The notes under the pieces: model-generated
Databases searched by the model: none
Told to the model about the DNA's origin: nothing
Seen by the model: only the letters and a program-made list of their open reading frames with translations
Origin: an uncultured Pelagibacteraceae bacterium
Lineage (GTDB): Bacteria > Pseudomonadota > Alphaproteobacteria > Pelagibacterales > Pelagibacteraceae
Assembly: GCA_902522325.1 (NCBI GenBank)
Contig: CABYVA010000006.1
Coordinates: forward strand, 1 to 48,714
Direction of reading: 5' to 3'
DNA: 48,714 nucleotides
Position numbers and translations under genes: made by a program
Shown here: piece by piece, positions 1-48,714 of the stretch
Position numbering within the stretch: the stretch's first letter is position 1
Layout of the letters: every line of letters begins with the position of its first letter

Positions 1-728
1 GATTTTTTAATATTTAGTTTACTTCTTTTATAAAATAGTTTTTTCAAATTTTTTAGAATAATGATAACTGATTTTTCCTTAATAAAATCCTCATTATGTT
101 TCCAAAAAAATTTAGTACCAAAATAACCTTTGTCTATTATACTGCCACCATCCAAAGTATTATTTAATATTTGAAGAGTTACACCTGTAGTAGGTTCATT
201 GTTATAAACTTCCCAAAAACCAGGTGCTAGTCCCCTATAGCGATCATTATCACCATGATGCAAAGACCAAACTCCATATTTAGCAGAATTTAATATTTCA
301 CCTTTTAAAATTCTAAAATCTCTACGTAAAATTAAATCCAAATTATATTGTTTTATTTTTTTACATTCCTTTTTGGAAAATAAATCTACATATTTTTTTT
401 TGATGTAAGATGGCTTAAAAAGTTTTATTTTATTTAAAATATTTAATAATTTTGTTTCATTTTCTTTTCTTTTTTTTTTTATGAATTTTCTTTCAATGAT
501 TTTTATAAATTTCGATATTGCTGATAATAATAAATTGCCTTCTAAAAATTTATTTATTAATTCTTGAAAAAAAATATTTTTAACTATTTTTTTATTATTT
601 GATATAATTAACTTAATTTCACAATATTTAGAGTTTAATAAATTTTGAAAAAGATTTATTTCCCAATCCTGCAAAGATCTTTTAGTATCAAGCATAAGAC
701 CAATTTTTAGTTTTTGTGTTTGCTTCAT
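1..728 (-). CDS. Formyltransferase-like protein, 3' end cut by the window edge
   Basis: An open frame runs leftward from an ATG at 728 to the window edge with no stop, giving about 242 residues. Around residues 153-195 it carries a block typical of the N10-formyltetrahydrofolate-dependent formyltransferase fold (PF00551 type): WSLHHGD, then YRG and APGFWEV, then TGVTLQ and LDGG. The usual catalytic Asn of the NIH motif appears as Ser-Leu-His here, so the exact chemistry is uncertain. The first 110 residues are lysine-rich and I recognise no domain in them. The start overlaps the murC stop as ATGA, so it is probably translated by coupling at the end of the cell-wall operon. By inference it could formylate an amino sugar of a surface glycan. 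It is too divergent to be confidently methionyl-tRNA formyltransferase. Confidence 0.7.
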   Translation of the reverse strand, partial: MKQTQKLKIGLMLDTKRSLQDWEINLFQNLLNSKYCEIKLIISNNKKIVKNIFFQELINKFLEGNLLLSAISKFIKIIERKFIKKKRKENETKLLNILNKIKLFKPSYIKKKYVDLFSKKECKKIKQYNLDLILRRDFRILKGEILNSAKYGVWSLHHGDNDRYRGLAPGFWEVYNNEPTTGVTLQILNNTLDGGSIIDKGYFGTKFFWKHNEDFIKEKSVIIILKNLKKLFYKRSKLNIKK

Positions 729-2119
729 AATAATTTTGGTAATTGCTTGATCCAGTTAGAGATCGAACCTGCACCCATTCCAATAACTATTTTCTTTCCA
801 TACATGTTTTGTTTAACAAATCTTCCAAGTTGATACTGATCTTTAACTAGATATACCGTTGTTTTTGAATTTTTTGCAATTTCCTTTGCAAAATTTAAAT
901 AGCTAAAGCCTAATTTTTCTCTTTCACCGGCAGAATAAATTGGGCACAAAATTACACTATCTGCATTTATAAACGAATAGCTAAATTCTTTTTTTAAATC
1001 TTTTAATCTAGAAATTCTATGAGGTTGAAATATACAAAATATTTTTTCTAATTGATAAACTTTCTTAACTCCTTTCAGAACCTCTCTTATTTCTGTAGGA
1101 TGATGGGCATAATCGTCAAAAAAGGGTATTTCTCTATATGTAAATATTTTATTAAACCTCCTTTGAACACCCTTAAATTCTTTAAGACCCCGCTTAATAA
1201 TTTCTTTAGAAATACCTATAGTCGTTGAAACAGCTGCAGCGGCTGTAGCATTTCTAATATTGTGTAAACCAAGAAGTGGGATTTTGATATTTCGAATTGC
1301 TGTTTCTGTTTTCCCTGGCAATTTAATTTCTATATCAAATTTAGAATATTCCTTTAATTGTTTAACTTTCTTAATTAAAAATTGCGAATTTGGATTTGTT
1401 CCATAAGTATAAAAATTTTTTACTTTAATTTTTTTAATAATTTCATTATTATTTTTATCATCTATACAAATAAATGATTTTCCAAAAGATGGTACTTTTT
1501 TTATAAATTCTGAAAATAATTTTTTTAAATTATCCATTGATTTATAAAAATCCATATGTTCTCTATCAATATTTGTTATTATTGAATATGTAGGTGGAAC
1601 TTTGATAAAACTTCCGTCAGACTCGTCAGACTCTAAAATGCACCAATTACTTTTTCCTAACTTTGCAGAATGATTAAAAGAATTTAATATGCCTCCATTT
1701 ATAATTGTTGGATCAAGTTTTGCTTTTGAAAAAATACTTTCGATAATAGAAGTTGTAGTTGTTTTTCCATGAGATCCTGAAATTACAATATTTTTGGTTA
1801 GCGAAACAATGTGAGCCAACATATCTCCTCTTTTATAAACCGGGAGCTGTCTTTTTTTTGCTGCTAAAATTTCTGGATTATTTTTTTTAATAGCTGAAGA
1901 TATAACCAAAATTGTTGCTTTTTTTATATTTTTTCTGTTATGACCAATAATTATTTTTATATTATTTTTTTTTAATCTATCGGTATTTTTGTTAGAAAAA
2001 ATATCACTACCCTGGATTTTGAAACCCATGCTTTTCATAATTAACGCCAAGCCGCTCATTCCAATTCCACCTATACCTACAAAGTGAATAATTTCAGTTT
2101 TTGCTAATTCAATTTTCAT
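725..2119 (-). CDS. murC: UDP-N-acetylmuramate--L-alanine ligase MurC
   Basis: This cytoplasmic ligase adds L-alanine to UDP-MurNAc, the first peptide step of peptidoglycan synthesis. The 464 residues match the usual family length. An N-terminal nucleotide-binding loop (VGIGGIGMSG, about residues 14-23) is followed by the ATP-binding motif GSHGKTTTT at 115-123 and the Mur-ligase motif DYAHHPTEI in the C-terminal half. The start overlaps the end of murG by 11 bp and the stop overlaps the next gene by 4 bp, so it sits inside the single dcw transcript. In most alphaproteobacteria murB, ddl, ftsQ and ftsA come next. Here a formyltransferase-like gene follows instead. Confidence 0.97.
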   Translation of the reverse strand: MKIELAKTEIIHFVGIGGIGMSGLALIMKSMGFKIQGSDIFSNKNTDRLKKNNIKIIIGHNRKNIKKATILVISSAIKKNNPEILAAKKRQLPVYKRGDMLAHIVSLTKNIVISGSHGKTTTTSIIESIFSKAKLDPTIINGGILNSFNHSAKLGKSNWCILESDESDGSFIKVPPTYSIITNIDREHMDFYKSMDNLKKLFSEFIKKVPSFGKSFICIDDKNNNEIIKKIKVKNFYTYGTNPNSQFLIKKVKQLKEYSKFDIEIKLPGKTETAIRNIKIPLLGLHNIRNATAAAAVSTTIGISKEIIKRGLKEFKGVQRRFNKIFTYREIPFFDDYAHHPTEIREVLKGVKKVYQLEKIFCIFQPHRISRLKDLKKEFSYSFINADSVILCPIYSAGEREKLGFSYLNFAKEIAKNSKTTVYLVKDQYQLGRFVKQNMYGKKIVIGMGAGSISNWIKQLPKLL

Positions 2120-3185
2120 TTATTGTATTTAAGAGTTTTTCATTTATCTTATTCCAAGTATTTTGATAACTAAAATCTTTCATATTTTTCTTTTTGTTCA
2201 AATAATCTTCTTTATTTTTAAGTAAATTTATTAAAAATTTTGAAAGTGAATTATTCTTAAGTTCTTTTTCGTTTAACATCCAACAACAATTTTTATTTTT
2301 ATAAAATAATGCATTTTGGGATTGGTGATCGTCCTTTGCTAAAGCATATGGAATTGCAATGTAAGGTATATTTAAAAAAGTCAATTCTGATAATGTTGAG
2401 GCACCAGCTCGTGTTATGCATAAATTTATATTTTTAACGAAATCAGGAAAATTTTGTTCAAAACTAAATAACTTATAAGAAATGTTGTTTTTCTCATAAA
2501 AATTTTCTAATTCTCTTTTATTTTCATGACTTACTTGTTGATAAATTTTAAACTCATATTTAGTTGATAAATCAGTAATTGTTTTTTTTACCTCAGTTTC
2601 AAATAATTTAGCACCTTGACTTCCTCCGATAATTAATAGATTAATTTTATTTCCAATATCATCATTTTCATCAAATTTTATGGAATAAAAGTCTTTCCTC
2701 AAAAGATGATTAATAACTAATATTTTATTAATATATTTTTTTGGAAAATTTAATATTTTTTCTGAATAGCAAAAAATTTTCTCACAGTGTTTTAAAAAAA
2801 ATCTATTCGCTCGCCCTAGGACCATATTTGGCTCAAATAAGTATATTTTGATATTTAGAATTTTTGCAGCAAAGAATAGAGGTAATGACATATAGCCACC
2901 AGTAGATATGAATATATCTATTTTTTTTCTTTTTAAAAAAAAAAGTGATTTAATTGTTAAAAAAAATAAAAAAAATAAATTCATAGGTAATAAAAATAAA
3001 TTGGATGTAAGTTTCGGCGTATTAAAAATATTTGCTTTAAATTTTTCTAAATTTAAAAATTTAGCTCCACGCAAATCTGAAGTTAAAATAACATCAAACT
3101 CATTTTTTAGGTGATCGAAAAATACAGTTGCTGGAATTACATGTCCTCCCGAACCGCCTGTGCTTATTAAAATTTTTTTTTTCAT
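2109..3185 (-). CDS. murG: Lipid II synthase MurG (UDP-GlcNAc transferase)
   Basis: MurG transfers GlcNAc from UDP-GlcNAc to lipid I on the inner face of the cytoplasmic membrane, making lipid II. The 358-residue protein shows the N-terminal glycine-rich loop GGSGGH (10-15), a hydrophobic membrane-association patch around residues 62-85, the inter-domain motif GGSQGA (187-192), and the donor-binding TRAGASTLSE motif in the C-terminal domain. The hydrophobic patch is unusually phenylalanine- and leucine-rich, as expected for this base composition. The gene abuts the ftsW stop with no gap and overlaps murC by 11 bp. Confidence 0.97.
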   Translation of the reverse strand: MKKKILISTGGSGGHVIPATVFFDHLKNEFDVILTSDLRGAKFLNLEKFKANIFNTPKLTSNLFLLPMNLFFLFFLTIKSLFFLKRKKIDIFISTGGYMSLPLFFAAKILNIKIYLFEPNMVLGRANRFFLKHCEKIFCYSEKILNFPKKYINKILVINHLLRKDFYSIKFDENDDIGNKINLLIIGGSQGAKLFETEVKKTITDLSTKYEFKIYQQVSHENKRELENFYEKNNISYKLFSFEQNFPDFVKNINLCITRAGASTLSELTFLNIPYIAIPYALAKDDHQSQNALFYKNKNCCWMLNEKELKNNSLSKFLINLLKNKEDYLNKKKNMKDFSYQNTWNKINEKLLNTINEN

Positions 3186-4310
3186 CTAATAATTAACTTT
3201 CCTTTTAGTAAGATTTAAAATAATTCCTGATAGTATAGATGTTCCAATTATAGACGAACCACCATAACTTAAAAAAGGTAAAGTCATTCCAGTAGTAGGA
3301 AATAGCCTAATATTTACACCAATATGAATCAAAGCTTGAATTAACAAAATAGAGATAGAGCCCACAAGTATTAATTTTATTTTATCATTTTTTTCAAAAA
3401 ATAACTTTTTAAATACCTGATAAACAAAAAATAAAAAAATCATCATCAAAAAAATTATAATTAACGCTCCGAACTCTTCCGAAATCACAGATACAATGTA
3501 ATCTGTATGTGCTTCTGGTACTCTGTTTTTTAAAACTCCTTCTCCAATACCTTTTCCAAAAAATCCACCATTTATAATTGCCTCTGAAGCTTTTTCAGGC
3601 TGGTAATTATTACCTGACGATGGATCAAAAAATGATTTTAATCTTATTAAAATGTAATTAAATTTTGATACAAAAAAAATTAAGTATAATAAAAAAAATA
3701 TCATAACTCCAAAAAACAAAAAGAAAATTACTAAATTAATTCCAGATGTAAAAACTAAACTTAACCAAGTCAAAAAAACTAGTAAAGTTTGACCTATATC
3801 GGGTTGGGTTATTAGAAGAAACAAAATTGGAAGTATTAAAACTAAACTTAGAAAATATTTATTATAAATATTATGATATTTTTTGGAACATAATACAGCA
3901 GCAACTGCTATAATAATGAAAGGTTTTAATAACTCTATTGGTTGAAATCTTGGTAAAAAGAAAAAATCTAACCATCTTTTCGATCCTTTTACCTCAATGC
4001 CTATAATTGGAACTAATAACAAAAAAACAAAACAAATAATAAATAAAAAAAATGATATTTTTATTAAATTCTTATGATTTAGAGATGAAAAAAAAATTAT
4101 AAAAAAAAATCCCAACCCTATAAAAAATAAATGTTTAAAAAAAAAGTGATAGCTGTTTGTATTTAACTTATCAGAAACTATTAAAGAGGTAGAAACTAGT
4201 GAAAAAAATAACCCTAAGCCAAAAAGCAAAATTATTAAAAATAAAATAGATTTATCAATATTTTTCCACCATTCATAATAGAATTTATATATCAAATTAT
4301 TGTTAAGCAT
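3186..4310 (-). CDS. ftsW: Septal peptidoglycan polymerase FtsW (SEDS family)
   Basis: This is an integral membrane SEDS protein that polymerises lipid II at the division site, working with the transpeptidase FtsI encoded upstream. The 374 residues contain roughly ten hydrophobic helices. Family motifs include FQPIELLKP in the middle of the protein, the extracellular PEAHTDYIVSVISEE stretch after the large loop, and a C-terminal LPFLSYGGSS. The start at 4310 lies 8 bp inside murD, which is normal spacing in this operon. FtsW is preferred over RodA because of the dcw context. Confidence 0.95.
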   Translation of the reverse strand: MLNNNLIYKFYYEWWKNIDKSILFLIILLFGLGLFFSLVSTSLIVSDKLNTNSYHFFFKHLFFIGLGFFFIIFFSSLNHKNLIKISFFLFIICFVFLLLVPIIGIEVKGSKRWLDFFFLPRFQPIELLKPFIIIAVAAVLCSKKYHNIYNKYFLSLVLILPILFLLITQPDIGQTLLVFLTWLSLVFTSGINLVIFFLFFGVMIFFLLYLIFFVSKFNYILIRLKSFFDPSSGNNYQPEKASEAIINGGFFGKGIGEGVLKNRVPEAHTDYIVSVISEEFGALIIIFLMMIFLFFVYQVFKKLFFEKNDKIKLILVGSISILLIQALIHIGVNIRLFPTTGMTLPFLSYGGSSIIGTSILSGIILNLTKRKVNY

Positions 4311-5622
4311 AAATTAATTTTTTTAAATTTAACTTTCTAACTAAATTGTTAAATTTTTCTCCTCTATCCTCAAAATTTTTAAAATTATCGAATGAGGCGC
4401 CCGATGGACTAAATAGTATAGTTTTATGAGCTGTGTTTTTTTTTAATTTTATATCTAAAATAATTTTTTTAAGTGCTTCCTCTAGATTTGCAAAACTTTG
4501 AAGATTTATTTTGTTTTTCAAATGTTTAATAAAATAATTTTTATTTTTTCCAAAAATATAAGCTTTAAATGTTAAACATTTTTTTTTACTTAATAGAAAT
4601 TTGTCACCTTTTTTTGGTATTCCTCCCACAAGCCAGAAAACATTTTTTAGTGATTTAAGAATACTCAGAGAGGATGAAAAACTTGTTGCTTTAGAGTCAT
4701 TAATTAATGTTATTTTTTTTGATTTATAAATTATTTCTTGTCTGTATTTTAACCCTTTAAAGTTATTAATACTTTTAAATATTTTATTTTTTTTCAATTT
4801 TAAAATTTTCGAAATTGCAAAAATAAAAGACAAGTTTTGTCTATTTCCATCTGTAAAGAAATATGGGTTTTTAATTTTAGTTTTATACCTATCAATTAAT
4901 TTTAAATTAATACTAGTTATTCTAGATTTAATCTTATTTTTTCTGATTTCTTTTTTTAAAAATTTATTACTTGTATTAAAAATTGAATAGTCTTTTTTTG
5001 TTTGATTTTTAAATAATTTAAATTTTGATTTTACGTAATTATTAAAAGTTCCGTGACGCTCCAAATGATCGGGTGAAATATTTAATATTAAAGCGTAGTT
5101 TGCTTTAAAAATTTTACTATAAGCTATCTGGTAAGATGAAGCCTCTACTACAAAAATAGTTTTTGAGGTAATTTTTTTTTCATCCAAAATTGGATTTCCA
5201 ATATTACCGACAAGTCTAGTATCTTTTTTGTGGTGTCTTAATATATTAAATAGTAATTTTGCGGTTGTGGATTTTCCATTTGTTCCAGTTATTACTATAT
5301 TTTTATTACTAAAATAATTAGTATAAAAAACATCTAAATCAGTAATAATTTTAGACGAATTTTTTTTGAGAAAATTTTTAAGACTACACTTATCGATATT
5401 AATTCCTGGACTAATAATAATAAAATCGAAGTATTTTTTTTTAATATTTTTTGGTTTAATTATTAATTTTTTAATTTTTTTATCTTTAACTATGTTTTTT
5501 TTATCATCATATAATGATATATGATTATTTTTTCTTAAAAAATAATAACAAGAGTAACCGCTTTTTCCCAATCCATAAATTAAAATTTTTTTTTTTAAAA
5601 AAATTTTTTTTGTATCTAACAT
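4303..5622 (-). CDS. murD: UDP-N-acetylmuramoylalanine--D-glutamate ligase MurD
   Basis: MurD adds D-glutamate to UDP-MurNAc-L-Ala in the cytoplasm. I chose the ATG at 5622, giving 439 residues. It overlaps the mraY stop as TAATG and places the dinucleotide-binding loop GLGKSG close to the N terminus, as in the family. A longer reading from 5679 would add 19 unconserved residues encoded inside mraY. The ATP motif GTNGKST lies near residue 115, and the C-terminal third carries the FSPSGASFD[NQ]F-type motif expected near the end of MurD. The protein is very lysine-rich. Confidence 0.95.
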   Translation of the reverse strand: MLDTKKIFLKKKILIYGLGKSGYSCYYFLRKNNHISLYDDKKNIVKDKKIKKLIIKPKNIKKKYFDFIIISPGINIDKCSLKNFLKKNSSKIITDLDVFYTNYFSNKNIVITGTNGKSTTAKLLFNILRHHKKDTRLVGNIGNPILDEKKITSKTIFVVEASSYQIAYSKIFKANYALILNISPDHLERHGTFNNYVKSKFKLFKNQTKKDYSIFNTSNKFLKKEIRKNKIKSRITSINLKLIDRYKTKIKNPYFFTDGNRQNLSFIFAISKILKLKKNKIFKSINNFKGLKYRQEIIYKSKKITLINDSKATSFSSSLSILKSLKNVFWLVGGIPKKGDKFLLSKKKCLTFKAYIFGKNKNYFIKHLKNKINLQSFANLEEALKKIILDIKLKKNTAHKTILFSPSGASFDNFKNFEDRGEKFNNLVRKLNLKKLIYA

Positions 5623-6707
5623 TATCTTAATTTTAATGTGGCAAGACCAATCATGGCTAAAATTATTGAAATTATCCAAAACCTAATTACAACTGTAGAT
5701 TCTGGCCAGCCTTTTTTTTCAAAATGATGATGAATAGGAGCCATTTTAAAAACTCTTTTGCCTGTTAACTTAAATGATATTACTTGTACAATAACTGAAA
5801 CTGCTTCTAAAACAAACAAACCGCCGGTAATTGCTAAAACTATTTCATGTTTAGTTATAATTCCTACTGTACCCAAAGATCCACCTAAAGCTAATGATCC
5901 TGTGTCACCCATAAATATTTTAGCTGGAGGTGCGTTAAACCATAAAAAACCTAAACATGCTCCAATCATTGATCCTAAGAAAACTGCAACCTCACCAACA
6001 CCTTCTACATATGGAATATGAAGATATTCTGAAAAAACAATGTTACCTGTTACGTAGCTTATAAAAGCAAAACATGCGGCCACTAAAATAACTGGTACAG
6101 TAGCCAATCCATCAAGTCCATCAGTTAAATTAACTGCATTAGAAGATCCAACAATTATAAAAGCTGCAAAAGGAATAAAAAACCAACCAAGATTTATTAT
6201 TAAATTCTTAAAAAAAGGAAAATATAAATATTCTAAGTCGGAATGATCCGAAAAATTCGTTAATATTAATATTCCTATAACAGCAATTAAAACTTGTATT
6301 ATAATTTTAAAACTAAAAGACACTCCAGATGAATTATTAAATTTAATTTTTTTATAATCATCGTATGCGCCCAATAATCCGAACCCAGCAACAACAAATA
6401 TAAGTGTCCATATATAGGGATTAGATAAATTACACCATAATAAAATACCAGAAAAAAGTCCCACTAAAATTAAAACACCTCCCATTGTTGGCGTTCCAAT
6501 TTTTTTAATAATATGTTCATCGGGTCCATCTGCTCTAATTGGATTAGTAAAATGTTTTGCAGAGAAAAAATTTATAAAAGGTGTGCCTATTAAAAATACA
6601 ATAATCATTGAGGTAAACATTGCTAGACCTGTTCTTACTGTTAAATATTTAAAAACATTAAGAAATGAAAAAACATCAACATAATTTAAAATAAAGTTAT
6701 AAAGCAT
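5622..6707 (-). CDS. mraY: Phospho-N-acetylmuramoyl-pentapeptide transferase MraY
   Basis: MraY attaches phospho-MurNAc-pentapeptide to undecaprenyl phosphate to make lipid I, in the cytoplasmic membrane. The 361 residues form about ten membrane segments. Diagnostic motifs are present: DDYKK near residue 115, NLTDGLDGLA near 195, the catalytic-site FMGDTGSLALGG near 265, and HHHFEKKGW near 325. The start lies 11 bp inside the end of the murE-murF fusion, and the stop is shared with the murD start as TAATG. Its base composition is less extreme than that of the neighbouring ligases, as expected for a strongly conserved membrane enzyme. Confidence 0.98.
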   Translation of the reverse strand: MLYNFILNYVDVFSFLNVFKYLTVRTGLAMFTSMIIVFLIGTPFINFFSAKHFTNPIRADGPDEHIIKKIGTPTMGGVLILVGLFSGILLWCNLSNPYIWTLIFVVAGFGLLGAYDDYKKIKFNNSSGVSFSFKIIIQVLIAVIGILILTNFSDHSDLEYLYFPFFKNLIINLGWFFIPFAAFIIVGSSNAVNLTDGLDGLATVPVILVAACFAFISYVTGNIVFSEYLHIPYVEGVGEVAVFLGSMIGACLGFLWFNAPPAKIFMGDTGSLALGGSLGTVGIITKHEIVLAITGGLFVLEAVSVIVQVISFKLTGKRVFKMAPIHHHFEKKGWPESTVVIRFWIISIILAMIGLATLKLR

Positions 6708-9546
6708 TAATATTTCCTTTTTTTATAGAGCTTACGAAACGGTTTAATCCAGTAGAATTAGATCCTTTGATCATCAAATAATCATTATTATTTATATTCT
6801 TTTGAATCAAATCAAATATTTGTGAATTTTCTTTTAAAATTAAACCTTTTTTCTGGGTCTCAATATTTTTATAAGTTTCAACTATATGTTTTCCAAGAAC
6901 GCTTACTTTATCTATTGAAGTTGAATTTATAATTTTGCTCATTTTTTGATGTAATCTTTTAGAATGCTTTCCAAGTTCCAACATATCACCTAAAATCATA
7001 TGTTTTTTATTATTTGTTTTAATCGAATTAAAGTTTTCTATGGCAGATTTAAGAGACAATGGGTTTGAATTATAACTTTCGTCAACTAAATTGATGTTTT
7101 TTTTTTTTATTTTTATTTTATTGATATCTCCCCGGCCTACAGGTGTTTTAAATTTATAAAAAATATTTTTGTCTAATTCTAGTGGGTTTTTAAAAATTGA
7201 AATTATAGTAATAGCGCCCATTAAATTTTTAATAAAGTTTTCGAAATTATTTAAAACATAAAAATTTTTTTTTTTATTGCTAATTATTAGAGAAACTTTA
7301 AATCTTTTTTTTTCTCTTTTAATGCTTGCAAGTTTTACATCAGCTTTTTTATTTTTCCCAAAAGAAAGAACATTCAACTTTTTTTGGATAGCAATTTTTT
7401 TATGTAGATTAAAAAATTTATCATCCGCATTTAACACAATAAAACCATCAACATTGATATTGTTCATAATCTCTGCTTTTGCCAATGCAATTTGTTTAAT
7501 ATTTTTAAAATTTTTTGCATGTGCATAAGAAATATTCGTTATTATCCCTATGTCAGGTTTAATAATTTTAGATAATGAATTTATCTCACCTTTTTTATCC
7601 ATGCCTACTTCAAATACCCCATAGTCATGATTAAAATTTAAATTAAAAAGACTTAGTGGAACGCCATATCTGTTATTAAATGATTTTGGCGATGATGTTA
7701 CTTTTCCAAATTTATTAAGAGTTTCCTTTAATAATTCTTTTAAAGAAGTTTTTCCACAACTACCTGTTATTGCAATTATTTTTGAAGAAAAATTTCTTCT
7801 AATTGCCTCTGAAACTTTTGTTAAAAATTTTAATGTATCTTTTACTTTAATTTTTTTAATATTTTTTTTTGATTTATTAATTTTATTAACAATAGCTAGA
7901 CTCGCTCCATTATTAAAAGCCTCATTTACAAATTTGTTTCCATCTTTATTTTTTCCTCGAATTGCAAAAAATATATCATTTTTCTTAATATCTTTTGAAT
8001 TAATTGAGCCTTTTCTTATTTTTGCTTTTATATGAACATATGGATTTTGACTTGTTTCATGCAAAATATTTAATTTAAGGTCATTTTTCAGAAGTTTATT
8101 TTTTATACTTATATACTTTAGAATATATTTTTTATCTGAAAATTTTTTTTTATAACTCCCATAATCTTGAGTTTTTTCGTGACCTTTACCTGCTACAACT
8201 AAAACTTCGCCAGATAAAAGATCTTGTACTGCGTGAGCTATAGCGCTTTCTCTGTTTGAAATTTCAAATAATTTTTTTTTGTTTATTTTTTTTTTTATGC
8301 TTTGTCTAATTTTTTTTGGATTTTCATTTCTAGGATTATCATCTGTTAAATAAATTTTATCACAGTACTTATTTACAATTTTTCCCATTATTTGTCTTTT
8401 AAATTTATCTCTTTCTCCACCACAGCCAAAAACAACTGATAATTTTCGATTTTTAAATTGATCTTTAATATTTTGTAAACAAAGCCTTAATGCATCTGGT
8501 GTATGAGCATAATCCAAAATTACGGATGAATTATTTTTGATTGAACCAATTTTTTCTAGTCTACCAGATACAGGTTTAATTTTTTCAATAACGTTGACAA
8601 TTTTTTTAAAATCAATGTTGTTCATATTTGCTGCAATCATTGACATTAAAACATTTTTTAATTGTATTTTACCAATCAAATTTAATTTAAAATTATATAA
8701 TTTTTTTTTATAATTTATTCTTAATAATTGTTTTTCACCAAGGTATCTGTGAGATATAATAGACAAATCTCCATTTTTATTAGATATTGTATTTATCTTA
8801 ATTTGTTTTTTTTTTGCTATTGATTTAATTTTTTTGTGCTCTGGAATATCTAAATCTGAAATAATGTTTGAATTTTTTTTAAGTAATTTTTTAAATAAAT
8901 ATAATTTTGAATTTAAGTAATTTTTATAAGATTTATGGTAATCCAAATGGTCATGAGATAAGTTAGTAAATATTCCTGTTTTAAATTTTAATCCATCAAG
9001 TCTAAATTGTTTAAGTCCATGGCTTGATGCTTCTAATATTATATTATCAATTTTTTGTTCTTTCAATTTACTTAAATATTTACCTAATTGTAATGGGTCT
9101 AATGTTGTGTTTTGCAATTCAATTTTTTTGGAAGTTGAGTTAATTCCTAAAGTTCCAATTGATGCAACTTTTTTTTTATTTAATTCTAATATTTGTAAAT
9201 AAAAATTAGCAACAGAAGATTTCCCGTTAGTGCCAGTGACAGCAATTAAGTTTTTAGGTTTTTTTTTATAAATCTTATGTGCAACTTCAGCTAATGATTT
9301 CCTAACATTTAATGATTTTATAAAAAGAACATCGTTTTTCACCCCTTGATATTTGTTGTTAGATACTATTGTCTTTGCACCTTTTTTAATTGCTAGATCA
9401 ATGAATTTGTTACCATCGAGACTAGTGCCTTTAATTGCGAAAAAAATGTAATTTTTTTTACAATGTGAACTATTAAAGCTTAAACCTGAAAATAAATGGT
9501 TCTTAAATTTAGAATTAATATTTTTAAAATAATTACCTATTAACAT
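6697..9546 (-). CDS. murE-murF: Fused MurE-MurF peptidoglycan peptide ligase
   Basis: One 949-residue frame joins two Mur ligases. Residues 1 to about 480 are MurE, which adds the third amino acid: ATP motif GTNGKSS at 105-111, DYAHTPDAL near 345, and DNPR at 403-406, the signature of meso-diaminopimelate specificity. Residues from about 490 to 949 are MurF, which adds D-Ala-D-Ala: ATP motif GSCGKTS at 595-601 and DESYNSNPLS in the central domain. Both halves begin with a similar substrate-binding block (FFAIKGTSLDGNKF and FFAIRGKNKDGNKF). Each half is close to the length of the separate enzymes, and no stop or restart signal separates them, so this is a complete fusion rather than a truncation. 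Confidence 0.95.
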   Translation of the reverse strand: MLIGNYFKNINSKFKNHLFSGLSFNSSHCKKNYIFFAIKGTSLDGNKFIDLAIKKGAKTIVSNNKYQGVKNDVLFIKSLNVRKSLAEVAHKIYKKKPKNLIAVTGTNGKSSVANFYLQILELNKKKVASIGTLGINSTSKKIELQNTTLDPLQLGKYLSKLKEQKIDNIILEASSHGLKQFRLDGLKFKTGIFTNLSHDHLDYHKSYKNYLNSKLYLFKKLLKKNSNIISDLDIPEHKKIKSIAKKKQIKINTISNKNGDLSIISHRYLGEKQLLRINYKKKLYNFKLNLIGKIQLKNVLMSMIAANMNNIDFKKIVNVIEKIKPVSGRLEKIGSIKNNSSVILDYAHTPDALRLCLQNIKDQFKNRKLSVVFGCGGERDKFKRQIMGKIVNKYCDKIYLTDDNPRNENPKKIRQSIKKKINKKKLFEISNRESAIAHAVQDLLSGEVLVVAGKGHEKTQDYGSYKKKFSDKKYILKYISIKNKLLKNDLKLNILHETSQNPYVHIKAKIRKGSINSKDIKKNDIFFAIRGKNKDGNKFVNEAFNNGASLAIVNKINKSKKNIKKIKVKDTLKFLTKVSEAIRRNFSSKIIAITGSCGKTSLKELLKETLNKFGKVTSSPKSFNNRYGVPLSLFNLNFNHDYGVFEVGMDKKGEINSLSKIIKPDIGIITNISYAHAKNFKNIKQIALAKAEIMNNINVDGFIVLNADDKFFNLHKKIAIQKKLNVLSFGKNKKADVKLASIKREKKRFKVSLIISNKKKNFYVLNNFENFIKNLMGAITIISIFKNPLELDKNIFYKFKTPVGRGDINKIKIKKKNINLVDESYNSNPLSLKSAIENFNSIKTNNKKHMILGDMLELGKHSKRLHQKMSKIINSTSIDKVSVLGKHIVETYKNIETQKKGLILKENSQIFDLIQKNINNNDYLMIKGSNSTGLNRFVSSIKKGNINAL

Positions 9547-9550
9547 GAAG

Positions 9551-11245
9551 CTAATTAATTTTTATATATTTTGTGGCTAAAATAGGTCCAATTTTCTCTA
9601 TAATTTTGCCTGCAACCTCAACTGATGTCCATCCAGCAGTATTATAAGCCGTTCCCTTATATTTCCAACCTGAGCCATCTTTATAATGATAAATATATTC
9701 TTTATTAGGCTTAGGTTCGTCTAATAAAACTATCAAAACATACTTTGGTTTAGATGTTGGAAAAATAGCAGCAAAAGTATTTACCTTGTTTTTTGAATAT
9801 CCACCTACTTGAGTTTTTTGTGCTGTACCTGTTTTTCCTCCAACTTGATAACCTTTAATATTTGCAAACCCAGCAGTTCCTTCTTTAGTGGAAACTACTT
9901 TTCTTAAAATTGGATTTATTAAGTCTGATACTCCATCATTTAAAATTTTATTTTTAATTATTTTTTGAGAATTGTCTTTTTTAATTAAAGTTGGCTTTAT
10001 ATCGTATCCACCATTACTAATAATAGAATATCCTTTTGCTAATTGAAGAGGAGTAGTTGTTATCCCGTGACCAAAGGATGACGTAGCCAATTTACACTTA
10101 CCCCATTTAAATGATAAGGGTTGACCGACCTCTTCGATATCAAATTCAATTTTATTTAAAATTCCTATTTTTTCTAAAAAAGATTTAAATTTTTCTATTC
10201 CGATTTTTTGAGCAATTCTAACAGATCCAATATTTCCTGATCTTATTAAGATTTCTTCTGCTGTTAAATCAGATGGAATTTCATTATCATATTCTCTAAT
10301 CGGTCTTCCTGCACATGTGAGGTTTTTAGGCAGATCTTCAAATAATGTGTTTGGCTCAATCTCATTTTCATTTATTCCTGCTGCAAAAGTAAAAGTTTTA
10401 AAAACCGAACCAAGTTCATAAACTCCTTTGGATACTCTGTTAATAAACTTAATATCCTTAATTTCCTCTCTTTTGTTCAAATTAAAATCCGGTAAAGAAA
10501 CCATTGAAATTATATTTCCATTGTTTACGTTCATCAAAATTGCTGCGCTACCCACACTTCTAAAAATTTCTTGAAATTTTAAAAGCTCTTCTCTTATTAA
10601 AAATTGAATATCTGTATCAACTGTAAGTTTTAGTGGTTCTTTTCTAGATCTTAATTCATAATCATAAAATTTTTCAATACCTGATATTCCATTATTATCG
10701 TCATCTATTTGACCAATGATATGGCTAAATAAATTTTCCTGAGGATATATTCTTGATAATTTTTCCTCTGCTATAATTGATTTATCTCCCATCAAAAGAA
10801 CTTTTTCATATTTTTCTTCACTTATTTTTTTTGTGAAATAAAAAGTTTTATTACCATAAATTTTTTTTTTTATTTTTGAAAAATCTTTATCTGGATAAAT
10901 TAGTTTTAAATTTATCAATAATCTTTTTTTATCAATTGCTAAATTAGGATTAATTAATATATCTATTGTATTAATTGTTTTAGCTACAAAGTTTCCATTT
11001 ACATCGACTATGTCAGCCCTATAATTCGTTTTTATTGGCAAAGGATTTTTAATTTTTATTTTTGAATTTAACGAACCTAAATAAAATACTTTAAATGAAT
11101 AAATAATACATATGGTCAAAAATACAAAAAAAATAAAAGCAATTCTGTTGAATGTTATATTTAAATTAGATTTACTTTTTTCATAAAAAAATTCATTTTC
11201 ATAATCTTCCAATACTATTCTTTCGATTTTATCTTTATTGTTCAT
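9551..11245 (-). CDS. ftsI: Division transpeptidase FtsI (penicillin-binding protein 3)
   Basis: FtsI cross-links septal peptidoglycan in the periplasm and partners FtsW. The 564-residue protein has a cytoplasmic N terminus, one membrane anchor at about residues 34-56, a pedestal domain, and a transpeptidase domain with all three catalytic motifs: SVFK at 280-283 (nucleophile Ser280), SGN at 336-338 and KTG at 471-473. A single copy of each motif and one N-terminal anchor fit a monofunctional class B PBP. It overlaps ftsL by 11 bp upstream and lies 4 bp from murE-murF, the classical order. Confidence 0.97.
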   Translation of the reverse strand: MNNKDKIERIVLEDYENEFFYEKSKSNLNITFNRIAFIFFVFLTICIIYSFKVFYLGSLNSKIKIKNPLPIKTNYRADIVDVNGNFVAKTINTIDILINPNLAIDKKRLLINLKLIYPDKDFSKIKKKIYGNKTFYFTKKISEEKYEKVLLMGDKSIIAEEKLSRIYPQENLFSHIIGQIDDDNNGISGIEKFYDYELRSRKEPLKLTVDTDIQFLIREELLKFQEIFRSVGSAAILMNVNNGNIISMVSLPDFNLNKREEIKDIKFINRVSKGVYELGSVFKTFTFAAGINENEIEPNTLFEDLPKNLTCAGRPIREYDNEIPSDLTAEEILIRSGNIGSVRIAQKIGIEKFKSFLEKIGILNKIEFDIEEVGQPLSFKWGKCKLATSSFGHGITTTPLQLAKGYSIISNGGYDIKPTLIKKDNSQKIIKNKILNDGVSDLINPILRKVVSTKEGTAGFANIKGYQVGGKTGTAQKTQVGGYSKNKVNTFAAIFPTSKPKYVLIVLLDEPKPNKEYIYHYKDGSGWKYKGTAYNTAGWTSVEVAGKIIEKIGPILATKYIKIN

Positions 11246-11546
11246 TTTCTATTTTGTTAAATTCAGTAATTACTAATTTATCATTTATTTTTGTTATCTT
11301 TTTTACCTCGTTTATATCAATAGGAATTAAATCTTTTTCAAAGTATTTTGATTGATACTCTAATAATTTTTTAGGCGTTGTTAAAAAATTATAATCCAAT
11401 AAAACTAATTCAAATTTTTCTTTTAAAACATTTATATCTTCTTTAACCAAAAAGATTTTATCTTCTAATCTTTTTGTTGAGTTTTTTGTTACTGCTGTAA
11501 CTACAATTAAAAAAAAAATTGATAAAATAATAAAAAATTTACTCAT
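11235..11546 (-). CDS. ftsL: FtsL-like cell-division protein
   Basis: This 103-residue protein has a hydrophobic segment at about residues 3-20 followed by a predicted coiled coil (about 25-55), the bitopic layout of FtsL. FtsL proteins conserve shape rather than sequence, so the call rests on topology, size and position exactly between rsmH and ftsI. FtsL normally forms a periplasmic complex with FtsB and FtsQ and activates FtsW-FtsI. No ftsB or ftsQ is visible in the window. Its start overlaps the rsmH stop as ATGA. Confidence 0.8.
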
Positions 11547-12553
11547 AGTTTTTTGGAATAATTTTCAATATCAATTAAATATTTAAATTTATTCAATATA
11601 TCTGTTTCAAAATCATTAAAATTTTCTTGTTTTGTGGCAAATCTTAATTTCGCAGATCTTGATGAAATATTTTCTTTAATTTCTTTATCAGATGGAATTA
11701 TTGGTTTTTTACTCATAACTTTGAATAAATTCTTTTTCTCTTGTTCTTTTGGCATATATCTGGAGACACTTTTATTTTCGGATAAACTTTTGAAAAAATA
11801 CTTTACAATTTTATCTTCTAATGAATGAAAACTAACAACAACAATTATTCCATTTTTTTTAAGTATTTTAGTTGCATTTATTAAACCATAAATTAATTCA
11901 GTGATTTCCTTGTTAACAAAGATTCTTAATGCTTGGAAAACTTTTGTTGCGGCATGTACTTTGTAGTATTTTTTTTTTTTTGAAGAATATATTATTTTTA
12001 CTAGTGTAGGTATGTCTATATTTTTAACTTTCCTATCTTTTGTGATCTTATATGCTATTTTTTTATAATCTTTTTCATCCCCAAAATATCTAAATATATT
12101 TTCTAAATCTTTTTGATCCAGTTTGCATATAGCATCTTTTGCTGAAAATTTGTTTAAACCCATCCTCATATCAAGTTCGCCTTTTGAATTAAAAGATAAG
12201 CCTTTCTCTAGATTTTTAATTTGGGTGTATGAATATCCAAGATCGAAAATTATTCCTTTAATTTTTTCATTTCTTAAATCTATGGTATCTATCTCGCTAA
12301 ATTTTTTATTATTAAATATAAACCTATTTTTAAGCTTTTTTTTAATTTCTGAAGCTATTTTCTCTGAGTCTTTATCTCTATCAAGACTAATTACTTTTGT
12401 ATTTGAAAATTCTAAAATTTTTTTTGAATAACCACCTTGACCAAATGTGCAGTCAATAAATGTGCCACCATATTGAGGGGTAATAATGCTGATTATTTCA
12501 TCTAGCAGTACCGAATAATGTTTTTTTTTGTTCGGTATTATGGTGGCAATCAT
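11543..12553 (-). CDS. rsmH: 16S rRNA (cytosine-1402-N4)-methyltransferase RsmH
   Basis: RsmH (formerly MraW) methylates C1402 of 16S rRNA at the decoding site. The 336-residue protein starts with the family block HYSVLLDE and the SAM-binding motif TFGQGGYS around residues 36-43. Later come FDLGYSY, LDMRMG and VVSFHSLED motifs. It sits in its usual dcw place before ftsL, but the gene before it is ftsZ rather than mraZ. An 18-bp gap separates it from ftsZ. Confidence 0.96.
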
Positions 12554-12571
12554 TTATTTTTACGAAGACCA

Positions 12572-14044
12572 TTAGTTTTTTTGTCTTCTTAAAAATGCTG
12601 GTATTTCCAACTCATCTTCCTCGGAAAAATCATTCTTATCATCAGATGACATAGAATCGTCAGAAACATTATTTTCTTCAGGATTAAAAAGCTCTGGTGT
12701 TTCTTGCTCAATTTCAAAATTTTCTAAACCATTAGAGATATTTTCTGACTCTTCCCTTAAGTTTGTTAAATCATCTTCTTTATGACCCGTGTCCTCATAA
12801 ACTGAGTCTTCATTTTTTTGATAATCTTCTAAAAACTGTTCGTTATACTCATGATTTAAATCTTTAATAGATGAAGAAGATGTATCGATATTCTCCTTTA
12901 CATCTGCGGTGACTTCATTTTCAAGTTTTAAGGCGTTCGCGCCATGAGTAATTGGATTACTCTGAGTATTTGAAAAATTAAAAGACTGCGTAGGAGCAAT
13001 ATTTGAAAAATCTGAATATCCTGGGTTCCTATTTTGAATTCTGTGAACCATGTTTATTACAGATTTTGACTCAGGTTGTTGGCCGTCTAAAGATGTTGCA
13101 ACAATAGATACTCTTATCTTTCCTTCAAGCGAAGTATCTGTAATTGCACCAATAATCACTTCTGCTTCTACATCAACTTCTGACCTTATTTTATTAACTA
13201 CTTCATCTACTTCAAAAAGTTTAAGATCATCACCGCCAGTGATATTTACTAACAATCCTTTAGCACCTTTAAGTGTATAATCATCAATTAAAGGATTGCT
13301 TATTGCCATTTCTGTAGCTTTCATTGCTCTTCCTTCTCCTTCGGCTTCTCCAGTACCCATCATGGCCTTGCCCATTGATGCCATTACAGTTTCAACATCA
13401 GCAAAATCTAAGTTTATTATGCCTGGCCTGACCATCAAATCTGTTACACTCTGAACTCCGTGCATCAAAACGTTATTAGAAAGATTAAAAGATTCTTTAA
13501 AAGTAGTTTGTTCATTTGCAATTTTAAATAAATTTTGATTGGGAATTACAATGATTGTATCAACATGTTTTCTTAACTCTTCAAGTCCTAATTGAGCTCG
13601 TCTCATTCTTGAAGGACCTTCGTACAGAAAAGGAAGAGTAACCACGCCAACTGTTAAAATATTTAATTCTTTTGCTGCTCTAGCTATTACGTGAGCAGCA
13701 CCAGTGCCTGTTCCACCGCCCATTCCCGCAGCAATAAAAACCATGTTTGCACCTTGTAGACAATTTACTATTTCATTTAAAGATTCATCTGCAGCTGCTT
13801 GACCAATATCAATTTTTGCACCTGCTCCCAGACCTTTTGTTACATTAACTCCTATTTGAATTTTTGCTTTTGCTTTACTATGTTTTAAATCTTGCGCATC
13901 TGTATTTACAGCAATGAATTCAACTCCTTGTAATCCATTATCAATCATTTCATTAATTGCGTTTCCTCCTGCTCCTCCAACTCCTAAAACTAATAATCTT
14001 GGTTGTAATTCTTTAATTTCTGGTGCTTTAAAGTTTATTGACAT
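12572..14044 (-). CDS. ftsZ: Cell-division GTPase FtsZ
   Basis: FtsZ is the tubulin homologue that forms the cytokinetic ring. The 490 residues show the GTP-binding glycine loop GGGTGTG at 109-115, the synergy (T7) loop NLDFAD at 211-216 that completes the GTPase site between subunits, and an intact core to about residue 320. An acidic, serine- and asparagine-rich linker of roughly 155 residues then leads to the conserved C-terminal peptide IPAFLRRQ, which binds membrane tethers such as FtsA. The gene lies 9 bp after mraZ and so is the second gene of the dcw operon. ftsZ usually closes this cluster, so its place here is unusual. Confidence 0.98.
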   Translation of the reverse strand: MSINFKAPEIKELQPRLLVLGVGGAGGNAINEMIDNGLQGVEFIAVNTDAQDLKHSKAKAKIQIGVNVTKGLGAGAKIDIGQAAADESLNEIVNCLQGANMVFIAAGMGGGTGTGAAHVIARAAKELNILTVGVVTLPFLYEGPSRMRRAQLGLEELRKHVDTIIVIPNQNLFKIANEQTTFKESFNLSNNVLMHGVQSVTDLMVRPGIINLDFADVETVMASMGKAMMGTGEAEGEGRAMKATEMAISNPLIDDYTLKGAKGLLVNITGGDDLKLFEVDEVVNKIRSEVDVEAEVIIGAITDTSLEGKIRVSIVATSLDGQQPESKSVINMVHRIQNRNPGYSDFSNIAPTQSFNFSNTQSNPITHGANALKLENEVTADVKENIDTSSSSIKDLNHEYNEQFLEDYQKNEDSVYEDTGHKEDDLTNLREESENISNGLENFEIEQETPELFNPEENNVSDDSMSSDDKNDFSEEDELEIPAFLRRQKN

Positions 14045-14053
14045 TTTACCCCT

Positions 14054-14512
14054 CTAGTTATTATTTAATTGTTTCTCCCATTTAAGGCTTGCACGGTTTA
14101 AATTAGATTTCTTTCTTGCACTTACCCTAAATTTTTCAAAAATTATTGGCTCCCATATTTGGAATGTTTTTCCTTGGCCAACAAATAAAACATTATTCTT
14201 AATTTTCGCATGTTTTAGTAATTTTTCTGGAATTGAAATTCTGCCTTCACTATCAAATTGTAAATTAATACTTGCTGATAATATTGAAGTAGCAAAGAAA
14301 TCTTTTTTTTCTTCAAAAGGATTTAAAGCATCGATTGCATTAGAAATTTTTTCTATTCTATCTTGGGGCCAAGCTTCTATGGATGAATTATTAAAAGATG
14401 GATAACATACTACGCCATTATAGCCTAAGTTTGAAAGGTGCGATCTAAAACTAGCAGGCACTGACACCCTCCCTTTTTTGTCCAATTTGTTCTCGTAGGT
14501 CGATAAAAACAT
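14054..14512 (-). CDS. mraZ: Transcriptional regulator MraZ
   Basis: MraZ is a DNA-binding protein with two tandem SpoVT/AbrB-like domains that, in E. coli, represses its own dcw operon. The 152 residues begin with the standard FLSTYENKLDKKGRVSVPASF-type block (about 3-22) and contain a second copy of the motif (LQFDSEGRISIPE, about 69-81). It is the first gene of the operon. A sigma-70 promoter and three TGGGN repeats lie just upstream, which supports autoregulation. Confidence 0.96.
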   Translation of the reverse strand: MFLSTYENKLDKKGRVSVPASFRSHLSNLGYNGVVCYPSFNNSSIEAWPQDRIEKISNAIDALNPFEEKKDFFATSILSASINLQFDSEGRISIPEKLLKHAKIKNNVLFVGQGKTFQIWEPIIFEKFRVSARKKSNLNRASLKWEKQLNNN

Positions 14513-14542
14513 AATTCATAAGTTCCTATATAATCCCTTATT

Positions 14543-14567
14543 TGGGAATTTATGGGATCATATGGGT
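14543..14567 (+). promoter_or_regulatory. MraZ operator: three TGGGN repeats at 10-bp pitch
   Basis: On the plus strand TGGGA (14543), TGGGA (14553) and TGGGT (14563) are direct repeats separated by 5-bp spacers. This is the spacing known for E. coli MraZ, which binds three TGGGN repeats with 5-nt spacers. The array covers the -10 box and the predicted start site of the mraZ promoter, so bound MraZ would block RNA polymerase. That the site works this way here is inference. Confidence 0.75.
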
Positions 14568-14585
14568 TTTCAACCTATGCGTCAA
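14557..14585 (-). promoter_or_regulatory. Sigma-70 promoter of the mraZ-led dcw operon
   Basis: Reading the minus strand, TTGACG (14585-14580) and TATGAT (14562-14557) are separated by exactly 17 bp. That is a strong match to the sigma-70 consensus, and transcription would start near 14550, about 40 bases before the mraZ ATG. An AGGA stretch about a dozen bases before the ATG may serve as ribosome binding site. No other promoter is evident before 725, since all gaps in the operon are 18 bp or less. Confidence 0.7.
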
Positions 14586-14677
14586 TCCTTAATTTTGGCT
14601 GATTTGTGTGTGATATTTATGAATATACTACTTAAAGTATACCCAATTATATTTTTTAGAAAACCAACCTATTGATG

Positions 14678-14712
14678 AAAAAAAAGAACATAAATGACTC
14701 AAGAGTGAGTCA
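14678..14712 (-). terminator. Possible intrinsic terminator of rnpB
   Basis: A perfect 7-bp inverted repeat, TGACTCA and TGAGTCA with a 4-base loop (14695-14712), is followed on the minus strand by a T-rich stretch ending in eight T (14685-14678). The T tract begins about nine bases after the stem, longer than ideal, so this is a moderate call. It lies about 48 bases past the 3' end of rnpB. The rest of the 247-bp space between rnpB and mraZ holds only the mraZ promoter region. Confidence 0.45.
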
Positions 14713-14759
14713 AAACAGGAACATTTTAAATTAATATATTTTAAACTGTGAGTAAATTT

Positions 14760-15115
14760 GCCAGATAAACTATAAGCCGGGTTCTGTCTTTTAAACCTAT
14801 CATTTGTCTAGACTTAAGATCACTCTTAAGCTCAAGCAACCAACCCTGATGACTAGCCAAAGACTGCTTTTAGTTTTTCAACAATGTCATCTCTACTTGG
14901 TTTTGCTCCCAGTGGGGTTTTCCATGCGCTAATTGTTACCAATTTAGCCGGTGTGCTCTTACCACACCTTTTCACCCTTGCCTTGATTAGGCGGTTTATT
15001 TTCTGTGGCACTATCCCTGGGGTTTCCCCCGCCAGGCATTACCTGGCACTGTGTCTTCGTAGAGCCCGGACTTTCCTCTTTAAAATTAATTAAAGCGATA
15101 AGTCATTTATCTGGC
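14760..15115 (-). ncRNA. rnpB: RNase P RNA (bacterial type A)
   Basis: This is the catalytic RNA of RNase P, which trims the 5' ends of precursor tRNAs. On the minus strand, GAGGAAAGTCCGGGCTC near the 5' end and ACAGAACCCGGCTTA near the 3' end are the two universally conserved P4-forming regions. The internal AGGGTGAAAAGGTG and GGTAAGAGCACACCGG blocks also match the bacterial consensus. The ends were set by the terminal P1 helix, GCCAGATAAA pairing with TTTATCTGGC, which is a perfect 10 bp. The length of 356 nt is in the normal range. Open frames across this stretch are spurious. Confidence 0.96.
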
Positions 15116-15121
15116 TTGTTT

Positions 15122-15149
15122 AATCTATTAATTAATCGCTACTTTTCAA
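15122..15149 (-). promoter_or_regulatory. Likely promoter of rnpB
   Basis: On the minus strand TTGAAA (15149-15144), a 16-bp spacer and TAGATT (15127-15122) lie so that transcription would begin about 7 bases after the -10 box, at the G that opens the P1 helix of RNase P RNA (15115). The agreement between promoter position and RNA end supports both calls. The boxes sit in the 44-bp gap after the upstream amidase gene. Confidence 0.5.
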
Positions 15150-15159
15150 GTAAAAAAAT

Positions 15160-15879
15160 TTAAATCAATTTTTGGCTAATAAATAGGCTTTCTTGATCAA
15201 TTTTTCCATTAATAAGTTCTGGCCTATATCTTCTTTGAAAAGCTTTTGTAACATATCTTAAATAATTGTTTTTTTTAGAATTTGTTGAATATCCAATTTT
15301 AAAAACATTGTTAAAGAAATTTCTTTGTAATAATTGATTACATTTTTTGTTTCTTAATTTTCTTAATTTTTTACTATCTAATTTATGCCAAATTCCAATT
15401 TTCCTTTTAGCCAAATATCTCCATGGAAATTTTTCTCCAGGGTCTTTTTTTCGATCTGGCGCGATATCAGAATGTCCGAGAAAATTTTTTTTATTAATTT
15501 TATATTTTTTCATTAGTATTTTGCTTAATTTAATCAATGAATTAATCTGTTTTTTTGAAAATTTTTTATAACCAAATTGATGACCAGGATTTGCAATTTC
15601 AATTCCTATTGAGCTTTTATTTAATGAATTTTCTTTACCCCAGCATGAAATTCCAGCATGCCAAGCTATATATAAATCTGGTACCATATTAATTATTTGA
15701 CCATTTCCCTTTACCATATAATGTGCAGCAACCTGAGATTGTATATTTGTTAGCCAACTAATTGCTGATTTTTCACTTTTCATTCCCGTATAATGAAAAA
15801 CTACAAATTTAATATCTTTTTTTACCCTTTTTTTAGGATTAAAATTAATCGAATAATTTTTAGTTGTTTTTAAAGGCAT
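15160..15879 (-). CDS. N-acetylmuramoyl-L-alanine amidase, AmpD/AmiD type
   Basis: This zinc amidase cuts the bond between N-acetylmuramic acid and L-alanine, probably in cell-wall turnover or recycling. The Amidase_2 domain spans about residues 20-165. Zinc ligands by family alignment are His29 (FHYTG), His136 (LGHSDIAP) and Asp146 (DPG). A conserved AWHAG lies near 72-76. The last 50 residues (about 190-239) resemble a small peptidoglycan-binding helical domain (AFQRRYRPELINGKID). I see no signal peptide, so it may act in the cytoplasm like AmpD even though the two-domain layout recalls AmiD. It is transcribed toward rnpB. Confidence 0.88.
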   Translation of the reverse strand: MPLKTTKNYSINFNPKKRVKKDIKFVVFHYTGMKSEKSAISWLTNIQSQVAAHYMVKGNGQIINMVPDLYIAWHAGISCWGKENSLNKSSIGIEIANPGHQFGYKKFSKKQINSLIKLSKILMKKYKINKKNFLGHSDIAPDRKKDPGEKFPWRYLAKRKIGIWHKLDSKKLRKLRNKKCNQLLQRNFFNNVFKIGYSTNSKKNNYLRYVTKAFQRRYRPELINGKIDQESLFISQKLI

Positions 15880-15949
15880 TCTATATGTTTTTATCTTATT
15901 TTTATCACTTTAACATTTCTCTTAAAAGCATTATACACGAGTTTAGATA

Positions 15950-16735
15950 ATGAAAAAAATTATATTAACTTTTTTAATAACAATATCCTTATTATTCAGT
16001 GCACATGCTGGATCTGAAAGTGAAAATTCACTATCAGGCAAAAAAAATACAAATCCAAAGGATTGCTTTGAAAAAGTAAATAGAGCTACTTTTGCATTTA
16101 ACAATGGATTAGATAAAGTTATATTTAAACCTGTTGCAAAGCTTTATAGACAGCTGCCGTCTCCAGCAAGAACGGGTTTAGGAAACATGCTAAATAATTT
16201 GTCAAACCTTACAACCATTCCAAATAATATTTTGCAAGGAAGTCTAGATACAGCAGGAACAAACCTAGCAAGATTTGGGTTAAACTCAACAGTAGGAATA
16301 CTTGGAATATTTGATGTTGCCTCTTCAGTTGGTTTCCCTGAATACATAAAAGAAGATTATGGACAAACATTTGGTACGATGGGATTTGGAGAAGGTTGTT
16401 ATGTGGTTCTGCCAGTGCTTGGGCCTTCAACTGTTAGAGATGTTGCTGGCACTGTAATAAGTTTTGTGGGTGGAGATCCATGGTATAATGTTACAGTGAA
16501 AAACGACACACAATATTTTACCGAATCAGATTATTACGTATCTAGAATAACAGGTGGAGTAGATTTTAGAGCAAAAAATTTAGAGACTCTTGAAAATTTA
16601 GAAAACAATGCAATTGATTTCTATGCCTCTGTAAGAAGTTTGTATATTCAAGATAGAAAACAAAAAATTATCAATTCAAAAAAAATTATTGATACCCAGA
16701 ATGATAGCGACTGGGAGGAAATAGATACAGAATAA
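15950..16735 (+). CDS. mlaA: MlaA (VacJ) family protein
   Basis: MlaA removes mislocalised phospholipids from the outer leaflet of the outer membrane and hands them to MlaC. The 261-residue protein has an N-terminal signal peptide (about 1-20) and the family core: NRATFAFNNGLD, LNNLSNLTTIPNN, the amphipathic GILGIFDVAS segment, DYGQTFG, and YVVLPVLGPSTVRD. Unlike the E. coli protein there is no lipobox cysteine; the signal ends AHA-G, which looks like a type I cleavage site. The gene is followed 13 bp later by mlaC, so the two form a pair. The acidic C-terminal tail is unremarkable. Confidence 0.92.
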   Translation: MKKIILTFLITISLLFSAHAGSESENSLSGKKNTNPKDCFEKVNRATFAFNNGLDKVIFKPVAKLYRQLPSPARTGLGNMLNNLSNLTTIPNNILQGSLDTAGTNLARFGLNSTVGILGIFDVASSVGFPEYIKEDYGQTFGTMGFGEGCYVVLPVLGPSTVRDVAGTVISFVGGDPWYNVTVKNDTQYFTESDYYVSRITGGVDFRAKNLETLENLENNAIDFYASVRSLYIQDRKQKIINSKKIIDTQNDSDWEEIDTE

Positions 16736-16748
16736 TTCCAGCTATATC

Positions 16749-17351
16749 ATGAATTTAAAAAAAAAAATTTTTAAATTTTTTTTAATAATTTATTTTATTT
16801 CAACACATTCAACAAATTCTTTATCATTAGAACCTAAAGATTTTGTTCAATCGATTGTTGATCAAGCTTCACAAATACTTAGTAAAAGTTATTCCAAAGA
16901 AGAAAAAATTGCAAAACTAAAATTAATTGCAAAAGAAAATGTAGATATTAAAGGAATAGGATTTTATTCTTTAGGATCTCATAGAAAATCATTATCAGAT
17001 GATAAAAAAAAAGAATATATTGATATTTTCGAACAATATTTTTTAAAAAGTTTTTCAAGTAGATTGGCTGAGTACACTGATCCAAAAATCGAAGTAAATG
17101 ATCAAGAAAAATTGAATGAGAAATATACAATGGTATCAAGTGTTTTATTGGCAACTAAAGACAAGCCTCAAATCAAAATCGATTGGCGAATTATTACAAA
17201 AAATCCTGACAAACCATTAATCATCGATGTGGTAATCGAAGGGGTAAGTCTTGCTAAAGTGCAAAAAGAAGAATTTAATTCTACTATCCAAACCAACGAT
17301 GGGGATATAAACTCATTACTTTTTAGTTTGAAAGAATTTGTTAACAAATAG
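16749..17351 (+). CDS. mlaC: Periplasmic phospholipid-binding protein MlaC
   Basis: MlaC (Ttg2D/toluene-tolerance family) shuttles phospholipids across the periplasm between MlaA and the inner-membrane MlaFEDB transporter. The 200-residue protein has a basic, hydrophobic N-terminal signal (about 1-26). The mature part carries the family pattern with F-V, a DIKGIGFYSLG segment near 72, YIDIFEQYFLKSFSSRLAEY around 100-115, and IDWRI followed by IIDVVIEGVSLA near 160-172. It is paired with mlaA. The ABC-transporter genes mlaD, mlaE and mlaF are not in this window. It ends 4 bp before a convergent tRNA gene. Confidence 0.93.
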   Translation: MNLKKKIFKFFLIIYFISTHSTNSLSLEPKDFVQSIVDQASQILSKSYSKEEKIAKLKLIAKENVDIKGIGFYSLGSHRKSLSDDKKKEYIDIFEQYFLKSFSSRLAEYTDPKIEVNDQEKLNEKYTMVSSVLLATKDKPQIKIDWRIITKNPDKPLIIDVVIEGVSLAKVQKEEFNSTIQTNDGDINSLLFSLKEFVNK

Positions 17352-17355
17352 TTTT

Positions 17356-17432
17356 TGGTGGGCCCGCCAGGACTCGAACCTGGGACCAATACATTATGAG
17401 TGTACTGCTCTAACCAACTGAGCTACAGGCCC
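17356..17432 (-). tRNA. tRNA with anticodon CAT (Met or Ile2)
   Basis: A 77-nt cloverleaf reads on the minus strand. The 7-bp acceptor stem GGGCCTG/CGGGCCC has one G-T pair. TAGCTCAGTTGG gives the D arm, CTCATAA is the anticodon loop with CAT, GGTTCGAGTCC gives the T arm, and the CCA tail is encoded. The first pair G-C rules out a typical initiator tRNA. A CAT anticodon may be elongator methionine or, if the C is converted to lysidine by TilS, isoleucine for AUA codons. The TTGGTC variable region resembles E. coli ileX, but I cannot settle it by reading. It lies 35 bp past the O-antigen ligase gene on the same strand. Confidence 0.95.
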
Positions 17433-17467
17433 TTTCAGTAATCTAGCTTTTACTTTGTTTTTAAATT

Positions 17468-18724
17468 TCATTCAAGTTTTGTTTCATAATTGAAAATATT
17501 TGTTTTTTTGTTTGATGCATAAAGTAATGAAAAATTAATCCAAAAAATAGTAGAGTTGAAATCATTAAAAAACGATCCTCCAGGTATAAATGGAGTAAAA
17601 ATTAAAATAAGATATAAAAAACATCCTAGCTGAACATAATTTTGCGAAATAATGATAACCTTTAATACTCTAAATATTAAATAAAACAAAATTGATAATA
17701 AAATCAAAGTGCCAACTAGTCCATGTTCAGAGAGAAATTCGAAATAAATTTGATGTGGATGAGTTGTGCATCTCTTGTAGGTATTATCTTTTCTACAAAC
17801 TTCTATCCTAAAGTTTTTATTACCAACACCAAAAAATGGATGTTTCTTAAAAACTTCATAACCAACAGAATATAAAACAACATATTTGTTATTGGTTAAA
17901 GTTGCGTGACTAATATTATTTTTTCCAGTTATATAATTAAGAAGTTGACCTTCATATCTCAATTTTAAAAATTCTGAATTAGAATAAATAAGTATTATTA
18001 AAGCTGTAAATATTGTAAATAAATATAACTTAACTTTCGATCCAAAATTCTTATTTAGTAAAAGAAATGCTATAGAGCCAATTAAAGCTTTTATAGAATT
18101 TGAACGTTCGCCAGTGAAAAATATAGCATATAAAAATATAAAAAATATTAGCAAAATTGAAATTTGAAGAGTTTTGTTTTTTTTATTAAACTCAATGAAA
18201 AAATAACCGACTAATATTAAAAAAAAACTATTAATAAAAGCACCTGATATCAACTCATCTTTAAAAAAACTTACAACCCTTTCTCTAGTCAATTTATCAT
18301 CACCGTAACCTAGGATATTTTTACCTGTGATGACTTCAAAGTAGACGTCTGCAGCAAAAATTATTAAAATTATAGACCAGAATTTAAATAAATTATTTGG
18401 TTTTTTTGAAATATAAAAAAAATAATTACAAGCAATGAATAACAATATAAACCTTATAAATCCAAAATTTCTCTTTGCGCTCGCCATAAAATCTAGCGCA
18501 ATAAAAGAATTAAATATCAAGTATAAATAGAGTAATATTAGAATTTTTACTGTTCTGCTTAAAAAAATATTATGTCCTTGTTTATAAATTGATGGAAGAA
18601 TAAAAAAGCTCGATAAACTAATAGCTAAAACAGCAAATAAACTAGCAGCTGGTCCTATTATAATGCTGATTGGAATTAATGAAAAAAATACTAAAAAATA
18701 TTTTTCAAAGAATTTTTGACTCAT
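17468..18724 (-). CDS. O-antigen ligase/polymerase family membrane protein
   Basis: This 418-residue protein has about ten to twelve hydrophobic segments and one large periplasmic loop before the last membrane segments, the layout of the Wzy_C (PF04932) group. The loop contains HPFFGVGNKNF and, after a Cys-containing stretch, HPHQIYFEFLSEHGLVG, whose histidine region is characteristic of WaaL-type ligases. FFTGERSN, also typical, occurs around residues 206-213. The family joins O-antigen or other polysaccharide to lipid A-core, or polymerises repeats. Which of these applies cannot be told from sequence. It lies far from any glycosyltransferase cluster in this window. Confidence 0.85.
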   Translation of the reverse strand: MSQKFFEKYFLVFFSLIPISIIIGPAASLFAVLAISLSSFFILPSIYKQGHNIFLSRTVKILILLYLYLIFNSFIALDFMASAKRNFGFIRFILLFIACNYFFYISKKPNNLFKFWSIILIIFAADVYFEVITGKNILGYGDDKLTRERVVSFFKDELISGAFINSFFLILVGYFFIEFNKKNKTLQISILLIFFIFLYAIFFTGERSNSIKALIGSIAFLLLNKNFGSKVKLYLFTIFTALIILIYSNSEFLKLRYEGQLLNYITGKNNISHATLTNNKYVVLYSVGYEVFKKHPFFGVGNKNFRIEVCRKDNTYKRCTTHPHQIYFEFLSEHGLVGTLILLSILFYLIFRVLKVIIISQNYVQLGCFLYLILIFTPFIPGGSFFNDFNSTIFWINFSLLYASNKKTNIFNYETKLE

Positions 18725-18764
18725 AAATCTAAATTTTAAAAATATATAGCGATATATTTCTTAA

Positions 18765-20624
18765 TTAACTTTCCAAGAAACTCTTTAACTGCTTAGATCT
18801 GCTTGGATGTTTTAATTTTCGTAAGGCCTTTGCTTCAATTTGTCTAATTCTTTCCCTGGTGACTGAAAACTGCAATCCTACTTCTTCTAAAGTATGATCG
18901 GTATTCATTCCAACCCCAAATCTCATACGTAAAACTCTTTCTTCTCTTGGAGTAAGTGTTGATAAAATTTTTGTGGTAGCTTCACTTAAATTAGATTTAA
19001 TCGCTTGTTCTAAAGGTGCTAAAGCTTTGGTATCTTCAATGAAATCTCCTAAGCTACTATCTTCTTCATCTCCAACTGGTTTTTCCAAAGAAACTGGTTC
19101 TTTTGAAATTTTTAAAACTTTTCTAACTTTTTCCAAAGGCATTCTAAGTTTTTTTGCCAATTCCTCTGGAGTAGCTTCTCTTCCAAACTCGCTTAAGATT
19201 AATCTTTGCGTTCTTACAATTTTGTTTATTGTCTCTATCATGTGAACTGGAATTCTGATAGTTCTAGCTTGATCTGCTATTGATCTAGTGATTGCCTGTC
19301 TAATCCACCATGTTGCGTAAGTTGAAAATTTATATCCTCTTCTATATTCAAATTTATCAACTGCTTTCATTAAACCAATATTACCTTCTTGGATTAAATC
19401 TAAAAACTGCAATCCTCTATTTGTATATTTTTTTGCAATTGATATTACCAATCTTAAATTGGCTTCTACCATTTCTTTTTTTGCAATTCTTGATTCTTTT
19501 TCTCCTTTTTGTACTCTGCTAACTAACTTTTTATAGTCAGTTACAGATATTCCAAGTTTATGACTAATCTCAATTAATCTTTCTCTAATATTTTTAAATT
19601 CATCTTTATTTTTCTGGAAAAATTGTTTCCACGTTAAGTTTGTATCTAAAAATGTTTTTAGTTTCGGATTAATTTCATTTCCAACATAAAATTTTATAAA
19701 TTCGTTTCTGGATATTTTATTGTTTAAAGCGAGTCTTAAGAGATTCCCTTCTAGTGAAATAATTTTTTTATTTTCAATATAATGTTTCTGAACCAATTCC
19801 TCTAAAACAGAAGGTGATAACTGCAATGATTCTATAGACTTTAATATTCCTTCAACTATTTTTTTATAACCCTTTTCTTTAGCTGGTGAAAAGCTATTTG
19901 AATTTAAAATACATTCAAGCTTCTCTTTTTGGTATTTTAATAGTTTATTATATTCTTTTGTTAATGTCTTCACAGTAAGTAAAACTTTTGGTCTAATTTC
20001 TGTTTCCATTGCTGCAAGTGTTGGGTTAAATTCATCTTCGTCAACGTTTGTCTCTTGACTTTCTTCTTTGTTGATTTCTTCAGTTTTATTTTTTTCATTA
20101 CTAAGATCTGGAGATTTCTTTTGTTTAGCACTTTGCCCAGTGTTTTCATCTTCCATATAATTAGTATCGATATCAATAATCTCTCTAACTAATATTTCAT
20201 TGTTTTGAAGCTTCTGATCCCACTCAAAAAATTGTTGCGCGGTTATTGGACTTTGCGATAGGGCGTTAAGCATAACATCTTTCCCCGCTTCTATTCTTTT
20301 CGCAATTGCTATTTCACCTTCTCTTGATAAAAGCTCCACACCCCCCATTTCTCTTAAATACATTCTTATAGGGTCGTCACTTTTCTCAACAGTTTTTCCC
20401 TCTTCTTTAGATGAGTTATCTTTTTTTCTTAAAACTTTAAAATCTGATTTCTTTTCGACCAATTCAATTTTTTCGTCTAAAATATGTATGAAGGCCTGCT
20501 CAAGATTTGAATTACTAAGATTCCTTTTCCCTAAGGATTTATTTAGTTCTTCGTGAGTAATAAATCCTCTATGGATTCCTCTACCCATCAACCTAGCAAA
20601 TGATTTTGTTATTATTCTTTCCAC
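18765..20624 (-). CDS. rpoD: RNA polymerase primary sigma factor RpoD
   Basis: This is the housekeeping sigma-70 factor, which directs RNA polymerase to promoters. The start codon is GTG at 20624. The 619 residues include a short region 1.1, region 1.2 ([16 protein letters not shown], about 88-103), a charged non-conserved insert, and region 2 with [12 protein letters not shown] and [15 protein letters not shown] for -10 recognition and melting. Region 4.2 near the C terminus ([17 protein letters not shown]) recognises the -35 box. The gene follows dnaG after 64 bp, as in the classical macromolecular synthesis operon. Confidence 0.98.
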
Positions 20625-20688
20625 AATAAATATCCGGAAGATCTATATAATGACAATTTTAGAAAAATCCATGCTTAATTTCAATGAT

Positions 20689-22464
20689 TTAATTGAGATT
20701 TTGTAATTTTTTTAACTCTCTAATTTCGTTGAAAGTATTTTCGTTTAAATCTTTAGAAAATTTTGATTCTAATTCTTCTATCCTAAGTTCAAGTTCATAA
20801 TTTTTTAGATCTCTAATAATCTCCTCTAATAAATCAAATATTTTACTATGATCATGTTTGTTCATATTTAAAATGTGTTTAATAGATGCAAACTTAAATA
20901 TTTTTTCAATCAATTGAGCATCTATTTGAAGGTCGTTTATAGTAAATTTTTCGTTTTCTTTTAATTTAGATAAAATTGCTTCAAAAATTAATCTATTTTC
21001 ATCTGTAAATAATTTTATTTTTTCAATTAAATAAATATTTTTTTGAAAAACTTCTAAATTATTCAATATCAAATATAAAAATGAAAACTCCTTAATTTCA
21101 ATTTGGGTAACTGATTTAGTGTCGTTAAAATGTTTTTGAGTTGATTTTAAAGATTTAGCTGTTTTTGTGAAAAATTTTTTATTTTTATAATTTGTATGTG
21201 GAGTTAAAGAAGAAATTCTATCTAAAAAATATTCTAAGACATATTTTTTAATAAATTTATCTTTAATAGTGCTTGCAATTTCTCTTAATCTTTTTTCAAA
21301 TATGGCCATTGAAGATGGGTTGTTTTCTGTTTGTTTTTTATAGTGCTCAAATATAAATTGATGAATAGAAATTTTATTTTCTTTGGTAAAATTTACAAAA
21401 TAACTCTTACCATTTTTATTTACAAAACTATCTGGATCTTCCTTATTTGGTAAAAATAAAAAAGAAATTTGTTTTTCGGGTTGCAATTCTTTTATAGAAT
21501 TTTCGGCTGCTCTTAATGCTGCTTTGTATCCACTCTCATCCCCATCAAAACAAATAATAATATCTTCGAAAAACTGATTTAGAATTATGATTTGTTTTTC
21601 GGTTAATGAAGTACCAAGATTTGCTACAGCATTTTCAATTCCATTTTTGTTAAGTCCAATCACATCCATATAACCTTCAACAAGATATATATGATCTATT
21701 TTGTTTGAAAACTTTCTAGCACGATCTAAATTATATAAATTTGATCCTTTTTTAAAAAAAGTTGTCTCTGGTGAATTAATATATTTTGCTAAATAATTTT
21801 TATCTTCAATTATCCTTCCCCCTAAAGCGATGGGGTCTCCTGAAATATTATTTATAGGAAAAATAATTCTATCTCTAAATCTTTCGACATAAATATTTTT
21901 TTTATCATCGAAATAAAAAAGGCCAGTTTCAATAAGAAATTTTTCATTATAATTCTTTTTTAGTTCTTCAAATATATTTGTGTTTTTTTCTACAAATCCA
22001 ATTTTAAATACCTCAACTTCTTCTTTAGATAAATTTCTATTTTTCAAATATTCTTTTGCGAAAGATAGATTTTGATTTTTTAAAAGATTTGAATGGCAAA
22101 ATTCTACATATTTTTTATAAATAGCAGAGTAAGTTTGCCAATTTTTTTCTCTTTCAATATCTTGCTTAGAAAAAGTATATGGTCTCATACCCGCTATATT
22201 TGCAAGATATTTTACTGCTTCTCCGAATTTCAAATTTTGTGTTTTCATTACAAAGTCAAAAATATTTCCATGTTCAGAAGTACTAAAGCAATGATAAAAA
22301 CCTTTTTCATCATTTACTGTAAAAGATGGCGTCTTTTCAGTTTTAAAAGGAGATAAGCCAATAAATTCCTTACCTCTTTTTTTTAAGTTGACAGTTTTTG
22401 ATACGATGTTTGAAACTTTTAGCCTTGTTTTAATTTCATCTAAATATTCCTTAGGATATTTCAT
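20689..22464 (-). CDS. dnaG: DNA primase DnaG
   Basis: DnaG makes RNA primers for DNA replication. The 591-residue protein has the N-terminal primase domain, a TOPRIM catalytic core (YLVEGYMDVIGL near 257, with FDGDESGYKAA near 304-314) and a C-terminal DnaB-interaction region. The N-terminal zinc-binding domain is present in outline (SPFKTEKTPSFTVNDEKGF around 38-56), but only Cys59 of the four usual CHCC ligands remains. The others read Ser38, Lys41 and Thr62. Start and yqeY stop overlap as ATGA, so the genes are probably coupled. Confidence 0.96.
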   Translation of the reverse strand: MKYPKEYLDEIKTRLKVSNIVSKTVNLKKRGKEFIGLSPFKTEKTPSFTVNDEKGFYHCFSTSEHGNIFDFVMKTQNLKFGEAVKYLANIAGMRPYTFSKQDIEREKNWQTYSAIYKKYVEFCHSNLLKNQNLSFAKEYLKNRNLSKEEVEVFKIGFVEKNTNIFEELKKNYNEKFLIETGLFYFDDKKNIYVERFRDRIIFPINNISGDPIALGGRIIEDKNYLAKYINSPETTFFKKGSNLYNLDRARKFSNKIDHIYLVEGYMDVIGLNKNGIENAVANLGTSLTEKQIIILNQFFEDIIICFDGDESGYKAALRAAENSIKELQPEKQISFLFLPNKEDPDSFVNKNGKSYFVNFTKENKISIHQFIFEHYKKQTENNPSSMAIFEKRLREIASTIKDKFIKKYVLEYFLDRISSLTPHTNYKNKKFFTKTAKSLKSTQKHFNDTKSVTQIEIKEFSFLYLILNNLEVFQKNIYLIEKIKLFTDENRLIFEAILSKLKENEKFTINDLQIDAQLIEKIFKFASIKHILNMNKHDHSKIFDLLEEIIRDLKNYELELRIEELESKFSKDLNENTFNEIRELKKLQNLN

Positions 22465-22925
22465 TTTTTATTTAAAACTTCTTTCAAATACGTGCCTGCT
22501 TTCGAAAAGTCTAATGTATCTGAATAATCCTTTTTTAATACACCCATTACTTTTCCCATATCTTTAATTGAAGATGCATTTAATTTTTTTATTGTTTGAT
22601 TACAAATATTTTTTGTCTCTTCCTCACTTAATTGTTTTGGTAAAAAAGAAGATATTATTTCATGTTCTTTTTTTTCAACTGCCAACAGGTCCTGTCTATT
22701 ATTTTTTTTATATATTTCGATCGATTCGTCTCTTTGTTTTATCATTTTTTTTAATAATTTTTTAATATCTTCGTCATTAGTCTCCTTTTTATTTGAGCCC
22801 GATCTGTTAGCTATATCTAAGTCCTTAATTGAGGATAAAATTAACCTATAGGTTGATATTTCTAGTTTATCCTTAGATTTTAGAGAATTATTATAATTAT
22901 TTTCTATTTTTTCTTTTAAAGACAT
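22461..22925 (-). CDS. yqeY: GatB/YqeY domain protein
   Basis: This 154-residue protein matches the YqeY family: an N-terminal helical part starting MSLKEKIENN with a conserved stretch LRLILSSIKD-like (here YRLILSSIKDLD, about 26-37), a central IKQRDESIEIYKKNNRQDL block, and the C-terminal tail-domain pattern LPKQLSEEE and DMGKVMGVLKK. The family shares a domain with the GatB subunit of the tRNA-dependent amidotransferase. Its exact role is not established. Position just before dnaG is common in alphaproteobacteria. It diverges from carA across a 116-bp gap. Confidence 0.93.
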   Translation of the reverse strand: MSLKEKIENNYNNSLKSKDKLEISTYRLILSSIKDLDIANRSGSNKKETNDEDIKKLLKKMIKQRDESIEIYKKNNRQDLLAVEKKEHEIISSFLPKQLSEEETKNICNQTIKKLNASSIKDMGKVMGVLKKDYSDTLDFSKAGTYLKEVLNKK

Positions 22926-22991
22926 TTTTTTAATCTACTTCAAAGATAAAATTCTTCAAAATAAAAATTTTTCATTTTTATACAACAGGTG

Positions 22992-23020
22992 TTGCGGTAA
23001 TTATGGTTTTATTGTATTAA
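22992..23020 (+). promoter_or_regulatory. Possible carA promoter
   Basis: TTGCGG (22992-22997), a 17-bp spacer and TATTAA (23015-23020) form a modest sigma-70 match in the yqeY-carA gap. Transcription would begin near 23027, leaving a leader of about 15 bases before the proposed TTG start. I see no riboswitch or attenuator in the 116-bp gap. Confidence 0.4.
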
Positions 23021-23041
23021 CCTTTAACTCATGAGTTGTAA

Positions 23042-24235
23042 TTGAACAAAAAGCAAAAAAGAAACTCAACAAACTTTTCACATTTATCATCAGGCGTTTT
23101 AGTTCTTGAAAATAAAACAATCTTTAAAGGCATTGGCATTGGATATAGAGGAACAGCTACAGGAGAAGTTTGTTTCAATACTTCTTTAACAGGTTATCAA
23201 GAAATTATATCAGACCCATCTTACGCTGGACAAATTATCAATTTTACTTTTCCACATATTGGAAATGTTGGCACTAATAATGAAGATCATGAGTCAGATA
23301 AGATTTGGACAAAAGGAGTTATTTTTAATACTGAAATAACTAATCCATCAAATTACAGATCTTTAAAAAAATTAGATGGCTGGCTCAAAAAAAATAAAAT
23401 TGTAGGAATTACAGGATTAGATACTAGAAGCTTAACCAATTTTATAAGAGACAAAGGAGCGCCTAAAGGTACCATTTCTAATAATAATAAAGGTATTTTT
23501 AATCTAAAAAAATTAACTAATAGTTCTATTAAATGGCATGGATTAAATGGTCTTGATTTAGCAAAGATTGTTACAACAAAAAAAAGTTATATATGGAAAG
23601 GATTTAAAACTTGGAAAAAAGAAAAAGGTTTTGAAAAAAATAAAAAGAAAAAATACAAAATTGTTGCAATTGATTATGGAATTAAGAAAAATATTTTAAG
23701 ATATTTTTCTAATTTTAATTGCCAAGTGATTGTTGTTCCTTGTAATCTTGGTGCAACAGATATAATTAAATTAAAACCTGATGGTATATTTTTATCAAAC
23801 GGTCCTGGCGATCCTGCGGCAACCGGAAAATATGCAATAAATATAATCCAAAAATTAATTAAAACAAATATTCCACTATTTGGAATTTGTCTTGGACATC
23901 AACTTTTAGCTTTAGCGCTTAAAGCAAAAACAAAAAAAATGAAATTGGGGCATAGAGGTGCTAATCATCCAGTAAAAAATCTAATTAATAATAAAGTTGA
24001 GATAACAAGTCAAAATCATGGATTTGAAGTTGTTAAAGAAAGCTTGCCAAAAAATGTTCAGATGACTCATAAATCTTTATTTGATAATTCTGTAGAAGGG
24101 ATAAAATTAAAAAACAAACCTGTTTTTTCTGTTCAATATCATCCAGAGTCAAACCCTGGTCCTCAAGATAGCCATTATTTATTTAATCAATTTATTAATG
24201 AAGTAAAAAAAAATGCCAAAAAGAAAAGATATTAA
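23042..24235 (+). CDS. carA: Carbamoyl phosphate synthase small subunit CarA
   Basis: CarA is the glutaminase that supplies ammonia to CarB for carbamoyl phosphate, used in pyrimidine and arginine synthesis. The 397-residue protein has the N-terminal CPSase small-chain domain ([18 protein letters not shown], about 37-54; DTRSLT near 127) and a class I glutaminase domain with the nucleophile Cys282 in GICLGHQ plus His367 and Glu369 in YHPES. The start appears to be TTG at 23042. An in-frame TAA lies just upstream and no later Met precedes conserved sequence. Its 3' end overlaps carB by 23 bp. Confidence 0.96.
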
Positions 24236-27200
24236 AAAAATTTTAGTAGTGGGAGCTGGTCCAATTATTATTGGACAAGCCTGTGAGTTTGATTACTCTG
24301 GTACCCAAGCATGTAAAGCATTAAAAGATGAGGGTTATAAAGTAATATTGATAAACTCAAATCCTGCAACAATTATGACTGACCCTGGTGTTGCAGATAA
24401 AACTTACATTGAGCCGATAACAATTGATGTTCTAGAAAAAATTTTAATAAAAGAAAAGCCTGATGCAATTTTACCAACGATGGGTGGGCAAACTGCACTA
24501 AATTTAGCAATCAAAGCGGAAAAAATTGGATTGCTGAAAAAATATAAAATTGAATTAATTGGAGCAAATTCAAAAGCTATTTCTAACGCAGAAGATAGAA
24601 AAAAATTTAGAAAAAATATGAGTGATATTGGATTAAATCTTCCAAAATCAGAAATCGTTAACAATATTAGCCAAATTAAGAAATGTTTAATTAAAGTTGG
24701 ATTGCCTGCAATAATTAGACCAGCTTTTACTCTTGGTGGACTTGGTAGCGGTATAGCTAAAAATAAAAAAGATTTTTTCAAACGAGTTAAAGAAGGTCTG
24801 GATGCATCGCCTGTAAATCAAGTTTTGGTGGAAGAGTGTTTGGAGGGCTGGAAAGAATTTGAAATGGAAGTTGTTAGAGATAGAAAAGATAACTGCATCA
24901 TAATATGTTCTATTGAAAATTTAGACCCTATGGGGATTCACACTGGAGATTCTATTACAATTGCGCCTGCTTTAACTCTGACTGATAAAGAATATCAGGT
25001 TATGAGAAATGCTTCTATTGCGTGCTTAAGAAAAATTGGAGTAGAGACTGGAGGATCGAACGTTCAGTTTGCCATTAATCCAAAAAACGGTCGAATGGTA
25101 GTTATAGAAATGAATCCTAGAGTTTCTAGATCTTCAGCACTTGCATCAAAAGCAACTGGTTTTCCGATAGCAAAAGTTGCAGCAAAACTAGCTGTTGGTT
25201 ACACGCTTGATGAATTAAAAAATGAGATTACTAAAGTTACTCCTGCATCATTTGAGCCAACAATAGATTATGTGGTCACTAAAATTCCAAGATTTACTTT
25301 TGAAAAGTTTTCTAGTTCGCCTGCAATATTAGGCACTTCAATGAAATCTGTTGGTGAGGCAATGGCGATTGGAAGAAACTTTAAGGAATCTCTTCAAAAA
25401 GCATTAATATCTTTAGAAATCGGTTTTTCGGGTTTAGATAGAATTTTTGATTTAAATAAAAGTGATATTGAAAAAAAACTTAAGATCAATATCCCAAATA
25501 AAATTTTATTAATTGCAGAAGCAATACGTAAAAAAATTAATTTAAAAAAAATATACAAATTATCTAAAGTAGATCCTTGGTTCTTAGAGCAAATTAAAGA
25601 AATTGTAGATGAAGAAAATAAAATCTCTAAAAAAGGCCTACCTAAAAATTTTAACGAATTTAATAGAATTAAATCAATAGGATTCTCTGATAAGAAATTA
25701 TCTCAACTAACTAATTTAAAAGAGAAAATTGTTAGAAGAAAAAGAATCGCTTTAAAAGTTTTACCAGTATTTAAAAAAGTAGATACATGTGCAGCCGAAT
25801 TTAAATCTTTTACTCCTTACATGTATTCAACATATCAAAGAAATTTTTCATTAAATACAGAATGTGAGGCCGATCCTTCTAAAAAAAATAAAATTATTAT
25901 ATTGGGTGGAGGACCAAATAGAATAGGCCAAGGAATTGAATTTGATTATTGTTGTTGCCAAGCAAGTTACTCTTTAAAAGAAGCTGGATTTGAAACAATA
26001 ATGATTAACTGTAATCCAGAAACTGTTTCAACTGATTATGATACAAGTGATAGATTATATTTTGAACCTTTGATTGAAGAATACGTTCACAACATAATTT
26101 TAGAAGAAAAATCAAAAGGGAATTTAGTAGGCATAATTGCACAATTTGGAGGTCAGACTCCTATTAAATTAGCAAAATTTCTTCATGATAACTCTTTACC
26201 AATTATAGGTACTCAATATTCATCAATAGATTTAGCGGAGGATCGAGACAGATTTAGAAAACTTTTAATCAAATTAAAATTAAAACAAGCAGATAGTGGA
26301 ATAGCTAAAACATATGATGAAGCCATAAAAATAGCATCTGAAATTGGATTACCGCTTGTTGTGCGACCTTCATATGTATTGGGAGGTAGAGCTATGGAAA
26401 TAGTTCATGAAAAAAACCAACTAAAAAATTTTGTTCAAGAAGCATTTAAGGCTGCAGAAAATAATCCAATTTTAATTGATAGGTTTATTAATAATGCAAT
26501 GGAAGTAGATGTTGATGCAATATCAGATGGGAAGGATGTTTTTGTTGCGGGGGTTATGCAACATATTGAGGAAGCTGGAATTCATTCAGGAGATTCCGCA
26601 TGTTGTATACCGCCAGTCGCGATTAAAAAAGAATTAATTAATGAAATTAATAATCAAACAAAAAAACTAGCTTTAGCTTTAAAAGTAAAAGGTTTTATGA
26701 ATATACAATTTGCAATCAAAAATGATGAAATTTATATTATTGAAGTCAATCCAAGAGCTAGCAGAACTGTACCTTTTGTTTCTAAGGCTAAAGGAATTCC
26801 TCTAGCCAAAATTGCATCAAGAGTAATGGCAGGAGAAAAATTAAAAAAATTTAATTTAAAAGATAAAAATAAAAACTTATATGCTGTTAAAGAAGCTGTT
26901 TTTCCATTTAATAAATTTCCAAATGTTGACGTTTTGCTAGGACCAGAAATGAAATCAACAGGAGAAGTGATGGGAATAGATAAAGATTTTGGTTTAGCAT
27001 ATGCTAAAAGTCAAATAGCTTCACAAAATTCTCTTCCAACCAAGGGATTAGCATTCATTTCTTTAAAAGATCGACATAAAAATGAAGGAGTAGATTTGGC
27101 AAAACAATTAGTAAAATTAGGTTTTACATTATGCGGAACGGAAGGAACTGCAAATAGAATTATTAAAAATGGTATAAAATGTAAAAAAATAAATAAGGTT

Positions 27201-27437
27201 AGCGGAGGCTCTCCTCACATCATAGATGTATTAAATGCAAAAAAAATTGCATTAGTAATTAATACTGGCGGTGGAAAACGTGCGTATCGAATTCAAGACT
27301 CTACATCTTTGAGAAGATCAACCCTAATAAATAAAGTTCCTTACTGCACAAATATGTCTACCGCTTATGCTTTTTTAGAGGCTATTAAATCATTGAAAAC
27401 AAAAAAAATAGAAGTCAAATCTTTACAAGATATTTAA
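24213..27437 (+). CDS. carB: Carbamoyl phosphate synthase large subunit CarB
   Basis: CarB makes carbamoyl phosphate from bicarbonate, ammonia and two ATP. The 1074 residues are full length. Two homologous ATP-grasp halves are visible: the first with [18 protein letters not shown] (about 14-31) and [12 protein letters not shown] near 170, the second with [16 protein letters not shown] (about 564-579) and [12 protein letters not shown] near 715. A C-terminal MGS-like regulatory domain (about 940-1074) contains [11 protein letters not shown] and VINTGGG. It is coupled to carA by a 23-bp overlap. Its stop overlaps by 3-4 bp the stop of the convergent gene. Confidence 0.98.
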
Positions 27438-28099
27438 CCTTCAACCTTCCAATCAGTTTCAAATGTAACATAATTTACCTGAAGGCAACGTCTTTCTTTA
27501 ATAATTTCTTTTTTTTCCATTCCATGCCATGTATTAGGTCCGCTTGAAAAAAAATATCCATAGTTATCTCTGTAAGGAAGAGTTTTTACTTTTTTTAAGT
27601 CGCTATCATAAAAATCAGTTCCTAAATTTTCATTTTCTTTAGACTTGTTTACAAAAAGCAAACATGAAATTAACTTTTCTTTAATATCGCAATGCGGTTT
27701 TAACCAAAAACCTTTTCTATCACATATAACTTCAACTCTTACATAGGAGTTGGTTAAATCTTTTCCAATTAGACTTGAAATTTTTTCATGAGTTTTTTTA
27801 TTTTGGAGTTCTTGAATAAATTTTGTTAAATTCGGAAATTTATTTGTATTTTCTTTTGTTATAAAGCATCTAAATTTTAAAGCTTTTCCTCCATCTGAAA
27901 TGCCTTTTCTAAATTTCCCTTCTCCACCATCAATTGCTCTAGTTCCATCATAGTTAAGATCATGCTCAATAGGATTAGCAATATCTGCTGATACAATCTC
28001 ATTAATCTGTTCGTCAGTTAAAGGTTCATTTAACTCCCAATGAGTAAAAGGACTTTCAAATTTTTTAGATTTTTTTTCAATTGATTTTAAAAATGACAT
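27434..28099 (-). CDS. 2OG-Fe(II) oxygenase-like protein
   Basis: This 221-residue protein shows the pattern of a 2-oxoglutarate and iron-dependent dioxygenase in its C-terminal half. The iron-binding HxD appears as HCD (about 143-145) in [12 protein letters not shown], a distal histidine as NTWHG (about 195-199), and an arginine that could bind 2-oxoglutarate follows in [11 protein letters not shown]. The substrate is unknown; the family hydroxylates proteins, nucleic acids or small molecules. Its start overlaps the stop of the preceding ELM1-like gene as TAATG, so the two are likely expressed together. It is probably cytoplasmic, with no signal or membrane segment. Confidence 0.65.
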
Positions 28100-29037
28100 T
28101 ATAATATTTTTTTTTTGATTTCTTTTGCTATTCTATCTGTTTCATTTAAACTTTTATAGTTCCAAATCTCAAGTTTATCATTTAAATTTTTTGTTATATT
28201 TAATTTACTAAATAATTCCCTAAACATTTTAAATCTTCGATCATTCTTTTTAGCCGGTATATCTGCAATATATATAGGCTTACCTGTGATAGCTGCCTCT
28301 GATATCATAGACGTAGAGTCGCAGGTAACAATAATATATTTTGCTAAAGATAGTCCTGAAAGATATGCTTTCTTATCAATTTTAGTAATCACAAGATTTT
28401 CTTTACCTAGTATTTCATCAGCTAAATTTATTGTTTTGTTTGGTGTTCTCATTGATGGAATTACTATTAATTGTAAATTATTTACACTTAATATTTTTTT
28501 AATCATATCAAAAATATTTATTAAATTTTGATCATCATAGTCATAATATTTATTAGGACCTCCTAAAACTAATAGCAAATAATCCTTTTGTTTATCAAGT
28601 TTTTCTTCGAGATAACTATGATTATTTTTAATTTCGTCCTTTGTTAAATAATGTATTGCACCTTTTGAGGTAATGACATTTTTTCCTTTTAAACTGTCAT
28701 GCTCTGGTGCAATTATAAAATCAAAATTATTTAATGAAACTTTGGGATCTTGAATGTGAATATTAAAAATTTTTTTATTTGAACTTTTCTTCAAATAAAT
28801 TGAAGGAATTACACTTTTTCTTCCACAGGAAATAATTATATCAAAATCTGGAACTTTGAGTTTTTTAAAAACTATGTTTGAAACCGGAGTTAAATTAGGA
28901 GGTATCATTTTCCAAAAACTATTTAGTTCAACTTTCTGGTGAGTAAATTCAATATCTAAAGCTTTTGCTAAGCCTTCAACCTGGCTTATCATACCATGCA
29001 TTCCTTCCGTTAATAATAAAGCTTTAAATTTGGACAT
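28099..29037 (-). CDS. ELM1/GtrOC1-like (DUF1022) family protein
   Basis: The 312 residues resemble the family named after plant mitochondrial fission factor ELM1 (PF06258), which is common in alphaproteobacteria and has a GT-B glycosyltransferase-like fold. Visible features are GMISQVEGLAKAL near the N terminus, PDFDIIISCGRKSVIPSIYL, NIHIQDPKV, FDFIIAPEHD, LLLVLGGPNKYY in the middle, and the C-terminal VTCDSTSMISEAAITGKPIY. The bacterial function is not established; a role in sugar transfer or envelope biogenesis is an inference from the fold. It diverges from trxB with only 21 bp between starts, so both promoters must overlap neighbouring coding sequence. Confidence 0.82.
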   Translation of the reverse strand: MSKFKALLLTEGMHGMISQVEGLAKALDIEFTHQKVELNSFWKMIPPNLTPVSNIVFKKLKVPDFDIIISCGRKSVIPSIYLKKSSNKKIFNIHIQDPKVSLNNFDFIIAPEHDSLKGKNVITSKGAIHYLTKDEIKNNHSYLEEKLDKQKDYLLLVLGGPNKYYDYDDQNLINIFDMIKKILSVNNLQLIVIPSMRTPNKTINLADEILGKENLVITKIDKKAYLSGLSLAKYIIVTCDSTSMISEAAITGKPIYIADIPAKKNDRRFKMFRELFSKLNITKNLNDKLEIWNYKSLNETDRIAKEIKKKIL

Positions 29038-29058
29038 AAATTACTATATAGCTTTGAT

Positions 29059-30006
29059 ATGAAACAAAATCCAACTAAACACACAAAAGTGTTAATAATT
29101 GGATCTGGCCCGGCTGGATATACTGCTGCAGTTTATGCTGCAAGAGCGATGTTAAAGCCTATTATGGTTTCTGGTATGGAGCCAGGCGGACAATTAACTA
29201 CCACAACTGACGTTGAAAATTATCCTGGATTTGCAGAAGTTATACAAGGACCATGGTTGATGGAGCAAATGCGAGACCAAGCAAAAGCTGTTGGCACTGA
29301 AATGATTGAAGATCATATTTCTTCAGTTAATTTAAAATCTAAACCATTCGAAGCAGTTGGAGATGGTGGCCAAAAATATACTGCAGACTCAATTATAATT
29401 TCAACTGGAGCTCAAGCAAGATGGTTAAATATTGAATCTGAACAAAAATTTAGAGGATTTGGTGTATCAGCTTGCGCAACATGTGATGGGTTTTTCTTTA
29501 AAGATAAAACTGTTGCAGTGGTTGGTGGCGGAAATGCTGCAGTGGAAGAAGCAATGTTTTTGACGAAATTTGCATCTAAAGTTCAGTTAATACATAGAAG
29601 AGATTCACTAAGAGCAGAAAAATTACTTCAAAAAAAATTGATGTCTAATAAAAAAATAGAAATTATTTGGGATAGTGTTGTTGAAGAAGTAATCGGAGAA
29701 GACAATCCTAAAAATGTAAAAGGATTAAAAATAAAAAATGTAAAAACAAAAAAAATTCAACAATTAGGTATAGATGGATTGTTCATTGCAATAGGCCATG
29801 ATCCAGCAACTCAATTATTTAAAAACCAATTAAAAATGGACAAAGAAGGTTATTTAATAACAAAAGCTGATTCTACTGAAACTAACGTGCCAGGTGTTTT
29901 TGCGGCAGGAGATGTTAAAGACAAAATATTCAGACAAGCTGTAACCGCAGCAGGAATGGGCTGTATGGCTGCTCTTGAAGCAGAAAAGCATTTGTCGCAT
30001 AGCTAA
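29059..30006 (+). CDS. trxB: Thioredoxin-disulfide reductase TrxB
   Basis: TrxB transfers electrons from NADPH through FAD to thioredoxin. The 315 residues have the FAD-binding loop GSGPAGYTAA (15-24), the redox-active CATC at 139-142 followed by DG, the NADPH-binding VVGGGNAAVEEA and HRRDSLRAEK motifs, and the C-terminal FAD motif GVFAAGDVKDKIFRQAVTAA. Length and motif order are those of the low-molecular-weight bacterial enzyme. It opens a plus-strand run of four genes. Confidence 0.97.
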   Translation: MKQNPTKHTKVLIIGSGPAGYTAAVYAARAMLKPIMVSGMEPGGQLTTTTDVENYPGFAEVIQGPWLMEQMRDQAKAVGTEMIEDHISSVNLKSKPFEAVGDGGQKYTADSIIISTGAQARWLNIESEQKFRGFGVSACATCDGFFFKDKTVAVVGGGNAAVEEAMFLTKFASKVQLIHRRDSLRAEKLLQKKLMSNKKIEIIWDSVVEEVIGEDNPKNVKGLKIKNVKTKKIQQLGIDGLFIAIGHDPATQLFKNQLKMDKEGYLITKADSTETNVPGVFAAGDVKDKIFRQAVTAAGMGCMAALEAEKHLSHS

Positions 30007-30036
30007 ATGAGATAAAATTGTTACTATTTAAATAAT

Positions 30037-30426
30037 ATGGAAAAAGTTGTTAAACAAATTCAATTAGTAGCCCTATTAATAATTCTAGTATGTACTGTTA
30101 TTGCGTTCTTAGTTGAAATTTTTCAAATGGTTGAAGTTAGACAAATTTCTTTGGCTGATTTAATTCTTCTTTTTCTTTACCTTGAAGTACTAGCTATGGT
30201 GCGGGTTTTTTGGGAAAGCCAATCAATACAAATTACTTTGCCATTGTTTATAGCCATAACTGCTTTAGCGAGGTTTATAATTTTACAAGGAAAAAATATC
30301 AATCCTGAAGTTCTTATTTATGAAGCAGGCGCAATTGTGTTAATTGCAATAGCAATTTTAGTATTAAGATTTAGAAACTCTTCAATAGTTGGTTTAGACA
30401 AAAAGAAAAAAAAATCTAAAAAGTAA
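30037..30426 (+). CDS. PsiE-like (phosphate-starvation-inducible) membrane protein
   Basis: This 129-residue protein has four hydrophobic segments (about 8-30, 42-60, 65-82, 97-115) and a basic lysine-rich C terminus. The core LILLFLYLEVLAMV followed by ITLPLFIAITALARFIILQ resembles the PsiE family (PF06146). PsiE is induced by phosphate limitation in E. coli but its biochemical role is not known. No Pho box is evident in the 30-bp gap upstream. Only 1 bp separates its stop from the next start, so it is probably cotranscribed with trxB and the following reductase. Confidence 0.75.
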   Translation: MEKVVKQIQLVALLIILVCTVIAFLVEIFQMVEVRQISLADLILLFLYLEVLAMVRVFWESQSIQITLPLFIAITALARFIILQGKNINPEVLIYEAGAIVLIAIAILVLRFRNSSIVGLDKKKKKSKK

Positions 30427-30427
30427 A

Positions 30428-31450
30428 ATGAGTGAAAAAGTATTGCTAACAGGGGTTAGTGGCTGGATTGCAAAACATACTACAATAGAATTATTAAATT
30501 CAGGCTATGAAGTTTTAGGAACAATAAGAAACAAGAACTTAATTGAACAAACTAAAAAAACTATAAGTAAATACACTTCTATAGATAAATTGTCATTCGT
30601 TGAGTTAGATCTTTTAAAAGATGAAGGATGGAATGAAGCAGCAAAAGGATGTAAATATATAATGCACATTGCTTCTCCTTTTCCCATGAAAGTTTCAAAT
30701 AATAGGGATAGTTTATTACCAGTTGCTGTAGATGGAACTTTAAGGGTTTTAAATGCAGGTTTGAATGCTGACGTAGAGCAAATAATTATAACTTCCTCTA
30801 TCGTGGCAATGTTTAGAAAACCTAATAGAAATAATCCTTATTCATTTGGAGAAAATGATTGGACTGATGTTAATTGGGTTGATGGTGTGAGTGATTACTT
30901 TTTATCGAAAACAAAAGCTGAAAGAGCTGCTTGGGATTTTATGGAAAGCAAAGGATTAAAAAATAAATTAACAGCAATTAATCCTGGTGGAGTATTTGGT
31001 GATGCATTGGATAAAAAAGGTGGTACATCAATCGAATACATAAGACAATTTATGAAGGGTAAATTTCCAGGAGCACCTAAATTTGCAGTTTTAATTTCTG
31101 ATGTAAAGGACATAGCAAAAGCACACGTTGCCTGCATTGGAAATAGCAAAGTTGGCGGAAGAAGATTAATTGTTGGTAAAGAAGTAAAAAAACTAGTTGA
31201 ATTGTCTCAATTGATTGCTGAAGCCATGCCTGAGTATTCAAAAAAACTTCCAAAAAAAGAATTACCAAATTTTATGGTCAAATTAATAAGTTATTTAGAC
31301 TCAAGTGCTAAAACAATGATACCTGACCTTGGAATTGTAATGCAAACTGACACAACATATGCTGAAAAATTATTAGGTTTTAAATTTAAACCTGCAAAAG
31401 GTTGCATATCTGAAAATGCTAAATCAGTAGTTAGATTAGGATTAGTTTAA
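30428..31450 (+). CDS. NAD(P)-dependent epimerase/reductase (extended SDR)
   Basis: The 340-residue protein has a Rossmann fold of the extended short-chain dehydrogenase type, nearest to dihydroflavonol reductase-like aldehyde or ketone reductases. The cofactor loop is TGVSGWIAKHT (about 8-18), a variant of the usual GxxGxxG, and the catalytic tyrosine and lysine appear as YFLSK (about 157-161). IITSS for the active-site serine lies near 120 and NPGGVFG near 180. The substrate cannot be assigned. It ends in TAATG, shared with the next gene. Confidence 0.8.
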   Translation: MSEKVLLTGVSGWIAKHTTIELLNSGYEVLGTIRNKNLIEQTKKTISKYTSIDKLSFVELDLLKDEGWNEAAKGCKYIMHIASPFPMKVSNNRDSLLPVAVDGTLRVLNAGLNADVEQIIITSSIVAMFRKPNRNNPYSFGENDWTDVNWVDGVSDYFLSKTKAERAAWDFMESKGLKNKLTAINPGGVFGDALDKKGGTSIEYIRQFMKGKFPGAPKFAVLISDVKDIAKAHVACIGNSKVGGRRLIVGKEVKKLVELSQLIAEAMPEYSKKLPKKELPNFMVKLISYLDSSAKTMIPDLGIVMQTDTTYAEKLLGFKFKPAKGCISENAKSVVRLGLV

Positions 31451-31776
31451 TGTGTCCAATATGTTGGATTAGTGGATTTATTGCAGCATTATTTGGAGGA
31501 TCTCTTATAGCAGTTGTTAACCATCCAATATCTTGGATCCTAAGTATATTTTTGATTTCTTACGCTGCCTATAAATTTTATGAAGCTAAAAGAAAAGGGA
31601 AACAAATGAATCAAGATACAAAAGCCAGAAATAAAAAAACAATATTTAGATTTGTACAAGGTGTAATTGTTGGCTCAATAGTCACTGTAATTGTTTTTTA
31701 TGGATTAACTTATAAAGAACATCAAAGAATGCATGATTTGTTAGAAAAACACGGGATAGAAAAGCACGAACACTAA
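31450..31776 (+). CDS. Small membrane protein of unknown function
   Basis: I do not recognise this 108-residue protein. It starts MCPICW, so a CxxC pair lies at residues 2 and 5. Three hydrophobic stretches follow (about 7-24, 28-45 and 67-87), then a short histidine-rich tail with five histidines in the last 18 residues. Its start overlaps the preceding reductase stop as TAATG, which argues that it is a real, coupled gene. The cysteine pair and histidine-rich end could bind a metal, but that is speculation. It converges on aspC with 6 bp between stops. Confidence 0.65.
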   Translation: MCPICWISGFIAALFGGSLIAVVNHPISWILSIFLISYAAYKFYEAKRKGKQMNQDTKARNKKTIFRFVQGVIVGSIVTVIVFYGLTYKEHQRMHDLLEKHGIEKHEH

Positions 31777-31782
31777 ATTATA

Positions 31783-32970
31783 CTAATTTAAACTTTCACA
31801 AAAAGATTTAATTCTTGCCATTGCCACTTTTAACTTTTTTATAGACGTTGCATAAGAAATTCTAAAATACCCTGGTAAACCAAATGCAGATCCTTGAACA
31901 ACAGCTACATTTGCTTTTTCTAGTAGCTTTTCAACAAATTCACTATCTGTTTTAAGTTTTGTTTTTTTGCCTAGTAATTTTTTGCAACTTGGAAAAACAT
32001 AAAAAGCACCATTGGGTGTTAAACAGTTAATTCCTTTAATTTTATTTAGGCTACTAACTACAAAATCTCTTCTTTTTTTAAACTCTTTTGATCTCACTTT
32101 TATAAAATTTTGAGTTCCATTTAAAGCTTCAACAGCAGCTGCCTGGCTTACTGATGAAGGGTTTGAAGTTGATTGAGATTGAACTTTTCGAATTGCTTTA
32201 ATAATTTCTTTAGGGCCACCAGCATACCCTATTCTCCATCCTGTCATAGCATAAGATTTGCTAACACCGTTCATAGTAAGTGTTCTATTTTTTAAATTAG
32301 ATATTTGAGCAATAGTAAAATATTTAAATTTTTCATAAGAAATATGTTCATAAATATCATCACTTAAAATATGAATTTTTTTGTATTTAGTTAATATTTT
32401 GGATAATTTTATTATCTCTGCTTTTGTATAACTTGCTCCTGTGGGATTCGAAGGAGAATTTAGTATTAGCCATTTTGTTTTTTTTGAAATAGCTTTTTTT
32501 AGTTTGTCTGGAGTGATTTTAAAATTATTAGCCTCACTACATTTTACAATTTTTGGTTTTCCTCCCGCTAAAAGAACCATGTCAGGATAGGAAACCCAAA
32601 AAGGTGCAGGAATAATTACTTCATCACCTCTATTTAAAGTTGCCATGAACGCATTATAAAGAACTTGTTTACCGCCTGTTCCTACAGTTATTTCTTCATG
32701 CGAATACTTTAAATTGTTTTCTTTTTTAAATTTTTTGATTATTGCTTTTTTTAAAGCTGGAGTTCCATCAACTGCAGTATATTTAGTATCACCTCTCCTA
32801 ATAGCTTTTATAGCTGCATTCTTAATATTATTTGGTGTATCAAAATCTGGTTCTCCTGCTCCTAGTCCAATTACATCTTTACCAGCCGCTCTTAATTCCC
32901 TAGCTTTTTGAGTAACAGCTATAGTAGGCGATGGTTTAATTCTTTTTAAACTATCTGATATTATGCTCAT
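31783..32970 (-). CDS. aspC: Aspartate aminotransferase, class I
   Basis: This pyridoxal-phosphate enzyme exchanges the amino group between aspartate and 2-oxoglutarate. The 395 residues include GLGAGEPDFDTP (about 35-46), NSPSNPTGA near 171, the cofactor lysine Lys238 in NGVSKSYAMTGWRIGY, and the C-terminal FRISYA with the substrate-binding arginine. Sequence resembles the alphaproteobacterial subgroup Ib enzymes, some of which also accept prephenate, so specificity is not certain. It diverges from uvrB with 36 bp between starts. Confidence 0.92.
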   Translation of the reverse strand: MSIISDSLKRIKPSPTIAVTQKARELRAAGKDVIGLGAGEPDFDTPNNIKNAAIKAIRRGDTKYTAVDGTPALKKAIIKKFKKENNLKYSHEEITVGTGGKQVLYNAFMATLNRGDEVIIPAPFWVSYPDMVLLAGGKPKIVKCSEANNFKITPDKLKKAISKKTKWLILNSPSNPTGASYTKAEIIKLSKILTKYKKIHILSDDIYEHISYEKFKYFTIAQISNLKNRTLTMNGVSKSYAMTGWRIGYAGGPKEIIKAIRKVQSQSTSNPSSVSQAAAVEALNGTQNFIKVRSKEFKKRRDFVVSSLNKIKGINCLTPNGAFYVFPSCKKLLGKKTKLKTDSEFVEKLLEKANVAVVQGSAFGLPGYFRISYATSIKKLKVAMARIKSFCESLN

Positions 32971-33006
32971 TGAAATATAAAATTATTCTAATACGTTGTT
33001 TAATAT

Positions 33007-35178
33007 ATGGAAAATACTTATCAAGATCTAATTACAGATATCCAGGGTAAAAATCCAAAAATTAGTGGGAAACTTGAGGGTGGTAAAAAATTCAAAATTA
33101 AATCTGATTTTAAACCAGCTGGTGATCAACCAGAAGCTATAAAAAAATTGGTCCAGAGTGCTAATACAGGAGAATTCAATCAAGTGCTTCTTGGAGTAAC
33201 AGGATCAGGAAAAACCTTTACAATGGCAAAAGTGATTGAGGCAACGAATAGACCTGCATTAATTTTAGCTCCAAACAAAACACTTGCTGCTCAGCTTTAC
33301 GGTGAGATGAAAGGTTTCTTCCCAGATAATGCTGTCGAATATTTTGTCTCCTATTATGACTATTATACCCCTGAAGCATATGTGCCTAGATCAGATACTT
33401 ACATCGAAAAAGAAGCTTCAATTAATGAACAGATAGATAGAATGAGACACTCAGCCACAAGATCTCTTTTAGAAAGAGATGATGTTTTAATTGTTGCTAG
33501 CGTATCTTGTATTTATGGTCTTGGATCAGTGGAAGCGTACAGCAAGATGACTTTAACACTTCAAAAAAATTATGAATACAATAGAGAACACATAATTAAA
33601 TCTTTAGTTGCGCTTCAGTACAAAAGAAATGACCAAAATTTTTATAGAGGAACATTTAGAGCTAGAGGAGAATATCTTGAAATTTTTCCATCACACCTTG
33701 AGGATAGAGCTTGGCGTTTAAGTTTGTTTGGTGACAAATTAGAAAAAATTGAAGAGTTTGATCCATTAACTGGAGATCAAGTTAGAGAATTAAATTTAAT
33801 TAAAATTTATGCAAATAGCCACTACATAACTCCTAAACCAACTGTAGAACAAGCAATTATAAATATAAAAAAAGAATTAGAAATAACTTTAAAAAAACAT
33901 AAGTCCGAAAATAAATTGCTTGAAGCACAAAGATTAGAAGAAAGAACAAAATTCGATTTAGAAATGATTGAAGCAACAGGTACGTGTGCTGGAATCGAAA
34001 ATTACTCTAGATTTTTATCTGGAAGAAAACCAGGTGAACCTCCTCCTACTCTATTTGAATATTTTCCAGATAATACTTTAGTATTTGTAGATGAGTGCCA
34101 CGTTACAGTACCACAATTAAATGGAATGTTTAAAGGGGATAGGTCTAGAAAAAGTACTCTTGCAGAATATGGGTTTAGACTTCCATCATGCATGGATAAC
34201 AGACCTTTAAAATTTGAAGAATGGGACATGATGAGGACTCAAACAGTTTTTGTCTCTGCTACTCCTGGACCTTGGGAGTTAAAACAAACTAAGGGAAAAT
34301 TTATTGATCAAGTAATAAGACCTACTGGTCTTATAGATCCAAATGTAGAAATTAGACCTGCAAAAAACCAAGTGGATGATTTAATGCATGAATGTAAAAA
34401 AGTTGTTGAGAAAAACTATAGAGTATTAGTAACAACACTAACAAAAAAAATGGCAGAAGATTTGACTGAGTATCTTCATGAAAATGGAATAAAGGTAAGA
34501 TACCTGCACTCTGATATTGATACTCTTGAAAGAATTGAAATCATGAGAGATTTAAGAATGGGAGTATTTGATGTATTGGTTGGAATAAATTTATTAAGAG
34601 AGGGACTTGATATACCAGAATGTGCTTTGGTTGGGATTTTAGATGCAGATAAGGAAGGTTTCTTGAGGTCTGAAACATCGCTTATCCAAACTATTGGGAG
34701 AGCTGCACGAAATGTCGAAGGAAAAGTAATTCTTTATGCTGATAAGGAGACTAAAAGCATAAAAAAAGCAATTCAAGAAACAGATAGAAGAAGACAAATA
34801 CAACTTAATTATAATAAAAAAAATAATATTGATGCAAAATCAGTAAAGAAAGAAATCAGTGATATTTTAGAAAGTGTTTATGAAAAAGATTATGTAAAAG
34901 TTAGTGAAGGCTCAAATATAGGTGGAAACCTAAAAAAACACTTAAAAGCATTAAACAAGAAGATGAAGGACTCTGCATCTAATTTAGAATTCGAAGAAGC
35001 TGCAAAAATAAGAGATGAAATAAGAAAACTTGAAAGTACAGAACTAGAAATTACTTTAAATCCAAAAATAAGACAGTACGATGTTAAAAATAAACTCTAC
35101 CCTAAGGGGAGATCAACCATGGGAATGCCTGGAACTAGAGCACAAAAAGGAAAGAAAAAATGGAAGCAAATAAAATAA
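33007..35178 (+). CDS. uvrB: Excinuclease ABC subunit B (UvrB)
   Basis: UvrB is the damage-verifying helicase-like subunit of nucleotide excision repair. The 723 residues contain Walker A GVTGSGKT (63-70), the beta-hairpin region [12 protein letters not shown] (about 116-127), the DEAD-like VFVDECHVT, helicase motifs in the second half including [10 protein letters not shown] and QTIGRAARN, and a C-terminal UVR motif ([18 protein letters not shown], near 655-672) that binds UvrC. UvrC is encoded about 2.3 kb downstream. The stop overlaps the next gene by 19 bp. Confidence 0.98.
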
Positions 35179-35915
35179 TCATTACTGGAGGTGCAACTCG
35201 TATTGGGGCTGCTATAGCTAAAAGGCTTGCGGGACGTGGAGTAGAAATTGTTATACATTTTAATAAATCTAAATCTAAAGCGGAAAAATTAAAAAAAGAA
35301 TTATCAAAAAAACACACTAAGGTTTATCTTATTAAAGGAGATTTAAGCAAAGAGACAGATGTGAACAAAATTTTAAAATTTGCCAAATCTAAATTAAAAT
35401 ATTTTGATTGCTTAATTAATAACGCTTCTTTATTTGAAAATGATAAACTTGAAAATTTTAGTACTGCTAGTTGGGGTCGTCATTTAAGAACTAATCTTAG
35501 AACTCCTGCCTTATTGTCCAAAGAATTTGCAAAAAATATCAAAGTTAAGAATAACAATATAATTAATATTATTGATCAAAGAGTTTTTAAATTAACTCCA
35601 TTTTTTTTTTCCTACACAATAAGCAAAACAGGACTTTATACTCTCACAAAAACAAGTGCTATGAGCTTATCACCTGATATAAGAGTAAATGGAATCGCAC
35701 CTGGACCTACAATGAAAAATAAAAGACAATCAGAAAAACATTTTAAAAAACAATACTTGGCCACTCCTCTAAAAAGACAAGTTAATGTAGAAGAAATTTG
35801 TAATGCAGTTGACTTTTTTATTAAAAATAGGTCTATTACTGGACAAGTAATAGCTATTGATAGTGGACAAAATTTAAATTGGCAAACACCAGATATAATG
35901 AAAGTAAAAGAATGA
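35160..35915 (+). CDS. SDR oxidoreductase, pteridine-reductase-like
   Basis: The 251-residue short-chain dehydrogenase has the cofactor motif TGGATRIG (9-16). This TGxxxRxG form is typical of pteridine reductases and FolM-type dihydromonapterin reductases that use NADPH. NNAS lies near 90-93 and the catalytic pair YTISK near 151-155. It lies one gene before folB, which makes dihydroneopterin cleavage products for folate, so a pterin or dihydrofolate substrate is a reasonable inference, not proven. The frame starts inside the last 19 bp of uvrB and its stop overlaps the next ATG. Confidence 0.8.
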
Positions 35916-37042
35916 AAAAAATAATTTTATCAATACTTGCCATCCTGTTCACAACAAATCTTTTAGCTCACTCACCTCCAAAATTCGACTCTAAATCAAA
36001 CTGCACCAAAAAACGATCAATGTTAATTGCAATATCTAAAGTAAAGGGTTACCGAGGTGGTGAAATAATTAAATTTAATTCCTATACAGGGTTTGATCAA
36101 AGAACTGTTTTGATTGACGGTCACTTAAATAATCCTATTGAAATAACTGGATACCTTCAATTACCAGAAGGATCAGATAAAGTTCCTATTGTAATACGTA
36201 CTCACAGCAGTGGAGGACCTGGGGATTATATCTGGGATGATTTTGTCTATCATTCTACAAAAAATCTTTTGAAAGCAGGTATTGGTGTAATGTACATTGA
36301 TAATTTTTGCCCAAGAGGAGCAAGAGAAACTTGGAGAGATCAATCAAGGGTGCCACTAATCAATGGAGCAATTGATGCTCTTATGGCTTTAAAACTTTTA
36401 CAATCTCATCCAAGATCAAATGGGAAATTTGGTACCACTGGCCACTCAAGAGGTGGGACTAATTCTTTTTACTTGGCTGATGTTAAACTCACATCTAAAT
36501 TCCTTGGAGGCACAAAGGGTTTTGATGCAATTCTTCCAGAAGCAGCAGAATGTAGGATGGCTGGTTTTTTTGCAAAACCTGAATTAACATCTAATACAAC
36601 AATGCTTGTAGTTCATGGGGGTGCGGATAATTACACTTTGGCTAAGTTTTGTAAGGAGCATGCTGAAAGAATAAAAGCACCACCAGGTAAAGTAAAAGTT
36701 GATATAAAACAAGGCTGGCACCATGGATGGTATTATGGAAAAAAACCTTGGAAAGTAAAAATGGCAATGACACTTCACGACTGCCCAGATGTATTTGTTG
36801 ACAATGATGGTAGGGTTACTAACCCAATATGGAAAGAATGGCTAATAGATAAATATAAAATTTACCCAAGTGAAGAAGCTTGGTATGAAGCTGCTCAAAA
36901 TGAACCAAGAAAAACTTTCAAAAAAATTTTTAAGGCTATGAAAAAAGAAAAATGTCTCTCTAAAGGTGTTACAATCGGTGGAAAAAATATGGATGTATAT
37001 ATGCCTCAATTTATCAATTTCTTTAAGGAGAACTTGCTTTAA
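35912..37042 (+). CDS. Secreted alpha/beta hydrolase, dienelactone hydrolase-like
   Basis: I place the start at the ATG at 35912, overlapping the SDR stop as ATGA, which gives 376 residues beginning with a clean signal peptide (about 1-20, ending LLAHS). A TTG reading from 35879 would bury that signal. The protein shows an alpha/beta hydrolase catalytic set: nucleophile Ser179 in GHSRGG, a likely acid Asp239 in HGGADN, and histidine in GWHHGW (about 270-271). It resembles dienelactone hydrolase-type esterases. The substrate is unknown; a periplasmic esterase acting on imported or envelope esters is an inference. It is embedded between folate and repair genes with no gap. Confidence 0.8.
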   Translation: MKKIILSILAILFTTNLLAHSPPKFDSKSNCTKKRSMLIAISKVKGYRGGEIIKFNSYTGFDQRTVLIDGHLNNPIEITGYLQLPEGSDKVPIVIRTHSSGGPGDYIWDDFVYHSTKNLLKAGIGVMYIDNFCPRGARETWRDQSRVPLINGAIDALMALKLLQSHPRSNGKFGTTGHSRGGTNSFYLADVKLTSKFLGGTKGFDAILPEAAECRMAGFFAKPELTSNTTMLVVHGGADNYTLAKFCKEHAERIKAPPGKVKVDIKQGWHHGWYYGKKPWKVKMAMTLHDCPDVFVDNDGRVTNPIWKEWLIDKYKIYPSEEAWYEAAQNEPRKTFKKIFKAMKKEKCLSKGVTIGGKNMDVYMPQFINFFKENLL

Positions 37043-37462
37043 ATGAAAAAAAATAATTTCAAAATAATAAAAATAGACAACAATAAAACCTTATTTAATT
37101 ACGAAAAAAAAGTCTTAATTAAAGATTTAATATTAAATTTAAAACTTGGATACTTCGATTTCGAAAAAGAAAAGTCACAAAAAGTAAAGTTTAACCTAGA
37201 TGTAAACTATGAAGATAAAAAACCATCAAATGATAAAGATATTAAATCAATTGTAAACTACTCAAAGATTGTAAGGTTAATAAAAAAATTAGTTAAAAAT
37301 AGACATTATAACTTTCTTGAAACATTGGCTGAAGACGTTTTTGATGAATTATTTAAAGATCAAAGAATTGATAAAATAAGCCTTCAAATTGAAAAATTGG
37401 AAATAATGAAAGATTGTTCATCAGTAGGAATTCAAATTTCTAAAAAAAGAAGTCATGATTAG
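37043..37462 (+). CDS. folB: Dihydroneopterin aldolase FolB
   Basis: FolB cleaves 7,8-dihydroneopterin to hydroxymethyl-dihydropterin in folate synthesis. The 139-residue protein has a lysine- and asparagine-rich extension of about 20 residues and then the family pattern: [21 protein letters not shown] with the conserved Gly-x-x-x-x-Glu-x-x-x-Gln spacing, [13 protein letters not shown], and [10 protein letters not shown], whose glutamate helps bind substrate. IEKLEIM near the end would supply the conserved lysine. Identity is lower than for neighbouring genes, but the motif order and nearby SDR support the call. Its stop overlaps the uvrC start. Confidence 0.82.
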
Positions 37463-39290
37463 TTCTGAAATTGGAAAAGAGGCAATAAAAAAAGAACTCC
37501 CATTAATACCTAAGCTTCCTGGTGTTTATAGGATGCTCAACTCTAAGAATGAAATATTATATGTTGGAAAGGCCAAAAATCTTCCAAACAGATTAAAAAG
37601 TTATATCGCAGAAAAAAATCATATAATAAGAACAGAAAGAATGTTGTCTCAAACAAAAAAAATTGAGATAACAACTACATCTAATGAAAGTGAAGCCTTA
37701 CTCTTAGAAGCTAATTTAATAAAAAAATATAAACCAAAGTTTAATATTCTTTTAAGAGATGATAAATCATTTCCATTTATTTTTATTGGAAACAAAGATC
37801 AATGGCCACAAATAAAAAGACATAGAGGAAAAAAAACTAAAGAAGGATTCTATTTTGGACCATTTGCGTCTGCTGGTTCAGCTAACTGGACGATTAAAAT
37901 GATTCAAAAAATTTTTCATTTAAGAGTTTGCGATGATACTGTTTTTAAAAATAGAGAACGACCATGTATTTTATATCAAATAAAAAGATGTTCAGGGCCA
38001 TGCGTTGGTTATATCGATAAGGAAGAATATAAAAGGTCAGTTGAAGATGCTATTGAATTCGTTTCAGGCAAATCAAGAAGAATACAAAAAAATCTTTCAA
38101 ATCAAATGGAAAAAGCAAGTGAAGATTTAGATTTTGAAAAAGCAGCAATATTAAGAGATAGAATTAAATCATTAAATATTATTCAATCATCACAAAGAAT
38201 TAATGAAGCAAATTTATTAGAAGCAGATGTAATTGCTGGATACAAGGAGTCTGGTAAAGCTTGCATACAAGTATTTTTTTATAGGTCTAAACAGAATTGG
38301 GGTAATCAAGCTTTTTTTCCTAAACATGACCCAGATGAAAAATTAGGTAATATATTAAACTCATTTGTTTCTCAGTTTTATGAAAATAAAAGTGTACCAT
38401 CTTTAATAATACTTTCAGAAGATATCGAAGAAAAAAATTTAATTGAAAAAACACTTTCTAAAAAAGAGAGTAAACATATTAATATTTCTGTTGCAAAAAA
38501 AGGATCAAAATTAAAAGTTATAAATCAAGCAATTAAAAATGCAAAAGATAGTTTGAATAGGAAGCTTTATGAAAGCCAAAATAATAAAGAGTTATTTGAT
38601 TCTGTTTCTAAAAAGTTTGATCTTGAAACAAACATAAGCCTTATTGAAGTTTATGACAATAGTCATATTCAAGGAACAAATAGTGTTGGAGCTTTGATTG
38701 CATTTGGAGACGAGGGATTTGTTAAAAAAAGGTACAGAAAGTTTAATATAAAGAAAAAAAATAATGAGCAAGATGATTATGGAATGATGAGAGAAGTTTT
38801 AAATAGAAGATTTAAAAGAGCCATCCAAGAGAAAGATAATTTCCTATCTTTTCCAGATTTAGTGATGATAGATGGAGGCAAAGGACAATACTCAACCGCT
38901 AGAGAAACTATGAACGAATTAGGTTTGCATGATATACCAGTTATAGCCATTGCAAAAGGTAAATACAGAAACAGTGGAAATGAAACTTTTTTTCACAACG
39001 GTAGAGAATTTAAATTTGAAAAAAATGATCCAACACTCTTTTTTCTCCAAAGAATAAGGGATGAATCTCATAGATTTGCAATAAGTGCGCATAGAGCAAA
39101 AAGGAAAAAAGGAATAACAAAATCACTTCTTGATCAAATACAAGGAATTGGATCTATGAGAAAAAGAGCATTATTAAATCATTTTGGGTCTGCAAGAGCA
39201 GTAGAATCTGCAAGTCTGGACGAGATCAAAACAGTAGAAGGAGTTGAAGAAAAAGTTGCAAAAAAAATATATAACTTTTTCCACGAATGA
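37455..39290 (+). CDS. uvrC: Excinuclease ABC subunit C (UvrC)
   Basis: UvrC makes both incisions around a DNA lesion after UvrB has verified it. The 611-residue protein has an N-terminal GIY-YIG nuclease domain (PGVYRML and [10 protein letters not shown], about 19-42), a conserved cysteine-containing region [17 protein letters not shown] near 171-187, and a UVR motif [15 protein letters not shown] near 218-232. The second nuclease domain holds [10 protein letters not shown] and MIDGGKGQ, and helix-hairpin-helix repeats occupy the C terminus ([13 protein letters not shown] and [12 protein letters not shown]). Full length. Its stop overlaps pgsA as ATGA. Confidence 0.97.
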
Positions 39291-39871
39291 AAATAAAAAT
39301 ACCAAATTACTTAACGATTGGCAGAATTATAATAGTGCCCTTTTTTGTTATCGCATTTTATTTTCCTGGATTTTATGGAGATATTATTCCTTTAACACTA
39401 TTCATTATTGCCTCCTTTACCGATTTTTTAGATGGTTTATTGGCAAGAATGTTTAAAGAAGAGTCAAAACTTGGAGAACTTTTGGATCCAATAGCTGATA
39501 AAATTATTGTAGCTACTGCCTTAATTTTGCTAGTTATGAATGGAACTATCAAAAACTATGAGGTGATAGCAGCAATTATAATATTAACTAGGGAAATACT
39601 TATTTCTGGTTTAAGAGAATTTTTAGCTATAGGAAAAATAAAACTTCCTGTATCAAATCTTGCAAAACTAAAAACTTTTTTACAAATGTTTTCAATTGCA
39701 ATTCTATTAACTGGTGAAACAGGAAATAAAATAATTAACTTTGAAGATTACAATGCTCAAACTATTGGTATAATATTATTATGGTTATCTGCATTTCTAA
39801 CTTTATACACCGGTTATGATTATCTTAGAAAAGGAATTGATCACGCTATATCTGAAGATGAAAAAAATTAA
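39287..39871 (+). CDS. pgsA: CDP-diacylglycerol--glycerol-3-phosphate 3-phosphatidyltransferase
   Basis: PgsA makes phosphatidylglycerol phosphate, the committed step to phosphatidylglycerol, in the cytoplasmic membrane. The 194 residues contain about five membrane segments and the CDP-alcohol phosphotransferase signature with the DG-x2-AR-x8-G-x3-D-x3-D spacing, seen as DGLLAR followed by [10 protein letters not shown] (about residues 48-72). Position after uvrC is common in alphaproteobacteria. Its stop overlaps by 4 bp the stop of convergent ilvE. Confidence 0.94.
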
Positions 39872-40749
39872 GCAGCTTTCTTTTTTCTAACTAATTTTTC
39901 ATAACTAGTTGATAAGTCTAAAATCAAATCACAAACCTTATAATTGTGTTCAGCGATTTTTGAAATAGGTGTAACTTCTGCAGCAGTACCAGTTAAAAAA
40001 CATCCAACAAAGCTAGAAAGTTCTCCTGGAGAAATTTTTCTTTCATTTACTTTAATATTTTTAGACTTTGCTATTTCAATTACTGTCCTTCTAGTTATCC
40101 CATCTAAAAAGCAATCTGGAGTTGGAGTATGCAAATCTCCTTTTTTGTCCTTAAAAAATATATTTGCTCCTGTAGCCTCAGCAATATTACCATCATGATC
40201 AAGCATTAATGAATCGGCATATCCTTGTCTCTCTGCTTCATGTTTTGAAAGTGTACAAATCATATATAACCCTGCGGCTTTAGTGTCCCAAGGAATTGTA
40301 TTTGGAGCCGGTCTTCTCCATTTAGAAATGTTTAATTTAATCCCTTCAAGTTTTAATTTTGAATCAAAATATGTTCCCCATTCCCATGTTGCTATTGCTA
40401 CATGAATTTTTGTTTGTTGAGCAGAAACTGCCATCATTTCGCTTCCTCTCCAAACAAAAGGCCTTACATATCCATTTTTAACATTTTGCGAAGAGACAAT
40501 TTTTTTAATTGCAGTATTTATTTCATCTTTAGAATAAGGAATTTTAATATCCATTCTTTCAGCTGAATGAAAAAGTCTATCTGTATGTTCTTCTAATTTA
40601 AATACTTCTTCGTCATAAACTCTCAATCCTTCGAACACACAGCTAGCATAATGAAGACCATGACTTAGGACGTGTAATTTAGCATCTTGCCAATCTACAA
40701 GTTGATTATTGTACCAAATTTTGCCTTCTCTTTTATCGTAGGGTATCAT
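39868..40749 (-). CDS. ilvE: Branched-chain amino acid aminotransferase IlvE
   Basis: This fold-type IV pyridoxal-phosphate transaminase performs the last step of valine, leucine and isoleucine synthesis. The 293 residues include HYASCVFEGLRVY (about 33-45), RPFVWRG near 96, the cofactor lysine Lys157 in PWDTKAAG, and the EATGANIFF and DGITRRTVIEIA blocks of the family near 192 and 219. A D-amino acid aminotransferase is excluded by length and by these motifs. It diverges from the MarR gene and appears to have its own promoter. Confidence 0.93.
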   Translation of the reverse strand: MIPYDKREGKIWYNNQLVDWQDAKLHVLSHGLHYASCVFEGLRVYDEEVFKLEEHTDRLFHSAERMDIKIPYSKDEINTAIKKIVSSQNVKNGYVRPFVWRGSEMMAVSAQQTKIHVAIATWEWGTYFDSKLKLEGIKLNISKWRRPAPNTIPWDTKAAGLYMICTLSKHEAERQGYADSLMLDHDGNIAEATGANIFFKDKKGDLHTPTPDCFLDGITRRTVIEIAKSKNIKVNERKISPGELSSFVGCFLTGTAAEVTPISKIAEHNYKVCDLILDLSTSYEKLVRKKKAA

Positions 40750-40766
40750 CAGATTTATTTTCTCAA

Positions 40767-40795
40767 AAAATATCTTTGTATATATAATATGTCAA
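40767..40795 (-). promoter_or_regulatory. Likely ilvE promoter
   Basis: On the minus strand a perfect -35 box TTGACA (40795-40790) is followed 17 bp later by TATTTT (40772-40767). The start site would lie about 10 bases before the ilvE ATG, so the leader would be very short. The 61-bp divergent gap also holds a plus-strand TATAAT (40783-40788) that may serve the MarR gene, although its -35 region is poor. Confidence 0.5.
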
Positions 40796-40810
40796 TATAA
40801 CTTACCAATA

Positions 40811-41248
40811 ATGAAAGAACTTTTATATTTAAAAGATGATCAATTAAAAGAATTTATTGAAAAACTCTTTATAGGGTATCGAGAATCTTTTTCTGATGCA
40901 AAAAAGACATTAGAAAAATATTCAATAGGAATAGCCCATCATAAAACTATTCATTTATTGTCTATTTATAAGGGGATTACTATCTCTAAACTTTTAAAAA
41001 AATTAAAAATAACTAAACAAAGTTTGAACAGAATTTTAAGGGATCTTATTAAAATTAATGCAATATATTTTAAAAAGAACGAAAAAGATACAAGACTGAA
41101 GCATATTTTTTTAAGTGAAAAAGGAGAAAAAATCTTTAATGAAATTTTTTCAATGCAAAAAAAAAGGATATATAAAGCTCTGCTTGATTCAACATCTGAA
41201 GAAGTTTTATATTTTAACAAAGTGTTAAAAAAAATAATTAATGAATAA
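40811..41248 (+). CDS. MarR-family regulator (PetP-like)
   Basis: The 145-residue protein is a winged-helix regulator of the MarR group. A dimerisation helix region (about 1-50) precedes the helix-turn-helix GITISKLLKKLKITKQSLNRILRDL (starting near residue 56) and the wing with DTRLKHIFLSEKGEK near 95-109. In alphaproteobacteria a MarR protein of this kind (PetP in Rhodobacter capsulatus) lies directly before an OmpR-type response regulator, as it does here. The target genes and any ligand are unknown. Its stop overlaps the response regulator start by 8 bp. Confidence 0.87.
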   Translation: MKELLYLKDDQLKEFIEKLFIGYRESFSDAKKTLEKYSIGIAHHKTIHLLSIYKGITISKLLKKLKITKQSLNRILRDLIKINAIYFKKNEKDTRLKHIFLSEKGEKIFNEIFSMQKKRIYKALLDSTSEEVLYFNKVLKKIINE

Positions 41249-41918
41249 ATTTAAAGCACATATATTAATTGTTGATGATGATGATGGTATAAGAGATTTA
41301 GTTAAACAATATCTTTTAGAAAATAATTTTTTAATCACAACTGCAAAAAATGCTGAAGAAGCAAAAAATAAAATTTCAGTAATTAAATTTGATTTAATTG
41401 TTTTAGATATAATGATGCCGGGGCAAAGTGGTTTGGAATTTACCTTAGAAAATAAACATAAAATAGATACACCAATTATTTTATTAACTGCGAAGGGAGA
41501 GCCTGGAGAAAGAATAGAGGGTTTAGAAACTGGTGCCGATGATTATTTGCCTAAGCCATTCGAGCCTAAAGAATTAATTTTACGAATAAAAAATATTTTA
41601 AACAAAACAAAGAGTCAAAGTCAAAAAAGAGTTATAGAGTTTGATAATATTAAAATAGATCTAAATAAATTATTAATTCTTCAAAATGGTAAAGAATTCA
41701 AAATAAATAACACAGAAAAAATTATACTTGAAAAAATGATTAATGCACCTGGTCAAACATTTTCTAGAGAATCGATAGGCAAATTAATAGATTTAGATAA
41801 AGAAAGATCAATTGATGTTATAATAACTAGGTTAAGAAAAAAAATTGAAATTGATCCTAAAAACCCAAAATTTCTCCAAACAATAAGAGGGGCTGGCTAT
41901 GTTTTATGGATTGAATAA
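41241..41918 (+). CDS. OmpR-type response regulator (PetR-like)
   Basis: This 225-residue protein has an N-terminal receiver domain with the acidic pocket VDDDD (11-15), phospho-acceptor Asp56 in VLDIMMPGQSG, and the conserved lysine in LLTAKGEPGERIEG. A C-terminal winged-helix DNA-binding domain (about 130-225) has RSIDVIITRLRKKIE and TIRGAGYVLW. It is encoded between the MarR regulator and a histidine kinase, with 8- and 20-bp overlaps, so the kinase is very likely its partner. Its regulon cannot be read from the window. Confidence 0.94.
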   Translation: MNKFKAHILIVDDDDGIRDLVKQYLLENNFLITTAKNAEEAKNKISVIKFDLIVLDIMMPGQSGLEFTLENKHKIDTPIILLTAKGEPGERIEGLETGADDYLPKPFEPKELILRIKNILNKTKSQSQKRVIEFDNIKIDLNKLLILQNGKEFKINNTEKIILEKMINAPGQTFSRESIGKLIDLDKERSIDVIITRLRKKIEIDPKNPKFLQTIRGAGYVLWIE

Positions 41919-43212
41919 AATTATAAAAAATATATTACCCAAAAGACTTTTTTATAGAGCGCTACTAATTGTTGCAGCTCCAATAATCATTTTACAATTA
42001 ACTATCTCTGTAGTTTTTTTTGATAGCCTTTGGATAAAAACTAATAAAGGTATGACCAGAGCCCTTGTTAACGAGATAAAGTTTTTTATAAGTGCTTATG
42101 AAAATGAACAATACAATAAAGACTCACTAACAAAACTTTTTTCTGAAAATCATGATGTAAAAGTTATTTATGTTCCAGAAAAACTTCTACCCGAAAAAAG
42201 CCAAGAAAGATGGTTTAGCCCAATGGATAGAACTCTTAGAAGAGAACTAAAATCAAATATGTTTAATTATTGGTTTGATACTACTAAATTTAAAGATTCA
42301 ATTGATTTAAAAATAAAACATCTAAATGGATATTTTCAATTTTTAGTTCCTAAAGAAAGAGTAATAAGTTCTTCAGCAAGAATGTTTGCATTGTGGATTA
42401 CTTTGCCTGCTTTCCTGTTAATTTTTATATCCTTAATTTTTTTAAAAAATCAAACCAGACCAATAACTAATTTGGCAAAAGCATCAGCTAGATTTGGAAG
42501 AGGTGAAGAGATAGATGAGTTTAGACCTTCTGGCGCACAAGAAATAAGACAAGCAGGATACGAATTTGATAGAATGAGAAAAAGAATAATGAGACATTTA
42601 AATCAAAGATCAGAAATGTTGTCTGGAATAAGTCACGACTTAAGAACGCCATTAACAAGAATAAAATTACAGCTTGCATTTATAAAAGATCAAAACATTG
42701 CAAAAAAACTGTCAGATGATGTGCTTGAAATGGAAAAAATGCTTAATGAATATTTACAATTTGCAAGTTCCAGTTTCGCAGATAAAACTGAAAAATTTAA
42801 TATTTCCAATCTTATTGAAAATATAATTAAAAAATATGAAAATAAAAAAATTACCTCTGAATTCTCTAAAGATATTTATATGATGGGTAGAAAAAATTTA
42901 ATTACTCGATGTATTAGTAATTTGATTGATAATGCTACAAAATATGCAAATAAAGTTGATATACAAATGAAAAAAGCAAAAGATAACATATTTATAACTA
43001 TTGATGATGATGGTCCTGGAATTTCAAATAGCGAATATGAAAATGTTTTTAAACCTTTTTACAAAATAAATAAAAGTAGAGGAGATTCAAAATCTAGTGT
43101 TGGACTTGGATTGTCTATTGCCTCAGATATTGTGAGATCGCATGGAGGAAATATTGCTTTAGATAAATCTCCTCAAAATGGACTAAGAGTAAGAGTTACT
43201 TTGCCCTTTTAG
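41899..43212 (+). CDS. Membrane sensor histidine kinase (EnvZ-like)
   Basis: The 437-residue kinase has two membrane segments (about 18-42 and 160-183) that bracket a periplasmic domain of roughly 115 residues, then a HAMP region, the dimerisation and phospho-acceptor motif SGISHDLRTPLTR with His246, and an ATPase domain showing NLIDNATKYA (N box), DDDGPGIS (G1) and GLGLSIASDIVRSHGG (G2). The domain order matches EnvZ. It is the probable partner of the response regulator just upstream. The last 17 bp overlap the stop end of convergent ubiK. Confidence 0.93.
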   Translation: MFYGLNKIIKNILPKRLFYRALLIVAAPIIILQLTISVVFFDSLWIKTNKGMTRALVNEIKFFISAYENEQYNKDSLTKLFSENHDVKVIYVPEKLLPEKSQERWFSPMDRTLRRELKSNMFNYWFDTTKFKDSIDLKIKHLNGYFQFLVPKERVISSSARMFALWITLPAFLLIFISLIFLKNQTRPITNLAKASARFGRGEEIDEFRPSGAQEIRQAGYEFDRMRKRIMRHLNQRSEMLSGISHDLRTPLTRIKLQLAFIKDQNIAKKLSDDVLEMEKMLNEYLQFASSSFADKTEKFNISNLIENIIKKYENKKITSEFSKDIYMMGRKNLITRCISNLIDNATKYANKVDIQMKKAKDNIFITIDDDGPGISNSEYENVFKPFYKINKSRGDSKSSVGLGLSIASDIVRSHGGNIALDKSPQNGLRVRVTLPF

Positions 43213-43444
43213 TTTTTTTTTTACTTAATTTTTTTTCAAATTTTTCTAATTTTTTTTCTAGATTTCCAATTCTTTTATTTAAAATCTCAATTTCTTCCTT
43301 ACTGGCTAGTTTCATTCTAAAAATTATCTCATCTTTTTTCGATCTCAATATATTTAAAATTTCAGTGTTTAAATCCTTATAAGATACTAAACCCTGTTCA
43401 AATAACTTGGCTAATCTATCAATTACTAATTTTGATTTTGACAT
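43196..43444 (-). CDS. BMFP/UbiK-family coiled-coil protein
   Basis: This short protein (82 residues from the ATG at 43444) resembles the membrane fusogenic BMFP family that includes YqiC/UbiK, an accessory factor for ubiquinone synthesis. It shows an N-terminal helix SKSKLVIDRLAKLFEQG, RMKLASKEEIEILNKRIGNLEKKLEKFEK in the second half, and a lysine-rich end. I chose 43444 because the extra 27 residues of a longer frame from 43525 overlap the divergent lgt start and are not family-like. It converges on the histidine kinase gene and overlaps it by 17 bp. Confidence 0.75.
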   Translation of the reverse strand: MSKSKLVIDRLAKLFEQGLVSYKDLNTEILNILRSKKDEIIFRMKLASKEEIEILNKRIGNLEKKLEKFEKKLSKKKTKRAK

Positions 43445-43489
43445 ATAATCATTTATAAAATTAATATATTCTACATTTATTATATTAAA

Positions 43490-44263
43490 ATGTTTATTAA
43501 TAATATTGACCCAGTAGCTTTTCAAATTTTTTCTTTAGAAATTAGATGGTATTCTTTGGCCTATATTTTTGGAATTATATTTGGTTGGTTGTATTGCAAG
43601 AAAATATTAGCTAATGATAAAAAATTACTTGCTTTACTTGATAATCTTATTACTTACATCATCATAGGGATCATTATTGGTGGTAGACTAGGATATATAT
43701 TATTCTACAATTTAGAATATTACCTTAAAAATATCTTTGAGATTTTTATGATCTGGAATGGAGGAATGTCTTTTCATGGTGGCCTCATTGGTGTTCTCGT
43801 AGCTGTTACTATATTTAGTAAAAAACATAAAATTGATTCTTTTATTTTTCTGGATCTAATCTCTTTAGTAGCACCTATAGGTATATTTTTAGGAAGAATT
43901 GCAAATTTTATAAATTCAGAACTCTATGGAAGAGAAACTGATGTGGCGTGGTCGGTTAAATTTATTGCAATTGATAATATTCCAAGACACCCTTCGCAAA
44001 TATATGAAGCTATTTTTGAAGGGATTATATTATTCATTTTGTTGAATTTTTTTTATAAAAAAAACTATTTATCTAAAACTGGTCTAATTTCGTCAATTTT
44101 TTTAATTTTTTATTCAGTATTTAGATTTTTTTTAGAATTTTTCAGAGTACCCGATCCTCAATTAGGTTTCTTATTTTTTCAATTAACATTTGGTCAAATA
44201 ATAAGTGTAATTTTTTTAATTTTTGGCACTTATCTTTTTTTTACAAAAAAAAATGAAATCTAA
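43490..44263 (+). CDS. lgt: Prolipoprotein diacylglyceryl transferase Lgt
   Basis: Lgt attaches diacylglycerol from phosphatidylglycerol to the lipobox cysteine of prolipoproteins. The 257 residues form about seven membrane segments. Signature stretches are IRWYSLAYIFGI near the N terminus, IGGRLGYILFYN near 63-74, MSFHGGLIGV near 93-102, and the Lgt signature GRIANFINSELYGR (about 138-151) with PRHPSQIYEA following. Its start lies 45 bp from the divergent ubiK start. Its end overlaps the next gene by 11 bp. Confidence 0.96.
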   Translation: MFINNIDPVAFQIFSLEIRWYSLAYIFGIIFGWLYCKKILANDKKLLALLDNLITYIIIGIIIGGRLGYILFYNLEYYLKNIFEIFMIWNGGMSFHGGLIGVLVAVTIFSKKHKIDSFIFLDLISLVAPIGIFLGRIANFINSELYGRETDVAWSVKFIAIDNIPRHPSQIYEAIFEGIILFILLNFFYKKNYLSKTGLISSIFLIFYSVFRFFLEFFRVPDPQLGFLFFQLTFGQIISVIFLIFGTYLFFTKKNEI

Positions 44264-45296
44264 AAAAAAAATTTTACCTATCGATAAATATGTAAACGAA
44301 GCTCTTTACAATAAAAAATTTGGCTATTACATGAAAAAAAATCCTTTTGGAAAAAAAGGTGACTTTATAACTGCACCAAATATTTCTATACTATTTTCAG
44401 AAATGATTGCTATATGGATAATCTCTTTTTGGGAAAATCTTAAATGCCCGAAAAAAATCAATCTAATTGAATTAGGCGCAGGAAACGGTTCAATGTTGAA
44501 AGAAATTATAAATACATTTGAAAAATTTCCCCATATTAAAAAAAGTTGCAAAATTTTTATATATGAAAAAAGTATTTATTTAAAAAACTTACAAAAAAAG
44601 AATCTTAAAAAAAAAAATATAACTTGGTTGAAAGATTTAAATAAACTTCCAAAAAATACAAATATTTTTATTGGAAATGAATTTTTTGATGCATTGCCTA
44701 TAAAGCAATTTATAAAAAAAAATAATAAATGGTATGAAAGAAATGTTGAATTTTTTGAATCTGGTAAAACAAGATTTTTAGATATATTAACAAATATTAA
44801 AAAATTAGAAAAAAAAATTGGATTTAAAATTTCATATCAACAAAAATTTATTGAGTTTTCACCTTTGGCAAATAGTTATCTTAAAATAATATCAAAAAAA
44901 ATTAGATCTTCTGAAGGTGGATTACTGATTATTGATTACGGGTATTTCAGTGAAAATATGAAAAATACTCTACAATCAGTATTAAATCATAGATACAATA
45001 ATATTTTAAATAACTTTGGAAAAGCAGATATCACGTATTGTGTTAATTTTAATCTTTTAAAAAGAATAATAGATAAACTTAAGTTAAAAACTATTGGTGT
45101 GACCAGTCAGGAAAAATTCCTAACAAATCTTGGAATTTTAAAAAGAGCCGAAATGATTTCTATTAATTTACCTTTTTCAAAAAAAGCTGATATTTATTAT
45201 AGATTAAAACGTTTAATTGATAAAAATTTTATGGGTAGGCTATTTAAAGTAATGTTTATCTCTAAAAAAAATATAAATTTTAAACTAGGATTTTAA
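44253..45296 (+). CDS. SAM-dependent methyltransferase, MidA/NDUFAF7 family
   Basis: I start this gene at the ATG at 44253, giving 348 residues that begin MKSKKKILPIDKYVNEALY. A start ten codons earlier would lie deeper in lgt. The family (PF02636) includes human NDUFAF7/MidA, which methylates an arginine of a complex I subunit. The sequence shows GYYMKKNPFGKKGDFITAPN (about 25-44), the SAM motif LIELGAGNGSM near 73-83, NEFFDALP near 141, and GGLLIIDYGY near 222. Whether the bacterial protein methylates complex I is inference. Arrangement after lgt and before the laccase-domain gene is common in alphaproteobacteria. Confidence 0.9.
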   Translation: MKSKKKILPIDKYVNEALYNKKFGYYMKKNPFGKKGDFITAPNISILFSEMIAIWIISFWENLKCPKKINLIELGAGNGSMLKEIINTFEKFPHIKKSCKIFIYEKSIYLKNLQKKNLKKKNITWLKDLNKLPKNTNIFIGNEFFDALPIKQFIKKNNKWYERNVEFFESGKTRFLDILTNIKKLEKKIGFKISYQQKFIEFSPLANSYLKIISKKIRSSEGGLLIIDYGYFSENMKNTLQSVLNHRYNNILNNFGKADITYCVNFNLLKRIIDKLKLKTIGVTSQEKFLTNLGILKRAEMISINLPFSKKADIYYRLKRLIDKNFMGRLFKVMFISKKNINFKLGF

Positions 45297-45298
45297 TT

Positions 45299-46057
45299 TT
45301 GATTACTTCAAGAAAACTAGAAAAATTCAAAAACATAAAGCATGGTTTCTTTGATCGCACTGGGGGTAAATCTTCTGGAATATATAAAAGTTTAAATTGT
45401 GGTTTTGGTTCTTCTGATAAAAAAAAAAATATATTAAAAAATATAAAAATTATTTGTAAAAAAATTGGATGCCATAGAAATAAACTTGTACTTTTACATC
45501 AAATACATAGTAGCAAAATTTTTTTTATCAAAAATAACTACAATTTTAAAAAAAAAATCAAATCAGACGCTTCAATAACTCAAACAAAAAATGTAGCGCT
45601 TGGGGTTTTAACTGCAGATTGTGTTCCAGTATTGATTTACGATAAAAAGTTAAAAATTATATCAGCTGTACATGCTGGCTGGAAAGGTGCATACAAAGGC
45701 ATTGTTACTAAAGTAATAAATTTTTTTTTAAAAAAAGGAAGTAGTTTAAAAAATCTTTACGCGATTGTTGGTCCTAGCATTACAGGAAAGAATTACGAAG
45801 TAAAAAAAAAATTTAAGCAAAAATTCATTAAAAAAGATAAAAAAAGTATTATTTTTTTTAAAACTAAAAAAAACAAAACATATTTTTGCCTTAATAAATA
45901 TGTTTATAATCAATTAAGACAGTTGGGTATAAAAAACTTAGAATTAATCAACAAAGATACATATGACAAAAAAAATAATTTTTTTAGTGCTAGAAGATCA
46001 GCTCATAACAATGAAGGTGATTATGGTAGAAATATTTCAATAATTATGATTAAATAA
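45299..46057 (+). CDS. pgeF: Purine nucleoside phosphorylase/polyphenol oxidase family protein (YfiH/PgeF)
   Basis: The 252-residue protein belongs to the multi-copper-like domain family PF02578 (YfiH, PgeF). Members have been reported as purine nucleoside phosphorylases or as peptidoglycan editing factors that remove wrong residues from muropeptide precursors. Metal-binding residues are visible in LLHQIHS, LTADCVPVLI (Cys, about 101-110) and SAVHAGWKGAYKG (His, about 122-134). The start appears to be TTG at 45299, two bases after the midA stop, because no ATG lies before the conserved HGFFDRTGG block at residues 15-23. Confidence 0.87.
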   Translation: MITSRKLEKFKNIKHGFFDRTGGKSSGIYKSLNCGFGSSDKKKNILKNIKIICKKIGCHRNKLVLLHQIHSSKIFFIKNNYNFKKKIKSDASITQTKNVALGVLTADCVPVLIYDKKLKIISAVHAGWKGAYKGIVTKVINFFLKKGSSLKNLYAIVGPSITGKNYEVKKKFKQKFIKKDKKSIIFFKTKKNKTYFCLNKYVYNQLRQLGIKNLELINKDTYDKKNNFFSARRSAHNNEGDYGRNISIIMIK

Positions 46058-46069
46058 GGTTCTCATAAA

Positions 46070-47002
46070 ATGAAACTTCTTACAGGAAACAGCAATAAGA
46101 ACCTCAGTCAAAAAATATCAAAAAATTTAAAAACGAAATTAGTTCATTCGAGCATTAGAAAGTTTGCTGATGGAGAAATTTACATAGAAATAAATGAAAA
46201 CATTAGAGGTAATAGTATATTTCTAATTCAATCTACTTCTGCTCCAGCGAATGATAATTTAATGGAACTTTTATTATGTATAGATGCGTTAAAAAGATCT
46301 TCCGCAAAAAATATTACAGCTGTAATACCTTATTTTGGTTATGCTAGACAAGACCGTAAAGTTGCTCCGAGAACCTCGATATCTGCAAAACTAGTATCAA
46401 ATTTAATAACTAAAGCTGGAGCGGATAGAGTTGTAACTGTTGATTTGCACGCTGGCCAAATACAAGGCTTTTTTGATATTCCTGTTGATAACCTTTTTGC
46501 GACTCCAATTTTCGCGAGACATATTAAAAAGAATTTAAATAGAAAAAACTTAATTTGTGTAGCTCCTGATGTCGGAGGAGTAGAAAGAACAAGAGCGCTT
46601 GCAAGAAAATTAGATATCGGTATCGGGATAATTGATAAAAGAAGACCTTCTCCTGGAAAATCACAAGTAATGAATGTTATTGGAAATGTAAATGGTAAAA
46701 CTTGTATAATTGTTGATGATATAATTGACTCTGGTGGAACCATTGTAAATGCTGCACAAGCCTTAATGAATAGAGGCGCCAAAGAAGTTCATGTTTATAT
46801 TACTCATGGCGTTTTAAGTGGCGATGCAGTTGAAAAAATTAAAAAATCTAAAATTAAAAAATTAGTAGTTACTGATACAATCGATAATTCTAATAAGATA
46901 AAAAAAGCTAGAAATATAGAGGTGTTAACAATGTCTAACTTGTTAAGTGAAGCTATTAAAAGAATTTCCAACTCCACTTCAGTTTCAGACTTATTCAAAT
47001 AA
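46070..47002 (+). CDS. prs: Ribose-phosphate pyrophosphokinase Prs
   Basis: Prs makes PRPP from ribose 5-phosphate and ATP, feeding purine, pyrimidine, histidine and NAD synthesis. The 310-residue protein is full length. Motifs are [10 protein letters not shown], the ATP-binding YARQDRK near 91-97, [18 protein letters not shown] near 125-142, the flexible loop [16 protein letters not shown], and the PRPP-binding [10 protein letters not shown] near 216-225. It stands 12 bp after pgeF and 45 bp before rplY. Confidence 0.97.
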
Positions 47003-47047
47003 TTTTCTTGAGTTATTAAAGAACATAAGATAAAAACCGTTGTTTTT

Positions 47048-47806
47048 ATGAATTCAATAGATGTAAGCATTAGAAAAACAAATACAAAAGGGGAAATTAA
47101 TTCTCTAAGAACAAAAGGTAATGTTCCGGCTATCATCTATGGTGGCAAGAATGAAAATCAAAAAATCTCTATTTCTAAAAAAACTCTTAAAGTTTTGCTT
47201 GATAAAGAAAATTTTTTATCAAATATATTATCTATAACAATTGATGGAAAACCTGAAAATGTATTACCAAAAGAAATAGTATGGGATCCAATTACTGATG
47301 AACCTATTCACATTGATTTTTTAAGAATAGTTAAAGGGGGAAAAATAACACTAGAAATACCCGTGAAGTTTATTAATAATGAAAAATCTCCTGGTCTAAA
47401 AAGAGGTGGAGTTCTAAACATAGTTAGAAGAAAAGTAGAGCTAAAATGTCCAACAGAAAATATTCCAACTGAACTGATTGTAGATTTAGAAGGTCTTGAT
47501 ATTGGTTCTAGTATAAAAATTTCTTCAATAAAATTACCAGAAAAAGTTACACCTACAATCCAAGGCAGAGACTTTGTGGTGGCAACTGTTGCGGCACCAA
47601 CAATAATTAAAGAACCTGAAAAACCAGCAGAAGTAGCTGAAGGAGAAGAAGGAACGGAAGGAGCTGCTGCAGCTGAAGGGGGAACTGAAGGTGAAGTTAA
47701 AGCTTCAGAAGGTGAAAAAAAAGAGGGTGATAAAAAAGAAGGTGAAAAGAAAGAAGCTGGTAAAAAGGAAGACGATAAAAAAAAAGCCTCACCAGAAAAA
47801 AAATAA
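47048..47806 (+). CDS. rplY: 50S ribosomal protein L25 (Ctc/TL5 form)
   Basis: L25 binds 5S rRNA in the large ribosomal subunit. The 252-residue protein is the long TL5/Ctc form. An N-terminal L25 domain (about 1-92) includes RTKGNVPAIIYGG and the HIDFLRI motif near 89-95. A C-terminal beta domain spans about 95-190. The last 60 residues form a low-complexity tail rich in Glu, Lys, Gly and Ala with repeated KKEG-like units, longer than usual and probably disordered. It precedes pth and ychF, a common order. Confidence 0.96.
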   Translation: MNSIDVSIRKTNTKGEINSLRTKGNVPAIIYGGKNENQKISISKKTLKVLLDKENFLSNILSITIDGKPENVLPKEIVWDPITDEPIHIDFLRIVKGGKITLEIPVKFINNEKSPGLKRGGVLNIVRRKVELKCPTENIPTELIVDLEGLDIGSSIKISSIKLPEKVTPTIQGRDFVVATVAAPTIIKEPEKPAEVAEGEEGTEGAAAAEGGTEGEVKASEGEKKEGDKKEGEKKEAGKKEDDKKKASPEKK

Positions 47807-47849
47807 TCTTATAAAGAGTGAAAACTATTAGTATTAATATCAAAAAATT

Positions 47850-48413
47850 ATGCTTTTATTCGTAGGATTAGGAAACCCAACTCCTAATAGTGAAAATAAT
47901 AGACACAATATAGGTTTCAAAATTATTGATTCCATCAATAAAAAATTTAGCTTATCAAAACAAAAACCAAAATTTAAAGGACTACTTACAACTGGAAACA
48001 TAAACAAAAAAAAAGTTTATGCTATTAAACCTCTAACGTTCATGAATAATTCCGGTATCTGTATCAGAGAATTAATAGAATATTTTAAAATTGATGCCGA
48101 AAATGTAATTGTTTTTCATGATGATCTTGATATTGATTTTGGAAAAATTAAAGCTAAGTTTGGTGGATCAAGCGCTGGTCATAATGGAATTGAGTCAATT
48201 GATAAGTTTATAGGAAAAGATTATTCAAGAGTTAGAATAGGTATTGGCAAACCTAATTCAAAAATTGCAACTTCAGATTATGTTTTAAAAGACTTTGATG
48301 AAGATGAAATAAAGAAACTAGAAAAAATTACAGAAAACATAACCGACTCTATAGCAATATTACTTGATAAAAAATTAGATCTTTTTTCTAGTACAGTAAA
48401 TAATAATCAATGA
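47850..48413 (+). CDS. pth: Peptidyl-tRNA hydrolase Pth
   Basis: Pth releases tRNA from peptidyl-tRNAs that drop off the ribosome. The 187-residue protein contains [18 protein letters not shown] (about 6-23) with the catalytic histidine, PLTFMNNSG near 65-73, and the [25 protein letters not shown] block near 90-114. Length is typical. The stop overlaps the ychF start as ATGA, so they are coupled. The upstream gap to rplY is 43 bp. Confidence 0.97.
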
Positions 48414-48714
48414 GTTTTAAATGCGGAATTGTTGGTCTGCCAAATGTTGGCAAATCAACTTTATTTAATGCTTTAACAAATTCAAATAAAGCCCAAGCTG
48501 AAAATTTTCCTTTTTGTACAATTGATCCAAATATTGGAGTTGTTAATGTTCCAGACTTCAGGTTAGACGAACTGGCAAAAATTTCTAAATCTAAAAAAAA
48601 AATTAGCACTACAATTTCCTTTGTCGATATTGCCGGACTTGTCAAGGGTGCCTCCAAAGGAGAAGGATTAGGTAATAAATTTTTATCTCATATAAGAGAA
48701 GTAGATGCAATTAT
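48410..48714 (+). CDS. ychF: Ribosome-associated ATPase/GTPase YchF, 5' part only
   Basis: The frame opens at the ATG at 48410 and runs off the window edge after 101 codons. It begins [20 protein letters not shown], containing the P-loop GLPNVGKST of the Obg-like YchF family. [14 protein letters not shown] (about 33-46) and [19 protein letters not shown] (about 69-87) follow. The family binds ATP more readily than GTP and associates with ribosomes. An antisense open frame over this stretch is spurious. Confidence 0.96.

Follow-up and report, generated by a model that had tools for sequence, protein, structure and literature searches.

A variant of the replicative primase DnaG without canonical zinc ligands is common in Alphaproteobacteria

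Results

The primase gene and its neighbourhood

The window (the whole stretch of DNA that was analysed, 48,714 nucleotides from an uncultured Pelagibacteraceae bacterium) carries a dnaG gene that is best explained as an ordinary single-copy replicative primase, belonging to a zinc-less variant with many carriers among Alphaproteobacteria. The gene encodes a DNA primase of 591 residues (20689..22464; this and all other window features given here lie on the minus strand) and was the sole match to PF01807, the DnaG zinc-domain family, in an assembly that is 87% complete. Its open reading frame scored 392.7 bits against the dnaG equivalog TIGR01391 at a cut-off of 283.6 and passed the Pfam models for the DnaG zinc domain, the DnaG core and TOPRIM. 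PF01807 matched residues 4–93 at 101.9 bits, far above its cut-off of 24.9, in agreement with the original prediction that the N-terminal zinc domain is recognisable. This nominally zinc-binding domain, delimited by PF01807 and the predicted fold, spans residues 1–95 (22180..22464) and lacks the canonical zinc ligands. The TOPRIM catalytic region E263...D307-G-D309...D343-P-D345 (21430..21678) was located by alignment and by reading of the DNA. Its residues E263, D307, D309, D343 and D345, which we take to be the catalytic acids of TOPRIM, were invariant in 43 aligned DnaGs and intact in the window DNA.

The genes on either side of dnaG were identified by Pfam matches. A yqeY-like gene lies directly upstream (22461..22925), and a relative of it was found near dnaG, on either strand, in 59 of the 80 named loci among the matches listed. 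Directly downstream lies rpoD (18765..20624), which was used as an independent marker gene; it lay on the dnaG strand in 64 of the 80 named loci among the matches listed and in all 20 further chosen loci. Trees of both the dnaG core and rpoD grouped the window with named Pelagibacteraceae. The window also contains a class A RNase P RNA (14757–15114) and a tRNA-Met (17356–17432).

Ligand columns and the zinc-less signature

Upon alignment with the Aquifex DnaG 2au3 and with 213 alphaproteobacterial domains, classed as zinc binders because they carry CHCC, the four ligand columns were found to be occupied by Ser38, Lys41, Cys59 and Thr62. These are the residues that the original prediction had read in place of Cys-His-Cys-Cys, and both the alignments and direct reading of the DNA confirmed them. 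The first Cys ligand is replaced by Ser38 (22351..22353), the His ligand by Lys41 (22342..22344) and the fourth ligand, a Cys, by Thr62 (22279..22281), which leaves Cys59 (22288..22290) as the single canonical ligand retained. A sequencing slip or chance is ruled out as the origin of this state, since it is shared by two further genomes of the same family (G207 and G098) and by four named Pelagibacteraceae loci, the latter having been retrieved with a zinc-less query.

Comparison of 137 zinc-less with the 213 CHCC domains showed that five columns switch almost completely. Column 38 changes from C to S in 100% of the zinc-less domains, column 41 from H to N, T, K, Q and others, and column 62 from C to S or T. 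Two columns outside the ligand set change along with these: column 61 from G to S or A, represented in the window by Ser61 (22282..22284; alignment and DNA), and column 64 mostly from A (77% in CHCC) to K or E (88% in zinc-less), represented by Glu64 (22273..22275; alignment). Of the 137 zinc-less domains, 71% have C in column 59 and 29% have D. In the class draw the signature of zinc-less DnaG reads S; N, K, T, Q, S or G; C or D; S or T. The loss is all-or-none, as each of the 368 aligned rows was either CHCC or S-x-[CD]-[STA] and none of the 368 kept two or three ligands. A column in which Cys or His had been gained as a replacement was sought across the same 137 and 213 domains and none was found; other nearby residues as substitute ligands, an outcome that would have overturned the original prediction, were thus looked for and are missing among Cys and His.

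Distribution in Alphaproteobacteria and beyond

The class draw comprised 289 alphaproteobacterial genomes, the window's included, 277 of which had a PF01807 match. The first reading covered 225 genomes besides that of the window and gave 37 zinc-less and 188 CHCC; it left out three genomes with the gene truncated or interrupted by an insert, and a further 48 with a match, which in nearly all of them scored high against the family. A later reading of five of these 48 added one zinc-less and four CHCC genomes, bringing the zinc-less state to 38 of 230 readable genomes, or roughly a sixth. In the first set it was seen in 20 of 138 family codes, one of them mixed. With class members of the phylum draw added, the numbers rose to 71 zinc-less and 199 CHCC genomes and to 25 of 147 family codes, a sample biased in that the added genomes were mostly chosen by similarity to zinc-less domains; 24 of the 25 family codes had no CHCC member in the sample. 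The original prediction had expressed doubt as to how common the state is in related lineages, and alignment across the class showed it to be common in other families.

A scan of named organisms with a zinc-less query returned at least 584 relatives. Of 80 examined, 66 were zinc-less and 14 CHCC, a proportion that is not a frequency given that the loci were retrieved with a zinc-less query. Among the matches listed, zinc-less loci were found in Hyphomicrobium, Methylobacterium, Microvirga, Bradyrhizobium, Afipia, Ancylobacter, Devosia, Rhodoplanes, Caulobacter, Brevundimonas, Robiginitomaculum, Parvibaculum, Rhodospirillaceae and Pelagibacteraceae, and metagenome-assembled genomes (MAGs) from bog and palsa carried the state as well. 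Going by names and titles, fresh water, soil and plants are among the habitats of these carriers. Beyond the class, the zinc-less alignment was matched to 398 phylum genomes and the 20 best non-class hits were taken; two regions (L422 and L423) were incomplete and dropped, and 18 of 18 readable ones were CHCC.

Several loci stood apart. Two MAG contigs titled Candidatus Marinimicrobia (L233 and L245) placed their rpoD among Rhodospirillaceae in the 85-row tree, the adjoining dnaG was 71–75% identical to the alphaproteobacterial query, and the bins are probably mislabelled or contaminated. In L114 (G087) and L157 (G228) the dnaG zinc domain holds an in-frame insert of about 330 residues that begins with Cys and ends with an Asn abutting the third zinc-ligand Cys (N|CFGCG). 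Judged by eye, it looks like an intein, in which case the third zinc-ligand Cys would be the +1 splicing residue.

The state also occurs in phages. On viral contigs, 80 loci kept of 144 retrieved with a zinc-less query comprised 57 of S type, 20 CHCC and three gapped. Caulobacter phage Sansa has a zinc-less DnaG of its own, complete in length (L546, 1801–3657), and its host genus is zinc-less too. Zinc-less versions were further found in Flavobacterium phages laban6-1 and 6H and in Cellulophaga phage Ingeline_1, so the state extends to phages of Bacteroidota. Many Bacteroidota chromosomes probably carry it as well.

No description of a zinc-less DnaG was found in the literature searched, a paper outside that reach being possible, and none is reported in the accessible parts of PMC7231222, PMC6163395, PMC10218098, PMC7824862 and PMC3189940.

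Copy number, conservation and predicted fold

Of the 37 zinc-less genomes in the first reading, 36 had a single PF01807 gene, so that as a rule there is no zinc-binding backup copy. The remaining genome, G105, had three matches, as did G169; the extra copies in these two may be mobile-element primases. A zinc-binding second DnaG of the kind used in Zur-type swaps was sought in the window's 87% complete assembly, and one PF01807 match only was found there. The single gene in 36 of 37 genomes also led to rejection of a zinc-starvation paralogue as a candidate.

Pairs of zinc-less DnaGs diverged no more within the domain than did CHCC pairs at equal core divergence in seven of seven bins, the pairs in these bins not being independent; at a core p of 0.55–0.60, for example, domain divergence was 0.385 in zinc-less and 0.452 in CHCC pairs. 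AlphaFold2 models reached a mean pLDDT of 90.7 for residues 1–105 and 91.9 for the full-length protein. The best structural match of the domain model was the zinc domain of B. stearothermophilus DnaG, 1d0q (Z 16.3, rmsd 1.3, 99 residues aligned), followed by Aquifex 2au3 (Z 14.5) and then by human Twinkle at Z 7.2, a level also reachable by chance. The predicted fold would be a normal zinc-ribbon fold. AlphaFold2 has a tendency to produce the metal-bound fold regardless of metal, so the model is no proof of folding free of zinc. The original prediction that the metal had been lost and the fold kept holds as far as sequence can tell: the ligands are gone, no column replaces them, the domain is conserved and the fold is confidently predicted. 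From this we infer that the domain folds free of zinc.

Recurrence of the state on gene trees

Before tree counts, the cut locus L085, the insert-split L114 and L157, the second copies L158 and L159, repeat genome reads and cores shorter than 250 residues were dropped, as was the window itself (L001/L394; restored once as 'win'). On a FastTree tree of 368 rows, built from the dnaG core without the domain, 20 state changes were required, of which at least 10 were forced by starred branches. A mixture-model tree of 70 rows, made up of 34 zinc-less and 32 CHCC rows, both sets chosen for nearness and spread, with four outgroup rows, required 13 changes with at least three forced; only six of its 67 branches were starred and deep support was weak. 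A single clade of the 34 zinc-less rows was rejected at p-AU 0.0008, a test that grouped rows by trait on a quick tree with long AT-rich branches in the set. The rpoD tree of 85 rows, which stands for an independent gene, gave nine changes with at least five forced. Its rows were 65 named ones, with CHCC in 12, and 20 added loci, ten per state, mostly from neighbouring positions in the core tree and added because the named CHCC rows were too few. The counts themselves are blind to gain versus loss. Loss is the likely direction, as all 18 non-class rows were CHCC.

Discussion

The results point, in our judgement with good probability, to a chromosomal primase in which the domain that recognises the template folds and functions although no zinc sits at the canonical site. 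According to the mechanism that we propose, the N-terminal ribbon would fold without zinc, a polar set (Ser; Asn, Lys, Thr or Gln; Cys or Asp; Ser or Thr) would substitute for the ligand cluster, and the coupled changes at residues 61 and 64 may help to hold the ribbon. The conserved surface around K.GRE, PF..EKTPSF and K.F.H.F..G.HG would still be offered to single-stranded template, which the domain would then pass to the RNA-polymerase/TOPRIM core. Zinc-dependent and zinc-independent forms would constitute two alternative stable states between which lineages have switched several times. In PMC6163395 zinc is said to sense DNA and to stabilise the motif, and in PMC7231222 the T7 zinc domain is said to carry the template to the polymerase domain; zinc-less enzymes must accomplish such sensing and carrying otherwise. 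Against this explanation, a metal might in principle be held by H58, C59 and H65, which are still present, AlphaFold2 draws a metal-bound fold whatever the metal, deep tree support is weak with AT-rich rows possibly attracting each other, and part of the recurrence could be domain exchange as opposed to independent loss.

Three other accounts of the domain were weighed. It is quite unlikely that the domain still binds metal via another set, such as Cys59 together with His58, His65, acidic residues or water. Cys or His does occupy columns 58, 65 and 59 in 88%, 88% and 71% of zinc-less domains, but the first two hold Cys or His in 83% and 75% of CHCC domains also and are therefore not new, 29% of the zinc-less domains have Asp at residue 59, and no column gains Cys or His. 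Even less credence is given, indeed hardly any, to the domain being a functionless relic like the N-terminal domain of metazoan Twinkle. Twinkle has lost priming along with three of the four zinc-domain cysteines, as stated in PMC7231222, and the human protein is the next structural match, though possibly by chance. The zinc-less domain, however, evolves no faster than in CHCC DnaGs, the TOPRIM catalytic acids are intact and this is the sole DnaG found in the assembly, where chromosomal priming needs one. The original prediction suggested a zinc-sparing primase, perhaps suited to an ocean poor in zinc; such an adaptation to scarce dissolved zinc has become very unlikely. In its favour, the nearest named relatives of the window are Pelagibacteraceae, and bL36 of the window genome (L464, G000:C8) is without cysteine; a cysteine-free bL36 would be the zinc-free form. 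A search for the DnaJ zinc centre gave nothing beyond a weak match in UvrA, an absence that supports no conclusion as the assembly is incomplete (87%). The LigA zinc family fell below cut-off in the window genome (20.4 versus 25.8 bits) and was unmatched in at least four genomes with zinc-less DnaG (G207, G098, G030 and G118). Yet the window genome and 30 of 30 zinc-less-DnaG genomes, these four included, encode LigA with four cysteines, so that the weak family scores do not reflect loss of the motif; the sample was 36 of the 72 zinc-less genomes then known, that of the window included, with all 36 matched and 30 loci read. LigA was accordingly rejected as a second marker of zinc loss. In six zinc-less-DnaG genomes (L498, L510, L513, L514, L520 and L522) its zinc motif opens with C-x-C in place of C-x2-C. 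UvrA and ClpX of the window genome also keep their cysteines, and the zinc-less state, which recurs on both the dnaG and rpoD trees, is shared by soil, plant and freshwater genera (Bradyrhizobium, Methylobacterium, Caulobacter, Hyphomicrobium, Afipia and Devosia) and by the bog and palsa MAGs. On the 70-row tree the window's clade contains four more family codes that have it, which makes the state older than Pelagibacteraceae. Zinc-less DnaG looks, from these sequences, like a stable zinc-free version of the enzyme and not like a special adaptation to the sea.

The recurrence itself allows of another origin, namely one loss or a few, passed on between lineages by exchange of the dnaG 5' end, possibly via phage copies, instead of parallel loss. 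We regard this as unlikely, although the domain stripped of six columns (the five switching ones and 59) needs 11 changes where size-matched samples of the core need 20–28 (12 random samples) or 21–27 (seven contiguous samples). Residues 1–33, which lie away from the site, similarly need 18 as against 27–44 in six samples, and the full-length zinc-less DnaG of phage Sansa would offer a vehicle. Coupled adaptation inside the domain would, however, yield the same excess. The gap is small in the 85-row set (domain six, core nine, rpoD eight), residues 67–95 alone need 29 changes versus 33–45 and thus do little better than the core, and no donor-recipient pair was identified. The domain either co-adapts or was exchanged as a unit, and the two are inseparable here. 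A broader and likewise doubtful form of the idea is that of two interchangeable N-terminal primase domains, the zinc-less one being a self-sufficient module with five to six positions changed as a block and no surviving intermediates in the sample, and travelling as a cassette that lineages and phages re-acquired or handed on. If true, the cassette might bring another start-site preference or free priming from control by zinc or oxidation.

Under the preferred reading of a primase that works without zinc at the canonical site, zinc-less and zinc-binding relatives form a natural experiment that would allow a direct test of what the metal does in template recognition, a question called unresolved in a review. 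About a sixth of the class-draw genomes (38/230), with Caulobacter members among the named carriers, appear from their sequences to prime without the canonical ligands. Such bacteria would presumably escape primase inhibitors directed at the zinc site.

Relative to canonical DnaGs with a CHC2 zinc ribbon (1d0q and 2au3), the window protein has the same domain order, predicted fold, TOPRIM acids and family scores but lacks three of the four ligands and carries the coupled changes at 61 and 64. The phage primases of Sansa, laban6-1, 6H and Ingeline_1 follow the same pattern as the cellular ones, S-P-F-[T/V] ... [C/D]-F-S-S; the three from Bacteroidota phages are distant (48–58% to the L340 query), and a common origin with the alphaproteobacterial ones is not implied. 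Zinc-binding proteins with a ligand-less form are known from Cys-minus ribosomal proteins and Zur-controlled zinc-free paralogues. Zinc-less DnaG resembles these in being a ligand-less form of a zinc-binding protein but differs from the Zur paralogues in that its genomes (36/37) offer no zinc-binding partner gene to alternate with. Metazoan Twinkle, as described in PMC7231222, has an N-terminal domain that is likewise derived from a zinc domain and devoid of three of the four cysteines. Primase activity has been lost in Twinkle, whereas the window protein conserves its TOPRIM acids and is the sole DnaG found in its assembly.
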